NCBI RefSeq assembly: GCF_021568905.1
Contig: NZ_JAKGSB010000001.1
Span: 434,001-498,000, forward strand
DNA: 64,000 nt
Direction: 5' to 3'
Origin: Zavarzinia marina
GTDB taxonomy: Bacteria; Pseudomonadota; Alphaproteobacteria; Zavarziniales; Zavarziniaceae
Position 1 is the first letter of the stretch, and the number at the start of each line of letters is the position of its first letter. Positions 1 to 64,000 of this stretch are shown piece after piece. The notes below the pieces were generated by a model. It worked only from the letters and a program-made list of their open reading frames with translations, did not search any database and was not told where the DNA came from. The translations under genes and the position numbers were made by a program.

Positions 1-794
1 CCAAGGACAGGCCGCTCCGCATCCTCGTCTCCAATGACGACGGCATCCACGCGCCCGGCCTCAAGGTCCTGATCCGCATCGCCAAGGCGATCAGCACCGA
101 CGTCTGGGTGGTGGCGCCGGAGACGGAGCAATCGGGTGCGTCCCATTCCCTGACCCTGACCTCGCCGCTGCGCATCCGCAAGGCGGGCGCCAAGCGTTAC
201 GCCGTCTCGGGAACGCCGACCGATTGCGTGATGATGGCGATCGACCGGCTGATCAAGGGGCGCAAGCCCGATCTCGTGCTCTCGGGCGTCAATCGCGGTG
301 GCAACATCGGCGAGGATGTAACCTATTCCGGCACCATCGCGGCGGCCATGGAGGGAACCATGCTGGGCGTGCCCTCGATCGCCATGAGCCAGGTTCTGGG
401 TTTCGATCGGGACAAGCCCGTGCAATGGGCCTGCGCCGCCGCCCATGGCGCGGCCGTGGTGCGCCGCCTGCTCGAGACAGGCTGGCCGGACGACGTGCTG
501 ATCAACGTGAATTTCCCGCCCATCGCCCCGGAAGAGGTGACGGGCGTCCGCGTCAGCCATCAGGGGCGGCGCGGCGTCGGCAACCTCTTCGTCGAGGAGC
601 GCGTGGACGCGCGCGGCAACGATTACTACTGGCTCGGCTACCGCCGCAGCCCGGAACCGCCCGAGGTCGATTCGGACATAGAGGCGGTCTATGCCGGCGC
701 CATTTCGGTCACGGCGCTGCACCTCGACCTCACCCATTACGATACCCAGGCCAACCTGCGGCGGGCCTTTTCCGGTCTCGATCTCGGATCGTGA
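1..794 (+). CDS. surE: 5'-nucleotidase SurE (5' end cut by window)
   Basis: Survival protein SurE is a metal-dependent nucleotidase that removes phosphate from nucleoside 5'- and 3'-monophosphates in the cytoplasm. The frame is open from base 3 and the true start lies just upstream of the window. The N-terminal metal-binding SNDDG motif is visible at bases 30-44, followed by PETEQSGASHS and the SGVNRGGNIGEDVTYSGT block that supplies the conserved Asn of the active site. About 263 residues are visible, close to the usual family length, so only a few residues are missing. The TGA stop is 17 bases before pcm. The order surE-pcm-nlpD is a widely conserved stationary-phase and repair cluster, which supports all three calls. 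Confidence 0.95.
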   Translation, partial: KDRPLRILVSNDDGIHAPGLKVLIRIAKAISTDVWVVAPETEQSGASHSLTLTSPLRIRKAGAKRYAVSGTPTDCVMMAIDRLIKGRKPDLVLSGVNRGGNIGEDVTYSGTIAAAMEGTMLGVPSIAMSQVLGFDRDKPVQWACAAAHGAAVVRRLLETGWPDDVLINVNFPPIAPEEVTGVRVSHQGRRGVGNLFVEERVDARGNDYYWLGYRRSPEPPEVDSDIEAVYAGAISVTALHLDLTHYDTQANLRRAFSGLDLGS

Positions 795-811
795 CGGGGC
801 GGGGGGCGAGG

Positions 812-1453
812 ATGGGCACCAACACCGAGAAAGCCAGCCTGATCCTGAGCCTGCGCCAGCAGGGCATCACGGACATCCGCGTCCTCGGCGCCATCGAATC
901 GATCCCGCGCGAGCGTTTCGTGCCGCCCGCCCTGGTGCACAAGGCCTATGAGGATACGGCGCTGCCGATTGCCGGCGGCCAGACCATCAGCCAGCCCTAT
1001 ATCGTCGCCTATATGACCCAGGCCCTCGACGTCGGTTCGCGCCACAAGGTGCTGGAGATCGGCACCGGCTCCGGCTATCAGGCCGCCGTGCTGGCGAAAC
1101 TGTGCCGCCGGGTCTATACGGTCGAACGCCGCCGCGCCCTGATGCGCCAGGCCGAGCGCCTGCTGACCGACATCCACGTCCACAATGTCGTCACCCGATT
1201 GGGGGACGGGGCCAAGGGCTGGCCGGAACAGGCGCCCTTCGACCGCATCATGGTCACCGCCGCCGCCCCCGAAGTGCCCCAGGCCCTGATCGAGCAATTG
1301 GCCGAAGGCGGCGTCATGGTGCTGCCGGTCGGCAAGGTCCACGGCCATCAGGAAATCTGGCGCGTGCGCCGCCAGGGCGCCGAGGCCCTCTACGAACAAT
1401 TGATGCCGGTGCGCTTCGTGCCGCTCGTCGAAGGCGTATTGCGCGACGATTGA
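812..1453 (+). CDS. pcm: protein-L-isoaspartate O-methyltransferase
   Basis: A 213-residue SAM-dependent methyltransferase that methylates isoaspartyl residues in damaged proteins to start their repair. The SAM-binding glycine-rich motif VLEIGTGSGYQAAVLA lies near residue 80, and the family-specific IAGGQTISQPYIVAYM block precedes it at about residues 48-64. The ATG at 812 is chosen because it follows the surE stop by 17 bases and gives the standard length; an upstream in-frame extension would run inside surE. It is cotranscribed with surE and the following lipoprotein gene. Confidence 0.95.
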   Translation: MGTNTEKASLILSLRQQGITDIRVLGAIESIPRERFVPPALVHKAYEDTALPIAGGQTISQPYIVAYMTQALDVGSRHKVLEIGTGSGYQAAVLAKLCRRVYTVERRRALMRQAERLLTDIHVHNVVTRLGDGAKGWPEQAPFDRIMVTAAAPEVPQALIEQLAEGGVMVLPVGKVHGHQEIWRVRRQGAEALYEQLMPVRFVPLVEGVLRDD

Positions 1454-1484
1454 CGCGCGAGGGGCAGCGACAGAGACTGCGCCC

Positions 1485-2828
1485 ATGGCGACATCCGGTA
1501 CCTCCAGCGTGATTCGATCCGTTTCGATGGCCGTCTCGATGGCCGCCGCGCTGCTGGCCCTCGCAGGCTGTGGCGGGCGTGCGGATCTTGCGCCCGTCGA
1601 ATATCTGTGGGAGGGCGGCACGGCGCCGACGGCCGGCGGCAGCGTTGCCGCCGCCGAGCCGATGCCGGCGGTCGTGGCCGCCCCCGTCGACCCTGTTTCC
1701 CCTGCGCCCGTCTTTGGCGGCGCGATCGAATCCGCGCCGCTCGAGCCGGCCCATGTCGATCCCGCACCGGTCGCGCCCGCGGGCTATCCGGCGGTCGCGG
1801 GTGACATCGTCGCGAGTGGCGAGACCGTGGTCGCCCCGGGCGAGACCCTGAGCGCCGTCTCGCGCCGGACCGGCGTGCCGCTGCGCGATCTGATCGTGGA
1901 GAATGGCCTGGTCGCGCCCTTCACCCTGCAGCCGGGCCAGCGCCTGCGCCTGCCCGAGACGCGCTATCACACGGTCGCCAAGGGCGACACGGTCTACAAT
2001 ATCTCCAACCGCTATGGCGTCGATCAGGCGAGCCTGATGGCCGAGAACGGCATCGCGCCGCCTTTCACCATCAAACTCGGCCAGCGCCTGCGCATCCCGG
2101 GCCGGGTGCAGACCGCGCCCGCACCCATCGCGGCGACCACCGCCATCGCCGCCATCCCCGCGGCGAGCGCGCCGACAGATCTTCTGCCCGGGACGATCGC
2201 GACGGCACCGGTGGCGCCGTCTCCCGAACCGCCCTCCATCGTCATCGTCGAGCCGGATCCCGACAGCCTGCCGCCGCCGGCAGACGGTTCCTATTACGTG
2301 CCGCCGCCGAGCGAGACGGCGCGGGCCGACGTGCCCCGGCCGGGCACCAAGCCGCAGGCGCCGCCCGAGGCCCCGCGCACGGCGGTCGCGGCGGCGACGA
2401 CGCCGGCGGCCCCCGCCAGGCCGGCCGTGCCCGGCAACGGCGGCCTGCGGTTCGCCTGGCCCGTGGCGGGCGACGTCATTTCGGGCTTCGGCCCCAAATC
2501 AGGCGGCCAGCACAACGACGGCCTCAACATCCAGGCCGCCAAGGGCGCCACCGTGCGCGCGGCCGAGGCCGGCGTCGTCGCCTATGCCGGGGACGAGATC
2601 CGGGGCTTCGGCAATCTGGTGCTCATCAAGCACGACGGCACCTATATGACCGCCTACGCCCATAACGACGCGCTGCTGGTGAAGCAGGGCGACCGGGTGG
2701 CGCGCGGCCAGCCCATTGCCCGCGTCGGCAATACCGGCCACGTCACCGTGCCCCAGCTCCATTTCGAGGTGCGCAAGGCCGGGACCCCGGTCGACCCGGT
2801 GAAATATCTCGACGGCGGGGCGGGGTAG
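1485..2828 (+). CDS. nlpD: NlpD-like lipoprotein with two LysM repeats and a degenerate LytM/M23 domain
   Basis: A 447-residue outer-envelope lipoprotein. A hydrophobic leader ends in a lipobox (LALAGC, Cys29). Two LysM peptidoglycan-binding repeats lie at about residues 116-158 and 161-205. A Pro/Ala-rich linker follows, and a LytM/M23 fold occupies about residues 320-445. The zinc-binding HxGxD motif appears here as NDGLN (residues 344-348) and the HLH motif as QLH, so three metal ligands are replaced. E. coli NlpD shows the same kind of loss and acts as an activator of cell-wall amidases rather than as an enzyme, so I infer an amidase-activator role at the septum. It sits 31 bases after pcm in the surE-pcm-nlpD order. 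Confidence 0.85.
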   Translation: MATSGTSSVIRSVSMAVSMAAALLALAGCGGRADLAPVEYLWEGGTAPTAGGSVAAAEPMPAVVAAPVDPVSPAPVFGGAIESAPLEPAHVDPAPVAPAGYPAVAGDIVASGETVVAPGETLSAVSRRTGVPLRDLIVENGLVAPFTLQPGQRLRLPETRYHTVAKGDTVYNISNRYGVDQASLMAENGIAPPFTIKLGQRLRIPGRVQTAPAPIAATTAIAAIPAASAPTDLLPGTIATAPVAPSPEPPSIVIVEPDPDSLPPPADGSYYVPPPSETARADVPRPGTKPQAPPEAPRTAVAAATTPAAPARPAVPGNGGLRFAWPVAGDVISGFGPKSGGQHNDGLNIQAAKGATVRAAEAGVVAYAGDEIRGFGNLVLIKHDGTYMTAYAHNDALLVKQGDRVARGQPIARVGNTGHVTVPQLHFEVRKAGTPVDPVKYLDGGAG

Positions 2829-2838
2829 ATTCGGCGCA

Positions 2839-2886
2839 GCCGGTTTCCACACGGGCCGGTTTCCGCACGGGCCGGTTTCGACACGG
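2839..2886. repeat. three tandem 16-bp repeats
   Basis: Three head-to-tail 16-bp units begin at 2839, 2855 and 2871, each close to GCCGGTTTCCACACGG. The second and third units differ from the first by one or two bases, and a decayed fourth unit (with AAGTTTCGG) follows. The array starts 10 bases after the nlpD stop and ends 23 bases before the stop of the convergent ATPase gene. It does not form a terminator hairpin. I see no known function; replication slippage is the simplest origin. Confidence 0.8.
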
Positions 2887-2909
2887 ACAAGTTTCGGATC
2901 CGGCCGCGT

Positions 2910-3770
2910 TCACGTTTCGAGCGGCCGACCCAGACGCCCAGCCAGATCCTGGATGAACTGCCAGGCGACGCGACCGGAGCGGCTGCCGCGCGTGACCGAC
3001 CATTCGATCGCCTGGGCGCGCAGGTCGTCCCTCGCGACATTCAGGGCGAAATGCGCGGCATAGGCTTCGATCATGGCGAAGAACTTGTCCTGGTCGCAGC
3101 CGTGAAAGCCGAGCCAGAGGCCGAAGCGATCGGACAGGGAGACTTTTTCCTCCACCGCCTCGCCCGGGTGGATCGCGGTCGACCGTTCGTTCTCGATCAT
3201 GTCGCGGGCCAACAGGTGGCGCCGGTTCGAGGTCGCGTAGAACACCACGTTCGGCGGCCGGCCCTCGATGCCGCCGTCCAGCACCGCCTTCAGGGATTTA
3301 TAGCTGGCATCCTGGCCGTCGAACGAGAGGTCGTCGCAGAACAGGATGAAGCGCCGGTCGACGCCGCGCAGGCGGCGCAGCAGGTCGGGCAGGGTGGCGA
3401 GATCCTCCCGCGCGATCTCGACCAGGGCGAGGGTGCCGTCATGGGCCGCCGCGACCTCGGCGTGGGCCGCCTTCACCAGGGAACTCTTGCCCATGCCGCG
3501 CGCCCCCCAAAGCAGGGCATTGTTGGCGGGCAGCCCGGCGGCGAAACGCCGCGTGTTCTCGACCAGAAGGTCGCGCACGAGGTCGATGCCCTGAAGGAGA
3601 TCGAGCGGCACGCGCGAGACCGCGGGCACGCCGTGCAGGCGCATGGGGTCGGTCTGCCAGACATAGGCTTCGAAGGCCTGGATATCGTCGTCGCGGGCCG
3701 GCGGCGGGGCCATTCGCTCCAGACTGTCGGCGATGCGGGCAAGAAGGGGGATCAGGGCGGCGTCGGTCAT
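2910..3770 (-). CDS. DUF815-family AAA ATPase
   Basis: A 286-residue P-loop ATPase. The Walker A motif is in WGARGMGKSSLVKA and a Walker B-like FILFCDDLSF follows. The C-terminal half has YATSNRRHLLARDM and SDRFGLWLGFHGCDQDKFF, which are typical of DUF815 proteins. The biochemical role of the family is not established; genes of this type commonly sit beside yajC in alphaproteobacteria, as here on the opposite strand. The ATG at 3770 (MTDAALIPLL) is chosen over an upstream in-frame ATG because the extra 21 residues look non-coding and would run into the yajC promoter region. Confidence 0.85.
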   Translation of the reverse strand: MTDAALIPLLARIADSLERMAPPPARDDDIQAFEAYVWQTDPMRLHGVPAVSRVPLDLLQGIDLVRDLLVENTRRFAAGLPANNALLWGARGMGKSSLVKAAHAEVAAAHDGTLALVEIAREDLATLPDLLRRLRGVDRRFILFCDDLSFDGQDASYKSLKAVLDGGIEGRPPNVVFYATSNRRHLLARDMIENERSTAIHPGEAVEEKVSLSDRFGLWLGFHGCDQDKFFAMIEAYAAHFALNVARDDLRAQAIEWSVTRGSRSGRVAWQFIQDLAGRLGRPLET

Positions 3771-3815
3771 GGCTGGGAAACTAGCACGGCCCGCGGCCGG
3801 CGATCCTCGCGAGAT

Positions 3816-3843
3816 TTGCATTCCCCCCCTCAACGGCTATAGT
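3816..3843 (+). promoter_or_regulatory. probable sigma-70 promoter of yajC
   Basis: TTGCAT at 3816-3821 and TATAGT at 3838-3843 are separated by 16 bases, placed about 35 bases before the yajC ATG. The TATAGT -10 recurs in front of the tRNA gene and the DUF2066 gene in this window, which strengthens the reading. Confidence 0.6.
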
Positions 3844-3878
3844 CCGCGCGTTTCGAACCGTGCGGAGATGCTACGCCA

Positions 3879-4217
3879 ATGTTGATTTCGACGGCTTATG
3901 CCCAGGCCGCGGGCGGTGCCGAAGGTGGAGCTGCGATGCTGATGCAGTTCCTGCCCCTGGTGCTGATCGTCGTGGTGTTCTATTTCCTGCTGTTCAGGCC
4001 GCAGCAAAAGCGCGCCAAGGAACACAAGGCGCTGCTCGAGGCGGTGCGCCGTGGCGATACGGTGGTGACCATGTCGGGCCTGATCGGCAAGGTCGCCAAG
4101 GTGCAGGACGGCGAAGTGGTCCTCGAGGTTGCCGAAGGGGTGCGCGTGCGCATCCTGAAGGGCACGATCTCCGAGGTCCGGGCCAAGGGCCAGCCCGTCG
4201 GCGACGACGAGAAGTGA
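3879..4217 (+). CDS. yajC: preprotein translocase subunit YajC
   Basis: A 112-residue inner-membrane accessory subunit that associates with SecDF. It has a short Ala/Gly-rich N-terminus, one strong membrane segment at about residues 21-41 (FLPLVLIVVVFYFLLFRPQQKR) and a soluble basic domain with the family pattern GDTVVTMSGLIGKV. It precedes secDF by 185 bases, the standard yajC-secD-secF context. Confidence 0.95.
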   Translation: MLISTAYAQAAGGAEGGAAMLMQFLPLVLIVVVFYFLLFRPQQKRAKEHKALLEAVRRGDTVVTMSGLIGKVAKVQDGEVVLEVAEGVRVRILKGTISEVRAKGQPVGDDEK

Positions 4218-4225
4218 CGATCCCT

Positions 4226-4297
4226 CGGCCCGGATCGGATGACCGATTGCCGGGCCGGGCATCTTGAAAATCCGGGGTGCCGCCTCGTCGCGGCACC
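4226..4297 (+). other. two consecutive RNA hairpins between yajC and secDF
   Basis: The first hairpin pairs CGGCCCGG (4226-4233) with CCGGGCCG (4250-4257) and continues inward as ATCGG/CCGAT with a two-base bulge. The second pairs GGTGCCGC (4276-4283) with GCGGCACC (4290-4297) across a six-base loop. Neither is followed by a T tract, so they are not classic intrinsic terminators. They sit in the 185-base leader of secDF and could moderate yajC-secDF transcription or mRNA processing. The rest of the gap up to 4402 shows nothing else. Confidence 0.55.
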
Positions 4298-4402
4298 GGG
4301 TCGGAGCGGCGGACAGATCCCGGGTGACGGACCCCGGGCGGCCGGATACCGAGAACTCCAGGTTCCGTTACAGCCATACATTCGACAGATCGAGCGGCCG
4401 AA

Positions 4403-6985
4403 ATGATCCAGTATTCCCGTTGGAAAATCCTGCTCTACATGGCGGTGGTCGCCCTCGGGGTGATTTTCGCCGCGCCGAATCTGTTCACCAAGGACACGTT
4501 GCAGGGCATGCCGTCCTGGGTGCCGCAGGAGCAGGTGAACCTGGGCCTCGACCTGCGCGGCGGCTCCCACCTCCTGCTCGAGGTCGACGTCGACACGGTC
4601 ATCCATGACCGCCTCGAATCGCTGGTCGATTCGGTCCGCACCTCGCTGGTCGGCGCCGGCATCCGCTATACCGGCCTCGGCGTCGCCAATTCGGGCGTCT
4701 CGGTCACCATCACCGATCCGGACCGGGTGGAGGAAGCTCGCCAGTTGCTGCGCGATCTGGCGACGCCGGTCGGCGGCGGCGTTCTCGGCGGCGGCGTGCC
4801 CGATATCGACGTGGCGAGCGACGGCGGCAAGCTGCGCCTGACCCTGTCCGAAGCCGGCATCACCGAACGCACCACCGGCGCCATCAACCAGAGCCTCGAA
4901 ATCGTGCGCCGGCGTATCGACGGCATGGGCACCTCGGAGGCGGTGGTGGCGCGCCAGGGCGACGATCAGATCGTGGTCCAGGTGCCCGGTCTGCAGGATC
5001 CGCAGCGCGTGAAGGAAATCCTCGGCCAGACCGCGAAGATGAGTTTCCGTCTGGTCGATACGGTCGATCCCGCCGAACTGGCCGCCGGCCGCGCGCCCGC
5101 CGGGACCGAGATCCTGTTCGGCGAGGTGCTGCCCGGCACCAATACGCCGGAGCCGATCGCGGTGCGCAAGAAGGTGTTGCTGACCGGCGAAATGCTGGTC
5201 GATGCCAGCGCCAGCACCAATCCCCAGACCGGCGAATGGGTGGTGAGCTTCCGTTTCGACGGCGAGGGCGCCAAGCGCTTCGCCAGTGTCACCAAGGAAA
5301 ACGTCGGCCGGCGCTTCGCGATCGTGCTCGACGACAAGGTGATCTCCGCTCCCGTGATCCGCGAGCCGATTCTGGGCGGCCAGGGCCAGATCAGCGGCAA
5401 TTTCACCGTCCAGGGCGCCAATGATCTCGCGGTCCTGCTGCGCGCCGGCGCGCTGCCCGCCCCCCTGACCGTGATCGAGGAGCGGACGGTCGGTCCCGAT
5501 CTCGGCGCCGACGCCATCGCGGCGGGCGAATTGTCGGGCCTGATCGGCACGGCGCTGGTCGTGATCTTCATGGTGCTGTTCTACTCGGTCACCGGCGTGA
5601 TCGCCGTGATCGCGCTGATCGCCAACATCGTCCTTTCGATCGCCATCCTGACCCTGATGGGCGCGACGCTGACGCTGCCGGGCATCGCCGGCCTGGTGCT
5701 CACGGTGGGTGTCGCGGTCGATGCCAACGTGCTGATCAACGAACGCATCCGCGAGGAGACCTTGCTCGGGCGGGGCGCCGCGGCGGCCCTCGACATCGGC
5801 TTCAACAAGGCCTATGCGACCATCATCGACAGTCACCTGACGTCGCTCTTCGCGGTCGCGACCCTGTTCTTCTTCGGCGAGGGGCCGGTGAAGGGTTTCG
5901 CCGTCACCATGGGCATCGGCCTGATCCTGTCCCTGTTCACGGCGGTCGCGCTGGTCCGGGTCGGCATGGTGCAATGGGTGCGCTGGACCCGGGCGAAGGT
6001 CCTGAACATCCATTCGCTGTTCAACCTGCGCCGGCTGCTGCCGGAAAACACGAACTTCCGCTTCATGCGCGGGCGCTTCATCGGCATCGCCATGTCCGCC
6101 GTGCTGTCGACCCTGTCGATCGTGCTGTTCGTGACGCCGGGGCTGAACTACGGCATCGACTTCGCGGGCGGCATCGTCGTCGAGGTCAGGACAGAAGGCC
6201 CGGCCGATCTGGGGCGCTTGCGCAGCGGCCTGAACGAGTTGCAACTGGGCGAGGTTTCGCTGCAGGAATTCGGCGGACCGTCCGACGTGCTGCTGCGCCT
6301 GCCGCGCCAGGCCGGCGGCGAAGACGCGCAGAACACCGCCGTCGAAGCGGTGCGCGGCAAGCTGGCCGAAATCTCGCCGGGCGTGAACCTGCGCCGGGTC
6401 GAGGTGGTCGGGCCACGCGTCTCGGAGCAATTGATTTCCAGCGGCGTGCTCGCCGTGCTGCTCTCCTTCGGGGCGATGCTGATCTACATCTGGTTCCGCT
6501 TCGAATGGCAGTTCGCGGTCGGCGCCGTCGCCACCCTGCTGCTCGACATCACCAAGACCGTGGGCTTCTTCGCCCTGACCGGGATCGAGTTCAACCTGAC
6601 GGCCATCGCGGCGGTGCTGACGCTCATCGGCTATTCGATGAACGACAAGGTCGTGGTCTACGACCGCATGCGCGAAAATCTGCGCAAATACAAGACCATG
6701 CCGCTGCGCGACCTGATCGACATGTCGATCAACTCGACCCTGACCCGGACCATCTTCACCTCGGCCACCACCTTCCTGGCCATGGCGCCCATGGCGATCT
6801 ACGGTGGTTCGGCGGTGTCGGGCTTTGCCCAGGTGATCCTCTTCGGCGTCGTCGTCGGGACCTCGTCGTCGATCTTCATCGCCGCGCCGCTGCTGCTGTT
6901 CCTCGGCGAGGGCAGGCTGCGCCGGGGCTCGCCCGCCGCGGCCGAGGCCAGCGGCGGCCCGAAGACACAGTCGGCCAAGGGCTGA
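4403..6985 (+). CDS. secDF: fused protein translocase subunit SecDF
   Basis: An 860-residue fusion of SecD and SecF, the proton-driven inner-membrane machine that pulls secreted proteins through SecYEG. The SecD half has an N-terminal membrane segment, GLDLRGGSHLLLEVD near residue 50, a large periplasmic P1 domain, and membrane segments from about residue 370 that include VGVAVDANVLINERIREE. The SecF half begins near residue 550 (FIGIAMSAVLS), with GLNYGIDFAGGIVVEV and SMNDKVVVYDRMREN. The conserved Asp and Arg residues tied to proton transfer are present in both halves. The fused arrangement is known in several alphaproteobacteria and in Bacillus. Two small genes tied to complex I assembly follow. 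Confidence 0.95.
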   Translation: MIQYSRWKILLYMAVVALGVIFAAPNLFTKDTLQGMPSWVPQEQVNLGLDLRGGSHLLLEVDVDTVIHDRLESLVDSVRTSLVGAGIRYTGLGVANSGVSVTITDPDRVEEARQLLRDLATPVGGGVLGGGVPDIDVASDGGKLRLTLSEAGITERTTGAINQSLEIVRRRIDGMGTSEAVVARQGDDQIVVQVPGLQDPQRVKEILGQTAKMSFRLVDTVDPAELAAGRAPAGTEILFGEVLPGTNTPEPIAVRKKVLLTGEMLVDASASTNPQTGEWVVSFRFDGEGAKRFASVTKENVGRRFAIVLDDKVISAPVIREPILGGQGQISGNFTVQGANDLAVLLRAGALPAPLTVIEERTVGPDLGADAIAAGELSGLIGTALVVIFMVLFYSVTGVIAVIALIANIVLSIAILTLMGATLTLPGIAGLVLTVGVAVDANVLINERIREETLLGRGAAAALDIGFNKAYATIIDSHLTSLFAVATLFFFGEGPVKGFAVTMGIGLILSLFTAVALVRVGMVQWVRWTRAKVLNIHSLFNLRRLLPENTNFRFMRGRFIGIAMSAVLSTLSIVLFVTPGLNYGIDFAGGIVVEVRTEGPADLGRLRSGLNELQLGEVSLQEFGGPSDVLLRLPRQAGGEDAQNTAVEAVRGKLAEISPGVNLRRVEVVGPRVSEQLISSGVLAVLLSFGAMLIYIWFRFEWQFAVGAVATLLLDITKTVGFFALTGIEFNLTAIAAVLTLIGYSMNDKVVVYDRMRENLRKYKTMPLRDLIDMSINSTLTRTIFTSATTFLAMAPMAIYGGSAVSGFAQVILFGVVVGTSSSIFIAAPLLLFLGEGRLRRGSPAAAEASGGPKTQSAKG

Positions 6986-7019
6986 GGCCCGCCGGTCAGG
7001 ATCCGAGAAAGGAGGCGCC

Positions 7020-7394
7020 ATGGCGCTCCGCGAACTCGACCAGGCGCCGCGCCGGATCGAACGCTATGGCGCCGGCGGCTTCCACATCGAGGGTGAACGC
7101 CACGAGGGCGCGCTCCTGCTGACCGCCAGCATCCTGGCGCCGCTCGCCATGGCCGACGCGACCACGGCCGATGCGGCGGCGGTCGCCGGCATTGTCGAGG
7201 CCAGGGACGACTTCGAGATGATCCTGATCGGCACCGGCCCGCGCTTCGCCATGCTGGCCAAGCCGGCGCGGGAGGCGCTGCGGGCCGCCGGCGTGCGCTT
7301 CGATGTCATGGACACGGGGGCGGCCTGCCGCACCTACAACGTCCTGGCGGCCGAGGGCCGGCGCGTCGCCGCCGCCCTGCTGCCGGTGCCCTGA
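7020..7394 (+). CDS. Mth938-like domain protein (NDUFAF3 family)
   Basis: A 124-residue soluble protein of the Mth938/DUF498 fold. The core GTGPRFAMLAKPAREALRAAGVRFDVMDTGAACRTYNVLAAEGRRVAAAL matches the pattern of the human complex I assembly factor NDUFAF3. The bacterial function is not proven. It begins 34 bases after secDF, with GGAGG eight bases before the ATG, and ends 8 bases before an NDUFAF6-like gene. This adjacency suggests a shared membrane-linked assembly job. Confidence 0.8.
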   Translation: MALRELDQAPRRIERYGAGGFHIEGERHEGALLLTASILAPLAMADATTADAAAVAGIVEARDDFEMILIGTGPRFAMLAKPAREALRAAGVRFDVMDTGAACRTYNVLAAEGRRVAAALLPVP

Positions 7395-7402
7395 GGCCGA
7401 TC

Positions 7403-8248
7403 GTGGCGGTGCCGTCGGCGGAACCCCTCGGCGATTTCGTCCGCATCCACGATCCCGACCGCTTCCTGGCGGCCATGTTCGCGCCGGCCGGGCGGCGCGG
7501 CGATCTGTTCGCGCTCTATGCCTTCAATTTCGAGGTGGCGCGGGTGCGCGAAATCGTGTCCGACGCCATGATCGGCCAGCTCCGCCTGCAATGGTGGCGC
7601 GATGCGCTCGACGAGGTCGCCCTGGGGCGCCCGCCGCGCCAGCACGAGGTGGTGCTGCCGCTGGCGCAGGCGATCGCCCGCCACGACCTGCCCATGGCGA
7701 TGTTCGAGCGCCTGCTCGATGCCCGCGAACTCGATCTCGACGACCAGCCGCCGCCCGATCTCGCCGCGCTTCGCCGCTATCTCGACGGCACTTCCGGCAC
7801 GCTGATCGAACTCGCGCTCCGCGTCCTCGGCGTCGAGGCCGGGGCGGGGGCGGCGGTCGCCCATGCCGCCGGTGTCGGCTTCGGCCTCGCCGGTATTCTG
7901 CGCGCCCTGCCGTTCCATGCGGGGGCCGACCGTCACTATCTGCCCGCCGATCTCATGGCCCGCCACGGGGTCGAGCGTTCGGCGCTGGCGGCGGGGCGGG
8001 GCGGGCCCGCGCTGGCGGCGCTCTCGGCCGAGATTGCCGATCATGCGCGCCGCCACCTGGACGAGGCCCGTCGACTGTCACGGGACCTGCCGCGCGGCGC
8101 CGTCGCCGCCCTTCTGCCCGCGACCGTGGCGCGGGGCTGGCTGAAGGATCTGGCGAAGAACGGCCACGACCCCTTCGCGCCGGTGGCACCCCGGCCGCTC
8201 TCGCGCCTCGCGGCGGTGACATTGGCCGGCCTGCGCGGGCGGCCATGA
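7403..8248 (+). CDS. squalene/phytoene synthase-fold protein (NDUFAF6-like)
   Basis: A 281-residue protein of the squalene/phytoene synthase fold. LRLQWWRDALDE at about residues 54-66 matches the first helix region. The place where a true synthase carries the second Asp-rich motif reads ILRALPFHAGADRHYLP and lacks the DxxED pair. This is the pattern of human NDUFAF6, a complex I assembly factor that is not expected to make squalene. The start is GTG at 7403, 8 bases after the upstream stop; the first ATG downstream would remove conserved N-terminal sequence. It is probably cotranscribed with secDF and the NDUFAF3-like gene. Confidence 0.75.
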   Translation: MAVPSAEPLGDFVRIHDPDRFLAAMFAPAGRRGDLFALYAFNFEVARVREIVSDAMIGQLRLQWWRDALDEVALGRPPRQHEVVLPLAQAIARHDLPMAMFERLLDARELDLDDQPPPDLAALRRYLDGTSGTLIELALRVLGVEAGAGAAVAHAAGVGFGLAGILRALPFHAGADRHYLPADLMARHGVERSALAAGRGGPALAALSAEIADHARRHLDEARRLSRDLPRGAVAALLPATVARGWLKDLAKNGHDPFAPVAPRPLSRLAAVTLAGLRGRP

Positions 8249-8326
8249 GGCCCAGGCGGCTTGTCCTCGCCGCGCGGCCATAGTAAGAGCCTGCACCTGA
8301 CCCGAAACAGGCGGGAGACACGTCCG

Positions 8327-9217
8327 ATGGCCCTCTACAGCATGACCGGATTCGCGAGGGCCGCCGGCACGCTGGGCGAGACCGATTTCGTCTTCGAGAT
8401 CAAATCGGTGAACGGCCGCGGGCTCGAGATGCGGGCGCGCCTGCCGGGCGGTTTCGAGCGCCTGGAGCGCGAGCTGCGCGACGCCGCCACGCGCCGCCTG
8501 AAGCGCGGCAATCTCCAGATCCAGCTCAATTTCGCCACCGCTGCCGATACCGCGCCGCCCCGAATCGACCGCAAGGTGCTGGATCACTATTGCGCCGTCG
8601 CCATCGAGGCGGCCGCCGCCAACGGCCTGGAGCCGCCCCGGATCGAGACCCTGATGGCGCTGCCGGGCGTCTTCCAGCGAAGCGAAGGTCTCGCCGCCGA
8701 TCTGGACGAGACGGCACAGGACGCCGTATTGACCGCTGCCTTCGCCACGGCGCTCGACGAATTGGTCGCCGTCCGCGCGGCTGAAGGCACGCATCTGGCC
8801 GTTGCCCTCGGCGCCCATCTCGACGAGATCGCGCGCCTGACCGATGCCGCCGCCGCGCAGGCCGAGACCCAGCCGGCGGCGATCGCGGCAAGGCTCGCCG
8901 CCCAGCTCGCGGACCTGCTGCGCGACAAGGCCGGCGCTGTCCCGCCCGAGCGCCTGGCGCAGGAAGTGGCGCTGCTTGCCGTGAAGGCGGACGTGCGCGA
9001 GGAGATCGACCGCCTGCGCGCCCATGTCGCCGAGGCGCGGAAACTGCTGTCGAAGGGCGAGGGGGTGGGCCGCCGGCTCGATTTCCTGGCCCAGGAATTC
9101 AACCGCGAGGCCAATACGCTCTGCTCCAAGTCGACCGATGTCGAACTGACGCGGCTGGGCCTCGACCTGAAGACCACGGTCGACCGCCTGCGCGAGCAGG
9201 TCCAGAACGTCGAGTGA
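8327..9217 (+). CDS. yicC: YicC-family endoribonuclease
   Basis: A 296-residue protein with the canonical N-terminus MALYSMTGFARA, the central EIKSVNGRGLEMRARLP block and the C-terminal DUF1732 signature RLDFLAQEFNREANTLCSKS. E. coli YicC is an RNA endonuclease affecting small RNA turnover. The ATG at 8327 is chosen because MTGF follows directly, as in all family members. The order yicC-gmk is conserved. Confidence 0.92.
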   Translation: MALYSMTGFARAAGTLGETDFVFEIKSVNGRGLEMRARLPGGFERLERELRDAATRRLKRGNLQIQLNFATAADTAPPRIDRKVLDHYCAVAIEAAAANGLEPPRIETLMALPGVFQRSEGLAADLDETAQDAVLTAAFATALDELVAVRAAEGTHLAVALGAHLDEIARLTDAAAAQAETQPAAIAARLAAQLADLLRDKAGAVPPERLAQEVALLAVKADVREEIDRLRAHVAEARKLLSKGEGVGRRLDFLAQEFNREANTLCSKSTDVELTRLGLDLKTTVDRLREQVQNVE

Positions 9218-9249
9218 CGCCGGGTCGCCGTGTAATCGAGGAACGCTCA

Positions 9250-9888
9250 ATGTCATCTTACGGGATCGAACGGCGCGGCCTGATGCTGGTGCTGTCCTCA
9301 CCGTCGGGCGCCGGCAAGACGACGATCTCGCGTCGCCTGCTCGAACTGGACGGGGGCATCCACATGTCGGTCTCGGTGACGACCCGGCCGCGCCGCCCCG
9401 GCGAGGTGGAAGGCCGCGACTACTGGTTCGTGACGCCGGCCCAATTCGGCGAGATGGTCGACGATCGCCGCCTCCTCGAATGGGCGAAAGTCTTCGGCAA
9501 TCACTACGGCACGCCGCGGCGCCCGGTCGAGGAGGCGCTGGCGCTCGGCAACGACGTGCTCTTCGACATCGACTGGCAGGGCACCCAGCAATTGGCGGAA
9601 CACGCCCGCGACGATCTCGTCTCCATCTTCATCCTGCCGCCCTCGACCCGCGAACTGGAGCGGCGCCTGCGCCAGCGCGCCCAGGATCCGGACGACGTGG
9701 TCGCCGCGCGCATGGCCAAGGCTTCCGACGAAATCAGCCATTGGGCCGAATATGACTATGTCGTCCTGAACGAGGACATCGACCGCACCCTGGCCCAGGT
9801 CCGCTCCATCCTCCAGGCCGAACGCCTGAAGCGCCGCCGCCAGACCGGCCTCGGCGATTTCGTGAAGCGCCTGCGCGACGGCGTCTGA
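9250..9888 (+). CDS. gmk: guanylate kinase
   Basis: A 212-residue enzyme that phosphorylates GMP to GDP. The P-loop SPSGAGKTT is at residues 17-25 (Lys23), followed by SVTTRPRRPGEVEGRDYWFV, the GMP-binding segment, and IDWQGTQQL. The start at 9250 gives the usual length; an in-frame upstream ATG at 9214 would overlap the yicC stop and adds 12 unlikely residues. It ends 123 bases before a convergent gene. Confidence 0.95.
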   Translation: MSSYGIERRGLMLVLSSPSGAGKTTISRRLLELDGGIHMSVSVTTRPRRPGEVEGRDYWFVTPAQFGEMVDDRRLLEWAKVFGNHYGTPRRPVEEALALGNDVLFDIDWQGTQQLAEHARDDLVSIFILPPSTRELERRLRQRAQDPDDVVAARMAKASDEISHWAEYDYVVLNEDIDRTLAQVRSILQAERLKRRRQTGLGDFVKRLRDGV

Positions 9889-9924
9889 CCGCCGCCTTCG
9901 CGTCCCCATGCGCGTCGTTCCGTG

Positions 9925-10006
9925 CGCGTCGTCCCGGCGAAGGCCGGGACCTTTCGCGGGAAGGGCATCATCTCGTCACGAGGCCCCGGCATCCGCCGGG
10001 GCGACG
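9925..10006. repeat. pair of REP-like GC-rich palindromes
   Basis: Two palindromes lie in the convergent gap between gmk and the hydrolase gene. The first pairs GTCCCGG (9931-9937) with CCGGGAC (9944-9950) around CGAAGG. The second pairs GCCCCGGC (9983-9990) with GCCGGGGC (9995-10002) around ATCC. The first matches, base for base in its core, palindromes found after ndk at 26661-26737, so this is a dispersed family. They could also act as bidirectional transcription stops. Confidence 0.75.
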
Positions 10007-10011
10007 TTCTT

Positions 10012-10860
10012 CTACGAGAGATTTTTCTTCAGGAACGCCACCGTGCGCGACCAGGCGAGTTTCGCCGCTTCGGCATCGTAGCGGGCCGCATTGGTGTCGT
10101 TGTTGAAGGCGTGCTGCACGCCTTCGTACTCATGCATCTCATAGGCGACGCCGTCGGCCTCCAGCGCCGCGACGAAGGCCGGGACGGCGGCGCCGATGCG
10201 CTGGTCCTCGCCCGCGTAATGGAGGAGGAGGGGGGCTTCGATGGCGGCGACGGCGGCGGCATCGGGCGGCATGCCGTAATAGACGACGGCGGCCGCGAGC
10301 GGGCTCTTCGCCGTCGCCAGCCGGCCCGACAGGCCGCCGCCCCAGCAAAAGCCCACGGCGCCGACCTTGCCGTCATCGGCGGCCGCGAATTCGACCGCCT
10401 TCACGGCGTTCGCCAGGGTCTCGGTCCCGTCCAGCTTGCCGATCATCTCGCGGGCCTGATCCTCGTCGGTCGGCGTGCCGCCGAGGGGGGAGAGGAAATC
10501 GGGCGCCACCGCCCGGAAGCCGTCGACCGCGAGGCGGCGCGCGACATCCTTGATATGCGGGTTCAGGCCCCGGTTCTCGTGAATGACGATGACGCTGGCC
10601 ACGGCCGCCCCGTCCTTCGGCTTCGCCTCATAGGCGGAAACGGCGCCGGTCGCGCCGTCGAACGTGATGTCGGACGCGTCGATACGCGCGTCGTCCGGCG
10701 CCACCTGGGCCGCCCTTGCGTAGTCGTTCTGGAGCGCGGGCAGAAGGGCGAGGGCGGCGGCCGTCCCACCGGCGAGGCGCGCCAGACGGTCCATGAACGT
10801 CCGCCGGTCGAGGGGGGCGTGGGTGTATTCGTCGTAGAGGTCGATGATCCGCTGATCCAT
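10012..10860 (-). CDS. dienelactone hydrolase family protein with Tat-like leader
   Basis: A 282-residue alpha/beta hydrolase. The family triad is visible as Cys172 in GFCWGG, Asp219 in AGEDQR and His250 in GVQHAF. The N-terminus has a twin-arginine stretch, DRRTFMDRLARLAGGTAAALALLPAL at residues 19-44, which looks like a Tat signal or a relic of one. Substrate is unknown; the family includes carboxymethylenebutenolidase. The ATG at 10860 follows a purine-rich stretch. It is read in the same direction as the upstream MFS gene, 80 bases away. Confidence 0.85.
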   Translation of the reverse strand: MDQRIIDLYDEYTHAPLDRRTFMDRLARLAGGTAAALALLPALQNDYARAAQVAPDDARIDASDITFDGATGAVSAYEAKPKDGAAVASVIVIHENRGLNPHIKDVARRLAVDGFRAVAPDFLSPLGGTPTDEDQAREMIGKLDGTETLANAVKAVEFAAADDGKVGAVGFCWGGGLSGRLATAKSPLAAAVVYYGMPPDAAAVAAIEAPLLLHYAGEDQRIGAAVPAFVAALEADGVAYEMHEYEGVQHAFNNDTNAARYDAEAAKLAWSRTVAFLKKNLS

Positions 10861-10940
10861 GGTGTCGTCTCCTCCGTCGCTGGTCGAAGGATGAGGGGAA
10901 GAGGCCGTCGCCGCAATCCCCACCCGATTACCGGCGGCCG

Positions 10941-12152
10941 TCAGCGCAGGCTGCGGGCGTGCCGCAGGCCCGGAAACAGGCGCATCCAGGCCAGCGCCAC
11001 CGCAATGGTGCCGAGGCCGCCGATCACGGCGGCGGGGATGACGCCGAACCAGCCCGCCGTGATCCCGGATTCGAATTCGCCCAATTGGTTGGAGGCGCCG
11101 ATGAAGAGCGAATTCACGGCGCTGACGCGGCCGCGCATCTCGTCCGGGGTGGAAAGCTGGACCAGGGTCTGGCGGATGACGACGCTGACGTTGTCGGCGG
11201 CGCCGAGCACGATCAATGTGATCAGCGACAGCACGAGGCTCTCGGAAAGGGCGAAGATCACCGTGCAGACGCCGAAGACGATCACGGCGGCGAACATCTT
11301 CAGGCCGACGCCGCGTTCGAGGTTCAGGCGCTGCATCTGCCAGGCCATCAGAAGGGCGCCGACGGCGGGTGCCGTCCGCAGCAGGCCGAGGCCCCAGGGG
11401 CCGGTCTCCAGGATGTCGCGGGCGAAGATCGGCAGCAGCGCGGTGAAGCCGCCCAGCAGCACCGCCACCATGTCGAGGGAAATGGCGCCATAGAGCACGG
11501 GATGGCGCCGGATGAAGCCGAGACCCGAGAAACTGGCGGCCAGGGTGAAGGCTTCGCGCCCGGCGCGCTGTTGCGGCCGGCCGCGCAGCCGCGTCGAGGC
11601 GAAGGACGCCCCGGCGAAGAAGGCGGCCGAAAGCGCCAGCGGCACGAAGGCGCCGAGAAGGCCGCCCAGCGCGGGACCGACGATGGTCGCCGCCTGCATG
11701 GCGGAAGACGAGATGGCGACGGCGCGCGGCAGATCCGCCGCCGTCACCAGGGCCGGCAGCAGCGCCTGCATCGCCGGGCGCTCGAAGGTTCGCGCGGATC
11801 CGAGAACGACGAGGCCGGCGAAGATCCCGGTGACCCCCAGCCAGCCCTGCAGGATGCCGAGGGTCATCAGGGCCAGTGTCGCCGCCTGGACCACCTGGGC
11901 GATCAGCACGATGCGCCGTCGCTCGAAGCGATCGGCGACGGTGCCGACGACGAAGGTCAGCACGACCATGGGCAGGAATTGCGCCAGCCCGGCGAAGCCG
12001 AGCAGATAGGCACTGCCCGTCAGTTCGTAGATCAGCCAGCCGAAGGCGACCGACGACATCTGGAAGCCCAGCGAGCCGAGCACGCGGGCGATCCAGAAGG
12101 ACGCGAAAGCGGGTTGCCGATGAAGGGCACGCAGGGGCTGGTCGTCGGACAT
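10941..12152 (-). CDS. MFS exporter (EntS-like)
   Basis: A 403-residue major facilitator superfamily protein with about twelve hydrophobic segments. The N-terminal pattern FASFWIARVLGSLGFQMSSVAFGWLIYELTGS and the loop GTVADRFERRRIVL resemble the MFS_3 group of multidrug and siderophore exporters such as EntS. The substrate cannot be read from the sequence. It lies 76 bases downstream of rsmA and may be the tail of the lpt-rsmA transcript. Confidence 0.8.
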   Translation of the reverse strand: MSDDQPLRALHRQPAFASFWIARVLGSLGFQMSSVAFGWLIYELTGSAYLLGFAGLAQFLPMVVLTFVVGTVADRFERRRIVLIAQVVQAATLALMTLGILQGWLGVTGIFAGLVVLGSARTFERPAMQALLPALVTAADLPRAVAISSSAMQAATIVGPALGGLLGAFVPLALSAAFFAGASFASTRLRGRPQQRAGREAFTLAASFSGLGFIRRHPVLYGAISLDMVAVLLGGFTALLPIFARDILETGPWGLGLLRTAPAVGALLMAWQMQRLNLERGVGLKMFAAVIVFGVCTVIFALSESLVLSLITLIVLGAADNVSVVIRQTLVQLSTPDEMRGRVSAVNSLFIGASNQLGEFESGITAGWFGVIPAAVIGGLGTIAVALAWMRLFPGLRHARSLR

Positions 12153-12228
12153 GATCGGGGGGCGACGGTGGGACGGGGCAGACTATCAGCCGCGACGGCG
12201 CCTGACCCCTGCCCATGGCGGGGGCCCG

Positions 12229-13089
12229 TCATGCGTCTCGGAAGGGCGGCTCCGCGAGGGCCCGGGCAAGAGCCGCGAAGGCGGCGATGTCCAATTCCTC
12301 CGCCCGCGCGGTCGGGACCACGCCCGCCGCCTCCAGCAGGCGTTCCGCCGGCACCGCCAGGCCCTTCAGGCTCTGGCGCAGCATCTTGCGGCGCTGGCCG
12401 AAGGCGTTGGCGGTCACGGTTTCCAGGGCCGACAGGCGGCATTCGTGCCGGGGCGCCGGCAACGGGATGAGACCGACCACGGTGGATGTCACCTTGGGGG
12501 GCGGCACGAAGGCCTTGGGGCTGAGATCGAAGTGGTGGCGCACGCGACAGCGCCATTGCGCCATGATCGAGAGGCGGGAATAGGCGTCCTCGCGCGGGCC
12601 GGCGATCAGGCGGTCCGCCACTTCCTTCTGGAACATCAGGGTCAGGGAGCGCCACCAGGGCGGCCAGGGATCGGCCGACAGCCAGCGGATCAGCAGCGCG
12701 GTGCCGACGTTGTAGGGCAGATTGGCCACCACCTTGGCCGGCCGCGCGCCGAGCACCGCTGTCTCGTCCACCGCGAGCGCGTCGCCCGGGATCACCGTCA
12801 GGCGGCCGGGGGCATAGGCGGCGGCGATTTCGGCCAGCGCCTCGAGGCAGCGTTCGTCGCGCTCGACCGCGACGACGTCGGCCCCGGCGGCAAGCAGGGC
12901 GCGGGTCAGCCCGCCGGGGCCGGGTCCGACTTCGTAGACGAGATCGCCGGGCGCGATCTCGGCGGCCCTGGCGATCCGTGCCGTGACGTTGAGGTCGAGG
13001 AGGAAATTCTGTCCCAGCGCCTTCTTGGCCGCGAGGCCGTGGCGCGCGATCACGTCGCGCAGCGGCGGCAGGTCGTCGATCCGGCTCAT
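12229..13089 (-). CDS. rsmA: 16S rRNA dimethyladenosine transferase
   Basis: A 286-residue methyltransferase that dimethylates the two adjacent adenines in the 3'-terminal loop of 16S rRNA. It has [10 protein letters not shown], the SAM motif [16 protein letters not shown] and the catalytic NLPYN motif ([11 protein letters not shown]). It overlaps pdxA by four bases (ATGA), a typical coupled arrangement. Also known as ksgA. Confidence 0.96.
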
Positions 13090-14108
13090 GCGGCGGCGAC
13101 GGTCCGGCGCCGCGTCGCGGCCATCTGCGCGGCGAGGCCGAGGGCGGAGAGGAGGCTCTGCGGATTGGCGCGGCCCGTGCCGGCGATGTCGATCGCCGTG
13201 CCGTGGTCGGGCGAGGTGCGCACGAAGGGCAGATTGAGGGTGACGTTGACGCCTTCGTCGAAATCGAGCGTCTTCAGCGGCAGCAGGGCCTGATCGTGAT
13301 ACATGCAGATGGCGGCGTCGTAGCGGCCGCGCGCGGCGGCATGGAAACTGGCGTCCGGCGGCAGCGGGCCGAAAGCGTCGAGCCCCGCCGCCCGCAGGCG
13401 GGCGACGGCGGGCGCGATGACCGCCGCCTCCTCGGTGCCGAGAAGGCCGCCTTCGCCGGCATGGGGATTGAGGCCGAGGACGGCGAGGCGCGGCGCCCCG
13501 ATCCCGAAATCGGAGGTCAGCGCGCGGGCGGTCGCCGTCGCCACCGCGACGATCTCGTCCTCGGTCAGCAGGCGGGGCACCTCGGCCAGCGGAACATGGA
13601 CGGTGACCGGCACCACGCGAAGCCGCGGCGAGGCCAGCATCATCACCGAACGGGCACCGCCCCCGGCCAGTTCCGCCAGGAATTCCGTATGGCCGGGATG
13701 GGCGAGGCCGGCGTTTTTCAGGGATTGCTTGCGGATCGGGTTGGTCACCACCGCCGCCGTCTCGCCGGCCTGGGTCAGGCGCACGGCGCGGGTGATCGAT
13801 TCGATCACGGCGGCCGCGTCGCGCTCGTCGATCTGGCCGGGCAGGCCGTGGATCGGTGCTTCGACGGGCAAGACCGGCAGGGCCTCGTCGAACAGTGCGC
13901 GGTCGGCCTCCCCGGGCGCGGCGACGGTCGCGAGCGGCACCTGAAGACCCAATTGCTCGGCGACACGGGCCAGCCGCGCGGGCTGGTCGATCAGCAGGAA
14001 GACGGGACCGTCCGCGTCCCTTTCGCTCCAGGCCTTCAGCGCGATCTCTGCGCCGATGCCCGCCGGCTCGCCGCAGGTGAGCGCCAGCGGCGGGAGGGCG
14101 GTGGCCAT
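13086..14108 (-). CDS. pdxA: 4-hydroxythreonine-4-phosphate dehydrogenase
   Basis: A 340-residue NAD-dependent enzyme of the DXP-dependent vitamin B6 pathway. The start [21 protein letters not shown] matches the family. The metal-binding histidines are visible in [26 protein letters not shown] and [11 protein letters not shown]. The ATG at 14108 is chosen; upstream in-frame sequence runs into surA. The stop overlaps the rsmA start and the start is 4 bases after the surA stop, so surA-pdxA-rsmA is one transcription unit. Confidence 0.95.
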
Positions 14109-14112
14109 GGGC

Positions 14113-15432
14113 TCAGCGGACCTCGATGGTCGCGGTACGCCGCAGATCGCGCAGGTAGCGCCGCGCCAGCATGGCGAGCTGTTGATCCTCGAGGTTGCGC
14201 TGGACGGCATCGCGCATCATGGAATCGGGCGTCTGGTCGATCCGGTCGCACAGGACGACCAGATGCAGGCCGTCCGTCGAGCGGACCGGACCGCCTGCCT
14301 TGCCGACCGGCAGGCCCGCGATGGCGCTGCGGTATTCCGCCGGCAGATCCTTGATGTTCAGGGTGCCGACCTCGCCGAACGTGGCGCCCGGCAGGCTGTC
14401 CAGCACGTCACGCGGCACGGCGCAACCCTCGATCCGGTCGCGGGCGGCGACCATGCGGTCGCTCAGGTCCTGAAGCGTGGCCGGATCGGTCGACATATTG
14501 GCCGGCACGAAGACCTGCTTGATCTCGACCATGGTCACTTCCGGCGGCGGCGGCGGCATCTGGCGCCGCTCGCGCAGGCCGATGATGAACCAGCCGCCCG
14601 GCGCCCGGACCGGCGGGGAGACCGAATTCTCCTGCATCTGGCCGAGGGTGTTGTCGAGCTCGCTCGAAAGCTGGCCGGGCAGGATCCAGCCGATGTCGCC
14701 GCCATTGGCGGCGGACGGCGCGTCCGAATATTGGCGGGCGAGGGCCGAGAAGCGCGCCCCCTGGCGGATCTGGTCGAACAATTGCTGGGCCAGTTGCTGG
14801 GACGATTGTTCCTGCTCGGGATTGTCGACCGCGATCATGATTTCGGAAACCAGGCTTTCCGGCCGGCCGGCATTGGCCTTGATGCGGTCGATGGCCGCCT
14901 GCACCTGTTCGGCGCCGACCGAAAGCCGGCCGCGATAGCGCTCCGTCACCACCTTGTTCCAGGTCAGTTCGGCCCGGAGCTGGCGCTTCAGGGTCGCGGC
15001 GGAGACGCCGGCGCCGGCCAGGATCTGGTTGAATTGTTCCGGCGTCACCCGGTTCGACTGCAGCACGCGCTGGAAGCTTTCCTCCACGTCGGCGTCGGTG
15101 ATGGAGACCCCGACCTTGCGCGCTTCCTGGAACTGCAGGCTTTCGTCGACCAGGGAGCGCAACGCGGTCAGGCGCGCGGCGCGCGCCGCCTCGGGGCTGT
15201 AGGGAACGCCGGTGGTGACCAGCAGCAGGCGGACGCGCTGATCGACGTCGAGTTCGGTCACCACTTCCTCGTTGACGATGGCGGCGAGGCCGAGGCCGTT
15301 CGACAGGGCGGGAAAGGCGGAAGCGGCACTGCCGCTGTCACCGTCCTGGGCGACGGCGACGGAAGCGGTCGGTACGGCGAAGGCCAAAGCCAGGGCGAAA
15401 ATGGAGACCGCAGTCGGGAAGGTTAAGCGCAT
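14113..15432 (-). CDS. surA: periplasmic chaperone / peptidyl-prolyl isomerase SurA
   Basis: A 439-residue protein with a cleavable signal (MRLTFPTAVSIFALALAFAVPTASVAVAQ). The SurA N-terminal chaperone domain contains GLAAIVNEEVVTELDVDQRVRLLL at about residues 50-75. Parvulin-type segments follow at about residues 200-390, including DIGWILPGQLSSELDNTL and RAPGGWFIIGLRERR. SurA escorts porins and LptD to the Bam complex, which fits its place directly after lptD. The ATG at 15432 gives a proper signal peptide. Confidence 0.9.
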   Translation of the reverse strand: MRLTFPTAVSIFALALAFAVPTASVAVAQDGDSGSAASAFPALSNGLGLAAIVNEEVVTELDVDQRVRLLLVTTGVPYSPEAARAARLTALRSLVDESLQFQEARKVGVSITDADVEESFQRVLQSNRVTPEQFNQILAGAGVSAATLKRQLRAELTWNKVVTERYRGRLSVGAEQVQAAIDRIKANAGRPESLVSEIMIAVDNPEQEQSSQQLAQQLFDQIRQGARFSALARQYSDAPSAANGGDIGWILPGQLSSELDNTLGQMQENSVSPPVRAPGGWFIIGLRERRQMPPPPPEVTMVEIKQVFVPANMSTDPATLQDLSDRMVAARDRIEGCAVPRDVLDSLPGATFGEVGTLNIKDLPAEYRSAIAGLPVGKAGGPVRSTDGLHLVVLCDRIDQTPDSMMRDAVQRNLEDQQLAMLARRYLRDLRRTATIEVR

Positions 15433-15559
15433 TCTCGATCGTTCTTCTGGACAGATGCCGTATTTCGGGACGGATGCCGCCCGCAAGTCTGCAGGGACGC
15501 CGGACCGACGTTGGGCGACCGATGTGGGGGCCCGGCCGGGCTCTTCGGGAGCGGGGGGC

Positions 15560-15588
15560 AGCATAGTCCCAGAGGGACCGGAGGAAAA
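15560..15588 (-). promoter_or_regulatory. possible promoter of surA
   Basis: On the minus strand TTTTCC (15588-15583) and TATGCT (15565-15560) are 17 bases apart, in the 190-base gap between lptD and surA. The -35 is poor. It would let surA-pdxA-rsmA be expressed independently of the lpt genes. The rest of this gap shows no gene or clear terminator. Confidence 0.3.
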
Positions 15589-15622
15589 GCCTTGCGGCTG
15601 CTCTTCGGGGGGCGCCACGCGA

Positions 15623-17875
15623 TCACATGCCGAGGTTGCGCAGCCGGAGCACCAGGTTGAACGAGGTGTCGGGCGTGACGTCGCGGTCGCGGGTGGTGTC
15701 GCGGCGGTACATGGCGCCGACTTCGATGCATTCGTCGCCGTAGAACAGCCCGATACCGGAGGAAATCATGCCCGTATCGTCGTTCAGGCGGCGGCGGGTA
15801 TCGCCGTAGAGGGTCCAATAGTCGGTGATCCTGGCCGAGGCGGAGACATAGATCTCGTCGCGGTCGTCCTGATTGGGCACGCCGGTCTGGTCCTTGACCG
15901 CGGTATAGCCGATCGCGGCCTGCAGGCGCTTCGTCGTGATGACGGCGCGGACGTCGTTGCGGTTGAACGACAGGTCGTCCTTGTCCAGGCGGAAATTGTG
16001 CTGGATGTCCAGCCATTCGGTCGGCGTGAAGGTGATCGCGCCGACGAAATCCGACCGCCCGTTGCCGACACCGGCGCTGCCCGGATAGATGTCCTCCTCG
16101 TCGGTGAATTCGTAGCTTTCGCCGAAGAAGACCGAGAAGGTGGTGCCGTCGTTGCCGTAATAGGCGCTGCGCAGGCCGTAGACGAAGCGCGAGCCGGCGT
16201 CCCAGCGGTCGTAGCCCGGGAAGCGGTCGACGGCGAAGAGATTGGTGTCGTCGAATTCGAAGCTCTGGCTGTCCTCGTTGGAGATCACGCTCGACATCGG
16301 CGTGCTCGGTGCCAGCACCAGCTGCAGGATGGGTTCGATCACCTGGCGGCCGTTCGCCGTCGGCCGGGCCAGGGGATAACGGAATTCAACCGCGGCCTTG
16401 GGCAGCAGGCGGGCGGTCTGGCCCGAGACGTCGTTGCCGAAATCGTCGATCACATTGTCGGTGTCGTAGAGATCGCCCCGGACCGACAGGTTGACGGTGA
16501 TGACCGAGCCGAGATCGGTGATCCACGGCCGCTGCCAGGCCGCCCCCAGGCTGAAGCGGCGCTGATTGACGCCCTCGTCGCGATGGATGGCGATGCCGTT
16601 GGCGCTGAGCTCCAGGCTGCCGCCGACGGTCTCCGGCTCGACGATCCAGCTCGCCTGGGCGAGCGGCAGCACCAGCGGCGTCTCGTCCGGGTCGGAAAAG
16701 GCGCGCAGGCCCTGGAAGCTGTAGCCGATGAGCGAGAAATAGGAGCGGTCGTAGAACCCCTCGGTATAGAGGTCCGAGGTCAGGAAGTTGGGCGAGGTGA
16801 ACTGGAAGCGCTTGAGATAGGTGTCGGACGTCGATCGTTCCAGATCGAAGCCGACCCGCCAGTTGTCGTTCACGTCCCAGCCGCCATGGGCGAAGACATG
16901 GCCGCGGAATTCGTCGTTGCCCGTGGCGAAGCCGTTGGAGTCGAATTCCTCGCCGTAGCCGAAGCTGACCTGCGCCGTGACCTGGCCGCGGCTGAAGAGT
17001 TGGCGGTAGTCGGCGACCGCGTAGACCCCCTCCTGTGTGGTGTAATAGGGCGTCAGGGTCAGGTCGGTCGAATCGTCGATGGCCCAGAAATAGGGCACGC
17101 CGACGCGAAAGCCGAGGCGCCCGCTGCCGCCGATGCTGGGCGACAGGAAGCCGCTGAGGCGCTTCACGCTCGGATCGGGATGCGAGAAATAGGGCGTATA
17201 GGCGACGGGCACGCCCAGCACCTCGAAGGTGGCGTCCTCGTATTCGACGGTCTTCTTCACCTGATCGTGGGTGACCTTCACCGCCTTCACCTGCCAGAGC
17301 AGCGGTCGCTCGGGATCCTTCTCGCAGGGCAGGCAGGGGCTGTAGACCGCGCGCTCCAGGATCGTCGTATTCCCGTCGCTGCGGATGGCGCGGACCGCCG
17401 CGGCCCGCGAATCATCGGCGAACAGCAGGCGGATGGTCTGCACGAAGCCTTCGCGGAGCTGATCGTCCAATTCGACGTAATCGGCGAAGAGAACCTCGCC
17501 CGACGGCTCCAGCAGCGAGACATTGCCGGTGGCGGCGACGATCCGGCTCTCCTCGAAATAGGAGATCTTGTCCGCCATCAGGATGCGCTCGCCCTGGGAA
17601 ATCTCCACCTTGCCGCTGGCGGTCACGGTCTTGGTGTTCGGGTTGTAGATCACTTCCTCGGCGATGATCTGCACCGGCGCGTCGGAGGTGGCGATGCCGC
17701 CCGGCAGGGTCTGGGCGACGGCCAGCGTCGGCCCGCCGATCGCGATCGCCATCAGGACGACGGCCATCGCCGTCCGGTTGCGGAGCGCGCGCAGGCCCGC
17801 ACGGCGCGGACGCAGTCCGTCCCTGGGCATGGTGATCGGCCGCTCGGGGGCTTCGGGGCGTCGTCGGGCGGGCAT
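15623..17875 (-). CDS. lptD: LPS-assembly outer-membrane protein LptD
   Basis: A 750-residue outer-membrane port that inserts lipopolysaccharide into the outer leaflet. A long basic N-region leads into a signal segment (AMAVVLMAIAIGGPTLAVAQ). Next is the periplasmic jellyroll (APVQIIAEEVIYNPNTKTVTASGKVEI). The alphaproteobacterial YSPCLPCEKDPERPLLWQ block carries a Cys pair suited to the family disulfide. A long C-terminal beta-barrel is rich in alternating aromatic strands and ends in LVLRLRNLGM. The ATG at 17875 shares bases with the lptG stop (TGATG), implying translational coupling; MPRDGLRPRR at 17830 is an alternative start. Confidence 0.93.
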   Translation of the reverse strand: MPARRRPEAPERPITMPRDGLRPRRAGLRALRNRTAMAVVLMAIAIGGPTLAVAQTLPGGIATSDAPVQIIAEEVIYNPNTKTVTASGKVEISQGERILMADKISYFEESRIVAATGNVSLLEPSGEVLFADYVELDDQLREGFVQTIRLLFADDSRAAAVRAIRSDGNTTILERAVYSPCLPCEKDPERPLLWQVKAVKVTHDQVKKTVEYEDATFEVLGVPVAYTPYFSHPDPSVKRLSGFLSPSIGGSGRLGFRVGVPYFWAIDDSTDLTLTPYYTTQEGVYAVADYRQLFSRGQVTAQVSFGYGEEFDSNGFATGNDEFRGHVFAHGGWDVNDNWRVGFDLERSTSDTYLKRFQFTSPNFLTSDLYTEGFYDRSYFSLIGYSFQGLRAFSDPDETPLVLPLAQASWIVEPETVGGSLELSANGIAIHRDEGVNQRRFSLGAAWQRPWITDLGSVITVNLSVRGDLYDTDNVIDDFGNDVSGQTARLLPKAAVEFRYPLARPTANGRQVIEPILQLVLAPSTPMSSVISNEDSQSFEFDDTNLFAVDRFPGYDRWDAGSRFVYGLRSAYYGNDGTTFSVFFGESYEFTDEEDIYPGSAGVGNGRSDFVGAITFTPTEWLDIQHNFRLDKDDLSFNRNDVRAVITTKRLQAAIGYTAVKDQTGVPNQDDRDEIYVSASARITDYWTLYGDTRRRLNDDTGMISSGIGLFYGDECIEVGAMYRRDTTRDRDVTPDTSFNLVLRLRNLGM

Positions 17876-18981
17876 CAACCGTCTTCCAGGTGAAACAGCA
17901 GGGCGATGCCGACCAGGGTCGCGGCGACGGCGGGGCCCCAGGCGGCGAGAAGGATGGGAACACTCTCCGCGATGCCGAGCGCCCTCGCAATGTCGGATAC
18001 GACGAAAAGCGCAAAGCCCGCAACGCCGCCGAGGCTGATCAGGGCGGCGACGCCGCCGCGCCGCGAATGACGCAGCGAAACCGTGGCCGCCACCAGCACC
18101 ATGGCGCAGAGCACCAGGGGCATGGAGGCGAGGCTGTGCCACTGGATCAGATAGCGGGTGGAGGAGAAGCCGGCAGCCTCGAGCCGCTGCGCGAATTGCG
18201 GAATCGCCCAGAAGGAGACCGAATCGGGATTGGCCAGGCTCTGCTGAATGTCCTCGGGGTGCAGGTTGGTGGCCAGTCGGTAGACCGGAACCGCCTGCGG
18301 CTGATGGTCGGGCTCGATCACCCAGGCGTCCGACAGGGTCCAGACGTCGCCGTCGAATTTCGCGCTGAAGGCCTCGATCCGGCGCTGGAAGCCTTCGTCG
18401 GGATCGAACATGAAGACGACGACGGCGCTGAGCCGCAGGCCGCCGTCGGACGCCGACAGGGCGTGGATGACGGCACTGCCGTCCTTGTCCGCCTGGCGCA
18501 GCCACAGCCCCGATTCGGTCACCGTCGACAGGCTGGACGAGGTGCCCTTGATGTAGAACGCCTCGAGCTGGCGGTAGTGGTAGTTCAGGGCCGAGGACCA
18601 GGGATTGACGATGCCGACGGTGAAGATGCCGAGCAGCAGCGCGACCATCATCGGCGGCGCCAGGAACTGCCAGACCGAGAGCCCGGCGGCGCGCGCGATG
18701 ATCAATTCGTTCGACCGCGTCATGCGCGCGAAGGTCCACATGCCCCCGAACAGGCAGGCGAAGGGCAGCGCCATGGCGGCGAGGCCCGGCAGCTTCATGG
18801 CCGACATCTGAACCAGGGTCAGGAAATCGGCCTCGACATTGGTGACGCGGGAGGCCCGGCGCGTCAGCTCCAGAAGGTCGATCATGTAGATCAGCGCCAG
18901 CACCGGCAGATAGACGAGCACCAGGCCCGACAGGAAGCGGCGCATCATGTAGAGCGCGAAGACGGGGGCGATGCGCAGCAT
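17875..18981 (-). CDS. lptG: LPS export permease LptG
   Basis: A 368-residue inner-membrane subunit of the LptB2FG extractor. It has three N-terminal membrane segments, a periplasmic beta-jellyroll at about residues 140-260 and three C-terminal segments. The conserved MTRSNELIIARAAGLS loop couples to the LptB ATPase. It begins one base after the lptF stop and its own stop overlaps the lptD start. The LptB ATPase is not in this window. Confidence 0.93.
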   Translation of the reverse strand: MLRIAPVFALYMMRRFLSGLVLVYLPVLALIYMIDLLELTRRASRVTNVEADFLTLVQMSAMKLPGLAAMALPFACLFGGMWTFARMTRSNELIIARAAGLSVWQFLAPPMMVALLLGIFTVGIVNPWSSALNYHYRQLEAFYIKGTSSSLSTVTESGLWLRQADKDGSAVIHALSASDGGLRLSAVVVFMFDPDEGFQRRIEAFSAKFDGDVWTLSDAWVIEPDHQPQAVPVYRLATNLHPEDIQQSLANPDSVSFWAIPQFAQRLEAAGFSSTRYLIQWHSLASMPLVLCAMVLVAATVSLRHSRRGGVAALISLGGVAGFALFVVSDIARALGIAESVPILLAAWGPAVAATLVGIALLFHLEDG

Positions 18982-18982
18982 G

Positions 18983-20119
18983 TCAGGCGGCCCCCTGCGG
19001 ACCGTCGGCGGCCAGTTCGGGCGGCGGCTCGTTGGTCTTCCGCACCGGCGGCCGAAGCACGAAGAGCGCGCCGACGGCACCCGCGATCGGCACCAGATAG
19101 AGCAGGGGGAACAGGCTCGGCTCGGAATTCACCAGACCGGCGACGCCGAGTTCGCTGAGCCGCAGGCCGAGGCCGACGACGCCGGCGATCGCCGCGCGCA
19201 TGTATTTGCCGCGTCTCGAATATTCGCCCGACAACAGGCCGCAGGCGGCGATCAGGGCCAGCGGCAGGGCATAGAGCGGCGAGGACAGGCGCTTGTGCGC
19301 CTCGGTCCAGAGCACCGACGCGGCCTCCGCGTCCTGTTCCGTCCGGTAGGGCGGCAGGAGTTCCGTGAGGAAGCGTTCGCCCGGTTTCAGCCAGCGCGAG
19401 TCGCTCGGCCCGCCGAAGCCGCCGAGGTCGAGGACATAGCGCTCGAAGCTGAGGTAGGAACCCTTGCCGGTGAAGAGTTCGCTCTCCTGCCGGTTGCCGT
19501 TGACCAGCAGGACCTTGGTGCCTTCGCCTTCCGCCAGCAGGGCGCCGCGTTCGGCCATCATGGTGACGGCGCGGTCGGGCCGGCGCGCGTCATAGACCAG
19601 GATGCCGTGCAGTTCGCCCGAGCGGGCGCGCTCGCGGACGTAGACGGTGACGCCGGAAACGGGCTCGGTGAACTGGCCGTCCTGCAGGAAGACGGCGGCG
19701 AGATCGCCCCTGATCTCCGCGATTTCCGACTTGAAGGAGCGAAGGCCGAGGGGAGTTACATAGACGTTCAGTGCCAGGCTGATCAGCATGACCACGACGG
19801 CGAGTTCGAGCGCCGGCCGGATCTTGCGCCAGACCGAATAGCCGGACGCCGACATGACGATCAGCTCGCTGTCCTGCCACAGGCGGTAGAAGGCGAACAT
19901 GACGGCGCAGAACAGGGAGACCGGCAGGATCATCGACAGCGCGCCCGGAATGAGCAGGGCGGTCAGTTCGATCAGGGTCTGCAGCGACAGTCCCTTGTTC
20001 ACGATCAGGTCGACCGTGCGCAGGGATTGGCCGACCAGCATCACGCCCGTCAGCATGAGGGTGAAGAAGACCATGGGCCAGGCGATCTGCCGCCTGATGT
20101 AGGACGTCATGCGGTTCAT
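18983..20119 (-). CDS. lptF: LPS export permease LptF
   Basis: A 378-residue partner of LptG with the same topology. The N-terminal helix is MTSYIRRQIAWPMVFFTLMLTGVML. The coupling loop YRLWQDSELIVMSASGYS matches the LptB-contact site. The periplasmic domain includes GVTVYVRERARSGELHGILVYD. Start is either ATG 20119 (MNRMTSY) or ATG 20110; the first is used. It follows the glycosyltransferase stop by 8 bases. Confidence 0.92.
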   Translation of the reverse strand: MNRMTSYIRRQIAWPMVFFTLMLTGVMLVGQSLRTVDLIVNKGLSLQTLIELTALLIPGALSMILPVSLFCAVMFAFYRLWQDSELIVMSASGYSVWRKIRPALELAVVVMLISLALNVYVTPLGLRSFKSEIAEIRGDLAAVFLQDGQFTEPVSGVTVYVRERARSGELHGILVYDARRPDRAVTMMAERGALLAEGEGTKVLLVNGNRQESELFTGKGSYLSFERYVLDLGGFGGPSDSRWLKPGERFLTELLPPYRTEQDAEAASVLWTEAHKRLSSPLYALPLALIAACGLLSGEYSRRGKYMRAAIAGVVGLGLRLSELGVAGLVNSEPSLFPLLYLVPIAGAVGALFVLRPPVRKTNEPPPELAADGPQGAA

Positions 20120-20127
20120 GGCGCGGA

Positions 20128-21696
20128 CTATAGCGGTCGCCCGGTGCGGGTGATAGAGCGGCAGGCGTTCGTGGTACCTCTCTCGCGACCGAAGTTCCCG
20201 CCGACGAAGAGATAATAGGTACCCTTGCGGTCGGGATAGGGCCGCATGTCGACGCGGGTGGGGCCGGTCACGGCATCGAATCGCGCCACCAGGTCCGGCG
20301 GCAGGCTGTCGCCCCGCGACACGATCACGGCATCGCAGCCGAGCGCGTCGTCGAGATCGAGGACCATGGCGAAGTGATCGTCCGGCACCGTGTCGTCCGC
20401 CTGCCAGCGCCGGATCAGGGCATCGCCGTCGCGCAGGTGATAGATCAGTTCGGCGGTCGCGCCGCGCTCGGTGGTGATCACCGCGCGGGGCCGTTCGCCG
20501 TCTGCATCGAGGCGCAGCGCGTCGACCGCCGTCGCCAATCTGTCCCAGCCGCGGATCCAGCGGAACGGGTCGGTCCTGGTCGAGAGCTCGACGAAGGGCA
20601 CCTGGCCGACGGCCAGGCCGACGCCGAGAATCAGGAACAGCACGCCGTGAAAGATCAGCGTCCCCTTGATCAGGCGCCGGTAGTCGAGGCGCGCGAGCGC
20701 GGCGAAGATCAGCACGGCGAGGGCCGGAAAGGCGACGGCGGCCCAATTGCCGTGGGCCCGCGACAGAAAGGCCTGGACGACCAGCAGCGCCAGGATCGGC
20801 AGCGAGAACCACGCCAGCAGGCGGATGCCGGGATCGCGGAAGATACCGCGCGGCCAGACCAGCAGGACGACGAGGGCGACGGCGAGCACGGGGCCCAGGA
20901 TCGCCACCTGATCGCCCAGAAAATCGACCACGCCCCCGATATTGCCGATATGGGCGCCGACGCTGGCGTTGGCGGCGGTGTGGCGGAAGGTCTCGAATCC
21001 CGTCAGCGCGTTCCAGATCAGATTGGGCGACAGGATCAGGAGGCCGACCACGCCGGCCAGCGCCAGCCCGCCCCATTGCCGCCGCTTCCCGACGAGGCCG
21101 AGGGCGGTGACGATCAGGGCGGGCACGGCGAAATAGATCATGGCGTATTTCGCCATCATGCCGATGCCGAGGAAGAGGCCGGTCGCCAGCCAGAAGCGCC
21201 TTTCGCCCGTCGCCGAGGCGCGCTCGAAGGTCCAGAGCGCGCCGCACCAGCACATCAGGAGCAGGGGGTCGGTCGAGATGATGAAGCCCGAGAAGGCGAC
21301 CCCGGGCAATGTGGCGAAGCCGATCGCGGCAAGGACGCCGACCCGGGTGCCGAAGAGATTGCGCGCCAGCAGATAGACGAAGATCGGCGCGATGCCATAG
21401 GCGAGGACGGAGGGGGCCTTCACGCAGGCCGGCCCGTCGCCGCAGACCGCGGTGGTGGCGGCGATGGCCCAGCCGATCAGGGGCGGCTTGGAGAAATAGC
21501 CGAAGGCGAGGTCCTGACCCCAGAACCAATATTGCGCCTCGTCCAGATAGAGCGGCATCTGCCCGATGGCGAGGGCGACGAGGCGCAGCACGGCGATGCC
21601 GAGGGCGACCGTCACGACGAGGCGCAGGGCATCGCGGTCCGCCGTTGTGCCGGCGGCGGGGGCGGAATGGCCTGACGGGGGGGGCGATTTGTCCAT
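20128..21696 (-). CDS. GT39/ArnT-type membrane glycosyltransferase
   Basis: A 522-residue membrane protein with about eleven hydrophobic segments. The catalytic first loop reads YLDEAQYWFWGQDLAFGYFSKPPLIGW, the DEAQYW form used by ArnT-like and PMT-like enzymes that transfer sugars from polyprenyl phosphate donors. A soluble C-terminal part (residues about 400-522) has the shape of a periplasmic domain. Substrate is unknown; lying first in the lptF-lptG-lptD transcript suggests lipid A or LPS decoration. It is divergent from pepA across 139 bases. Confidence 0.8.
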   Translation of the reverse strand: MDKSPPPSGHSAPAAGTTADRDALRLVVTVALGIAVLRLVALAIGQMPLYLDEAQYWFWGQDLAFGYFSKPPLIGWAIAATTAVCGDGPACVKAPSVLAYGIAPIFVYLLARNLFGTRVGVLAAIGFATLPGVAFSGFIISTDPLLLMCWCGALWTFERASATGERRFWLATGLFLGIGMMAKYAMIYFAVPALIVTALGLVGKRRQWGGLALAGVVGLLILSPNLIWNALTGFETFRHTAANASVGAHIGNIGGVVDFLGDQVAILGPVLAVALVVLLVWPRGIFRDPGIRLLAWFSLPILALLVVQAFLSRAHGNWAAVAFPALAVLIFAALARLDYRRLIKGTLIFHGVLFLILGVGLAVGQVPFVELSTRTDPFRWIRGWDRLATAVDALRLDADGERPRAVITTERGATAELIYHLRDGDALIRRWQADDTVPDDHFAMVLDLDDALGCDAVIVSRGDSLPPDLVARFDAVTGPTRVDMRPYPDRKGTYYLFVGGNFGRERGTTNACRSITRTGRPL

Positions 21697-21835
21697 GCGC
21701 AGTCAATAACCGCGCGGGCGCCGGCTGTCGAGCGGGCTTCCCAACGGCGTTTCCGGGCTTCTAAGATGCGGATCCGCCGGCCTCTCTCGTGCCGGCCGGC
21801 CCGCCGTGCCGGAGACCTGCTGGAGATTGTTCTCG

Positions 21836-23329
<1,494 letters not shown>

Positions 23330-23337
23330 GCCGCCCC

Positions 23338-23796
23338 ATGGCGGAGATCTCCTTCTATCACTTGGAGGCGCGGCCCCTCGAATGGGCCCTGCCGCGCCTC
23401 CTGAACCGCGTCGTCGAGGCGGGGATGCGCGCGGTCGTCGTCACGGGCGTCGCCGAGCGTCTACCCTTCCTCGATCAGGCGCTCTGGACCTTCGACGATC
23501 AATCCTTCCTGCCTCATGGCCGTGCCCCCGACGATTTCGCCGCTGACGAGCCGATCTGGCTGACCACCGATCCGGCGGAACGCCCGAACGACGCCACCGT
23601 CCTGGTGCTGGTCGACGGCGCCGGCCCGGCGGATTTCACCCTCGACGGCTACGCCCGCTGCCTCGACATGTTCGACGGCAAGGACGACGACGCCCGCGCC
23701 GCCGCCCGCAGCCGCTGGACCGCCTTCAAACAGGCCGGCCACACAGTCACCTATTGGCAGCAGTCCGCCGACGGCCGTTGGGAGAAGAAGGCGTAG
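23338..23796 (+). CDS. holC: DNA polymerase III chi subunit
   Basis: A 152-residue clamp-loader accessory protein that contacts SSB. It starts MAEISFYHLEARPLEWALPRLLNRVVEAGMRAVV and contains LDQALWTFDDQSFLPHG, the characteristic chi pattern. The order pepA-holC is conserved across proteobacteria. The gene ends 41 bases before the LexA-like boxes of the next gene. Confidence 0.92.
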   Translation: MAEISFYHLEARPLEWALPRLLNRVVEAGMRAVVVTGVAERLPFLDQALWTFDDQSFLPHGRAPDDFAADEPIWLTTDPAERPNDATVLVLVDGAGPADFTLDGYARCLDMFDGKDDDARAAARSRWTAFKQAGHTVTYWQQSADGRWEKKA

Positions 23797-23821
23797 CGCG
23801 CGTCCCGTCCTGTCAAAATGA

Positions 23822-23836
23822 GAACAAAAGAAGAAT
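23822..23836 (-). promoter_or_regulatory. near-consensus LexA (SOS) box
   Basis: The plus strand reads GAAC-AAAAGAA-GAAT, one base from the alphaproteobacterial LexA direct repeat (GTTC-N7-GTTC, here seen from the other strand). It lies 46 bases upstream of a perfect copy. Spacing and phase suggest cooperative binding, but a chance A-rich match cannot be excluded. Confidence 0.5.
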
Positions 23837-23867
23837 TTCCGCTTGCGTCGCCCGACGACTCGTGAAA

Positions 23868-23882
23868 GAACAAAAAAAGAAC
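23868..23882 (-). promoter_or_regulatory. perfect LexA (SOS) box
   Basis: The plus strand reads GAAC, seven A residues, GAAC: an exact GAAC-N7-GAAC, the reverse complement of the alphaproteobacterial LexA consensus GTTC-N7-GTTC. It ends 23 bases before the ATG of the small membrane protein at 23906, where it would overlap the promoter and allow repression by LexA. Confidence 0.8.
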
Positions 23883-23905
23883 GATTTTGGTGCGGGAGAA
23901 CGGCG

Positions 23906-24169
23906 ATGACGGATGCGGTTTTCGATCGGGCGATGGCGGTTATGGCCTGGGCGTGTCGGCCGGGGCTGCTTCTGTTTCCCCTGCTGCTGATCGCGGAAAT
24001 CGCCGGTCTGGTGCCGATGGAAATGGTCCTGCCCTTCGCCTCCATGGCCCTGATCCACATCGCCGGCCGCCGCCAATGGCTGACCCGCCGCGCCGAACGG
24101 GCAGGCGAGGGGGACTGGGTGGAGATTGCTCCGGTCGCCGTTCCGGCGCGGATCGACGCGCGGCGCTGA
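23906..24169 (+). CDS. small membrane protein under SOS box control (unknown function)
   Basis: An 87-residue protein I do not recognise. It has two adjoining hydrophobic stretches (residues about 19-35 and 38-55), a short basic segment GRRQWLTRRAERAGEGD and an Ala/Arg-rich end. A ribosome site GGGAG lies seven bases before the ATG at 23906. One perfect and one near-perfect LexA box sit 24-84 bases upstream, so expression is probably induced by DNA damage. Known SOS-induced small membrane proteins include the division inhibitor SidA of Caulobacter and the TisB toxin of E. coli; I see no clear sequence match to either. It is convergent with the ABC-F gene, 6 bases away. Confidence 0.65.
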   Translation: MTDAVFDRAMAVMAWACRPGLLLFPLLLIAEIAGLVPMEMVLPFASMALIHIAGRRQWLTRRAERAGEGDWVEIAPVAVPARIDARR

Positions 24170-24175
24170 AGCGGT

Positions 24176-26059
24176 TCAGTCCGCCGCTTCCATCGCCTCC
24201 AATTCCTCGTTGAGGGTCAGCCACTCCAATTCGGCGGCCTCCTGGGCCTTCAGGATCTCGGCGCGCTTCTTGCCCGCCTCGACCATGGCGCCGGCATCGC
24301 CGTAGACCTTCGGGTCCGCCATGGCCGCCTCGAGTTTGGCGAGGTCCTTGGCCAGCCGCTCCATCAGGGTCTCGGCTGCCTTGATCTTCCGGGTCAGGGG
24401 GGCGCGGGCCTCGCGGGCACGGGCAGCTTCGCGGCGCTGTTCCTTGCGGTCGGCGGCCGAGGCGGCGTCGGCGGTCTTGACCGGGCCGTCCTCGAAACTG
24501 CCGGCCAGAACCTGACGGCGGTAATCCTCCATGTCGCCGTCGAAGGCCTTCACCGTGCCGCCGGCGACCAGCCACAGGCGGTCGGCGCAGGCTTCGATCA
24601 GGTGGCGGTCGTGGCTGATCAGGATGACGGCGCCCGGATAATCGTTCACCGCCGCCACCAGGGCTTCGCGGGCCTGGATGTCCAGATGGTTGGTCGGCTC
24701 GTCGAGGATGATCATGTTGGGCGCGTCGACGGCCATCATGGCGAAGAGGAGGCGCGCCTTCTCCCCGCCCGACAATTGGCCGACCGGCGTATCCGCCAGG
24801 GTCGCCCCGAAGCCGAAGGCGCCGAGCCGGCCGCGCACTTCGGTCGGGCTCGCCTTGGGCAGCACCGCCTGCATGTGCTGCACCGGGGTCTCGGTCAGGG
24901 TGAATTCGTCCTGCTGGTGCTGGGCGAAGAAGCCGGGGCGCAGCTTGGGCGCGCGAAAGAATTCGCCGCCGGCGGGCGTAAGCCGTCCCGCGATCAGCTT
25001 GGCGAAGGTCGACTTGCCGTTGCCGTTGGAGCCGAGGAGGGCGATGCGGTCGTCGGGATCGATGCGCAGCGACAGGTTACGCAGCACCGGCGGCCGGTTC
25101 TCATAGGCGACGGCGACGCCGTCCAGGGTGACGATGGGCGGCGACAATTCGTCCTTGCAGGGGAAACGGAACTCGACCCGGCTCTCCCCCGGTAGTTCGG
25201 GCAGGGGTTCCATCCTCTCGATCATCTTGATGCGGGCCTGTGCCTGCTTGGCCTTCGACGCCTTGAAGCGGAAGCGGTCGACGAAACTCTGCAGGTGCTT
25301 CTTGGCGGCGTCCTGCTTCTGGCGCTGGGCTTCCAGATTGGCGAGCTTTTCGGCCCTGGTGCGCATGAAGCGATCGAAGCCGCCGGCATAGAGGGTCAGC
25401 TTGCCCTGATCGAGATGCAGGATATGGCCGACCGCCTTGTTGAGGAGGTCGCGGTCGTGGCTGACCACGATCAGGGTGCGGGGATAGCGCGCCAGGAAGT
25501 CCTCGAGCCACAGCGTGCCTTCGAGGTCGAGATAGTTCGTCGGCTCGTCGAGGAGCAGCAGGTCGGGTTCGGCGAAGAGCACGGCCGCGAGCGCCACGCG
25601 CATGCGCCAGCCGCCGGAAAAACTGCCCATGGGCCGGTCCTGCGCCGCCTCGTCGAAGCCGAGACCGGCGAGGATGCGGCGTGCCCGCGCCGGGCCGGCA
25701 TGGGCGCCGATGGCGTTCAGGCGCTCGTGGATTTCGGCCAGTCTGGCACCGTCCGTCTCGGTCTCGGCGGCCTGCATCAGATGGGCGCGTTCCTTGTCGC
25801 CGTCCAGCACGACCTGGACCGGCGTCTCGTCGCCGCCCGGTGCCTCCTGGGCGACGGTGCCGATGCGCGCCCCCCGGTCCACGGCGATCTCGCCGTCGTC
25901 GGCGTGGATCTGGCCCAGGATCAGGCGCAGCAGGGTGGATTTGCCGGCGCCGTTGTGGCCGACCAGGCCGATGCGATGGCCGTCCGGCACCTGGGCGCCG
26001 GCCCGGTCCAGGATGGTGCGACCCGCGATGCGATAGGTGAGACCGTCGATCCGTAACAT
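24176..26059 (-). CDS. ABC-F family ATPase (YheS/Uup-like)
   Basis: A 627-residue soluble protein with two ABC ATPase domains and no membrane part. The first Walker A is GHNGAGKST, signature FSGGWRMR, Walker B LLLLDEPTNYLD. The second is GSNGNGKST, signature LSGGEKAR, Walker B MIILDEPTNHLD. The linker between the domains is basic (FRFKASKAKQAQARIK). The C-terminus (about residues 530-625) is a charged coiled coil. ABC-F proteins act on the ribosome. The ATG at 26059 (MLRIDGLTYR) is used rather than an ATG 36 bases upstream, because domain 1 starts there. Confidence 0.9.
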   Translation of the reverse strand: MLRIDGLTYRIAGRTILDRAGAQVPDGHRIGLVGHNGAGKSTLLRLILGQIHADDGEIAVDRGARIGTVAQEAPGGDETPVQVVLDGDKERAHLMQAAETETDGARLAEIHERLNAIGAHAGPARARRILAGLGFDEAAQDRPMGSFSGGWRMRVALAAVLFAEPDLLLLDEPTNYLDLEGTLWLEDFLARYPRTLIVVSHDRDLLNKAVGHILHLDQGKLTLYAGGFDRFMRTRAEKLANLEAQRQKQDAAKKHLQSFVDRFRFKASKAKQAQARIKMIERMEPLPELPGESRVEFRFPCKDELSPPIVTLDGVAVAYENRPPVLRNLSLRIDPDDRIALLGSNGNGKSTFAKLIAGRLTPAGGEFFRAPKLRPGFFAQHQQDEFTLTETPVQHMQAVLPKASPTEVRGRLGAFGFGATLADTPVGQLSGGEKARLLFAMMAVDAPNMIILDEPTNHLDIQAREALVAAVNDYPGAVILISHDRHLIEACADRLWLVAGGTVKAFDGDMEDYRRQVLAGSFEDGPVKTADAASAADRKEQRREAARAREARAPLTRKIKAAETLMERLAKDLAKLEAAMADPKVYGDAGAMVEAGKKRAEILKAQEAAELEWLTLNEELEAMEAAD

Positions 26060-26178
26060 GGCGGCGCTAATAGCATGGCGCATGCGGGGGCTCAAAGCGC
26101 CGCAGTTGCGAAGTCGGTGCCGCTCGGCTAAAAGGCCGCCAACTCGTTGTCACCCCTGTTCATGGAATGGAGCCGATC

Positions 26179-26601
26179 ATGGCCGTCGAACGTACCCTGT
26201 CGATCATCAAGCCGGACGCCACCCGCCGCAACCTGACCGGCAAGGTCAACGCCAAGTTCGAGGATGCGGGCCTGCGCATCGTCGCGCAGAAGCGCATCCA
26301 GCTGACCAAGGCCCAGGCCGAGGGCTTCTACGCCGTCCATGCCGAGCGCCCGTTCTTCGGCTCGCTGGTCGACTTCATGATCTCCGGCCCGGTCGTGGTA
26401 CAGGTCCTGGAAGGCGAGGGTGCCGTCCTGAAGAACCGCGAAGTCATGGGCGCCACCAACCCGGCCAACGCCGACGCCGGCACCATCCGCAAGGAATTCG
26501 CCGAGTCGATCGAAGCCAATTCGGTCCATGGTTCGGACAGCGCGGAAAACGCCGCCATCGAGATCGCCTATTTCTTCGCCCAAACCGAAATCGTCGGCTG
26601 A
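26179..26601 (+). CDS. ndk: nucleoside diphosphate kinase
   Basis: A 140-residue enzyme that equalises nucleoside triphosphate pools. It starts [14 protein letters not shown]. The catalytic His117 lies in NSVHGSDS. The length is standard. It has its own terminator immediately downstream and is divergent from the ABC-F gene. Confidence 0.97.
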
Positions 26602-26618
26602 CCGAAGCGATCCCAACG

Positions 26619-26650
26619 AAAGGGCCCGGCGGCGACGCCGGGCCTTTTTT
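26619..26650 (+). terminator. intrinsic terminator of ndk
   Basis: GGCCCGGC (26623-26630) pairs with GCCGGGCC (26637-26644), extended by AAAG/CTTT at the base, and is followed by a run of six T. It is a strong rho-independent terminator 18 bases after the ndk stop. Confidence 0.93.
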
Positions 26651-26660
26651 GTTGAATGCG

Positions 26661-26737
26661 TCATTCCGGCGAAGGCCGGAATCTTTCGATGGAAGGGCGC
26701 GTTTGCCTGGGGGAGATCCCGGCCTTCGCCGGGATGA
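26661..26737. repeat. inverted pair of REP-like palindromes
   Basis: Two 23-base palindromes sit in opposite orientation. The first has ATTCCGG-CGAAGG-CCGGAAT (26663-26682) and the second ATCCCGG-CCTTCG-CCGGGAT (26716-26735). They share the core of the element at 9931-9950. They lie between convergent ndk and the transglycosylase gene, a BIME-like arrangement. Confidence 0.8.
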
Positions 26738-26757
26738 CGACGTTGTGAGGGCGCACC

Positions 26758-27654
26758 CTACCGATCAATGACGAAGATGTCCTGTCGCGGCGCGGCGGGT
26801 GCCGCGCCCGCTTCCTGGCGGAGGTAATAGGCCATCCAGGATTTGACCGCGTCGACATAGGGCTGGGTCGCGGGGATGACCTTGGCCTTGCCCGGCGGGC
26901 CGACGCGGGAGCCGCCGTTGTAATGGCTGAGGGCGATGTCGACCGAGCCGTAGCGGTCGATCAGATGGCCGAGGAAGCGGACCCCGGTGCGGATGTTCAC
27001 GCGGGGATCCCACAGGGTGTCGGGATCGAGGCCGAATTCGCCCCGTGCCGTCGCCGGCATGATCTGCATCACGCCGCGCGCCCCGGCGGGCGAAAGGGCG
27101 TTGGAGCGAAAGCCGGATTCGACCTTGGCGACGGCCTTGGCCAGCGCGAAGGAGACGGTGGTGGTGCGCGTCTCCTCTTCCAGGATCTTCATGATCTCGG
27201 CCACCTGGGCGGAGGTCGGCGGCGGTACCGCCATGGGGGTCACCGGGCTCTGGGTCTTCGGCGGCGGCGGCTTGGTCGCTTCCTCGATCACATAGGCGAG
27301 CACGGCGGGATCGAGCTGCGCCCTCTCGACCGCGTTCATCGCCTGATAATAGCGATAGGCGATGGAAATCCCGTCCGGCAGGCCGAGGAGATGGGCCCGC
27401 AGATACCATTCGAAACTGAGGGGCGCATTCTGTTCCAGCACCGTGCCGGTGCCGAGCATCCAGGCGATCGCTTCCGCCGCGCGGGCATCGCCCGCCTGGG
27501 CCGCTTCCAGCATGACCTGGGCGTCCTCGAGATCGGCGCGGCCGAGGCGAAGATCGGTGAAGGCCTGGACCACGCGGGCGCGGGCGGGTTCCGCACCGGC
27601 GGGCGCATGCAGGCCGGCGGCAAGGAGCGCGGCGATCAGGATCCGTCGCGCCAT
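26758..27654 (-). CDS. lytic transglycosylase (SLT domain)
   Basis: A 298-residue periplasmic murein-cleaving enzyme. It has a signal peptide (MARRILIAALLAAGLHAPAGA), a Sel1-like helical region, and a C-terminal SLT domain at about residues 165-275. The catalytic glutamate is in AVAKVESGFRSNALS, followed by GARGVMQIMPATA and LSHYNGGS. Physiological partners are not evident. Its start is 10 bases after the purN stop, so it may be read from the purM-purN transcript. Confidence 0.9.
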   Translation of the reverse strand: MARRILIAALLAAGLHAPAGAEPARARVVQAFTDLRLGRADLEDAQVMLEAAQAGDARAAEAIAWMLGTGTVLEQNAPLSFEWYLRAHLLGLPDGISIAYRYYQAMNAVERAQLDPAVLAYVIEEATKPPPPKTQSPVTPMAVPPPTSAQVAEIMKILEEETRTTTVSFALAKAVAKVESGFRSNALSPAGARGVMQIMPATARGEFGLDPDTLWDPRVNIRTGVRFLGHLIDRYGSVDIALSHYNGGSRVGPPGKAKVIPATQPYVDAVKSWMAYYLRQEAGAAPAAPRQDIFVIDR

Positions 27655-27664
27655 CGCCGCCGTC

Positions 27665-28309
27665 TCAGGTCAGGGTGACCCGGGTCCAGGCGTCCCCGGC
27701 ATAGACCGTGCGCCCGTCCGCCAATGCCGCTTCGCCCGACGCCACCAGGGCGACGGCGGCGGGATAGAGCCGGTGTTCGGCCGCAAGGGTCCGGGCGGCG
27801 AGATCGTCCGGGCTCTCGCCCGGCACCACGGGCACCACGGCCTGGCCGATGATCGGCCCCGCATCCATGTCGGCGGTGACGAAATGGACCGAGCAGCCGG
27901 AAAAGCGAACCCCGCCCGCCAGCGCCTGTTCGTGGACATGGACGCCCTTGAAGGCGGGCAGCAGGCTGGGATGGATGTTGATCATGCGGCCCAGCCATTT
28001 CTCGGTGAAGCCGGGGGTGAGCAGGCGCATGAAGCCGGCCAGTACGACCAATTCGATGCCGGCCTCTTCGAGCGCCGCATCGAGGGCGGCATCGAAGGCG
28101 GCGCGCCCGTCATAGGCCTTGTGGTCGATCACCCTGGTCGGAATGCCTGCCGCCTCGGCCCGGGCCAGACCACCGGCGCCCGGCCGGTTCGACAGCACCA
28201 GGACGATTTCCGCCGGATAGGCGGGATCGGCGGCGGCGTCCAGCAGGGCGGCCATGTTGGAGCCGCGCCCGGAGATCAGGACAGCGGTACGCCGCCTTCG
28301 ACCCGTCAC
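27665..28309 (-). CDS. purN: phosphoribosylglycinamide formyltransferase
   Basis: A 214-residue enzyme that formylates GAR in the third step of purine synthesis. It has [15 protein letters not shown], the formate-binding [13 protein letters not shown] with catalytic His, and [20 protein letters not shown] place the start at GTG 28309, which overlaps the purM stop as GTGA; the in-frame ATG at 28339 would overlap purM by 34 bases and adds residues not seen in the family. Confidence 0.94.
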
Positions 28310-29391
28310 GAGACCACCCACATTCGGTCCTGGCCCCACGACCCGGCCGGGCCGATGACCGTCGTCCGGGCGTCGCCCTTTTGTTCGACGATGCGACCGA
28401 TCACGCCGACGCTCTCGCCCGCCTCGGCCAGCACGGTCATGGCGTCCGGCGCCTTTTCGCGCGAGACGACGGCGATCATGCCGAGACCGCAGTTGAAGGT
28501 ATGGGCCATTTCCCGCGCCGTCAGGCGGCCGGTCTTCTGCAGCCAGTCGAAGATCGGCGGCCAGTTCCAGCAGCCGGCATCGACTTCGGCCGCCATGCCG
28601 TCCGGCAGGACGCGGGGCAGATTGCCGATGATGCCGGAGCCGGTGATATGGGCGAAGGCCTTGACCAGGCCCTGGCGATGGGCGGCGAGGGGGCCCTTCA
28701 CATAGATCCTGGTCGGGGTCAGCAGGGTGCGGGCCAGGGAAACGCCTTCCTCCACCGGGCTCGGCCCGTCATAGGCTTGATTCTCGCCCTCGACGATGCG
28801 GCGCACCAGGGAATAGCCGTTGGAATGGATGCCGGAGGAGGCGATGCCGATCAGAAGGTCGCCGGGCGCCACGTCGGCCCCGGTCAGCAGCCTGTCGCGC
28901 TCCACCGCGCCGACCACGAAACCGGCCAGGTCATAATCGCCGTCGGCATAGAGGCCGGGCATTTCCGCCGTCTCGCCGCCGATCAGGGCGCAGCCCGCCA
29001 TCTCGCAACCCTTGGCGATGCCCTGGATGACGGCGGCGGCCGCCGTCACCTGGAGCCGCGACGAAGCGAAATAATCGAGGAAGAACAGCGGCTCGGCGCC
29101 CTGGACGACGAGATCGTTCACGCACATGGCGACCAGATCCTGGCCCACGGTGTCGTGGATGCCGGCGGCGATGGCGATCTTCAGCTTGGTGCCGACACCA
29201 TCGGTCGAGGAGACGAGGAGGGGATCGGCATAGCCGGCCGCCTTCAGGTCGAAGAGGGCGCCGAAGCCGCCCAGCCCGCCCATGACGCCCGAGCGCAGCG
29301 TCGCCTTGGCCGCCGGCTTGATCGCTTCAACCAGGGCGTCGCCCGCTTCGATGTCGACGCCCGCGCCGCGATAGGTATAACCGCTCGTCAT
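28306..29391 (-). CDS. purM: phosphoribosylformylglycinamidine cyclo-ligase (AIR synthetase)
   Basis: A 361-residue ATP-dependent enzyme forming aminoimidazole ribotide. It starts [18 protein letters not shown] and shows [27 protein letters not shown] and FNCGLGMI. It is the first gene of the purM-purN unit and is divergent from the uracil-DNA glycosylase gene across 97 bases, where I see no clear promoter elements. Confidence 0.96.
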
Positions 29392-29488
29392 GACTTTCCC
29401 GATGGAAGGACCCCGGACGCCGGATGCGTGGGGCCGGATGCGGGGACCATACTGAAAACCGTATCATTCTCAAGGTCGGGCGCGGAAC

Positions 29489-30103
29489 ATGGAAGGCATG
29501 TCGGACTTCGAGGCATTGCTGGCGGAAATCAGGGCGTGCCGCCTATGCGAGACGCATCTGCCGGCGGGGCCGCGGCCGGTGGTGCGCGGCCGCCCGGGGG
29601 CGCGCCTGCTGGTCGCCGGCCAGGCGCCGGGGCGCCGGGTCCACGAGACCGGCATTCCGTTCAACGATCCTTCCGGCGATCGCCTGCGCGACTGGATGGG
29701 GATCGACCGCGAGACCTTCTACGACGAGCGCCGAATCGCCATCCTGCCCATGGGCTTCTGCTATCCGGGCACGGTGCCGAAGCAGGGCGACCTGCCGCCC
29801 AGGCCCGAATGCGCGCCGGCGTGGCGCCAGCGGCTGATGGCCGGCCTGCCCGAGGCGCGGCTGGTGCTGGCGATCGGCGCCTATGCCCAGGCCTGGCATC
29901 TGGCGGGCCGGGAGGGGCGCAACCTGACCGAGACCGTGCGCCGGTTCCGGGACTATCTGCCCGATGTCCTGCCGCTGCCGCATCCCTCGCCCCGCAACAA
30001 CCTCTGGCTCCGGCGGAATCCCTGGTTCGAGGCGGAAGTGTTGCCGGAATTGAAGACCCGTGTCGCCGATCTCGTCGGTTTCGGCGTGCCGACCGCCTTG
30101 TGA
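29489..30103 (+). CDS. uracil-DNA glycosylase superfamily protein (family 4-like, Fe-S)
   Basis: A 204-residue protein of the UDG fold. Four cysteines (C17, C20, C91, C108) follow the C-x2-C...C-x16-C spacing of family 4 enzymes, which hold a [4Fe-4S] cluster. The active-site loop reads GQAPGRRVHETGIPFND (from about residue 44) and the second motif HPSPRNN lies near residue 165. The loop is not the usual GEAPG-E form, so base specificity may differ. ATG 29489 is used; ATG 29498 is equally possible. The 3' end overlaps the promoter of the next gene. Confidence 0.75.
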   Translation: MEGMSDFEALLAEIRACRLCETHLPAGPRPVVRGRPGARLLVAGQAPGRRVHETGIPFNDPSGDRLRDWMGIDRETFYDERRIAILPMGFCYPGTVPKQGDLPPRPECAPAWRQRLMAGLPEARLVLAIGAYAQAWHLAGREGRNLTETVRRFRDYLPDVLPLPHPSPRNNLWLRRNPWFEAEVLPELKTRVADLVGFGVPTAL

Positions 30104-30125
30104 CGCGCGGTTCTCCGGCTATAGT
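30098..30125 (+). promoter_or_regulatory. probable promoter of the DUF2066 gene
   Basis: TTGTGA (30098-30103) and TATAGT (30120-30125) are 16 bases apart, 32 bases before the ATG at 30157. The -35 overlaps the stop codon of the glycosylase gene. Confidence 0.55.
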
Positions 30126-30156
30126 CGCCGGAACGCCACCAACTTCCGGATCGGCC

Positions 30157-31395
30157 ATGTCGATGAAGCGTCTGCTGCCCCTCGTGTTGTTCCTCCATGC
30201 GGTCGTCTTCGCCGCGCTGGGGGCGGCAGCCAATGCGCAGACCTTCGGGGTCCAGCCCTTCGCCGAGACCTATCTGGTCGAGGGCGTGCCGGCCAAGGCC
30301 AGCGCCGAGAGCCCGCTCGCCGCGCGCGACGCGGCGCTGGCCAAGGCCCAGCGCGAGGCGCTGGACATCCTCTTGAAGCGGCTCGTCGGCCCGGGCGGCG
30401 AGGGGCGCCTGCCGGCGGCGACCGACCAGCTCGTGTTCAAGACCATGCTGGGCTTCGAGGTGAAGGAGGAAAAGACCTCGCCCACCACCTATTCGGCGCT
30501 GATCTCGGTCGAATTCCGCAAGGCGCCGGTGGACGAACTGCTGGCCGGCACCGGCGTCGCCCATGTCGAGGCGGCGTCGAAGCCGGTGGTGGTGGTGCCC
30601 GTCTTCGTCGGCGCCAACGGCTATCCCGTGCTTTTCGACGGCGACAATCCCTGGCGCGATGCCTGGTTCCGCCACGACGGCCGTACCGATCCGCAGCCCC
30701 TGGTGGTGCCGATCGGCGATCTGCCGGACATTCAGGCCCTGTCGCCGCAGACCGCCCAGTCGGGTGACCGCGCGGGCTTCGCCATGATCGCCGAGCAATA
30801 CGACGCCTCCGGCGCGCTGCTGGCGACGGCGCTGCTTGCGGGCGGCAACCTTTCGGTGACGGTCGCGGAGCCGGGGCAGGCGCCCTTCTACAACGGGGCC
30901 TTCGAGGCGGGCGACTTCGATGCCGCCGTGACGGAGGCCGCGGCGGCGATCCAGAATCGCTTCCGCAGCATGAACGAGGTGCCGGCCGGTCCGCCCGCCA
31001 GCTTGGAAGCGAAGGCGGTCTTCACCGACCTCCGGGGCTGGCGCGACCTGAAGTCCGCGATCGAGGGCACGCCGGCGGTGCGGCGTCTCGTCGTCCGCCG
31101 GCTTCTCGTCGGCGAGGCGGCGGTCACCCTGAACTATCAGGGCGATCCGGCCAGCCTGCGCGCGGCCCTGGCGCAGCGCGGCGTCGCCCTCGAAACCGGG
31201 GCCGGCGGCGGCTGGGCATTGCGCGCGGGGGCGCCGACGTTCGCGCCCTTCGTGGCCGAGCCGCCCGGATTCGGCGCCTTCGACGACGCGGCGCAGCCGC
31301 CGCCGGTCCTGTTCCCGCCGTCCGCGCCGCCGCCGGAACCCCAGCCGACACCGGACGACGGCGGGACCTTCGGCCCGGATTTCCTGTTCCAGTGA
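30157..31395 (+). CDS. DUF2066 periplasmic protein
   Basis: A 412-residue secreted protein of unknown function. A signal peptide (MKRLLPLVLFLHAVVFAALGAAANAQ) is followed by a DUF2066-type domain at about residues 30-280 (AREALDILLKRLVG, TYSALISVEFRK). The last 45 residues are Pro-rich (PPPVLFPPSAPPPEPQP) and could span a gap or bind a partner. DUF2066 genes often precede the CDP-alcohol transferase, AI-2E permease and hdaA genes, as here. The start could also be ATG 30163. Confidence 0.75.
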   Translation: MSMKRLLPLVLFLHAVVFAALGAAANAQTFGVQPFAETYLVEGVPAKASAESPLAARDAALAKAQREALDILLKRLVGPGGEGRLPAATDQLVFKTMLGFEVKEEKTSPTTYSALISVEFRKAPVDELLAGTGVAHVEAASKPVVVVPVFVGANGYPVLFDGDNPWRDAWFRHDGRTDPQPLVVPIGDLPDIQALSPQTAQSGDRAGFAMIAEQYDASGALLATALLAGGNLSVTVAEPGQAPFYNGAFEAGDFDAAVTEAAAAIQNRFRSMNEVPAGPPASLEAKAVFTDLRGWRDLKSAIEGTPAVRRLVVRRLLVGEAAVTLNYQGDPASLRAALAQRGVALETGAGGGWALRAGAPTFAPFVAEPPGFGAFDDAAQPPPVLFPPSAPPPEPQPTPDDGGTFGPDFLFQ

Positions 31396-31483
31396 GGCCG
31401 TCGGGCCGGCCGCCCCTTGCACACATGATGCCTCGAGCACAGAAGACGCCCACGGCGAACAAGACGCCCATGAAGCCTCGCCC

Positions 31484-32032
31484 ATGATCAATCTCGCCAA
31501 CGCGATCACCCTGGGGCGGCTGGTGGCCGTGCCGGTGATCGTCTGGATGCTGGTCGCCGGGCGCCACGACGCCGCCTTCTGGCTGTTCGTGATCGCCGGC
31601 ATCTCGGACGGCGTGGACGGTTTCCTGGCAAAGCGTTGCGGCATGGAGACGGCGCTCGGGCGCTATCTCGATCCGCTGGCGGACAAGGCGCTGCTCGTCT
31701 CGATCTACGGTACCCTCGGGCTTCAGGGCCATCTGCCCAGCTGGCTGGTGATCCTGGTGATTTCGCGCGACGTGCTGATCGTCGGCGCCGTATTGCTGTC
31801 CAGCGCCGTGGAACATCCGGTGGAGATCCGGCCGACCCTGGTGTCCAAGGCGAATACGGTGGCGCAGATCATGCTGGCGGTCTGGATCCTGGCGCATTTC
31901 GCTTTCGATTTCTCGCCGCTGGCGGACAATGTGACCGGGGTGCTGATGTGGTCGGTCGCGGTAACCACCGCCGTTTCCTGGTATCGTTACCTGGTGATCT
32001 GGCTCGACGACATGGCCGGAATGGAGCGTTAG
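31484..32032 (+). CDS. CDP-alcohol phosphatidyltransferase family protein
   Basis: A 182-residue membrane enzyme of phospholipid headgroup synthesis, PgsA-like. The catalytic motif DG-x2-AR-x8-G-x3-D-x3-D is present as SDGVDGFLAKRCGMETALGRYLDPLADK (residues about 45-72), with Lys in place of the usual Arg. There are about five membrane segments. The alcohol acceptor cannot be read from the sequence; phosphatidylglycerophosphate synthase is the nearest guess. The 88-base gap before it shows no clear promoter. Confidence 0.8.
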   Translation: MINLANAITLGRLVAVPVIVWMLVAGRHDAAFWLFVIAGISDGVDGFLAKRCGMETALGRYLDPLADKALLVSIYGTLGLQGHLPSWLVILVISRDVLIVGAVLLSSAVEHPVEIRPTLVSKANTVAQIMLAVWILAHFAFDFSPLADNVTGVLMWSVAVTTAVSWYRYLVIWLDDMAGMER

Positions 32033-32034
32033 AG

Positions 32035-33111
32035 ATGAGCGCGCGTCAGCAAATGATGTTCTGGCTCGCGGCCGTCGTCCTCTTCGGCCTCGGACTCTGG
32101 GCGCTCGCGCCCGTGCTGCTGCCCTTCGTCGTCGGCATGGCCATCGCCTATCTGCTCGATCCCCTGGTCGACCGGATGGAGCGCTGGGGCATCGGCCGGG
32201 CGCTCGGCGCCGCGCTGATCATGGCGGGCGCCGTGCTCTTCCTGCTGATCGTGCTGGTGGCCCTGTTCCCGCTGGTGCGCGACCAGTTCCTCGCCCTCGG
32301 CCAGGCCATGCCGGATCTGCTGGACCGGACCCAGGCGGCGGCGCGCGAACTCTTCGAGGGCGCGATGTCGGAATTGAGCCGCCGCCAGCAGGACGCGGTC
32401 GCCACCGGCATCGACGAGATCGGCAAGAACGCCGTCGCCATGGTCGGCAATGTCCTGTCGCAGCTCTGGTCGGGCGGGCTCGTCGTCGTCGACTTCCTGT
32501 CGATCATGCTGATCACGCCGGTCGTGGTCTTCTATCTGCTGCGGGATTGGGAGAAGGTGATCGCCGCCATCGACGGCTGGCTGCCGCGCGATCACGCGCC
32601 GACCATCCGCGAACAGGCGCGGCTGGTCGACAAGGCGCTGGCCGGCTTCGTGCGCGGGCAGATCATGGTGTGCCTGATTTCCGGCACGCTCTATGCCCTC
32701 GGCTGGACCGTGGCGGGTCTGAACTTCGGGCTCATCATCGGACTGATCGCCGGCTTTCTCGCCTTCATTCCCTATGTCGGCGGGCTGGTCGGCCTGACCC
32801 TCGCGGTCGTGGTCGGGGTCGGCGACTTCGGCCTCGACTGGATCCGGCTCGGCTCCATCCTCGCCGTCTATCTGGTGGTTCAGGGGGTGGAAGGGACCTT
32901 CATTCAGCCTTGGCTGGTCGGGCGCAGTGTCGGATTGCACGATCTCTGGATCATCTTCGCGCTGCTCGCGGGCGGCGCGCTGTTCGGTTTCATCGGCGTC
33001 CTGATCGCCGTGCCGGCGGCGGCGGCCTTCGGGGTATTGGTGCGTTTCGCGCTGAACCGCTACCTCGAAAGCGGCTTCTACAGGGGGACGGCGCCGGATG
33101 ACGACACGTGA
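32035..33111 (+). CDS. AI-2E family transporter (PerM-like)
   Basis: A 358-residue membrane protein with about eight segments. The family pattern ALAPVLLPFVVGMAIAYLLDPLVDRMERWGIGR opens it, and FLAFIPYVGGLVGL plus VQGVEGTFIQPWLVGRSVGLHDLWIIFALLAGGALFGFIGVLIAVPAAA close it. Substrate is uncertain; members include sodium-proton antiporters and an AI-2 exporter. It starts two bases after the upstream stop and overlaps hdaA by 14 bases. Confidence 0.88.
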   Translation: MSARQQMMFWLAAVVLFGLGLWALAPVLLPFVVGMAIAYLLDPLVDRMERWGIGRALGAALIMAGAVLFLLIVLVALFPLVRDQFLALGQAMPDLLDRTQAAARELFEGAMSELSRRQQDAVATGIDEIGKNAVAMVGNVLSQLWSGGLVVVDFLSIMLITPVVVFYLLRDWEKVIAAIDGWLPRDHAPTIREQARLVDKALAGFVRGQIMVCLISGTLYALGWTVAGLNFGLIIGLIAGFLAFIPYVGGLVGLTLAVVVGVGDFGLDWIRLGSILAVYLVVQGVEGTFIQPWLVGRSVGLHDLWIIFALLAGGALFGFIGVLIAVPAAAAFGVLVRFALNRYLESGFYRGTAPDDDT

Positions 33112-33823
33112 CGCACCCCCGCCCGAACAGATCCCCCTGGACCTGCCGTTCCGCGCCGCCCTCGGCCGGGACGATCTGATCGTCCATGCCGGCAATGAGA
33201 CGGCGGTGCAATGGCTGGGGCGCTGGCCGGACTGGCCCGGGCGCATTCTCGCCCTGATCGGGCCCGCCGCCTCGGGCAAGAGCCATCTCTCCAGCGTCTG
33301 GGCGGCCGACGCCGGCGCGCTGCGCCTCGGGCCGGGCGCGCTTTCGGTCGCCGTCGTGCCCGATTTCGCGGGTCATCCCGTGCTGATCGAGGATGCGGAC
33401 GGCATGGCCGACGAGACGGCCCTGTTCCATCTGATCAACCTGACCCGCGAGCGCGGCGGCAGCCTGCTGCTGACCGCCCGTTCGGCACCGGCGCGCTGGC
33501 CGGTCACGCTGCCGGACCTGCGCTCGCGCCTCGGCGCCGTGCCGGTCGCCCGCCTCGGCCTGCCGGACGAGGAGACCCTGAAGGCCCTGATGGCCAAGCT
33601 GCTGGCCGACCGCCAACTGGCGCTGGAGCCCCGGCTGCTGGACTGGGTGGTGACGCGGATCGACCGGACGCCGGCTGCCGTCGCGGCCATGGTGGCGGCG
33701 CTGGACCGTGAGTCCCTGAAGGTCGGCGGAAAGCTGGGGCCCGGGCTGGTGCGGCGCGTGGTGGCGGCGCGATCGACGGCGGAAAATCCCGATGATGCCG
33801 CCGATCATGCTGCGGCGCCATGA
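33098..33823 (+). CDS. hdaA: HdaA-type DnaA-related regulator of replication initiation
   Basis: A 241-residue AAA+ protein related to DnaA domain III but without a DNA-binding domain. Walker A is GPAASGKSHLSSVW and Walker B is VLIEDADGM; arginine-rich sensor elements follow (PDLRSRLGAV). The early motif QIPLDLPFR matches the short clamp-binding peptide that lets Hda/HdaA act with the sliding clamp to inactivate DnaA-ATP. It overlaps the upstream permease gene, so the two are coupled. Confidence 0.85.
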   Translation: MTTRDAPPPEQIPLDLPFRAALGRDDLIVHAGNETAVQWLGRWPDWPGRILALIGPAASGKSHLSSVWAADAGALRLGPGALSVAVVPDFAGHPVLIEDADGMADETALFHLINLTRERGGSLLLTARSAPARWPVTLPDLRSRLGAVPVARLGLPDEETLKALMAKLLADRQLALEPRLLDWVVTRIDRTPAAVAAMVAALDRESLKVGGKLGPGLVRRVVAARSTAENPDDAADHAAAP

Positions 33824-33832
33824 GACTGTAAT

Positions 33833-33860
33833 CTTGCTATTGTAGCTTGCGCGCCATAAT
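33833..33860 (+). promoter_or_regulatory. possible promoter of ppk1
   Basis: CTTGCT (33833-33838) and CATAAT (33855-33860) are 16 bases apart in the short AT-richer gap between hdaA and ppk1. A direct repeat of CTTGC occurs here as well. The -35 is weak. Confidence 0.4.
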
Positions 33861-33886
33861 CCCCCAAATTTCGAGGAGCAGCCGCC

Positions 33887-36079
33887 GTGACCGACCAAGC
33901 AGCGACCCATGCGAAGGATGACGACGGTACCCCGGCCGAGCTGGACGGCGTCACCATGGTGCCCCAGATCGAGTTGACCAGCCCGGACCGCTTCATCAAC
34001 CGCGAGCTTTCGTGGCTGGCCTTCAACAACCGCGTGCTCGAGGAAGCCTGGAACGTCCGCCACCCGCTGCTGGAACGCCTGCGTTTCCTGTCGATCTCGG
34101 CCAACAACCTCGACGAATTCTACATGGTCCGCGTCGCCGGCCTGCGCGCGCAGCACCGTGCCGGGGTCGAGACGCTGAGCTTCGACGGCCTGACCCCCGC
34201 CCAGCAACTCGTCGAGATCAACGCCATGGCGAGCAAGCTGATGGCGGACCAGCAGCGTTGCTGGATCGACCTCAACCACGAAATGCGCGCCGCCGGCATC
34301 TTCGTCCTGGCGCCCGACGAACTGACCGCCGCCGAGACGGAATGGCTGTCCCAGCGGTTCCTCGACTACATCTTCCCGGTGCTGACGCCGCTGGCGGTCG
34401 ATCCGGCCCATCCCTTCCCCTTCATGCCGAACCTCGGCTTCGCCATCGTCCTGCAGCTGAAGCGCAAGTCCGACGGCCAGGTGATGCGCGCCCTGCTGCC
34501 GCTGCCCAGCCAGATCGAGCGCTTCATCCGCCTGCCGGGCGAGGGCATCCGCTTCATCAGCCTCGAGAATACGGTCGGTCTCTTCTTCGATCGCCTGTTC
34601 CCGAATTACGAGCTGACCGGCAAGGGGCAGTTCCGCATCATCCGCGACAGCGACATGGAGATCGAGGAAGAGGCGGAGGACCTCGTCCTCGTGTTCGAGA
34701 CGGCGCTGAAGCGCCGGCGCAAGGGCGTCGTCATCCGCCTGAAGATCGACGGTTCCATGCCCGAGGACCTGCGCCGCTTCGTCATCGAGGAGATGGAGGC
34801 GACGGAGACCGCCGACGTCGTCGTGGTCGACGGCATTCTCGGCCTCGCGGACACCAAGCAGTTGATCACCGACGACAGGCCGGAGCTGAAGTTCACGCCT
34901 TACAATGCCCGATTTCCCGAACGCATCCGCGACTTCGGCGGCGACTGTTTCGCCGCCATCCGTTCCAAGGATATCGTCGTCCACCACCCCTACGAGAGCT
35001 TCGACGTGGTGGTCCAGTTTCTTCGCCAGGCTGCGCAGGATCCTGCGGTCGTCGCGATAAAGCAGACCCTGTACCGCACCTCCAACGACAGCCCGATCGT
35101 CAAGGCCCTGATCGAGGCGGCCGAGGCCGGCAAGGTGGTGACCGCCCTGGTCGAGCTGAAGGCGCGCTTCGACGAAGCCGCAAACATCAAATGGGCGCGC
35201 GACCTCGAACGGGCCGGCGTTCAGGTCGTCTACGGCTTCCTGGAATTGAAGACCCACGCCAAGATCAGCCTCGTGGTACGCCGCGAGGCGGGCGGCCACT
35301 TGGCCACCTACACCCATTTCGGCACGGGCAACTACCACCCGATCACCGCGCGCATCTACACCGACCTGTCCTATTTCACGGCGGATCCGGTGCTGGGCCG
35401 CGACGCCGCCTATCTCTTCAACTTCCTGACCGGCTATGCCCGGCCGGAACATCTGGTGAAGCTGGCGGCCTCGCCCGATACGCTGCGTCCGACCCTGCTG
35501 CGCCTGATCGACGAGGAGATCGAGCACGCCAAGGCCGGCCGCCCGGCCGAGATCTGGGCCAAGATGAACAGCGTGGTCGATCCCACCATCATCGACGCGC
35601 TCTATCGCGCGTCCCAGGCGGGCGTCGAGATCCATCTGGTGGTGCGCGGCATCTGCTGCCTGCGTCCGGGCGTGCCGGGCCTTTCCGAGAACATCCACGT
35701 GAAGTCGATCGTCGGCCGCTTCCTCGAACATTCCCGCGTCGTCTGCTTCGGCTCCGGCCACGAGATCCCCTCGGCCCATACCAAGGTCTTCATCTCCTCC
35801 GCCGACTGGATGCCGCGCAACCTCGATCGCCGGGTCGAAACCCTGGTGCCGATTCTCAACCCGACCGTGCACGCGCAGATTCTCGATCAGATCATGATCG
35901 CCAATCTGAAGGACGAAGCGCAGTCCTGGGAGCTGAAATCCGACGGTACCTTCGTACGTATTCCGGTGAAGGACGGCGCGTTTTCGGCGCATAACTACTT
36001 CATGACAAATCCGAGCTTGTCGGGTCGCGGCAAGGCGCTTAAGACCGGCCAGGCGCCGCGTCTGGTGCTGGATGAATAG
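33887..36079 (+). CDS. ppk1: polyphosphate kinase 1
   Basis: A 730-residue enzyme that reversibly builds polyphosphate from ATP. The N-terminal domain starts [20 protein letters not shown]. The autophosphorylated histidine lies in [10 protein letters not shown] (about residue 457), followed by [19 protein letters not shown]. The second phospholipase D-like motif is [30 protein letters not shown]. It lies 14 bases before ppx, so synthesis and breakdown of polyphosphate are encoded together. Confidence 0.96.
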
Positions 36080-36093
36080 CGACTTGGAAAGTG

Positions 36094-37605
36094 ATGAGTA
36101 TCGCTGAGGCTGCGACACAACAAATACATGGAAGATACACGGGGCGGGTTGGGGTCGTGGACATCGGCTCCAATTCGGTCCGGCTCGTCGTCTATGAGGG
36201 GGGCGGGAGAAACCCCGCCGCCATGTTCAACGAAAAGGTGCTGGCCGGGCTCGGCCGGCGCCTTTCTTCCACCGGCCGCCTCGACGAGGACGGCCTGAAA
36301 TCCGCCTATGCCGCGATCGAGCGTTTCACCGCGCTCGCGAGGGTCATGGGGGTGCGCCATCTCGACATCGTCGCCACCGCCGCGGTCCGCGACGCCGAGG
36401 ACGGCGCCGATTTCGTGACCCGCGCGACCGAGATCGCCGGCCATCAGGTCCGCGTGCTCTCGGGCCAGGAGGAAGCCTATTTCTCGGCCGAAGGCGTGAT
36501 CTCGGCGATTCCCGATGCCGACGGGCTGGTCGGCGACCTCGGCGGCGGCAGTCTCGAGGTGGTGCTGGTGGGCCGTGGCCAGGTCGGCGCCCAGGCGACA
36601 TTGCCGCTGGGCCCGCTTCGCCTCGCCGAAGTGGCGCAGGGCGACAGGGCCAAGGCCAGCGCCGTCATCGACCAGGCCCTGACGGGCCTGCCCTGGCTCG
36701 ACCAGGTGAAGGGGCGCAGCTTCTACGCCGTGGGCGGGGCCTGGCGCGCGCTGGCCAAGATCCACATGGCCCAGGTCTCCTATCCGCTCCGCGTGCTGCA
36801 CAATTACCGCATCATGCGCGGCGACGTGCGCGACATGTCGCGGGTGATCTCCAATCTCTCGCGCGAGAGCCTGGAGCGAATCTCGGGCCTGTCGCGCCGG
36901 CGCCTGGACACGCTGCCGCTGGCCGCCCTGATCCTCGACCGGGTGCTGAAGGCGACCAAGCCCCGCGATGTCGTGTTCTCGTCCTATGGCCTGCGTGAAG
37001 GCCTGCTCTACAGCCGTCTGCCCAGCCGCGAGCGCGATCTCGACCCGCTGATCGAGACATCGACCCAGATGGGGGCGCGCATGGGCCGTTTTGCCGAGCA
37101 CGGCGACGAGATGGCGCGCTGGACCGCCGGCCTCTTCGCCGACGAGAGCCCGGCGGAGGAGCGCCTGCGCCGGGTCGCCTGCCACCTGTCCGACATCGGC
37201 TGGCGCGGCCATCCCGACTATCGGGCCCAGCAGAGTCTGTTCGAGATCCTGCGCGGGCCTTTCGTCGGCATCGATCATCCGGGACGGGCCCAGGTCGCGC
37301 TGGCGATCTATGCCCGCTATGACGGCGACATCGAGGCTGGTGCCTGCCGTCAGGCTTCCGCCGTGCTCGACGACCGCGAGGTGCTGCGCGCCCGCGTGCT
37401 GGGCGGGGCGCTGCGCCTCGGCCACGTTTTGACCGGGGGCACGCCGGGCATCGTCCACGATTGTCCGCTGGCGGTGGAAGGGGATGCCCTGGTGCTGCGC
37501 CTCGCGCCGCGCCACGCCGGGCTGGACGGGGAGGTGGTGCAACGCCGCCTGGCCGCGGTCGGCCGGCTGCTCGGCCTCGCAACCAGGGTGGCGGTGGACG
37601 TCTGA
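36094..37605 (+). CDS. ppx: exopolyphosphatase / guanosine pentaphosphate phosphohydrolase
   Basis: A 503-residue enzyme of the ASKHA fold that removes phosphate from polyphosphate ends. It has GVVDIGSNSVRLVVYE (phosphate loop 1), the VATAAVRDAEDGADF segment and GDLGGGSLEVVLV (loop 2). The C-terminal HD-like region contains LYSRLPSRERDLDPL. ATG 36094 is used; an adjoining GTG at 36091 is in frame. It is convergent with the PrsW-like gene, leaving 4 bases. Confidence 0.93.
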   Translation: MSIAEAATQQIHGRYTGRVGVVDIGSNSVRLVVYEGGGRNPAAMFNEKVLAGLGRRLSSTGRLDEDGLKSAYAAIERFTALARVMGVRHLDIVATAAVRDAEDGADFVTRATEIAGHQVRVLSGQEEAYFSAEGVISAIPDADGLVGDLGGGSLEVVLVGRGQVGAQATLPLGPLRLAEVAQGDRAKASAVIDQALTGLPWLDQVKGRSFYAVGGAWRALAKIHMAQVSYPLRVLHNYRIMRGDVRDMSRVISNLSRESLERISGLSRRRLDTLPLAALILDRVLKATKPRDVVFSSYGLREGLLYSRLPSRERDLDPLIETSTQMGARMGRFAEHGDEMARWTAGLFADESPAEERLRRVACHLSDIGWRGHPDYRAQQSLFEILRGPFVGIDHPGRAQVALAIYARYDGDIEAGACRQASAVLDDREVLRARVLGGALRLGHVLTGGTPGIVHDCPLAVEGDALVLRLAPRHAGLDGEVVQRRLAAVGRLLGLATRVAVDV

Positions 37606-37609
37606 GGCC

Positions 37610-38353
37610 TCAGGTCCCGAGGTGGGGCGCGGCCATTGCGGCCGCGCTCTCCTCGACCAGGCGGCGCTGCTGGGCGCGGCGCAGGCGCCGATGCAGGCGC
37701 ACGGTCCAGACCAGTTCGACGATCAGGACGGCGATGCCGATCAGCACCCAGCCCGCTTCGCCGCTGTTCACCGTGGCGAGAAGCCCGAAATCATAGATGC
37801 CGTGCAGCAGGACAGGCACAATCAGGGCGCGGGCGATCATGCCGCGCGCCGCTTCCGGCTCGAAATGGGCGCGGGCGATGTAGAAACCCATGATCGCGCC
37901 CAGCATGGCGTGGCCCGGCACGGCCGAGAAGGCGCGCACCAGCGCGATGCCCAGCCAGCCGTCGCCGCCGCCCGCGACATAGAGCACATTCTCGAAGGTG
38001 GCGAAGCCGAGCGAGGCGACGACGCCGTAGACGAGGCCGTCCATCGGCTCGTCGAAGGCCTTGAGCCGGCGCGAGAAGCCGAGCAGCACGGCGAGCTTCA
38101 AGGCTTCCTCGGGCAGGGCGGCGAGGATGAAGGCCTGAACCCCGGCAAGCGCGAAGGGATCGGTCACCCGCGGCTCCAGCAGGTTCTGCAGGGGCACGAC
38201 GATCGCCAGCACCGGCGCAACCGTCGCCACGCCGAAACCGAAGGTGCCGAGAATGCCCCCCCAGGGCTCCGGAAAACGGTCGCTGCGGATGAAATAGACC
38301 AGCAGGAAGAGGGACGGCAGCAGCGCCGCGCCGATCATGGTCAGGTCGGCCAT
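37610..38353 (-). CDS. PrsW-family intramembrane metalloprotease
   Basis: A 247-residue membrane protein with about seven segments. The glutamate pair is in LPEEALKLAVLLG, followed by GFATFENVLYVAGG, AVPGHAMLGAIMGFYIA and VLLHGIYDFGLL. These give the Glu and His residues of the CAAX/PrsW protease fold. PrsW of Bacillus cleaves an anti-sigma factor; no sigma or anti-sigma gene is nearby, so the substrate here is unknown. Confidence 0.85.
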   Translation of the reverse strand: MADLTMIGAALLPSLFLLVYFIRSDRFPEPWGGILGTFGFGVATVAPVLAIVVPLQNLLEPRVTDPFALAGVQAFILAALPEEALKLAVLLGFSRRLKAFDEPMDGLVYGVVASLGFATFENVLYVAGGGDGWLGIALVRAFSAVPGHAMLGAIMGFYIARAHFEPEAARGMIARALIVPVLLHGIYDFGLLATVNSGEAGWVLIGIAVLIVELVWTVRLHRRLRRAQQRRLVEESAAAMAAPHLGT

Positions 38354-38372
38354 GGCGCGCGCCGTCCGCCGT

Positions 38373-39539
38373 TCACTCGTCGAGACGGATGAGCTTGATC
38401 CGCCGGCCCTCGGCCGCCAGCGCCAGCTTGCCGGTCTTCAGCGCCAGCGCCGCCTCGCCGAAGACCTGGCGGCGCCAGCCGCTCAGGGCCGGGACATCCG
38501 CCTCGTCGTCGCCGGCGATGCGTTCCAGGTCCGCCGTATTGGCGACCAGCTTCTGGGCGACGCCGTGGCGCTCGCACTGGAGCTTCAGCATGACCTTGAG
38601 GAGTTCGACCAGGGGGCCGACGCCGCGCGGCGTCTCCACCGGCTTTTCCGCCTCCGGCAAGTCTTCGTCGGGGCATTCGAGGCCGAGGCGCACCGCTTCC
38701 AGCAGGGAGGGGCCCAGCTTGCCGTCGGCGAAGCCCTTGGGCACGCCGCGCGACTGCTTCATCTCGTCGATCGAATGGGGCGGATGGGCCGCCAGTTCGA
38801 GGAGCGCGTCGTCCTTCAGCAGGCGCCCGCGCGGCAGGTCGCGGGCCCGCGCCTCGGTCTCGCGCCAGGCCGCGACCTCGCGCAGGATGGCCAGAAAGCG
38901 GCGGTTGGTGGTCCGCGTCTTGATGCGCTGGAAGGCCTGGCGCGGCTCGACGATATAGGTGGCGGGATCCATCAGGATCGCCATCTCCTCGTCCAGCCAT
39001 TCGGTGCGGTCGCTGCGTTCCAACTCGCCCGCCAGATTGTCGTAGACCTTGCGCAGGTGGGTGACATCGCCGATGGCGTATTGCAGCTGGCGGTCGGTGA
39101 GGGGGCGGCGCGTCCAATCGGTGAAGCGCGACGACTTGTCGAGGCTGGCACGCGCGATCTTCGACACCAGGGTCTCGTAGGAGACGCTGTCACCATAGCC
39201 GCAGACCATGGCCGCCACCTGGGTGTCGAACAGCGGCTCAGGGATCCGGCCGGAGATCTTCAGAAAGATCTCGATGTCCTGGCGCGCGGCATGGAAGACC
39301 TTGAGGACGTTCGGATCGGCCATGAGGTCGAGCAGGGGCTGCAGGTCGATCAGCGGCGCCAGCGGGTCGATGATGGCGGCGACGTCCGGTCCCGCCACCT
39401 GCACCAGGCACAGCTTCGGCCAATAGGTGTTGTCGCGCAGGAATTCCGTATCGACGGTGACATATTCGGCCTTCTTGAGGCGATCGACCAGCGCGGTCAG
39501 CGCCTCGGTGTCGGTGATGTGGAGAAAGCCTTTCGCCAT
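38373..39539 (-). CDS. rnd: ribonuclease D
   Basis: A 388-residue 3'-5' exoribonuclease for tRNA and stable RNA maturation. The DEDD exonuclease residues are in VTVDTEFLRDNTYWP, KVFHAARQDIEIF and YAIGDVTHLRKVYDNL. Two C-terminal HRDC-type helical domains follow (about residues 205-380). It starts after a short AT-rich stretch (39540-39592) that likely holds the promoter. Confidence 0.95.
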   Translation of the reverse strand: MAKGFLHITDTEALTALVDRLKKAEYVTVDTEFLRDNTYWPKLCLVQVAGPDVAAIIDPLAPLIDLQPLLDLMADPNVLKVFHAARQDIEIFLKISGRIPEPLFDTQVAAMVCGYGDSVSYETLVSKIARASLDKSSRFTDWTRRPLTDRQLQYAIGDVTHLRKVYDNLAGELERSDRTEWLDEEMAILMDPATYIVEPRQAFQRIKTRTTNRRFLAILREVAAWRETEARARDLPRGRLLKDDALLELAAHPPHSIDEMKQSRGVPKGFADGKLGPSLLEAVRLGLECPDEDLPEAEKPVETPRGVGPLVELLKVMLKLQCERHGVAQKLVANTADLERIAGDDEADVPALSGWRRQVFGEAALALKTGKLALAAEGRRIKLIRLDE

Positions 39540-39592
39540 CTTTGAAAGATATTCCTTTTCAATAAATTAGACGTTTTTCCTGAAGTCCGGAA

Positions 39593-40726
39593 TCAGGAAC
39601 GCCAGCGCAAGGTGCGTTCCTTGACCGGATTCTGAAATTCACGGCCTTCGGCCTTCGCCCGGGCGAATTCCTTCTTCAGGCGATAGTACCACTTGGCCTG
39701 GGTGTCGGCGTCCTCGAGCAGCATCAGCGACGGACCATGGGCGAGGCCGGCCTGCTGCATGGTGACGATCTCGCCGTCCTGCTTCAGGAAGGTGCGGGCG
39801 AAATGGCGCAGCACCGGCTTCAGCACGGTCACCCAGGGCATGGTCCAATACATGGTCTGGGTGATTTCGCACGCGGTCTCGGTCAGCGGCGTGATCGTCG
39901 TGATGCCGGTGAAGCGGTTGCGCCCGACCTGGATCTCCTCGGTCCGGACGCCCGGCAGGCGGAAGGCGATCTCGGTCTCCGGCTTGCCGCCGAGCAGCTT
40001 GTAGGCGAAGGAATTGCTGGACGGCGCGTGGCGCACCATGGTGAAGCCGAGCGTCGAGGGGGCGAATTTCTTCGCCTTCTCGTGCATCGACGATTTGGTC
40101 CGCCACCACCAGGCGCGGTGGACATAGGGGCCGTGGGCCGGGTCCATCAGGCCGACGACGGCATCGTCCAGCGGGCAGGGGAAGACCATCTTCTCGATGT
40201 GGGACGGCCTTGCGTCGACGGGAAAACCCGGCACGTCGGGCACTTCGACCGTCTCCGCCAGGGCGGGATCGCCGACGAAGATCCAGATCAGGCCGTGTTT
40301 CTCGACGATCGGATAGTGGCGCACACGGATGCGGTCCACCTTCACCGGCTGATCGGCGGTCAGCGACGGGATGCAGGTGCAGGTGCCGGCGCGGTCGAAA
40401 CGCCAGCCGTGATAGCAGCATTCGACCTCGCGTCCGTCGAAGCGCCCGCAGGACAGCGGAATGCCGCGGTGGGGGCAGAGATCGCGAAGCGCGAAGGCCT
40501 TGCCGTCGGCGTCGCGCGCCAGCAGCACGGGCTCGCCCAGCAGGGTCTTCGCCTGCATGGCACCGCTTTTCAACTCGCGGCCGGGCAGGGCCATGTACCA
40601 CAGGTCGCGCAGCCAGACGGGTGCGTCGATGCCCCGGGCGGGGCGGATCTCGGCGGATTCGGGCGGGGTGTCGACGGGGGCGTCGACGGGGGCGACGGTG
40701 GCGGTCTCGGTCAATGTAGAGCCCAT
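39593..40726 (-). CDS. Rieske non-heme iron oxygenase
   Basis: A 377-residue single-component oxygenase alpha subunit. The Rieske cluster ligands are C84, H86, C103 and H106 (CPHRG and CCYHGW). The mononuclear iron site is MDPAHGPYVHRAWW (H198, H203, with D195 as the bridging Asp). The N-terminal 30 residues are Thr/Pro/Val-rich. The substrate is unknown; family members act on aromatic acids, quaternary amines or tetrapyrroles. No reductase gene lies nearby, so electron delivery must come from elsewhere. It is divergent from aspS across 167 bases. Confidence 0.85.
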   Translation of the reverse strand: MGSTLTETATVAPVDAPVDTPPESAEIRPARGIDAPVWLRDLWYMALPGRELKSGAMQAKTLLGEPVLLARDADGKAFALRDLCPHRGIPLSCGRFDGREVECCYHGWRFDRAGTCTCIPSLTADQPVKVDRIRVRHYPIVEKHGLIWIFVGDPALAETVEVPDVPGFPVDARPSHIEKMVFPCPLDDAVVGLMDPAHGPYVHRAWWWRTKSSMHEKAKKFAPSTLGFTMVRHAPSSNSFAYKLLGGKPETEIAFRLPGVRTEEIQVGRNRFTGITTITPLTETACEITQTMYWTMPWVTVLKPVLRHFARTFLKQDGEIVTMQQAGLAHGPSLMLLEDADTQAKWYYRLKKEFARAKAEGREFQNPVKERTLRWRS

Positions 40727-40893
40727 GAAACGACGAAAGCGGCGGGACAATCCCCGCTTGTTAGCAAATTTTCGCACGAAATGCGCCCGTCGTGATGGTC
40801 GCAGGCCGAATGCCGGACCCGCGGGCGTCCGACACTTGCTAAGCCGGGCGCGCGCCCGTAAAACCCGGCGATCGCATCGGAGTTGTTCAGACC

Positions 40894-42678
40894 ATGCACG
40901 CCTATCGCACGCATACATGCGGTCAGCTGACCGCCGCCGACATCGGCTCGTCCGTCCGCCTTTCGGGCTGGGTCCATCGCAAGCGCGACCACGGCAACCT
41001 GCTGTTCGTCGACCTGCGTGATCATTACGGCATCACCCAATGCGTGGTCGAGACCGACGAGGCGGCGTTCAGAACGGTGGAAGGCCTGCGCTCCGAGTCG
41101 GTGATCACCGTCACCGGCAAGGTCGTGAAGCGCGCCGAGGGCACCGAGAACCCGAACCTGGCGACCGGCGCCGTCGAGATCCGCATTGCGGAGATCGCGG
41201 TGCAGTCGGCGGCCGAGGAACTGCCGATGCCGGTCTTCGGCGATCACGACTATCCCGAGGACATCCGTCTCAAATACCGCTTCCTCGATCTGCGCCGCGA
41301 GAAACTGCATCAGAACATCATCCTGCGCTCCAAGGTCATCGCCTCGCTGCGCCGGCGCATGATCGACCAGGGCTTCATGGAGTTCCAGACGCCCATCCTG
41401 ACGGCGTCGAGCCCCGAGGGTGCGCGCGACTTCCTGGTGCCCAGCCGCCTGCATCCGGGCAAGTTCTATGCGCTGCCCCAGGCGCCGCAGCAGTTCAAGC
41501 AGCTTCTGATGGTCGCGGGCTTCGACCGCTATTTCCAGATCGCGCCCTGTTTCCGCGACGAGGATGCGCGCGCCGACCGCAGCCCCGGCGAATTCTACCA
41601 GCTCGATCTCGAGATGAGCTTCGTCACCCAGGACGACGTCTTCGCGGCGGTGGAGCCGGTGATCGCCGGCGTGTTCCGCGAATTCTCGGAGAAGGAGATC
41701 GCGGAAGGCCCGTTCCCCCATATCGCCTATCGCGACAGCATGCTGTGGTACGGCAACGACAAGCCCGACCTGCGCAACCCGATCAAGATCGTCGACGTCT
41801 CCGAGACCTTCCGGGGCTCCGGCTTCGGCATCTTCGCCAAGGCGGTGGAGCAGGGCGCGGTGGTGCGCGGCATTCCGGCGCCGGGCGCCGCCAGCCAGCC
41901 CCGCAGTTTCTTCGACAAGATGAACGACTGGGCGCGCGGCGAAGGTGCCGCCGGCCTCGGCTATGTCATCTTCGAGGGCGAGGCGGGCAAAGGGCCGGTG
42001 GCCAAGAACATCGGGCCGGAGCGTGTGGCGCAGCTGAAGGAAATCAGCGGCTGCAAGGACGGCGACGCGATCTTCTTCGCCTGCGACAAGGAACTCGCCG
42101 CCGCCAAGCTGGCCGGCCTGGCGCGCACCCGCATCGGCACCGAACTGGACCTGATCGAGAAGGGCACCTTCCGCTTCTGCTGGATCGTCGATTTCCCGAT
42201 GTTCGAATACGACGAGGACGAGAAGAAGATCATCTTCTCCCACAACCCGTTCTCGATGCCCCAGGGCGGCATGGAAGCGCTGGAGAGCCAGGATCCCCTG
42301 ACCATCAACGCCTTCCAATACGACATCGTCTGCAACGGCATCGAACTGTCGTCGGGCGCCATTCGTAACCACCGGCCCGACATCATGCTGAAGGCCTTCG
42401 ACATCGCGGGCTATGGCGCCGAGGAAGTCGAGGCCCGCTTCGGCGGCATGCTGAACGCCTTCCGTTACGGCGCCCCGCCCCACGGCGGCATCGCGCCGGG
42501 CGTCGATCGCATCGTCATGCTGCTGGCGGAAGAGCCGAACATCCGCGAAGTCATCGTCTTCCCGATGAACCAGAAGGCGGAAGACCTGATGATGGGGGCG
42601 CCGGCCGAAGTCTCGCCCAAGCAGTTGCGCGAACTCTCGATCCGTCTGGCGCTCCCTGAAAAGAAGCCCCAGGCCTGA
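40894..42678 (+). CDS. aspS: aspartyl-tRNA synthetase (probably non-discriminating)
   Basis: A 594-residue bacterial-type class II synthetase. The OB-fold starts [19 protein letters not shown], the class II motif 2 is [24 protein letters not shown], the GAD insertion spans about residues 290-420, and motif 3 is [14 protein letters not shown]. His33 in RKRDHG is the residue seen in non-discriminating AspRS enzymes that also charge tRNA-Asn, so use of GatCAB for Asn-tRNA is likely; this last point is inference. Confidence 0.96.
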
Positions 42679-42769
42679 GGACCGGCCCTCACCGTCACCT
42701 GTCGTCGGCCGCCCTGGAACGTGTCATCCTGACCGTCACGGGCGGCCGCACGGCATCGGGGAGGGCACC

Positions 42770-43510
42770 ATGAGCGGGGATCATCCGACCCTCGAGGAGA
42801 CGGCGGCTTTCGCCGGCATGCTCCACGCCGCGCAGACCGACAAGGCGGGCCTGCCCTATATCGGGCATCTGGCGCGGGTCTCGCGCCATCTGGCGCGGCT
42901 CTTTCCGAATGCCACCCTGGCGGAACGCCATGCCGCCTGGCTGCACGACAGTCTCGAGGATACGCCGACGACGGCCGAGGATCTGGCGGCGCGCGGCTAT
43001 GATCCCGCCGTCATCGCCATCGTCGCCGCCCTGACCAAGCCGGCGGATGTGCCGAGCTATCAGGCCTGGATCGAGCGCCTGGCGGCCAGCGGCTTCGTTT
43101 CCGCCATGCGGGTGAAGCTGGCGGATCTGTCCGACAATGGCGATCCCGCGCGCCTCGCGAAGCTGCCGCCCGAAAAGGCCTCCTCCCTGTCGCGGCGCTA
43201 CGGCCGGGCCATGGCGACGCTTTCGGCGGCGCTCGATACTCACGGCGATGGCGACGACGAAGAGCCGCGCGCCGTGGAACTGGTGCCGGTAACACTTTCA
43301 ATTACACAGGCCGACCATCTCGCCTTCGTCTTCGCGGCGGCGGAGGCCGGGCGCACGGTGGAGGATTTCATCGTCGAGGAAGCGCTCTATCTGGCCGACA
43401 TGATCGTCGCCGCCGGGCGCGACAACGTCCGCCTCGCACGGGACGGACGGGCCAGGGCCGCACCCTTTCACGAAGCCCTGCGCCGGGGTCTGGAAGAGCC
43501 GGAGGACTGA
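42770..43510 (+). CDS. HD-domain phosphohydrolase with an extra C-terminal helical domain
   Basis: A 246-residue protein. The first 155 residues resemble the (p)ppGpp hydrolase domain of SpoT and MESH1: H33 in IGHLARVSRHL, H59-D60 with E63-D64 in AWLHDSLEDT, and D119 in VKLADLSDNGD. Residues about 168-215 (VPVTLSITQADHLAFVFAAAEAGRTVEDFIVEEAL) look like the ribbon-helix-helix unit of DUF1778 antitoxins. The substrate could be ppGpp or another nucleotide. No toxin gene adjoins it. Confidence 0.65.
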   Translation: MSGDHPTLEETAAFAGMLHAAQTDKAGLPYIGHLARVSRHLARLFPNATLAERHAAWLHDSLEDTPTTAEDLAARGYDPAVIAIVAALTKPADVPSYQAWIERLAASGFVSAMRVKLADLSDNGDPARLAKLPPEKASSLSRRYGRAMATLSAALDTHGDGDDEEPRAVELVPVTLSITQADHLAFVFAAAEAGRTVEDFIVEEALYLADMIVAAGRDNVRLARDGRARAAPFHEALRRGLEEPED

Positions 43511-43656
43511 CGGCCCCGCTTGTCCCGGAAACGGGGCAACCCTCTCCATCTGGGGGCTGGTGCGGGCTGGCGGAACGAGTCATCGTCCGTCCCGACCCCG
43601 TCGAACGGGGCGTGGCCGCAAGGCTTGGGCCGCTGAGGCCTGGGAGGAGATAGACG

Positions 43657-44295
43657 ATGATTCTGTATGGCGTGGGCCTGTCCCCCTATGTGCGCAAGAC
43701 GCTGGTCGCCCTGAAGGAAAAGGGCATCGCCTTCGAGCATCAGCCGGTGATGCCGGGCGACAACAGCCCCTCGTTCCGGGCGATGAGCCCCTTCGGCAAG
43801 ATCCCGGCCTTTTCGGACGGTGACTTCTCGATCTGCGATTCGACCGCGATCCTCACCTATGTCGAGGCGAAATTCCCCGAGAATGCCCTGTTGCCGGCGG
43901 ATCCCGCGCTGCGCGCCAAGGTGATCTGGTTCGAGGAATTCGCGGACACCATCGTGTCGGCCCAGGTCGCGACGATCTTCTGGAATCGTGTCGTGGCGCC
44001 CCGCTTCATGGGCCAGGACGGCGATCTGGCCGCCGCCGACAAGGCGGAAAAGGAGGGCCTGCCCCCGGTGCTCGCCTATCTCGAAAGCCAGATCCCGGCC
44101 AGCAACTTCCTGGTCGGCGACATGCTGACGCTGGCGGACATCGCCGTCGTCGCCCATCTCGTCAACCTCGGCTATGCGGGGCTGGAGATCGACGCCGCGA
44201 CCTATCCGAAGCTGGCGGGTTACGTCGCCACGATCCAGGCCCGCCCGGCCTACATCGAGGCGCTCACGGCGGAAAAGGCGATGTTCGGCGGCTGA
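43657..44295 (+). CDS. glutathione S-transferase family protein
   Basis: A 212-residue protein with the thioredoxin-like N-terminal domain (MILYGVGLSPYVRKTLVALKEKGI, then SPFGKIPAFSDGDFSICDSTAILTYVE) and an all-helical C-terminal domain (LTLADIAVVAHLVNLGY). Ser9 or Tyr4 may activate glutathione. Substrate is unknown. The 146 bases before it hold short GC-rich inverted repeats (43513-43537 and 43596-43610) but no clear promoter. Confidence 0.88.
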   Translation: MILYGVGLSPYVRKTLVALKEKGIAFEHQPVMPGDNSPSFRAMSPFGKIPAFSDGDFSICDSTAILTYVEAKFPENALLPADPALRAKVIWFEEFADTIVSAQVATIFWNRVVAPRFMGQDGDLAAADKAEKEGLPPVLAYLESQIPASNFLVGDMLTLADIAVVAHLVNLGYAGLEIDAATYPKLAGYVATIQARPAYIEALTAEKAMFGG

Positions 44296-44330
44296 ACCCG
44301 CCTCGCATGGCTGTCATGCCGTATCCCTGA

Positions 44331-44379
44331 CGGATCGACCGAAACGGATGGTTGCCATCCGTTTCGGGGAATCGATCCG
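44331..44379. other. long bulged palindrome between gst and rpiB
   Basis: A perfect 13-bp stem pairs CCGAAACGGATGG (44339-44351) with CCATCCGTTTCGG (44355-44367) around TTG. Beyond a four-base bulge (GGAA), eight more base pairs form between CGGATCGA (44331-44338) and TCGATCCG (44372-44379). No T run follows, so it is not a typical terminator. It is in the 224-base gap, in which I see nothing else firm. Confidence 0.75.
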
Positions 44380-44519
44380 CAACATCAGAAGTTTGTGGCT
44401 CGACCCCGACAGATGAAGGGGTCCTTCCGCCAGGGTCGAACCATTAGTGTGCGGCATGGCAATGCCCGTCGACATCTGGTAAGTTCCGGCCCCTGCCAAC
44501 ACAAGCGAGGGCGCTTGCC

Positions 44520-44969
44520 GTGTCTGTCATTGCCTTGGCGTCCGACCATGCCGGCGTCGATCTGAAAGCCTTTCTGGCCGACGAACTGAAGGCCCGCGGG
44601 TTCGAGGTCCTGGACCTCGGCACCGATGGTCCGGCGTCCGTCGACTATCCCGATTTCGGCTATGCCATGGCCGATGCGATCGCGAAGGGCAGGGCGGAGA
44701 AGGGGGTGGCCATCTGCGGCTCGGGCATCGGCATTTCGATCGCGCTCAACCGCTTCCCGCACATCCGCGCGGCGCTTTGCCACAACGGGCTGACGGCGCG
44801 CCTGTCGCGCCAGCACAACGACGCCAACGTGCTCGCGCTCGGCGCGCGCATGATCGGCCTCGAAGTCGCCCGGGACTGTCTTGCCGCCTTTCTCGACACC
44901 CCCTATGAAGGGGGCCGCCATGCGAGGCGCGTCGACAAGCTGGGCCATCCGCCCGCCGCCGCCTGCTGA
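44520..44969 (+). CDS. rpiB: ribose-5-phosphate isomerase B
   Basis: A 149-residue isomerase of the pentose phosphate pathway (RpiB/LacAB fold). It has [32 protein letters not shown] (anion-binding loop) and [20 protein letters not shown]. The start is GTG at 44520 because the family N-terminus begins at once. It precedes glyA by 32 bases, a conserved alphaproteobacterial pair. Confidence 0.95.
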
Positions 44970-45001
44970 ACCCTCATCCCCAGCCTTTTCGAGGTGCGCC
45001 C

Positions 45002-46291
<1,290 letters not shown>

Positions 46292-46306
<15 letters not shown>

Positions 46307-46326
46307 TTTGGCCGATCTACGGCTGA
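46292..46326 (+). repeat. direct repeat of the glyA 3' end
   Basis: The last five codons of glyA (CCGATTTACGGTTGA, 46292-46306) recur at 46312-46326 as CCGATCTACGGCTGA, with 13 of 15 bases the same. Both copies would encode Pro-Ile-Tyr-Gly-stop, but the second is in another frame relative to glyA. No function is evident. Confidence 0.8.
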
Positions 46327-46349
46327 CGAGGCCGCTACACCAACTTTCT

Positions 46350-46382
46350 GGCGGTGCCGCGTCGGGCTTGCGCGGCACCGCC
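46350..46382 (+). terminator. GC-rich hairpin after glyA
   Basis: A perfect 12-bp stem pairs GGCGGTGCCGCG (46350-46361) with CGCGGCACCGCC (46371-46382) around a nine-base loop. No T tract follows, so it may be a weak terminator, a pause site, or an RNA-stabilising end of the glyA message before nrdR. Confidence 0.5.
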
Positions 46383-46421
46383 TGATTCCCAGGTTGAATC
46401 TCAGGGGCGAGGGGGATTGAG

Positions 46422-46886
46422 ATGCGCTGCCCGTTCTGTGGCCATGAAGAAACCCAGGTGAAGGACAGCCGTCCGACCGAGGACAATTCGGCGATCCGGC
46501 GGCGGCGCTTCTGCCCCGGCTGCGGCGGCCGTTTCACCACCTTCGAGCGGGTACAGATCCGCGAGATCACCATCGTGAAGAAGAGCGGCCGGCGCGTGCC
46601 CTTCGACCGCGACAAGTTGGCCCGCTCGATCATGATCGCGATGCGCAAGCGCCCGGTGGAGCCTGAGCGGGTGGAGCGCATGATCTCGGGCATCGTGCGC
46701 CGCCTCGAATCCACGGGCGAGAGCGAAGTGCCGTCGGACATCGTCGGCGAGATGGTGATGGAGGGCCTCGCCTCCCTCGATAGCGTCGCCTATGTCCGCT
46801 ATGCCTCGGTCTACCGCAATTTCCGCGAGGCGAAGGATTTCGAGACCTTCGTCGGTCGTCTGGCCGGTACGGATGCCAACGAGTGA
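46422..46886 (+). CDS. nrdR: transcriptional repressor NrdR
   Basis: A 154-residue zinc-finger and ATP-cone repressor of ribonucleotide reductase genes. The N-terminal zinc ribbon is [17 protein letters not shown]...[13 protein letters not shown], followed by the ATP-cone ([19 protein letters not shown]). It overlaps ribD by 14 bases. NrdR boxes were not found in this window, and its targets are likely elsewhere. Confidence 0.96.
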
Positions 46887-47991
46887 TCGTTTCTCCGAGG
46901 TCGACCGCCGTCACATGACGGCGGCCCTGACGCTCGCCCGGCGCGGCCTCGGCGCCGTCGCCCCCAATCCCGCCGTCGGCTGCGTGCTGGTGCGCGAGGG
47001 CCGCGTGGTCGGCCGCGGCTGGACCCAGGCCGGCGGCCGCCCCCACGCCGAGACCGAGGCGCTGGCGCGGGCCGGCGTGGCGGCCAAGGGCGCCACCGCC
47101 TATGTCACGCTGGAACCCTGTTCCCACCACGGCAAGACCGGACCCTGCGCCGATGCCCTGGTCAAGGCCGGCGTCGCCCGTGTCGTGATCGCCACCATAG
47201 ACCCGGACCCGCGCGTCTCGGGCCGGGGCGTCGCGATGCTGGAGGCGGCGGGGGTCAGGGTCGACGTCGGCTGTCTCGAATGCGAGGCGCAGGCCGTGAA
47301 CGCCGGCTTCTTCGGCCGCCTGGACGGCAGGCCCACGGTCACCCTGAAGCTCGCCACCAGTCTCGACGGCAAGATCGCGACGCGGACCGGCGACAGCCAG
47401 TGGATCACGGGGGAGGTGGCGCGCGCGCGCTCCCATCTTCTTCGGGCGGAGCATGACGCCGTCATGGTCGGCGTCGGCACGGCGATCGCGGACAATCCCC
47501 AGCTCACCTGCCGCCTGCCGGGCCTGTCCGGGCGCTCGCCGGTGCGGGTCGTGGCGGACGGGCGCCTGCGCCTGCCGCTGACCCACATCCTGGTGCGGAC
47601 GGCGCGGGACGTGCCGACCATCCTCTTCACCAATCAGGGCAATCCCTCCGAACGCCGCCAGGCCTATGTCAAGGCGGGCGTCGAGGTAATCGAGCTGACC
47701 GGCGACGGCCTCGGCCGGCCCGATCCGGCGAAGGCGATGAAATGTCTCGCGGACCGGGGCATCACCCGCGTCATGGTCGAGGGCGGCGGGCAATTGGCCG
47801 CCAGCATGGTCCATGCCGACCTCGTCGACCGGGTCTATTGGTTCCGGGGTTCCTGCGTCATCGGCGAGGAGGGGCGCCCGGCCGTGGCCGCCCTCGGCCT
47901 CGACAAATTGGCCAAGGCGCCGACCTATGCGCTGGACGCGGTCGAGCGTCTCGGGGACGACCTCTTGGAAATCTACCGCCTCTCCCGTTAA
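46873..47991 (+). CDS. ribD: bifunctional pyrimidine deaminase/reductase RibD
   Basis: A 372-residue enzyme of riboflavin synthesis. The deaminase half has HAETEAL and [11 protein letters not shown], the zinc ligands. The reductase half (about residues 150-370) has [22 protein letters not shown] and [15 protein letters not shown] 46873 is chosen because it overlaps nrdR by 14 bases and begins at the expected N-terminus. No FMN riboswitch precedes it because the gene starts within nrdR. Confidence 0.95.
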
Positions 47992-48002
47992 GAGTGACGC
48001 CC

Positions 48003-48599
48003 ATGTTTACTGGCATCATCACCGACGTCGGCCGGATCGAGCGTATCGAACAGCGCGGCGACACCCGTTTTCGCATCGCCACCGCCTATGACATGGGCGA
48101 GGTGGCGATCGGCGCCTCCATCGCCTGCTCGGGCGTCTGCCTGACCGTGGTCGACAAGGGCGCGGGCTGGTTCGAGGTCGACGCCTCGGCCGAGACGCTG
48201 CGCCGGACCAAGCTGGGCGACTGGACGCTCGGCAGTCTGGTCAATCTCGAACGCTCGCTCCGGGTCGGCGACGAGATGGGCGGCCATATCGTCACCGGCC
48301 ATGTCGACGGTCTCGCCCGCGTCGTCGAGCTGGAGCCCGAGGGCGACAGCATCAAGATCCTGTTCGAGGCGCCGGAAGGCTATGCCCGCTATGTCGCGGC
48401 CAAGGGCTCGGTGGCGCTGGACGGCGTCTCGCTGACCGTGAACGGGGTCGATGGCGCGCGCTTCTGGGTCAACGTCATTCCCCATACCCAGGCCATGACC
48501 ACCTTCCGGCGCGAGCTGCTGCCTCTCGGCACCGCGATCAATTTCGAGATCGACGTCCTGGCGCGCTATGTCGCCCGGCTGCAGGAGTGGCAGGCATGA
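48003..48599 (+). CDS. ribE: riboflavin synthase alpha subunit
   Basis: A 198-residue enzyme that makes riboflavin from two molecules of dimethylribityllumazine. It starts MFTGIITDVG and contains two lumazine-binding repeats (GHIVTGHVDGLARVV ends the first; VALDGVSLTVNGVDG belongs to the second). Also called ribC in some species. Its stop overlaps the ribBA start as ATGA. Confidence 0.95.
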   Translation: MFTGIITDVGRIERIEQRGDTRFRIATAYDMGEVAIGASIACSGVCLTVVDKGAGWFEVDASAETLRRTKLGDWTLGSLVNLERSLRVGDEMGGHIVTGHVDGLARVVELEPEGDSIKILFEAPEGYARYVAAKGSVALDGVSLTVNGVDGARFWVNVIPHTQAMTTFRRELLPLGTAINFEIDVLARYVARLQEWQA

Positions 48600-49726
48600 G
48601 CGAATGGGCCGGTCAGCTCTCGCCGATCGAGGACATCATCGAGGATGCCCGCAACGGCCGCATGTTCATCCTGGTCGATCACGAGGACCGCGAGAACGAG
48701 GGCGATCTGGTCATCCCGGCGCAGATGGCGACGCCCGAGGCGATCAACTTCATGGCCCGCTACGGGCGCGGCCTGATCTGCCTGTCGCTGACCCGCCAGC
48801 GCACCGAACAACTGGGCCTGACCCTGATGAGCCGGGACAATCTGTCCCGCCACCAGACCGCCTTCACCGTCTCGATCGAGGCGCGGGAAGGGGTCTCGAC
48901 CGGCATTTCGGCCCATGACCGCGCCCATACCGTCGCCGTCGCCATCGACCCCACCAAGGGGCCGCAGGATCTGGCGACGCCGGGCCACGTCTTTCCCCTG
49001 GTCGCGCGCGACGGCGGCGTCCTCGTCCGCGCCGGCCATACCGAGGCGGCGGTCGACGTCTCGCGCCTCGCCGGGCTCAACCCGTCCGGCGTGATCTGCG
49101 AGATCATGAACGACGACGGCACCATGGCGCGCCTGCCGGATCTGGTGAAATTCGCCCAGTTCCACGGGCTCAGGATCGGCACCATCGCCGATCTGATCTC
49201 GTATCGCCGGCGCTGGGACAATCTGGTCGCCAATGTCGGCGCGACCGAGATCGAGTCGGCCCACGGCGGCCTGTTCCGGGCGCTCGTCTATCGCAACAAG
49301 GTCGATGGCGCCGAGCATCTGGCGCTGGTCAAGGGCGACGTCTCGGCTGGCGAGCCGGTGCTGGTGCGCATGCACAACGTCAATGTCTTCGAGGATCTGC
49401 TGGCGGACCGGCGCGGCCGGCCCAGCCCGCTTGCCGCCTCGATGGAGGCGATCGCGGCGGAGGGCAGGGGCGTCGTCGTGCTGATCCGCGACAACCGCCA
49501 GAACGCCCTGTCGGATTTCGTCGCCCGGCGCGGCAATCCCGGGACATCCGCGCCCGGCGGCGCCCCGGCGGGCGACGAACTGCGCGACTACGGCATCGGT
49601 GCGCAAATTCTTCTGGACCTCGGGGTCCATGAAATGATCCTTCTTTCCAACACAAGGCGGACCATCGTCGGTCTCGAAGGCTACGACCTCAGGGTGACCG
49701 ATCACCGCCAGCTCGAGATCGGTTGA
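48596..49726 (+). CDS. ribB: RibBA-like protein: active DHBP synthase half, degenerate GTP cyclohydrolase II half
   Basis: A 376-residue protein. The N-terminal DHBP synthase carries the acidic motif [11 protein letters not shown] and [15 protein letters not shown], so it should make dihydroxybutanone phosphate from ribulose 5-phosphate. The C-terminal half keeps the GTP cyclohydrolase II length and the end [23 protein letters not shown], but the zinc motif (normally Cys-x10-Cys-x-Cys) reads [18 protein letters not shown] with no cysteine. It is therefore probably inactive as a cyclohydrolase. The ATG at 48596 overlaps ribE by four bases. Confidence 0.88.
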
Positions 49727-49733
49727 ACGAGAC

Positions 49734-50249
49734 ATGCGACCCAAGGCGACTGACGCCGGCGATCCCAACCTGCCCCGCACGGGCGGGACGGGCAGCCCCC
49801 ACCTCCTCATCGTCGAGGCGCGCTTCTACGAAGCGATCGCCGACGAACTTCTGCGCGGCGCTGCCGAGGCGATCGAAGCCGCCGGCGGCTCCTGGGAGCG
49901 GATCACCGTGCCCGGCGCGCTGGAGATCCCGGCCGCCATCCGCATCGCGGAAGAGGGCAGCCGGGCCCGCGCCAACCGCGTGCGCAAGGTCGACGGCTAT
50001 GTGGCGCTCGGCTGCGTGATCCGGGGCGAGACCAGCCATTTCGATTATGTCTGCGGCGAGAGCGCGCGCGGCCTGATGACCCTCGGCGTCGATCACGGCA
50101 TCGCCATCGGCAACGGCATCCTGACCGTCGAGAACGAGGATCAGGCCTGGGCCCGGGCCGAACGCGCCGACATGAACAAGGGGGCGGGAGCCGCGGAGGC
50201 GGCGCTGGCCCTGATCGGGCTGCGCAAGCGCTTCGGGGTGGCGTCGTGA
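49734..50249 (+). CDS. ribH: 6,7-dimethyl-8-ribityllumazine synthase
   Basis: A 171-residue enzyme that forms the lumazine precursor. It has [32 protein letters not shown] and [22 protein letters not shown], where the His is catalytic. The N-terminal 20 residues are a Gly/Pro-rich extension. It overlaps nusB by four bases (GTGA). Confidence 0.95.
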
Positions 50250-50755
50250 CCAATCCGCCCAATGTCCCCTTCAAGGCGCCGACCCCGCGCAAGCCGAAGC
50301 CCGGCGTGAAGGCGCGCAGCGCCGCCCGTCTGGCCGCCGTTCAGGCGCTCTATCAGATCGAGGTCACGGGGCGGCCCGCGACCGGCGTGATCAAGGAATT
50401 CGTCGCCCATCGCCTGGGGGTCGAATTCGACGAGGGCGAGAAGCTGCACGACGCCGATCAGGCCTTCTTCGGCGATCTGGTGCGCGGCGCGAGCGAGCGG
50501 CGCGAGGATATCGACGGCCTGATCGCCCCGGCATTGACCGCCGACTGGCCGCTGGACCGGCTCGATTCGATCCTGCGCGCGACGCTGCGCATGGCGGTCT
50601 ATGAATTCCTGGCCCGTGTCGACGTGCCGGCACGGGTGGTGATCAACGAATATCTCGACGTTGCCCACGCCTTCTTCGCGGGCAGCGAACCGGCCTTCGC
50701 CAATGGCGTGCTGAACACCCTCGCCCGGCGCCTGCGCCCCGCGGAATTCACCTGA
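50246..50755 (+). CDS. nusB: transcription antitermination factor NusB
   Basis: A 169-residue all-helical protein that binds boxA RNA with NusE to protect rRNA transcription. It shows [19 protein letters not shown] and [41 protein letters not shown]. The start is GTG at 50246, overlapping the ribH stop. The first 20 residues are a basic, Pro-rich extension. Confidence 0.93.
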
Positions 50756-50774
50756 TCCGGCGCCGGGGGCGGCC

Positions 50775-51749
50775 ATGGACGAGTTCGAGACGATCCAGCG
50801 GCTGTTCGCGCCGCTGGGCCGTTCCGAGCCCGGCGCATTCGGGCTGGGCGACGACGCCGCCGCCCTTGCGCCGGCGCCCGGCCAGGATTTCGTCCTGACC
50901 AAGGACGCGATCGTCGGCGGCGTCCATTTCTTTCCCGACGATCCGGCAGATGCGGTGGCGGCCAAGCTGCTGCGCGTCAATCTCTCCGATCTCGCCGCCA
51001 AGGGCGCCGTGCCGCGCGCCTATCTGCTCGCCGCCGGTTTTCCGGCGGATCTCGACGGGGCCTGGATGGAGGGTTTCGCCCGGGGACTCGGCGATGATAT
51101 CGGGCATTTCGGCGGCGCCCTCGTCGGCGGCGACACGGTCTCCACCCCGGGCCCCGCCTTCTTTTCCCTGACCGCGATCGGCGAGGTGCCGTCGGGCACC
51201 ATGATCCGACGCGCGGGTGCGCGGCCGGGCGATCTCGTCTGCGTCTCCGGCACGATCGGCGACGCCGCTCTCCATGTCGCGCATCGACTGGAGGGCAGGG
51301 CGGTCCAGGGCGCCGAGCATCTCGAGCGGCGTTATCGCTTTCCCGAACCGCGACTCGCGCTCGGCCGGGCCCTGCGTGGCGTGGCGCGTGCCGCCTGCGA
51401 CATTTCCGACGGACTGGTCGCCGACCTCGGTCACATCTGCGAACAATCGGGTGTCGGCGCCGTGATCGAGGCGGCGAAACTGCCGCTGTCGCCGGCCGCC
51501 GCCGCCAGCATCGCCGCCGACGCCGCCTTGCTGGAGACGGTGCTGACCGGGGGCGACGACTATGAACTCGTCTTCGCGGCGGCGCCGGATTCGGATCTGG
51601 CGGCCTTGTCCGCGATCACGCCGGTCACGGTCGTCGGACGCTTTGAGGAAGGTCATGGTGTGCGCGTGCTGGACGGGGCAGGTTCGGCCCTGAAGTTGAG
51701 CCGAACGGGTTGGCGCCATGCCGTCGGCACGAAGGAAGCCGGGGCATGA
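50775..51749 (+). CDS. thiL: thiamine-monophosphate kinase
   Basis: A 324-residue enzyme of the PurM/AIRS fold that makes thiamine diphosphate. It has GLGDDAAAL, VLTKDAIVGGVHFFPDD, GGALVGGDTVSTPGP and CDISDGLVADLGHIC. Its stop overlaps the next gene as ATGA. Confidence 0.95.
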   Translation: MDEFETIQRLFAPLGRSEPGAFGLGDDAAALAPAPGQDFVLTKDAIVGGVHFFPDDPADAVAAKLLRVNLSDLAAKGAVPRAYLLAAGFPADLDGAWMEGFARGLGDDIGHFGGALVGGDTVSTPGPAFFSLTAIGEVPSGTMIRRAGARPGDLVCVSGTIGDAALHVAHRLEGRAVQGAEHLERRYRFPEPRLALGRALRGVARAACDISDGLVADLGHICEQSGVGAVIEAAKLPLSPAAAASIAADAALLETVLTGGDDYELVFAAAPDSDLAALSAITPVTVVGRFEEGHGVRVLDGAGSALKLSRTGWRHAVGTKEAGA

Positions 51750-52228
51750 AGCGCATCGTCATCATCATCGTCGCCGTCCTGCTCCTCGCGGGCCTCGCCG
51801 TCGGCGGCCTCTACATGGGCGGCTTCATCTTCGCCGCGCCGGAAGAGGCGGCGGCCGAGGAACCGGCGCCCGAGCCGACCCTGCCGGAATTGCCGGCGGT
51901 GGTCTATTTCGAGCTCGGCAACGTCATCCTGCCGGCCTATCGCGGCGGCCAGTTCCGCAACTACATCAATTTCGTCTTCCGGATCGAGGTGGCGGACGAG
52001 GCGACGGTGGAGAAGCTGCGCGACCGCACGCCTCACATGCGGGCGGCGCTGGTCGCCGATTTTTCGGTCGCGCCGATCGAGACCGAGGACGGTCCCGCCG
52101 ATTTCGACGATGCGACGGTCCGGGCGCGGGTGCTGGCGGCCCTTCGCCGCGCCACCGGCAAGGACGCGGCGGGTGAGGACATCGTGCGCGGCGTGCTGAT
52201 CGACCGCGTTCTGCCGATCAGGGGATAG
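51746..52228 (+). CDS. membrane-anchored FliL-like protein
   Basis: A 160-residue protein with one N-terminal membrane helix (VIIIVAVLLLAGLAVGGLYMGG), a Glu/Pro/Ala-rich spacer and a soluble domain (VVYFELGNVILPAYRGG...NYINFVFRIEVAD) of FliL type. FliL proteins surround the flagellar stator, but no flagellar genes are nearby, so another envelope role is just as likely. ATG 51746 overlaps thiL. I am only moderately sure of the family. Confidence 0.5.
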   Translation: MKRIVIIIVAVLLLAGLAVGGLYMGGFIFAAPEEAAAEEPAPEPTLPELPAVVYFELGNVILPAYRGGQFRNYINFVFRIEVADEATVEKLRDRTPHMRAALVADFSVAPIETEDGPADFDDATVRARVLAALRRATGKDAAGEDIVRGVLIDRVLPIRG

Positions 52229-52235
52229 AGCCGCG

Positions 52236-53483
52236 ATGTCCACCGCCATGTCGCCCCTCGAGAAGCGGAACGTGCTGCTGCTGGGCCTCGGCCAGGCGCT
52301 CTACGGCACCGCGACCACCATCCTCTTCACCCTGAACGGGCTGGCCGGCCACCTGCTGGCGGACGACAAGGCGCTGGCCACCCTGCCGGTGACGGCGATC
52401 ATGGTCGGCACCGCGCTCTCGACCGTGCCGGCCGCCCTGATCCACAAGCATCTGGGGCGGCGCCGGGGCTTCATGCTGGGCACGGTGGCCGGCGCCGTCG
52501 GCGGCCTCGGCTTCGGTGCCGGCCTCTGGTACGGGAGTTTCTGGCTCTTCGTCGCGGCGGCGCTGGTCACCGGCTGGTATTTCGCCAATGCCCAATTCTA
52601 TCGCTTCGCCGCCGCCGAGGCCGCGGGACCCGAGCATCGGCCGCGCGCCATCAGCCTCGTCATGGCGGGCGGTGTCGTCGCCGCCCTGGCGGGCCCGGAA
52701 CTGGTCAAGCTGACCAAGGATCTCGCCATCGGCATGCCGTTTCTCGGCGCCTATGCGACGGTGGTGATCCTGGGGCTCATGGCGACCGGGATGCTGGTCG
52801 CGCTGCGCCTGCCGGATCTGCCCGCCGCCGCCCGGCACGACGAGGGCCGGCCCCTGAGCGTGATCCTGGGCCAGCCGCGCATGATCGCGGCGCTGTCGAC
52901 CGGCGTTGCCGCCTATGCCTCCATGAGCCTCGTCATGACGGCGACGCCGATCGCCATGGTCGCCTGCAGCCTGACGGTCGAGGACGCGGCCTTCGTCATC
53001 CAGTGGCACGCGCTCGCCATGTATGTGCCGTCCTTCTTCACCGGCCGCCTGATCGAACGTTTCGGCGTCGCTTCGGTGATCGCCGTCGGTCTCGTGCTCA
53101 TTCTCGGCTGTTCGGCGGTGGCGCTGTCGGGCATCACCCTGACCCAGTTCTGGATCGCCCTGGTGCTCGTCGGGCTCGGCTGGAACTTCGCCTTCGTCGG
53201 CGCCACCAGCCTCGTCACCACCTGCCACACGCCGGCGGAACGGGCCAAGACCCAGGCCGCCAACGATCTGATCGTCTTCGGCGTGGTCTCCCTGGCGTCC
53301 TTCATGTCGGGCGTGCTGCTGAACTGGACCGGGTGGGACGGCGTGCCCGTGGCCGTGCTGCCGCTGGCGGCGCTGGCCCTCGCCCTGGTGCCGCTCGCGG
53401 CGCGGAAGGGCGGGCCGGCCAAGGCGCCGTCCGAGCCGGCCCATGCCTGCTGCTGCGGCGGATGCCACGGCCATGGCGATTAA
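52236..53483 (+). CDS. MFS transporter with Cys/His-rich C-terminal tail
   Basis: A 415-residue major facilitator protein with about twelve membrane segments. The last 13 residues, HACCCGGCHGHGD (403-415), hold four Cys and three His and look like a metal-binding tail in the cytoplasm. The N-terminus is RNVLLLGLGQALYGTATTILFTLNG. Substrate unknown; a metal or metal-chelate link is a guess from the tail. It starts 7 bases after the FliL-like gene. Confidence 0.75.
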   Translation: MSTAMSPLEKRNVLLLGLGQALYGTATTILFTLNGLAGHLLADDKALATLPVTAIMVGTALSTVPAALIHKHLGRRRGFMLGTVAGAVGGLGFGAGLWYGSFWLFVAAALVTGWYFANAQFYRFAAAEAAGPEHRPRAISLVMAGGVVAALAGPELVKLTKDLAIGMPFLGAYATVVILGLMATGMLVALRLPDLPAAARHDEGRPLSVILGQPRMIAALSTGVAAYASMSLVMTATPIAMVACSLTVEDAAFVIQWHALAMYVPSFFTGRLIERFGVASVIAVGLVLILGCSAVALSGITLTQFWIALVLVGLGWNFAFVGATSLVTTCHTPAERAKTQAANDLIVFGVVSLASFMSGVLLNWTGWDGVPVAVLPLAALALALVPLAARKGGPAKAPSEPAHACCCGGCHGHGD

Positions 53484-53603
53484 CCTTAGCGAGATTGCGG
53501 TCCCCCGTCTTCTCTGGCACCGTCGGGCCGGGTTGAAGCGCGGGACCGAGGGTGCAGCAGGGTGCCCATCCCGGGGCAACCCGAGGAAACATGCGGGGAG
53601 AAC

Positions 53604-55700
53604 ATGGACACAACAATCGGTCTTTGGGCCGTCATCGGTTGCGGCGTGCTTGCGCTGCTCTATGGCCTGTGGGCTTCGCGCGACGTGCTGTCGCGTGACG
53701 CCGGTACCGTTCGCATGCAGGAGATCGCCACCGCCATTCAGGTCGGTGCGCGCGCCTATCTGAACCGGCAATACCGCACCATCGCCCTCGTCGGCATCGT
53801 GGTCGCGGTGGCGCTGTTCCTTCTGCTCGGGCTTTACGTTGCTGTCGGCTTCGTGATCGGTGCCGTGCTCTCGGGCGCGGCCGGCTATGTCGGCATGAAT
53901 ATCTCCGTGCGCTCCAACGTACGCACGGCGGCGGGCGCGCGCGAGGGCATCGCCAATGCCCTCGGCATCGCCTTCAAGGCGGGCGCCGTCACCGGCATGC
54001 TGGTGGTCGGCCTCGCGCTGCTCGCAGTCGCCGTCTACTACTACGCCCTGATCGAACTGGGGGCGACCGGTCGCGACCTGATCGATCCCCTGGTGGCGCT
54101 GTCCTTCGGTGCCTCGCTGATCTCGATCTTCGCCCGCCTCGGCGGCGGCATCTTCACCAAGGGGGCCGATGTCGGCGCCGACCTCGTCGGCAAGGTCGAG
54201 GCCGGCATCCCCGAGGACGACCCGCGCAATCCCGCCGTGATCGCCGACAATGTCGGCGACAACGTCGGCGACTGCGCCGGCATGGCCGCCGACCTGTTCG
54301 AGACCTATGCCGTGACCCTGGTCGCGACCATGGTGCTCGGCTCCATCTTCTTCTCGGGCAATCCGGTGCTCGCCGGCCAGATGATGCTGCTGCCGCTCGC
54401 CATCGGCGGGGTCTGCATCATCACCTCGATCATCGGCACCTTCTTCGTCCGCCTCGGCGCGTCGCAGAACATCATGGGCGCCCTCTACAAGGGCCTGATC
54501 GCCACCGGCATCCTGTCGGCGGCGGCGCTGTGGCCGGTGGTGCAATACGTCCTCGGCGACATGGTGACGCCGTATACCGGCGGCGGCCATGTCTTCACCG
54601 GCATGGATCTCTTCATCTGCGGGCTGGTCGGCCTCGCGGTGACGGGTCTCATCGTCTGGGTGACCGAGTATTACACCTCGACCGCCTTCCGCCCGGTGCG
54701 CTCGGTGGCGCAGTCCTCGACCACGGGTCACGGCACCAACGTGATCCAGGGGCTCGCCGTCTCGATGGAGGCGACGGCGGTGCCGGCGCTGATCATCTGC
54801 GTCGGCATCGTCGCCACCTATCAGCTCGCCGGTCTGTTCGGCATCGCCATCGCGGTCACCACCATGCTGGCGCTGGCGGGCATGGTGGTCGCGCTGGATG
54901 CCTATGGCCCGGTGACGGACAACGCCGGCGGCATCGCCGAAATGGCCGAACTGCCGCCCGACGTGCGGAAGACGACCGATGCGCTGGACGCCGTCGGCAA
55001 CACCACCAAGGCGGTGACCAAGGGCTATGCCATCGGCTCCGCCGGTCTCGCGGCACTGGTGCTCTTCGCCGCCTATACCGAGGATCTGAAGGCGTTCTTC
55101 GGCGGGCTCGAAGTCACCTTCGACCTCTCCAACCCCTATGTCGTGGTCGGCCTGCTGGTCGGCGGCCTGCTGCCCTATCTGTTCGGGGCCATGGGCATGA
55201 CGGCGGTGGGCCGGGCGGCGGGTTCCGTCGTCGTCGAGGTGCGGCGCCAGTTCAAGGAGATCAAGGGCATCATGCAGTACAAGGCCAAGCCGGATTACGG
55301 TAAGGCCGTGGACCTGCTGACCAAGGCGGCGATCCGCGAGATGATCGTGCCCTCGCTGCTGCCGGTGCTGGCGCCCGTGGTGCTCTATTTCGTCGTGCTG
55401 GCGGTCGCCGACCAGAAGGCGGCCTTCGCCGCCGTCGGCGCCATGCTGATGGGCGTGATCGTCACCGGTCTCTTCGTCGCGATCTCCATGACCGCCGGTG
55501 GCGGCGCCTGGGACAACGCGAAGAAATACATCGAGGAAGGCCACCACGGCGGCAAGGGCTCCGACGCCCACAAGGCCGCGGTGACCGGCGATACCGTGGG
55601 CGATCCCTATAAGGACACGGCGGGCCCCGCCGTGAACCCGATGATCAAGATCACCAACATCGTCGCCCTGCTGCTGCTGGCGATCCTGGCCCATATGTAA
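53604..55700 (+). CDS. hppA: K+-independent proton-pumping pyrophosphatase
   Basis: A 698-residue membrane pyrophosphatase with about sixteen helices that pumps protons while splitting pyrophosphate. It has the catalytic loops [44 protein letters not shown] and [22 protein letters not shown]. The sequence [10 protein letters not shown] carries Lys where potassium-dependent enzymes have Ala, placing it in the K+-independent class. The 120 bases before it show no clear promoter. Its last 13 bases are repeated directly after the stop. Confidence 0.96.
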
Positions 55701-55715
55701 CGGGCCCATATGTAA
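55688..55715 (+). repeat. direct repeat of the hppA 3' end
   Basis: GGCCCATATGTAA at 55688-55700 ends hppA and recurs exactly at 55703-55715, two bases later. The offset is 15 bases, so the second copy is in frame and would encode the same Ala-His-Met-stop after one Arg if the first stop were read through. Confidence 0.85.
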
Positions 55716-55720
55716 AAAGA

Positions 55721-55752
55721 AGAGGCCCCGGATTTCCGGGGCCTCTTTCTTT
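55721..55752 (+). terminator. intrinsic terminator of hppA
   Basis: GAGGCCCCGG (55722-55731) pairs with CCGGGGCCTC (55736-55745) around ATTT, followed by TTTCTTTC. A further short palindrome CCCCGGC-CTGC-GCCGGGG (55772-55789) lies before the convergent bamE. Confidence 0.92.
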
Positions 55753-55803
55753 CTCTCTGTTCCATCGCTGCCCCCGGCCTGCGCCGGGGCGGGGCGTTTC
55801 CGG

Positions 55804-56304
55804 TCAAGGCCGGCCGATGGTGCCGCCGGGCAGGGGGGCGGAGGAACTGCCGCCCGAGGGCGCGTTGAAGCGGCCGAGATTGCCGAAGAGCTGCTGCCAG
55901 ATGGTCAGCTCGTTGCCGAGCGTCGGCGTCCTGTCCGGGTTCATGGCGACCTGCTTGCCGTCCTCCTGATCGAGGCGGCTGACCTCGGTCACATTGCCGG
56001 CCGGATCGAAATCGATGATCAGCACCGCCTGGTCGGTCACCGCGTCGCGCTCGAAGGCCACCCGTTCGGTCGTCGCCGAGATGTAGTACCAGGAACTGTC
56101 GTCGAAATTGGACACGGTCGACGGCGTGCCGAGCAGCCGCGCCACCGATTCCTTGTTGTCGACGCCGGGCCTGATGGCGGACACGGCGACATCGTCCGGG
56201 CGCCAGCCCCGCTCGTCGATCACCGGGGCACACGCGCCGAGGGCGAGGGCGGTGAGAACGGCGGCGGCCGTGAGTTTCGGCGGGACGAAGCGTTTTGCGG
56301 CCAT
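55804..56304 (-). CDS. bamE: outer-membrane assembly lipoprotein BamE
   Basis: A 166-residue lipoprotein of the beta-barrel assembly machine. The signal ends in LALGAC with Cys25. The SmpA/OmlA pattern AIRPGVDNKESVARLLGTPSTVSNFDDSSWYYISATTER is clear. A Gly/Ser/Pro-rich tail follows. It is divergent from the CBP3-like gene. Confidence 0.93.
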   Translation of the reverse strand: MAAKRFVPPKLTAAAVLTALALGACAPVIDERGWRPDDVAVSAIRPGVDNKESVARLLGTPSTVSNFDDSSWYYISATTERVAFERDAVTDQAVLIIDFDPAGNVTEVSRLDQEDGKQVAMNPDRTPTLGNELTIWQQLFGNLGRFNAPSGGSSSAPLPGGTIGRP

Positions 56305-56330
56305 GGCGGAATCGGTTCCATCAGCGCGTG

Positions 56331-56365
56331 GATAAATTTAATACCCACTGGATATATCATATCGG
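56331..56365. promoter_or_regulatory. AT-rich divergent promoter region of bamE and the CBP3-like gene
   Basis: A 35-base stretch rich in A and T (including AAATTTAATA and GATATATCATATC) stands out in GC-rich DNA, in the 145-base gap between two divergent genes. It must hold both promoters, but I cannot fix the -35 and -10 boxes. Confidence 0.4.
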
Positions 56366-56449
56366 CAGGGCGCACCTTGTCATTCGCGCCCGGACCTGTC
56401 AATTCGACGGCGCCGCCCTCGGGAACGGGCGGGAAGCGAGGACTCTGGA

Positions 56450-56989
56450 ATGTTTTTCGGCCTGATCAACCGGCAGGACCCGCGCGTCGCGGCGACACTC
56501 TATGCCCGCGCCGTGGATCTGGCGCGCGCGCCGGTGTTCTATCGCCGCTTCGCCGTCGCGGACACGATGGACGGGCGCTTCGACATGGTCACGCTCCATG
56601 TCGTCCTGTTGCTGAACCGCCTGAAGGGGGAGAGCGACAAGCGCCTTGCCCGCCTGTCCCAGGGCGTGTTCGATTCGATGTTCGCCGACATGGACCGGAC
56701 GCTCCGCGAATTGGGCGTGGGCGACCAGGGCGTGCCGCATCGGGTGAAGAAGATGGGCCAGGCCTTCTACGGCCGCCTCAATGCCTACGACCAGGCCCTG
56801 GAGGCCCCGGACGACGGGGCGCTCGGCGAGGCCCTGCACCGCAACCTCTATCGCGGCGCCGAGGTCGGGCCGGAGATTCTGGCGGGCATGGCCGGCCATG
56901 TCCGTCGCACCGTCGCGGATCTGGCCGCCGTGCCGGCCGAAACCTTTCTGCGGGGCGAACTGCCGATCACGGCACCGCCCGAGGAGTGA
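56450..56989 (+). CDS. ubiquinol-cytochrome c chaperone (CBP3/UQCC1 family)
   Basis: A 179-residue homologue of the mitochondrial factor Cbp3/UQCC1 that helps cytochrome b enter complex III. It shows LYARAVDLARAPVFYRRFAVADTMDGRFDMVTLHVVLLLNRL and DMDRTLRELGVGDQGVPHRVKKMGQAFYGRLNAYDQAL, both typical. The bacterial role is inferred. It is followed at 5 bases by a DUF177 gene, a common alphaproteobacterial pair. Confidence 0.88.
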   Translation: MFFGLINRQDPRVAATLYARAVDLARAPVFYRRFAVADTMDGRFDMVTLHVVLLLNRLKGESDKRLARLSQGVFDSMFADMDRTLRELGVGDQGVPHRVKKMGQAFYGRLNAYDQALEAPDDGALGEALHRNLYRGAEVGPEILAGMAGHVRRTVADLAAVPAETFLRGELPITAPPEE

Positions 56990-56994
56990 CTGCC

Positions 56995-57561
56995 ATGAAC
57001 AAGGACGAACTCCCGGCCGAATTCTCCCGCCCGCTCCGGGCGGAATCGGTCCATATGCGGGGCCGCACCGAACGCCTGACGGCGACGCCGGCGGAATGCG
57101 CCGCGCTCGCCGCGCGCTTCGACATCCTTGCGGTCGAATCCCTGAGCGCCGAGATCGAACTGCGCCCCCACCGGCGTGACGGTCTCGCCCTCAGCGGGCG
57201 GCTGGCCGCGGATGTGGTGCAGGCCTGCGTCGTTTCCCTGGAGCCGGTGCCGGCCCATGTGGAAGTGGCTTTCGAGCGGGTCTACGAGCCCGGCGCCGAG
57301 GATCCGAACGAGAGTTTCTCGGTCGACGACCTGTTCGATCCCGACGCCGACGACCCGCCGGAGCCCCTGATCGACGGTATCGTCGACCTGGGCGAACTGG
57401 TGGCGGAGGAACTGGCGCTGGCCCTCGATCCCTATCCGCGGGCACCCGATGCCGAGATCCCGGCGCAATACCGCGCGGAGGAGGAAGAGGGGCCGGCGGA
57501 CGCGGGAATGCAGGACACCCATCGCCCCTTTGCGGTGCTCAAAGGTGGCAGAGACACTTGA
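56995..57561 (+). CDS. yceD: YceD/DUF177 family protein
   Basis: A 188-residue acidic protein of the DUF177 family. The core VVQACVVSLEPVPAHVEVAFERVYEP and the late LGELVAEELALALDPYPRAP fit. The plant homologue is involved in 23S rRNA accumulation; it almost always adjoins rpmF, as here (75 bases apart). Confidence 0.88.
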   Translation: MNKDELPAEFSRPLRAESVHMRGRTERLTATPAECAALAARFDILAVESLSAEIELRPHRRDGLALSGRLAADVVQACVVSLEPVPAHVEVAFERVYEPGAEDPNESFSVDDLFDPDADDPPEPLIDGIVDLGELVAEELALALDPYPRAPDAEIPAQYRAEEEEGPADAGMQDTHRPFAVLKGGRDT

Positions 57562-57636
57562 GTTCGAGAACTTTCCGTGTATGTTCTCCGCTTCCCGGGC
57601 GGGGCTTGCCCCGTAACCAAGACGAGTTGACGAAAA

Positions 57637-57822
57637 ATGGCTGTTCCCAAGAAACGCACCACGAGCTCGCGTCGCGACATGCGCCGCAGCCATCACGCGC
57701 TGACCCCGGTCGCGTCGAACGAATGCCCGAACTGCGGCGAGCTGAAGCTGCCGCACCACGTCTGCGGCGCTTGCGGCTATTACGACGGCCGCGAAGTGGT
57801 CGCGGCTGCGACCACGGCCTGA
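57637..57822 (+). CDS. rpmF: 50S ribosomal protein L32
   Basis: A 61-residue ribosomal protein, [20 protein letters not shown], with the four zinc cysteines C30, C33, C43 and C46 (CPNC and CGAC). It is the zinc-binding form of L32. It precedes plsX by 19 bases. Confidence 0.98.
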
Positions 57823-57841
57823 CGACGGGTTGGTTCGGGGC

Positions 57842-58909
57842 ATGGCGGACATGTCCCCACTGGTGATCGCCATCGACGCCATGGGGGGCGACCATGCCCC
57901 CGACGTGCTGATCGAAGGCGCCGCCATCGCCCGCGAGCGCTTTCCGCAGCTCCATTTCGTCTTCTTCGGCGACCAGGCCCGCGTGGCCCCGCTGGTCGAG
58001 AAGCAGGCGCTCCTGAAGGACTGCTGCGAACTGGTCCATACCGACTCGGCGATCTCGGCCGACGAGAAGCCGAGCGTCGCCATGCGCCGCGGCAAGGGCA
58101 CGTCCATGTGGCTGGCCTGCGAGGCGGTGCGCGACGGCAAGGCCCAGGCGGCGGTCAGCGCGGGCAATACCGGCGCGCTGATGGCGATCGCCATGCTGCT
58201 GCTGCGCATGTCGCCGGCGATCAGCCGGCCCGCCATCGCTTCCTTCGTGCCGACCGTCCGGGGCGAATCCGTCATGCTGGACCTCGGCGCCAACGTCGGC
58301 TGCGACGAGCGCAATCTGGTCGAATTCGCCTTCATGGGCGCCGCCTTCGCGCGCGCCTCCCTCGGCCTGCCCAAGCCGCGCGTGGCGCTCCTCAACATCG
58401 GCACCGAGGATCTGAAGGGCGACGAGTCGGTCCGCCTCGCCGCGCAGACCCTGCGCGAGACGCCGGACCTGCCGTTCGAATTCAACGGTTTCGTCGAAGG
58501 CAACGGCATCGCCCAGGGCCAGGTCGACGTCATCGTCTCCGACGGTTTCGCCGGCAATATCGCCTTGAAGACCCAGGAGGGGACGGCGCGCCTCGTCTCC
58601 GCCTATCTCGCCGCCACCTTCCGTCGCTCGCTCTGGTCGCGGCTCGGCTATCTGCTGGCGCGCCCGGCGCTGCAGGCGCTGCGCGAGCGACTCGATCCCA
58701 ACCGCTACAACGGCGGTGCCTTTCTCGGCCTCAACGGTCTCGTGGTGAAGAGTCACGGCGGCACCAATGCCGTCGGTTTCGCCGCCGCCATCGGCATCGC
58801 CGCCGATCTCGCGCTCAGCGGATTCGTCACCCGCATCCTGGAAGACTTGAAACGCATCGCCCCCGCAGGCGACGATGCGCCCGAAGATCAGATCGCAGTC
58901 GAATCATGA
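57842..58909 (+). CDS. plsX: phosphate acyltransferase PlsX
   Basis: A 355-residue enzyme that converts acyl-ACP to acyl-phosphate for phospholipid synthesis. It has [49 protein letters not shown] and [23 protein letters not shown] 57842 is chosen; ATG 57851 is also possible. Its last bases are duplicated at the fabH start. Confidence 0.95.
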
Positions 58910-58927
58910 GCGTTGCCGAATCATGAG
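58900..58927 (+). repeat. direct repeat spanning the plsX stop and fabH start
   Basis: CGAATCATGAG at 58900-58910 contains the plsX stop, and the same 11 bases at 58917-58927 contain the fabH ATG (58923). The first copy has an ATG too, but it is followed by a stop five codons later. Confidence 0.8.
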
Positions 58928-59912
58928 TACCGGTGGTGGCGTCATCCGTTCCCGCGTCGTCGGCTGCGGTGCCTATCTGCCCGAAAGGGTGATGACCAAC
59001 GCCGAACTGGCGGATTTGGTGAACACCGACGACGCCTGGATCACCGCGCGCACCGGCATCCGTCAGCGCCATATCGCGGCCGAAGGCGAATGCACCTCTG
59101 ATCTCGCGACGGCGGCGGCGAAGAATGCCCTGGCCGCGGCCGGGCTCGAGGCCGGGGACATCGACCTGATCGTCCTTGCCACCGCGACCCCGGATTTCAC
59201 CTTTCCGGCGACCGCGACCATGGTGCAGGCCAATCTCGGCATCCGCCGGGGCGCCGCCTTCGACATCCAGGCCGTGTGCTCGGGCTTCATCTATGCGATC
59301 GCGACGGCCGACAATTTCCTGAAGGCGGGCCAGCACAAGCGCGCCCTGGTCATCGGCGCCGAGACCTTCTCGCGCATTCTCGACTGGGAGGACCGCACCA
59401 CCTGCGTGCTGTTCGGCGACGGTGCGGGCGCCGTGGTGCTGGAAGCGGGCGAGGGCACCGGGGGCAATGGCGACCGGGGCATCCTGACCAGCCATCTTCA
59501 TGCCGACGGGCGCTATCGCGACCTTCTCTATGTCGACGGCGGGCCGTCGCGCACCAAGACCGTGGGCCATCTGCGCATGACGGGGCGCGAAGTCTTCCGC
59601 CATGCCGTGGTCAATCTGGCCGAAGCGGTGAACGAGGCCCTGGCCGCCACGGGGCTCGCCCCGACCGATCTCGACTGGATCGTGCCGCATCAGGCCAATC
59701 TGCGCATCATCGAGGGCACGGCCAAGAAGCTGGGGGTCGATCCGGCCCGCGTCGTGGTCACCGTGGACCATCACGGCAATACCTCGGCCGCCTCCGTCCC
59801 CCTCGCGCTTGCCGAGGCGATGGCCGACGGGCGCATCCAGCCCGGGCATCTGGTGCTGCTCGAAGCCATGGGTGGTGGCTTCACCTGGGGCTCCTGTTTG
59901 GTCCGAATCTGA
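58923..59912 (+). CDS. fabH: beta-ketoacyl-ACP synthase III
   Basis: A 329-residue enzyme that starts fatty acid synthesis by joining acetyl-CoA and malonyl-ACP. The triad is Cys119 (AVCSGF), His256 (PHQAN) and Asn286 (HGNTS). The start at 58923 gives [21 protein letters not shown]. It is 13 bases after plsX. Confidence 0.96.
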
Positions 59913-60040
59913 GATTTTCGTACTATCCCCTTGATATTGAGGGGCTTCTTGCTTCACCCTAGACATCGTGACAGGGAAGGGCGCGGATGCCGGTCGTGAA
60001 TCGGCCACAACCGCGAGCCGGAATGCCTTGCGGGGGAAGT

Positions 60041-60352
60041 ATGGCCAATACCATCACGCGCGCGCATCTCGCCGAGGCGGTCTATCAGGAGGTGGGCCTG
60101 TCGCGGAATGAATCGGCCGAACTGGTCGAATCCGTGCTCGAGGCGATCGCCGCCAGCCTGGTCGAGGGGGAATCGGTGAAGATCTCCTCCTTCGGCACCT
60201 TCACCGTGCGCCAGAAGGGCGAGCGCGTGGGCCGCAATCCCAAGACCGGGGAGGAAGTGCCGATCGCGTCGCGCCGGGTGCTGGTGTTCCGACCCTCCCA
60301 TGTCCTCAAGGACCACATCAATGCCGGCATGAGCCGGCGGCGCGACGGGTAA
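60041..60352 (+). CDS. ihfA: integration host factor alpha subunit
   Basis: A 103-residue DNA-bending protein of the HU/IHF fold. It starts [31 protein letters not shown] and has [29 protein letters not shown], where the Pro intercalates into DNA. ATG 60041 is preceded by GGGGGAAG and is chosen over upstream in-frame ATGs. The 128-base gap before it has a short imperfect palindrome (CCCCT...AGGGG near 59926-59943). Confidence 0.95.
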
Positions 60353-60358
60353 GGCCCG

Positions 60359-60949
60359 ATGCCGGCGGGCGCCACCGACCGGGCGAACGACGACCTCGGA
60401 CCCGAAGAGGTCCAGGGCCCGGATGCCGAGAGCGGGGCCGATGGCGGGGCCGAGGGCGGGCGGCCGCAACGGGGCGGGACCAAGCATCCGGGCGCCTTCC
60501 GCACGATTTCCGAAGTCGCCCATGATCTCGACGTGCCCCAGCACGTGCTGCGCTTCTGGGAAACCCGCTTTCCGCAGATCAAGCCGATGAAGCGGGGCGG
60601 CGGCCGGCGCTACTACCGGCCCGAGGACGTCGCCCTGCTGCGCGGCATCCGCCATCTCCTCTACAGCGACGGCTATACCATCAAGGGCGTGCAGAAGGTG
60701 CTGCGCGAGAACGGCGCCCAGGCCGTGATCGCCGTCGCCAAGCCGCTGGCGGAACGCCTCGCGGACCACCGCGAGCAGGCCGTGGCGCCCGCCGTGGAGG
60801 CGGAAGCGGCGGCCCCCGTCGCGCATGAAGAGCCGGTCGTGTCGCCGGACGCCCCCGTCCGCGCGGACGACGTCGCCTATTGGCGCAACCTCGCCATCGA
60901 ATTGCGCCGGGAACTCGACGCCGTCCGCCGCCTGCTCAAGGGCGGTTGA
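60359..60949 (+). CDS. MerR family transcriptional regulator
   Basis: A 196-residue regulator. A Gly/Asp/Ala-rich N-terminus of about 45 residues precedes the winged-helix MerR domain ([51 protein letters not shown]). The C-terminus is a short coiled region ([21 protein letters not shown]). There is no Cys cluster for metal sensing. It follows ihfA by 6 bases, a conserved pair in alphaproteobacteria. Confidence 0.9.
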
Positions 60950-60955
60950 GGCCGG

Positions 60956-61756
60956 TCAGCCGCAGCTGAACGGGCCGCTCGTGACGGGCAGGGGACGTCC
61001 GCCGAACGTGCCGGCCATGGCCGGATCGACCCGCCAGACGCCCCGGAAGCGGACACCGGCGGCGTCGCGCGTCATTTCGACATTCTCGATGATTCCCTGG
61101 CGGCCGACCGCCGGCTCGCCCCAGCGGCCGCGCCAGACGCCGCCTTCGCGCGTCAGTTCCACCCAGCCACCGGCCGATTTGTCCCAGGTCGAGTCGTAGC
61201 TGCCGCTGGCGAAGCCGGGCCGCGAGGTTGTGACCACGATCGTGCCGAAGCCGCTGGCGCCGCAGCGATAGGTGCCGGCGGGAAGGGTCGCGACATCGAG
61301 GTCGCCGTCGTCGCCGCCCGTGCCCTCCACCAGGGTGCAACGGGCGGAGCCGGTGGCATCCGGCAGGGCGGTGCCGCTCAGGTTGCCGGACATGCCGGGG
61401 ACAATACCCCAGTCGCCCGAAAAGCCCGACGCGGTGACGGTCATGCCGGTGAGATAGCCGGCGCGGCCGACCGCCGCCTCGCCCCAGGTGCCGCGCCACT
61501 GCGCGATCGAGGCATCGTATTTCAACTCCAGCCAGCCGGATTTTCCCCCGACCCAGGTGCCCGTGTAGAGGCCGGTGGCATAGCCCGCCGTCGAATAATC
61601 GATCTCGACGGTGCCGAAGCCGCCACTGCACGCATAGCGTCCGCTGGCGAGCGTGGCCGGCGTGGCGGCTCCCGCCGTTCCGACAAGGCTGGCGGGGGCT
61701 TGGGCGATGATGGCCGCAAAGCCGATACCGAGTACAAGAAGGGTGTTGCGCGTCAT
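60956..61756 (-). CDS. secreted two-repeat protein of unknown function
   Basis: A 266-residue protein with a signal peptide (MTRNTLLVLGIGFAAIIAQAPASLVGTAGAA). Two tandem repeats of about 105 residues follow, at residues 36-140 and 158-265. Paired blocks include GRYACSGGFGTVEI / GTYRCGASGFGTIVV, SGWLELKYDASIAQWRGTWG / GGWVELTREGGVWRGRWGE and GFSGDWGIVPGMSG / RFRGVWRVDPAMAG. Each repeat is bounded by two cysteines (C43/C140 and C165/C265), so two disulfides are likely. I do not recognise the domain. The ATG at 61756 gives a proper signal; an upstream in-frame start adds 31 unlikely residues. It is divergent from tetR and convergent with merR. Confidence 0.75.
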   Translation of the reverse strand: MTRNTLLVLGIGFAAIIAQAPASLVGTAGAATPATLASGRYACSGGFGTVEIDYSTAGYATGLYTGTWVGGKSGWLELKYDASIAQWRGTWGEAAVGRAGYLTGMTVTASGFSGDWGIVPGMSGNLSGTALPDATGSARCTLVEGTGGDDGDLDVATLPAGTYRCGASGFGTIVVTTSRPGFASGSYDSTWDKSAGGWVELTREGGVWRGRWGEPAVGRQGIIENVEMTRDAAGVRFRGVWRVDPAMAGTFGGRPLPVTSGPFSCG

Positions 61757-61899
61757 GGCGTTTCCTCCTCTCCCAGCCGGGCCATCATGCGCGCCGGATG
61801 CCGGCGTGCAGCGCAGCAATCGACGCTTTCGGCGCCGGATGGGGGGCAAAACGCCTCGCTTCGGGGACGCAATTTCCCGGTGCAGGGCGGGCGGGCGTG

Positions 61900-61918
61900 A
61901 TGTAATAACCGTTCACAT
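61900..61918 (+). promoter_or_regulatory. putative TetR operator and extended -10 at the tetR start
   Basis: The 19-base site ATGTAATAACCGTTCACAT is flanked by ATGT/ACAT inverted ends. It matches 14 of 19 bases of the more symmetric site at 62667-62685. It overlaps the tetR ATG (61917) and an extended -10 (TG-A-TGTAAT, 61898-61906), so autorepression is plausible. Confidence 0.5.
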
Positions 61919-62573
61919 GGAGTGGGACCGGCGCAGGCGCAAGTCAGACGATTCGGGCGATGGCACGCGGCGCGGCTATCACCACGGCAATCTGCGCGAG
62001 GCGCTGATCGGCGCGGCGCTGGACCTGATCGCCTCCAAGGGGCTGTCGGGCGTCACCTTCGCCGAGGCGGCGCGCGCCGCCGGCGTCTCCGCCGCCGCGC
62101 CCTACCGGCATTTTCCCGACCGCGAGAGCCTTCTGGCCGAGGTGGCCAGGCGCGGCTTCGAGCATTTCGCGGAACGGCTGGAAGCCGCCTGGCAGGACGG
62201 CCGGCCGGAACCCGTCGCCGCCTTCAACGCCGTCGGCCGGGCCTATCTCGCCTTCGCCCGGGCGGAACCCGCCTATTACACCGCCATGTTCGAGGCCGGC
62301 CTCTCGCTCGACGACCACGCAGACCTGCGGGCGGCGGGGGATCGCGCCTTCGCGGTGCTGCGCGGCGCCGCCGAGCGTCTGGTCGGCGATCTCCCGCGCG
62401 AGGGGCGGCCGCCGGCCCTGATGATGGCGCTGCACGTCTGGTCGATGTCCCACGGCATCGCGGCACTCTTCGCCCGCGCCGACGGCGGCCGGCGCCGCCT
62501 GCCCATGAGCGCCGAGGACCTGCTGGAGGCCGAGGTGCTGATCTATCTGCGCGGCCTCGGCATCGCCGCCTGA
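61917..62573 (+). CDS. TetR/AcrR family regulator with WHG-type C-terminal domain
   Basis: A 218-residue repressor. The helix-turn-helix is at about residues 20-65 (NLREALIGAALDLIASKGLSGVTFAEAARAAGVSAAAPYRHFPDRESLLAEVA). The C-terminal ligand domain has MMALHVWSMSHGIAALFARADG, the WHG-domain signature. There is no ribosome site in the 15 bases before the ATG at 61917, and an extended -10 sits immediately upstream, so the message may be leaderless. Likely target: itself and the DUF2852 gene. Confidence 0.88.
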   Translation: MEWDRRRRKSDDSGDGTRRGYHHGNLREALIGAALDLIASKGLSGVTFAEAARAAGVSAAAPYRHFPDRESLLAEVARRGFEHFAERLEAAWQDGRPEPVAAFNAVGRAYLAFARAEPAYYTAMFEAGLSLDDHADLRAAGDRAFAVLRGAAERLVGDLPREGRPPALMMALHVWSMSHGIAALFARADGGRRRLPMSAEDLLEAEVLIYLRGLGIAA

Positions 62574-62633
62574 CTCATGCCCGGCCCGAGCCGTGGCTCG
62601 GCGAAAAATCGACACGGGCGGTCCTCGATCGTC

Positions 62634-62664
62634 TTGACAGTCGGCCCCGTGTCCCCATTTATGT
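62634..62664 (+). promoter_or_regulatory. promoter of the DUF2852 gene
   Basis: A consensus TTGACA at 62634-62639 is followed by TTTATGT (62658-62664) with 18-19 bases between the hexamers. It ends two bases before the palindromic operator. The other bases of the 145-base gap show no additional feature. Confidence 0.55.
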
Positions 62665-62666
62665 AA

Positions 62667-62685
62667 ATGTCATTAACATTGACAT
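62667..62685. promoter_or_regulatory. palindromic operator, probably for the adjacent TetR
   Basis: ATGTCA and TGACAT form an inverted repeat around TTAACAT. It sits just past the -10, where a bound repressor would block transcription of the DUF2852 gene. The similar site at the tetR start supports TetR as the binder. Confidence 0.65.
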
Positions 62686-62718
62686 CGGCATCAACGGCAA
62701 CGACAGGGAGTGTTCGAC

Positions 62719-63177
62719 GTGGGCATCGTGCAGAGACTCGACGACTACGGCAAACCGGCCTGGATCGCGACCATGGTCCTGGCTTTCATCGTGTTCTGGC
62801 CGGTGGGACTCCTGGTCCTGGCCTATCTCTACAGGAGTGGACGCATGGCGGATTGGAACCTCGACGGTCGGCATTTCGGGGAACGGCGTTTCGGGCGCTG
62901 GTACGGCCCTTGCGGCGGTGCGCGCCGCCATCATCGCTACCATGCGCGCAGCAGCGGCAACGGCGCCTTCGACGAATACCGCGAGGAGACGCTGCGCCGG
63001 CTCGAGGACGAACAGCGGGAATTCACCGAATTCCTCGAGCAACTCCGCAAGGCCAAGGACAAGGCGGAATTCGACCAGTTCATGGCTTCGCGCGGCAAGG
63101 CCAGGCGGCCTGACGACGATGATCGTTCCGAAGCAGGCGACTCGTTCGGCGGCGACATGGGCCCGCAGCCGGCGTGA
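62719..63177 (+). CDS. DUF2852 membrane protein
   Basis: A 152-residue protein of the DUF2852 family, found mainly in alphaproteobacteria. One membrane segment lies at about residues 14-37 (PAWIATMVLAFIVFWPVGLLVLAYLY). A His/Arg/Gly-rich middle follows (RRFGRWYGPCGGARRHHRYHARSS). The C-terminal half is a charged coiled coil (AFDEYREETLRRLEDEQREFTEFLEQLRKAKDKAEFDQFM). The start is GTG at 62719 because AGGGAG lies eight bases upstream; GTG 62710 is less likely. Function is unknown. Confidence 0.8.
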   Translation: MGIVQRLDDYGKPAWIATMVLAFIVFWPVGLLVLAYLYRSGRMADWNLDGRHFGERRFGRWYGPCGGARRHHRYHARSSGNGAFDEYREETLRRLEDEQREFTEFLEQLRKAKDKAEFDQFMASRGKARRPDDDDRSEAGDSFGGDMGPQPA

Positions 63178-63221
63178 CGCTGGCGCCGGGCGGCGCCGAA
63201 CCGCCCGGCCCCCCAGCCTCG

Positions 63222-63254
63222 AAAGGCCCGGAAGCCGCCGGTTTCCGGGCCTTT
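63222..63254 (+). terminator. terminator-like hairpin after the DUF2852 gene
   Basis: A perfect 12-bp stem pairs AAAGGCCCGGAA (63222-63233) with TTCCGGGCCTTT (63243-63254) around a nine-base loop. The T residues are part of the stem and no longer T run follows, so efficiency is uncertain. Confidence 0.7.
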
Positions 63255-63285
63255 CCCATGGCCTGAAAAATCTTGCGCCGCGCCA

Positions 63286-63314
63286 TTGCCGAAGCCAGGC
63301 GATGCCGTTATAGT
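63286..63314 (+). promoter_or_regulatory. promoter of tRNA-Pro
   Basis: TTGCCG (63286-63291) and TATAGT (63309-63314) are separated by 17 bases, 30 bases before the tRNA. A GC-rich discriminator (CCGCCGCC) follows, as expected for a stable-RNA promoter under stringent control. Confidence 0.7.
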
Positions 63315-63344
63315 CCGCCGCCTCGCGGCCGTTCAGCCGCCTGA

Positions 63345-63421
63345 CGGGCAGTAGCGCAGCCTGGTAGCGCATCAGTCTGGGGGACTGGGGGTCGTCGGTT
63401 CAAATCCGGCCTGCCCGACCA
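63345..63421 (+). tRNA. tRNA-Pro (anticodon GGG)
   Basis: A 77-base tRNA with acceptor stem CGGGCAG/CTGCCCG, D-stem GCGC/GCGC, anticodon stem TCAGT/ACTGG with loop CTGGGGG (anticodon GGG, read CCC/CCU codons), T-stem GTCGG/CCGGC with loop TTCAAAT, and an encoded CCA end. All stems pair. Confidence 0.97.
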
Positions 63422-63440
63422 TCACGGTCGCAAGACCACG

Positions 63441-63474
63441 AAATTAGGCCGCCTTCGAGCGGCCTAATTTTTTG
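63441..63474 (+). terminator. intrinsic terminator of tRNA-Pro
   Basis: AAATTAGGCCGC (63441-63452) pairs perfectly with GCGGCCTAATTT (63459-63470) around a six-base loop containing TTCG, followed by further T. The AT-rich stem base would let it work in both directions for the convergent LysR gene. Confidence 0.92.
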
Positions 63475-63479
63475 CCTGA

Positions 63480-64000
63480 TCACCGAACCACGTCATGCGC
63501 CTGCAGCACGTCCCTGATCCAGGTCTGGAACAGGCGGATGCGGGGCGGCAGGTGGCGCCGCCGGACGTAGAGCAGGGAAAGCTGCATGGGCGGCGGGCGG
63601 AAGTCGGGCATGATTTCGATCAGGGCGCCGGTGTCCAGCAGGTCGCGGACGTCGAAAGCCGGGATCTGGATGATGCCGAGACCGGCGCGGGCGGCGGCGA
63701 TATAGGCTTCCGCATTGTCGACGGTGATCGCGCTCCGCATGGTCAGCGTGCGCGGCGTTCCGTCCTCGACATGCTCCCACGCGGCATCGCCGGCCGGCAG
63801 ACGCGCCGCATAGTTCACGAGATCATGCGACGGCAGGTCGTCCGGCGTCGCCGGCGTGCCGCGCGCCGCGAGATAGGCGGGACTGGCGCAATTGATCAAC
63901 TCGACATCGCCCAGCCGGCTGCAGACGAGGTCGGAATTCTCGAGCGCGCCGACGCGGATCACGAAATCGACGCCTTCGGCGATCATGTCGACCAGGCGAT
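63480..64000 (-). CDS. LysR family transcriptional regulator (5' end cut by window)
   Basis: The visible 173 residues are the C-terminal effector-binding part of a LysR protein; the DNA-binding half lies beyond the window. LVDMIAEGVDFVIRVGALENSDLVCSRLG, CASPAYLAARGTPATPDDLPSHDLVNY and GLGIIQIPAFDVRDLLDTGALIEIMPDFRPP are typical of the LTTR substrate domain. The target genes are not visible. Its stop is 58 bases past the convergent tRNA. Confidence 0.9.
   Translation of the reverse strand, partial: RLVDMIAEGVDFVIRVGALENSDLVCSRLGDVELINCASPAYLAARGTPATPDDLPSHDLVNYAARLPAGDAAWEHVEDGTPRTLTMRSAITVDNAEAYIAAARAGLGIIQIPAFDVRDLLDTGALIEIMPDFRPPPMQLSLLYVRRRHLPPRIRLFQTWIRDVLQAHDVVR

What the first reader, a model, noticed from the sequence alone, without database searches (positions are those of the whole stretch)
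23822..24169. Small membrane protein preceded by one perfect and one near-perfect LexA box
An 87-residue protein with two hydrophobic segments starts 24 bases after an exact GAAC-N7-GAAC, with a second copy one base off consensus 46 bases further upstream. It has a good ribosome site (GGGAG) and no family I recognise. SOS-controlled small membrane proteins elsewhere stop cell division (SidA in Caulobacter, YneA in Bacillus) or depolarise the membrane (TisB), so this could be a new damage-induced division inhibitor or toxin. It is the strongest candidate here for an undescribed function.
Basis: partly seen in the sequence, partly recalled or inferred. Interest (0 to 1): 0.75.

Follow-up and report, generated by a model that had tools for sequence, protein, structure and literature searches.

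The report
SOS-regulated orphan membrane hairpin in Zavarzinia
A small membrane protein found only in one bacterial family (Zavarzinia and a sister genus) sits behind a conserved on-switch for DNA damage, so it is very probably made when DNA is broken and may pause cell division, but what it does has not been shown.

Summary
An 87-codon gene (23906-24169, +) is preceded by an exact LexA-type site GAAC-N7-GAAC (23868-23882) and a one-off site 46 bp upstream (23822-23836). The bare motif is at chance level in the window, but these two sites are not. A LexA matrix built from lexA, recA, imuA and uvrA promoters of this bacterial family ranks them 1st and 2nd of 127,972 positions. The proximal site is kept in all seven genomes of the family that carry the gene, 25 bp downstream of a TTG (-35). 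The distal site is kept in all six Zavarzinia, always lacking the final C. What lies upstream of the gene changes between genomes; the site and the gene stay together. The reading frame is under purifying selection and is predicted to be a two-helix membrane hairpin. I found no protein family, phage, plasmid or solved structure it belongs to, and no relative outside the family. So LexA control is strongly supported, but function is inferred. My best guess is a SidA-like checkpoint protein acting on the membrane part of the division machinery (about 0.4). Rivals are a domesticated holin, an envelope factor and a depolarising toxin.

The parts
23822..23836 (+). Distal LexA-type box GAACAAAAGAAGAAT (one mismatch, last base)
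   Evidence: present in all six Zavarzinia genomes at 46-47 bp from the proximal box, never with the final C; rank 2 in the window by LexA matrix; absent in the sister genus
23843..23848 (+). Putative -35 element TTGCGT
   Evidence: TTG exactly 25 bp upstream of the proximal box in all six orthologous promoters scored, including the other genus; uvrA has it at 24 bp; G005 agrees by eye
23866..23871 (+). Putative -10 element AAGAAC, overlapped by the first half of the proximal LexA box
   Evidence: Inferred from the 17-bp spacer to the -35; poor match to TATAAT, no consensus promoter called
23868..23882 (+). Proximal LexA box GAACAAAAAAAGAAC, exact consensus
   Evidence: Exact in 7 of 7 family genomes that carry the gene; rank 1 of 127,972 positions in the window
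23894..23898 (+). Ribosome-binding site GGGAG
   Evidence: Sequence, 7 bases before ATG
23906..24169 (+). 87-aa orphan membrane protein: two-helix hairpin (helices 3-32 and 38-68) plus variable basic C-terminal tail
   Evidence: orthologues G001-G006
23341..23796 (+). Upstream neighbour HolC (DNA polymerase III chi); not part of the unit in relatives
   Evidence: PF04364 E 1.6e-32; 1.2-3 kb of other genes separates it from the small gene in three relatives examined
24176..26068 (-). Convergent ABC-F ATPase, the only neighbour constant in all seven genomes; makes the small gene monocistronic

Best explanation
A single-gene SOS unit. Supported by sequence: LexA sits on the box that overlaps the promoter and keeps the gene off; when RecA triggers LexA cleavage the gene is transcribed from a promoter whose conserved TTG (-35) lies 25 bp before the box, and is translated from a strong ribosome site. 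The distal, consistently weaker box just upstream of the -35 probably tightens repression (inferred). The product is an inner-membrane hairpin, both ends probably cytoplasmic (prediction and inference). Inferred, unproven step: it acts as a DNA-damage checkpoint by docking in the membrane against the septal cell-wall synthase (FtsW/FtsI/FtsN), delaying division until repair, as the unrelated SidA does in Caulobacter.
For: Regulation: conserved boxes and promoter geometry; same motif at lexA, imuA, uvrA in the same genome and at lexA/imuA/recA of relatives. Autonomous unit: upstream neighbours differ between genomes while box plus gene stay together. Protein: purifying selection, about 18 invariant positions including R8, W15, P19, E31, E39 and R55, confident helical hairpin. 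Checkpoint role: no SulA in any of the seven genomes, so some other SOS division inhibitor is to be expected, and this is the only small membrane protein among the exact AT-rich-spacer LexA sites I examined in G000. SOS-induced division inhibitors in other bacteria are lineage-specific small membrane proteins, and several are thought to meet FtsW in the membrane (PMC4211646, PMC13396833).
Against: No homology to any known division inhibitor found; two helices and 87 aa instead of one helix and 29 or 71 aa (SidA, DidA). No expression, localisation or phenotype data. The regulon was sampled from exact-consensus sites only, so another inhibitor behind an imperfect box, or a peptide as short as SidA, could be missed. 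Invariant residues do not cluster significantly on one helix face (p 0.37 and 0.77), so a defined docking face is not shown.
Confidence: 0.4

Rival explanations
1. Domesticated holin-like protein: a two-helix membrane protein of phage origin, put under LexA control, that permeabilises the membrane of heavily damaged cells or serves release of phage-like particles.
For: The sister-genus orthologue matches Pfam PF05449 (Phage_holin_3_7) at E 1.1e-4, 22.6 bits against a cut-off of 25.4, over residues 1-63; weak matches to holin groups phrog_217 and phrog_21780. Hairpin with basic tail resembles two-TM holins; SOS control is typical of prophage lysis genes.
Against: Only one of seven members matches and below cut-off; the same profile gives an equal or better score inside an unrelated 854-aa frame, and phrog_217 hits chance frames as well. 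No relative in viral contigs, phages or plasmids. No endolysin or phage gene next to it in the neighbourhoods examined. Charged residues inside the hairpin are invariant.
Confidence: 0.15
2. SOS-induced envelope or transport accessory protein: binds and modulates another inner-membrane complex during damage, without arresting division.
For: Many SOS genes have no division role; invariant residues suggest a specific partner; lineage restriction fits an accessory factor.
Against: No partner gene is linked: the constant neighbour is a convergent ABC-F gene, a soluble ribosome factor by family knowledge.
Confidence: 0.27
3. Depolarising SOS toxin working like TisB.
For: SOS control plus small hydrophobic protein; tisB also has a very good LexA box (PMC8145889).
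Against: 87 aa against 29 aa; predicted 5' UTR of roughly 30 nt with an open ribosome site leaves no room for tisB-like translational control; no Rfam RNA in the region and no promoter-like site on either strand. Many invariant polar residues are unusual for a peptide acting on lipid alone.
Confidence: 0.1
4. The boxes are chance or not LexA sites.
For: The bare motif is at chance frequency in the window.
Against: Conservation in all seven genomes, promoter geometry, matrix rank, identity with lexA/imuA/uvrA sites.
Confidence: 0.05

Closest known systems
SidA of Caulobacter crescentus (SOS-induced division inhibitor)
   Same: Alphaproteobacterial LexA control through a GAAC-N7-GAAC (GTTC-N7-GTTC) site; small inner-membrane protein
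   Different: 29 aa (PMC4211646) against 87 aa with two predicted helices; no sequence relation found; activity not shown here
DidA of Caulobacter crescentus
   Same: Small damage-associated membrane protein of an alphaproteobacterium
   Different: 71 aa, single helix, induced by DriD and not by LexA (PMC4211646)
YneA / ChiZ / SosA division inhibitors
   Same: SOS-controlled small membrane proteins, thought to reach FtsW in the membrane (PMC13396833)
   Different: YneA and ChiZ carry an extracellular LysM domain; this protein has none
TisB/istR-1 of E. coli
   Same: LexA-controlled hydrophobic protein with a very good box
   Different: 29 aa, structured 5' UTR and antisense RNA (PMC8145889); no sign of either here
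Phage_holin_3_7 (PF05449)
   Same: Small helical membrane protein; sub-threshold match of one orthologue
   Different: Six of seven members do not match; no phage context

Membership tests
LexA (SOS) regulon | Consensus LexA box of the organism in the promoter | tested here: met
   Exact box, rank 1 in the window; same motif at lexA, imuA, uvrA
LexA (SOS) regulon | Box conserved upstream of orthologues | tested here: met
   7 of 7 genomes for the proximal box, 6 of 6 Zavarzinia for the distal
LexA (SOS) regulon | LexA binding and damage induction | not testable with these tools
   Needs ChIP or footprint and RNA-seq
SidA-type SOS division inhibitor | Small inner-membrane protein under LexA control | tested here: met
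   Boxes as above; predicted helical hairpin with two hydrophobic segments
SidA-type SOS division inhibitor | Sequence homology to SidA or DidA | not tested
   No SidA/DidA sequence was fetched; no Pfam, NCBIfam or PHROG model matched the window protein
SidA-type SOS division inhibitor | Blocks division through FtsW/I/N | not testable with these tools
   Experiment needed
YneA/ChiZ type | LysM domain after one transmembrane helix | tested here: not met
   No Pfam match; hairpin of two helices
SulA | PF03846 match | tested here: not met
   No Pfam hit for the protein; no SulA in the seven genomes
Type I toxin (TisB-like) | Very short toxin (TisB 29 aa) with antisense RNA and translational control in the 5' UTR | tested here: not met
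   87 aa, short predicted leader with open GGGAG, no Rfam RNA; antisense RNA itself can only be excluded by RNA-seq
Phage holin superfamily (PF05449) | Score above the family cut-off | tested here: not met
   22.6 bits against 25.4 in one member, none in the other six
Phage holin superfamily (PF05449) | Phage or lysis-cassette context | tested here: not met
   Neighbours are housekeeping genes; no phage or plasmid relative

The most novel reading that the evidence does not exclude
A new protein family of SOS checkpoint or lysis effectors: a two-helix membrane hairpin, unrelated to SidA, DidA, SulA or YneA, that stops division (or opens the membrane) by a contact not described before, controlled by a conserved strong/weak pair of LexA sites.
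Probability: 0.3. Interest if true: 0.7.

Novelty: new member of a known kind. Interest (0 to 1): 0.5.

Why it matters
SOS division inhibitors are not conserved: each lineage seems to have its own small membrane protein, and outside Caulobacter I found none described for Alphaproteobacteria in the papers held here. A conserved LexA-controlled membrane hairpin in a family without SulA is a concrete candidate for how these bacteria delay division, and would help test whether independently evolved SOS inhibitors converge on FtsW.

Tried and rejected
Wider relatives: 385 genomes of the class gave only weak hits (E 1e-3 to 8e-3) outside the family, without a box nearby; the one in an 85-aa frame lies on the antisense strand of a penicillin-binding-protein-like gene; rejected as chance. 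Diverged counterpart by synteny: the region beyond the ABC-F stop was inspected in about 26 other alphaproteobacteria; one had an exact box, with a GC-rich spacer, and I saw no clear counterpart (box directly before a short hydrophobic convergent ORF) in any (the script stopped before the last two loci). Fold search: only E above 1, generic helical pairs. Holin reading followed up with genome-wide searches of PF05449 and phrog_217; specificity too poor to support it. Helical-face clustering of invariant residues: not significant. First genome-contig scan with the single protein found nothing; the alignment query worked. The longer TTG start at 23843 (108 aa) was rejected: it runs through the promoter and box, and orthologues align from the ATG.

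Full report
What is there. The window lies in a 3.95-Mb genome of the genus Zavarzinia (Alphaproteobacteria): congeners of the window genome carry orthologues, and the search for related loci names those records Zavarzinia aquatilis HR-AS and Zavarzinia sp. MAGs. The ORF at 23906-24169 encodes 87 aa. Upstream lie GGGAG at 23894-23898, an exact GAAC-N7-GAAC box at 23868-23882 and a one-off copy at 23822-23836.

Chance. The bare motif means little: the window has 37 hits with up to one mismatch against 39 expected, and the genome has 81 exact hits. So I looked at which exact sites are real. Those with AT-rich spacers lie before lexA (two boxes), imuA (NCBIfam ImuA E 2e-13, below that model's cut-off), uvrA, a Cro/C1-type regulator and a few others. 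In the five family genomes where lexA was found it has GAACCAAAATAGAAC or a one-base variant; five of the six imuA promoters have an exact box directly upstream; recA has a conserved one-off box ending in GTAC in all seven. A matrix from these promoters, not including the gene under study, ranks the proximal box first (27.8 bits, above every training site) and the distal box second (19.4 bits) of 127,972 window positions; the third reaches 13.9.

Conservation. Every one of the seven genomes held for this family has an orthologue (40-58% identity). All seven have an exact proximal box; all six Zavarzinia have the distal box with 46-47 bp spacing, always with GAACAAAA on the left and always without the last C on the right. 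A TTG lies exactly 25 bp before the proximal box in every promoter scored, including the other genus, and at 24 bp in uvrA, so the box would cover the -10 region. In Caulobacter about 97% of SOS promoters have a single box (PMC12700426); here lexA itself and this gene have two.

Autonomy. The 3' neighbour, a convergent ABC-F gene, is constant. The 5' side is not: HolC directly in the window; a flavin-monooxygenase-like gene in G001 and G004; a chemoreceptor-like gene in G003; an AlkB-like 2OG oxygenase (PF13532, E 4.6e-58) in G006. Promoter and gene stay together as one unit. Names given to the G001, G003 and G004 genes are my reading of their sequence.

Protein. In the gap-free core the true frame has the lowest pN/pS of six frames (0.49). 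AlphaFold2 on five sequences gives two helices, 3-32 and 38-68, with pLDDT 84-93 in the core and a disordered tail, pTM 0.54. The segment F6-x-R8 ... A14-W15-A16-x(2)-P19 ... E31-x(2)-G34-x(4)-E39 ... R55 is invariant. No Pfam, NCBIfam, PHROG or PADLOC family matches the window protein; no solved structure matches; no phage, plasmid or viral contig encodes it.

Function. Shown by sequence: promoter architecture, conservation, membrane hairpin prediction. Not shown: induction, location, activity. I favour a SidA-like checkpoint role because the family has no SulA, because this is the only small membrane protein among the exact AT-rich-spacer sites examined, and because SOS inhibitors elsewhere are small lineage-specific membrane proteins proposed to meet FtsW (PMC4211646, PMC13396833). 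The main caveat is the sub-threshold holin match of one orthologue, which controls show to be unspecific but which I could not settle without true family members to compare. A TisB-like role is disfavoured by length and leader anatomy.

Verdict. Real, conserved and very probably LexA-controlled (about 0.95); division checkpoint about 0.4. It is a new protein family within a known kind of SOS gene, restricted as far as I could see to one bacterial family.

Noticed in passing
L056:2509-3153 (G006): In the sister genus the gene directly upstream of the small membrane gene is an AlkB-like DNA/RNA demethylase (PF13532, E 4.6e-58), with the LexA box between the two.
   Followed up: partly
L020:1308 (G000:C9:1161307): Exact LexA-type box GAACAAAACAAGAAC before a Cro/C1-type helix-turn-helix regulator; a possible SOS-linked regulator of unknown role.
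   Followed up: partly
L021:~1550 (G000:C9:1178552): Exact box GAACAAAAAGAGAAC next to a gene I read as a radical-SAM repair-like protein (from memory; the N-terminal fragment tested had no Pfam match).
   Followed up: partly
L024 (G000:C10:256509): Exact box GAACGTTATGAGAAC 15 bp before a glyoxalase/bleomycin-resistance-type protein (PF00903).
   Followed up: partly
L049, L093-L097, L099: recA in the whole family keeps an imperfect LexA box whose right half is GTAC instead of GAAC, and several have a second GAACAAAAGGTGAT-like element upstream resembling the distal box studied here.
   Followed up: partly
G004 (L098/L099, L104/L106, L052): recA, imuA and the ABC-F gene are each split by frame changes in this genome record, more likely assembly errors than real losses.
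   Followed up: no
L105:2190 (G006): A second exact box GAACAAAAGAAGAAC about 700 bp beyond the start of the imuA match.
   Followed up: no
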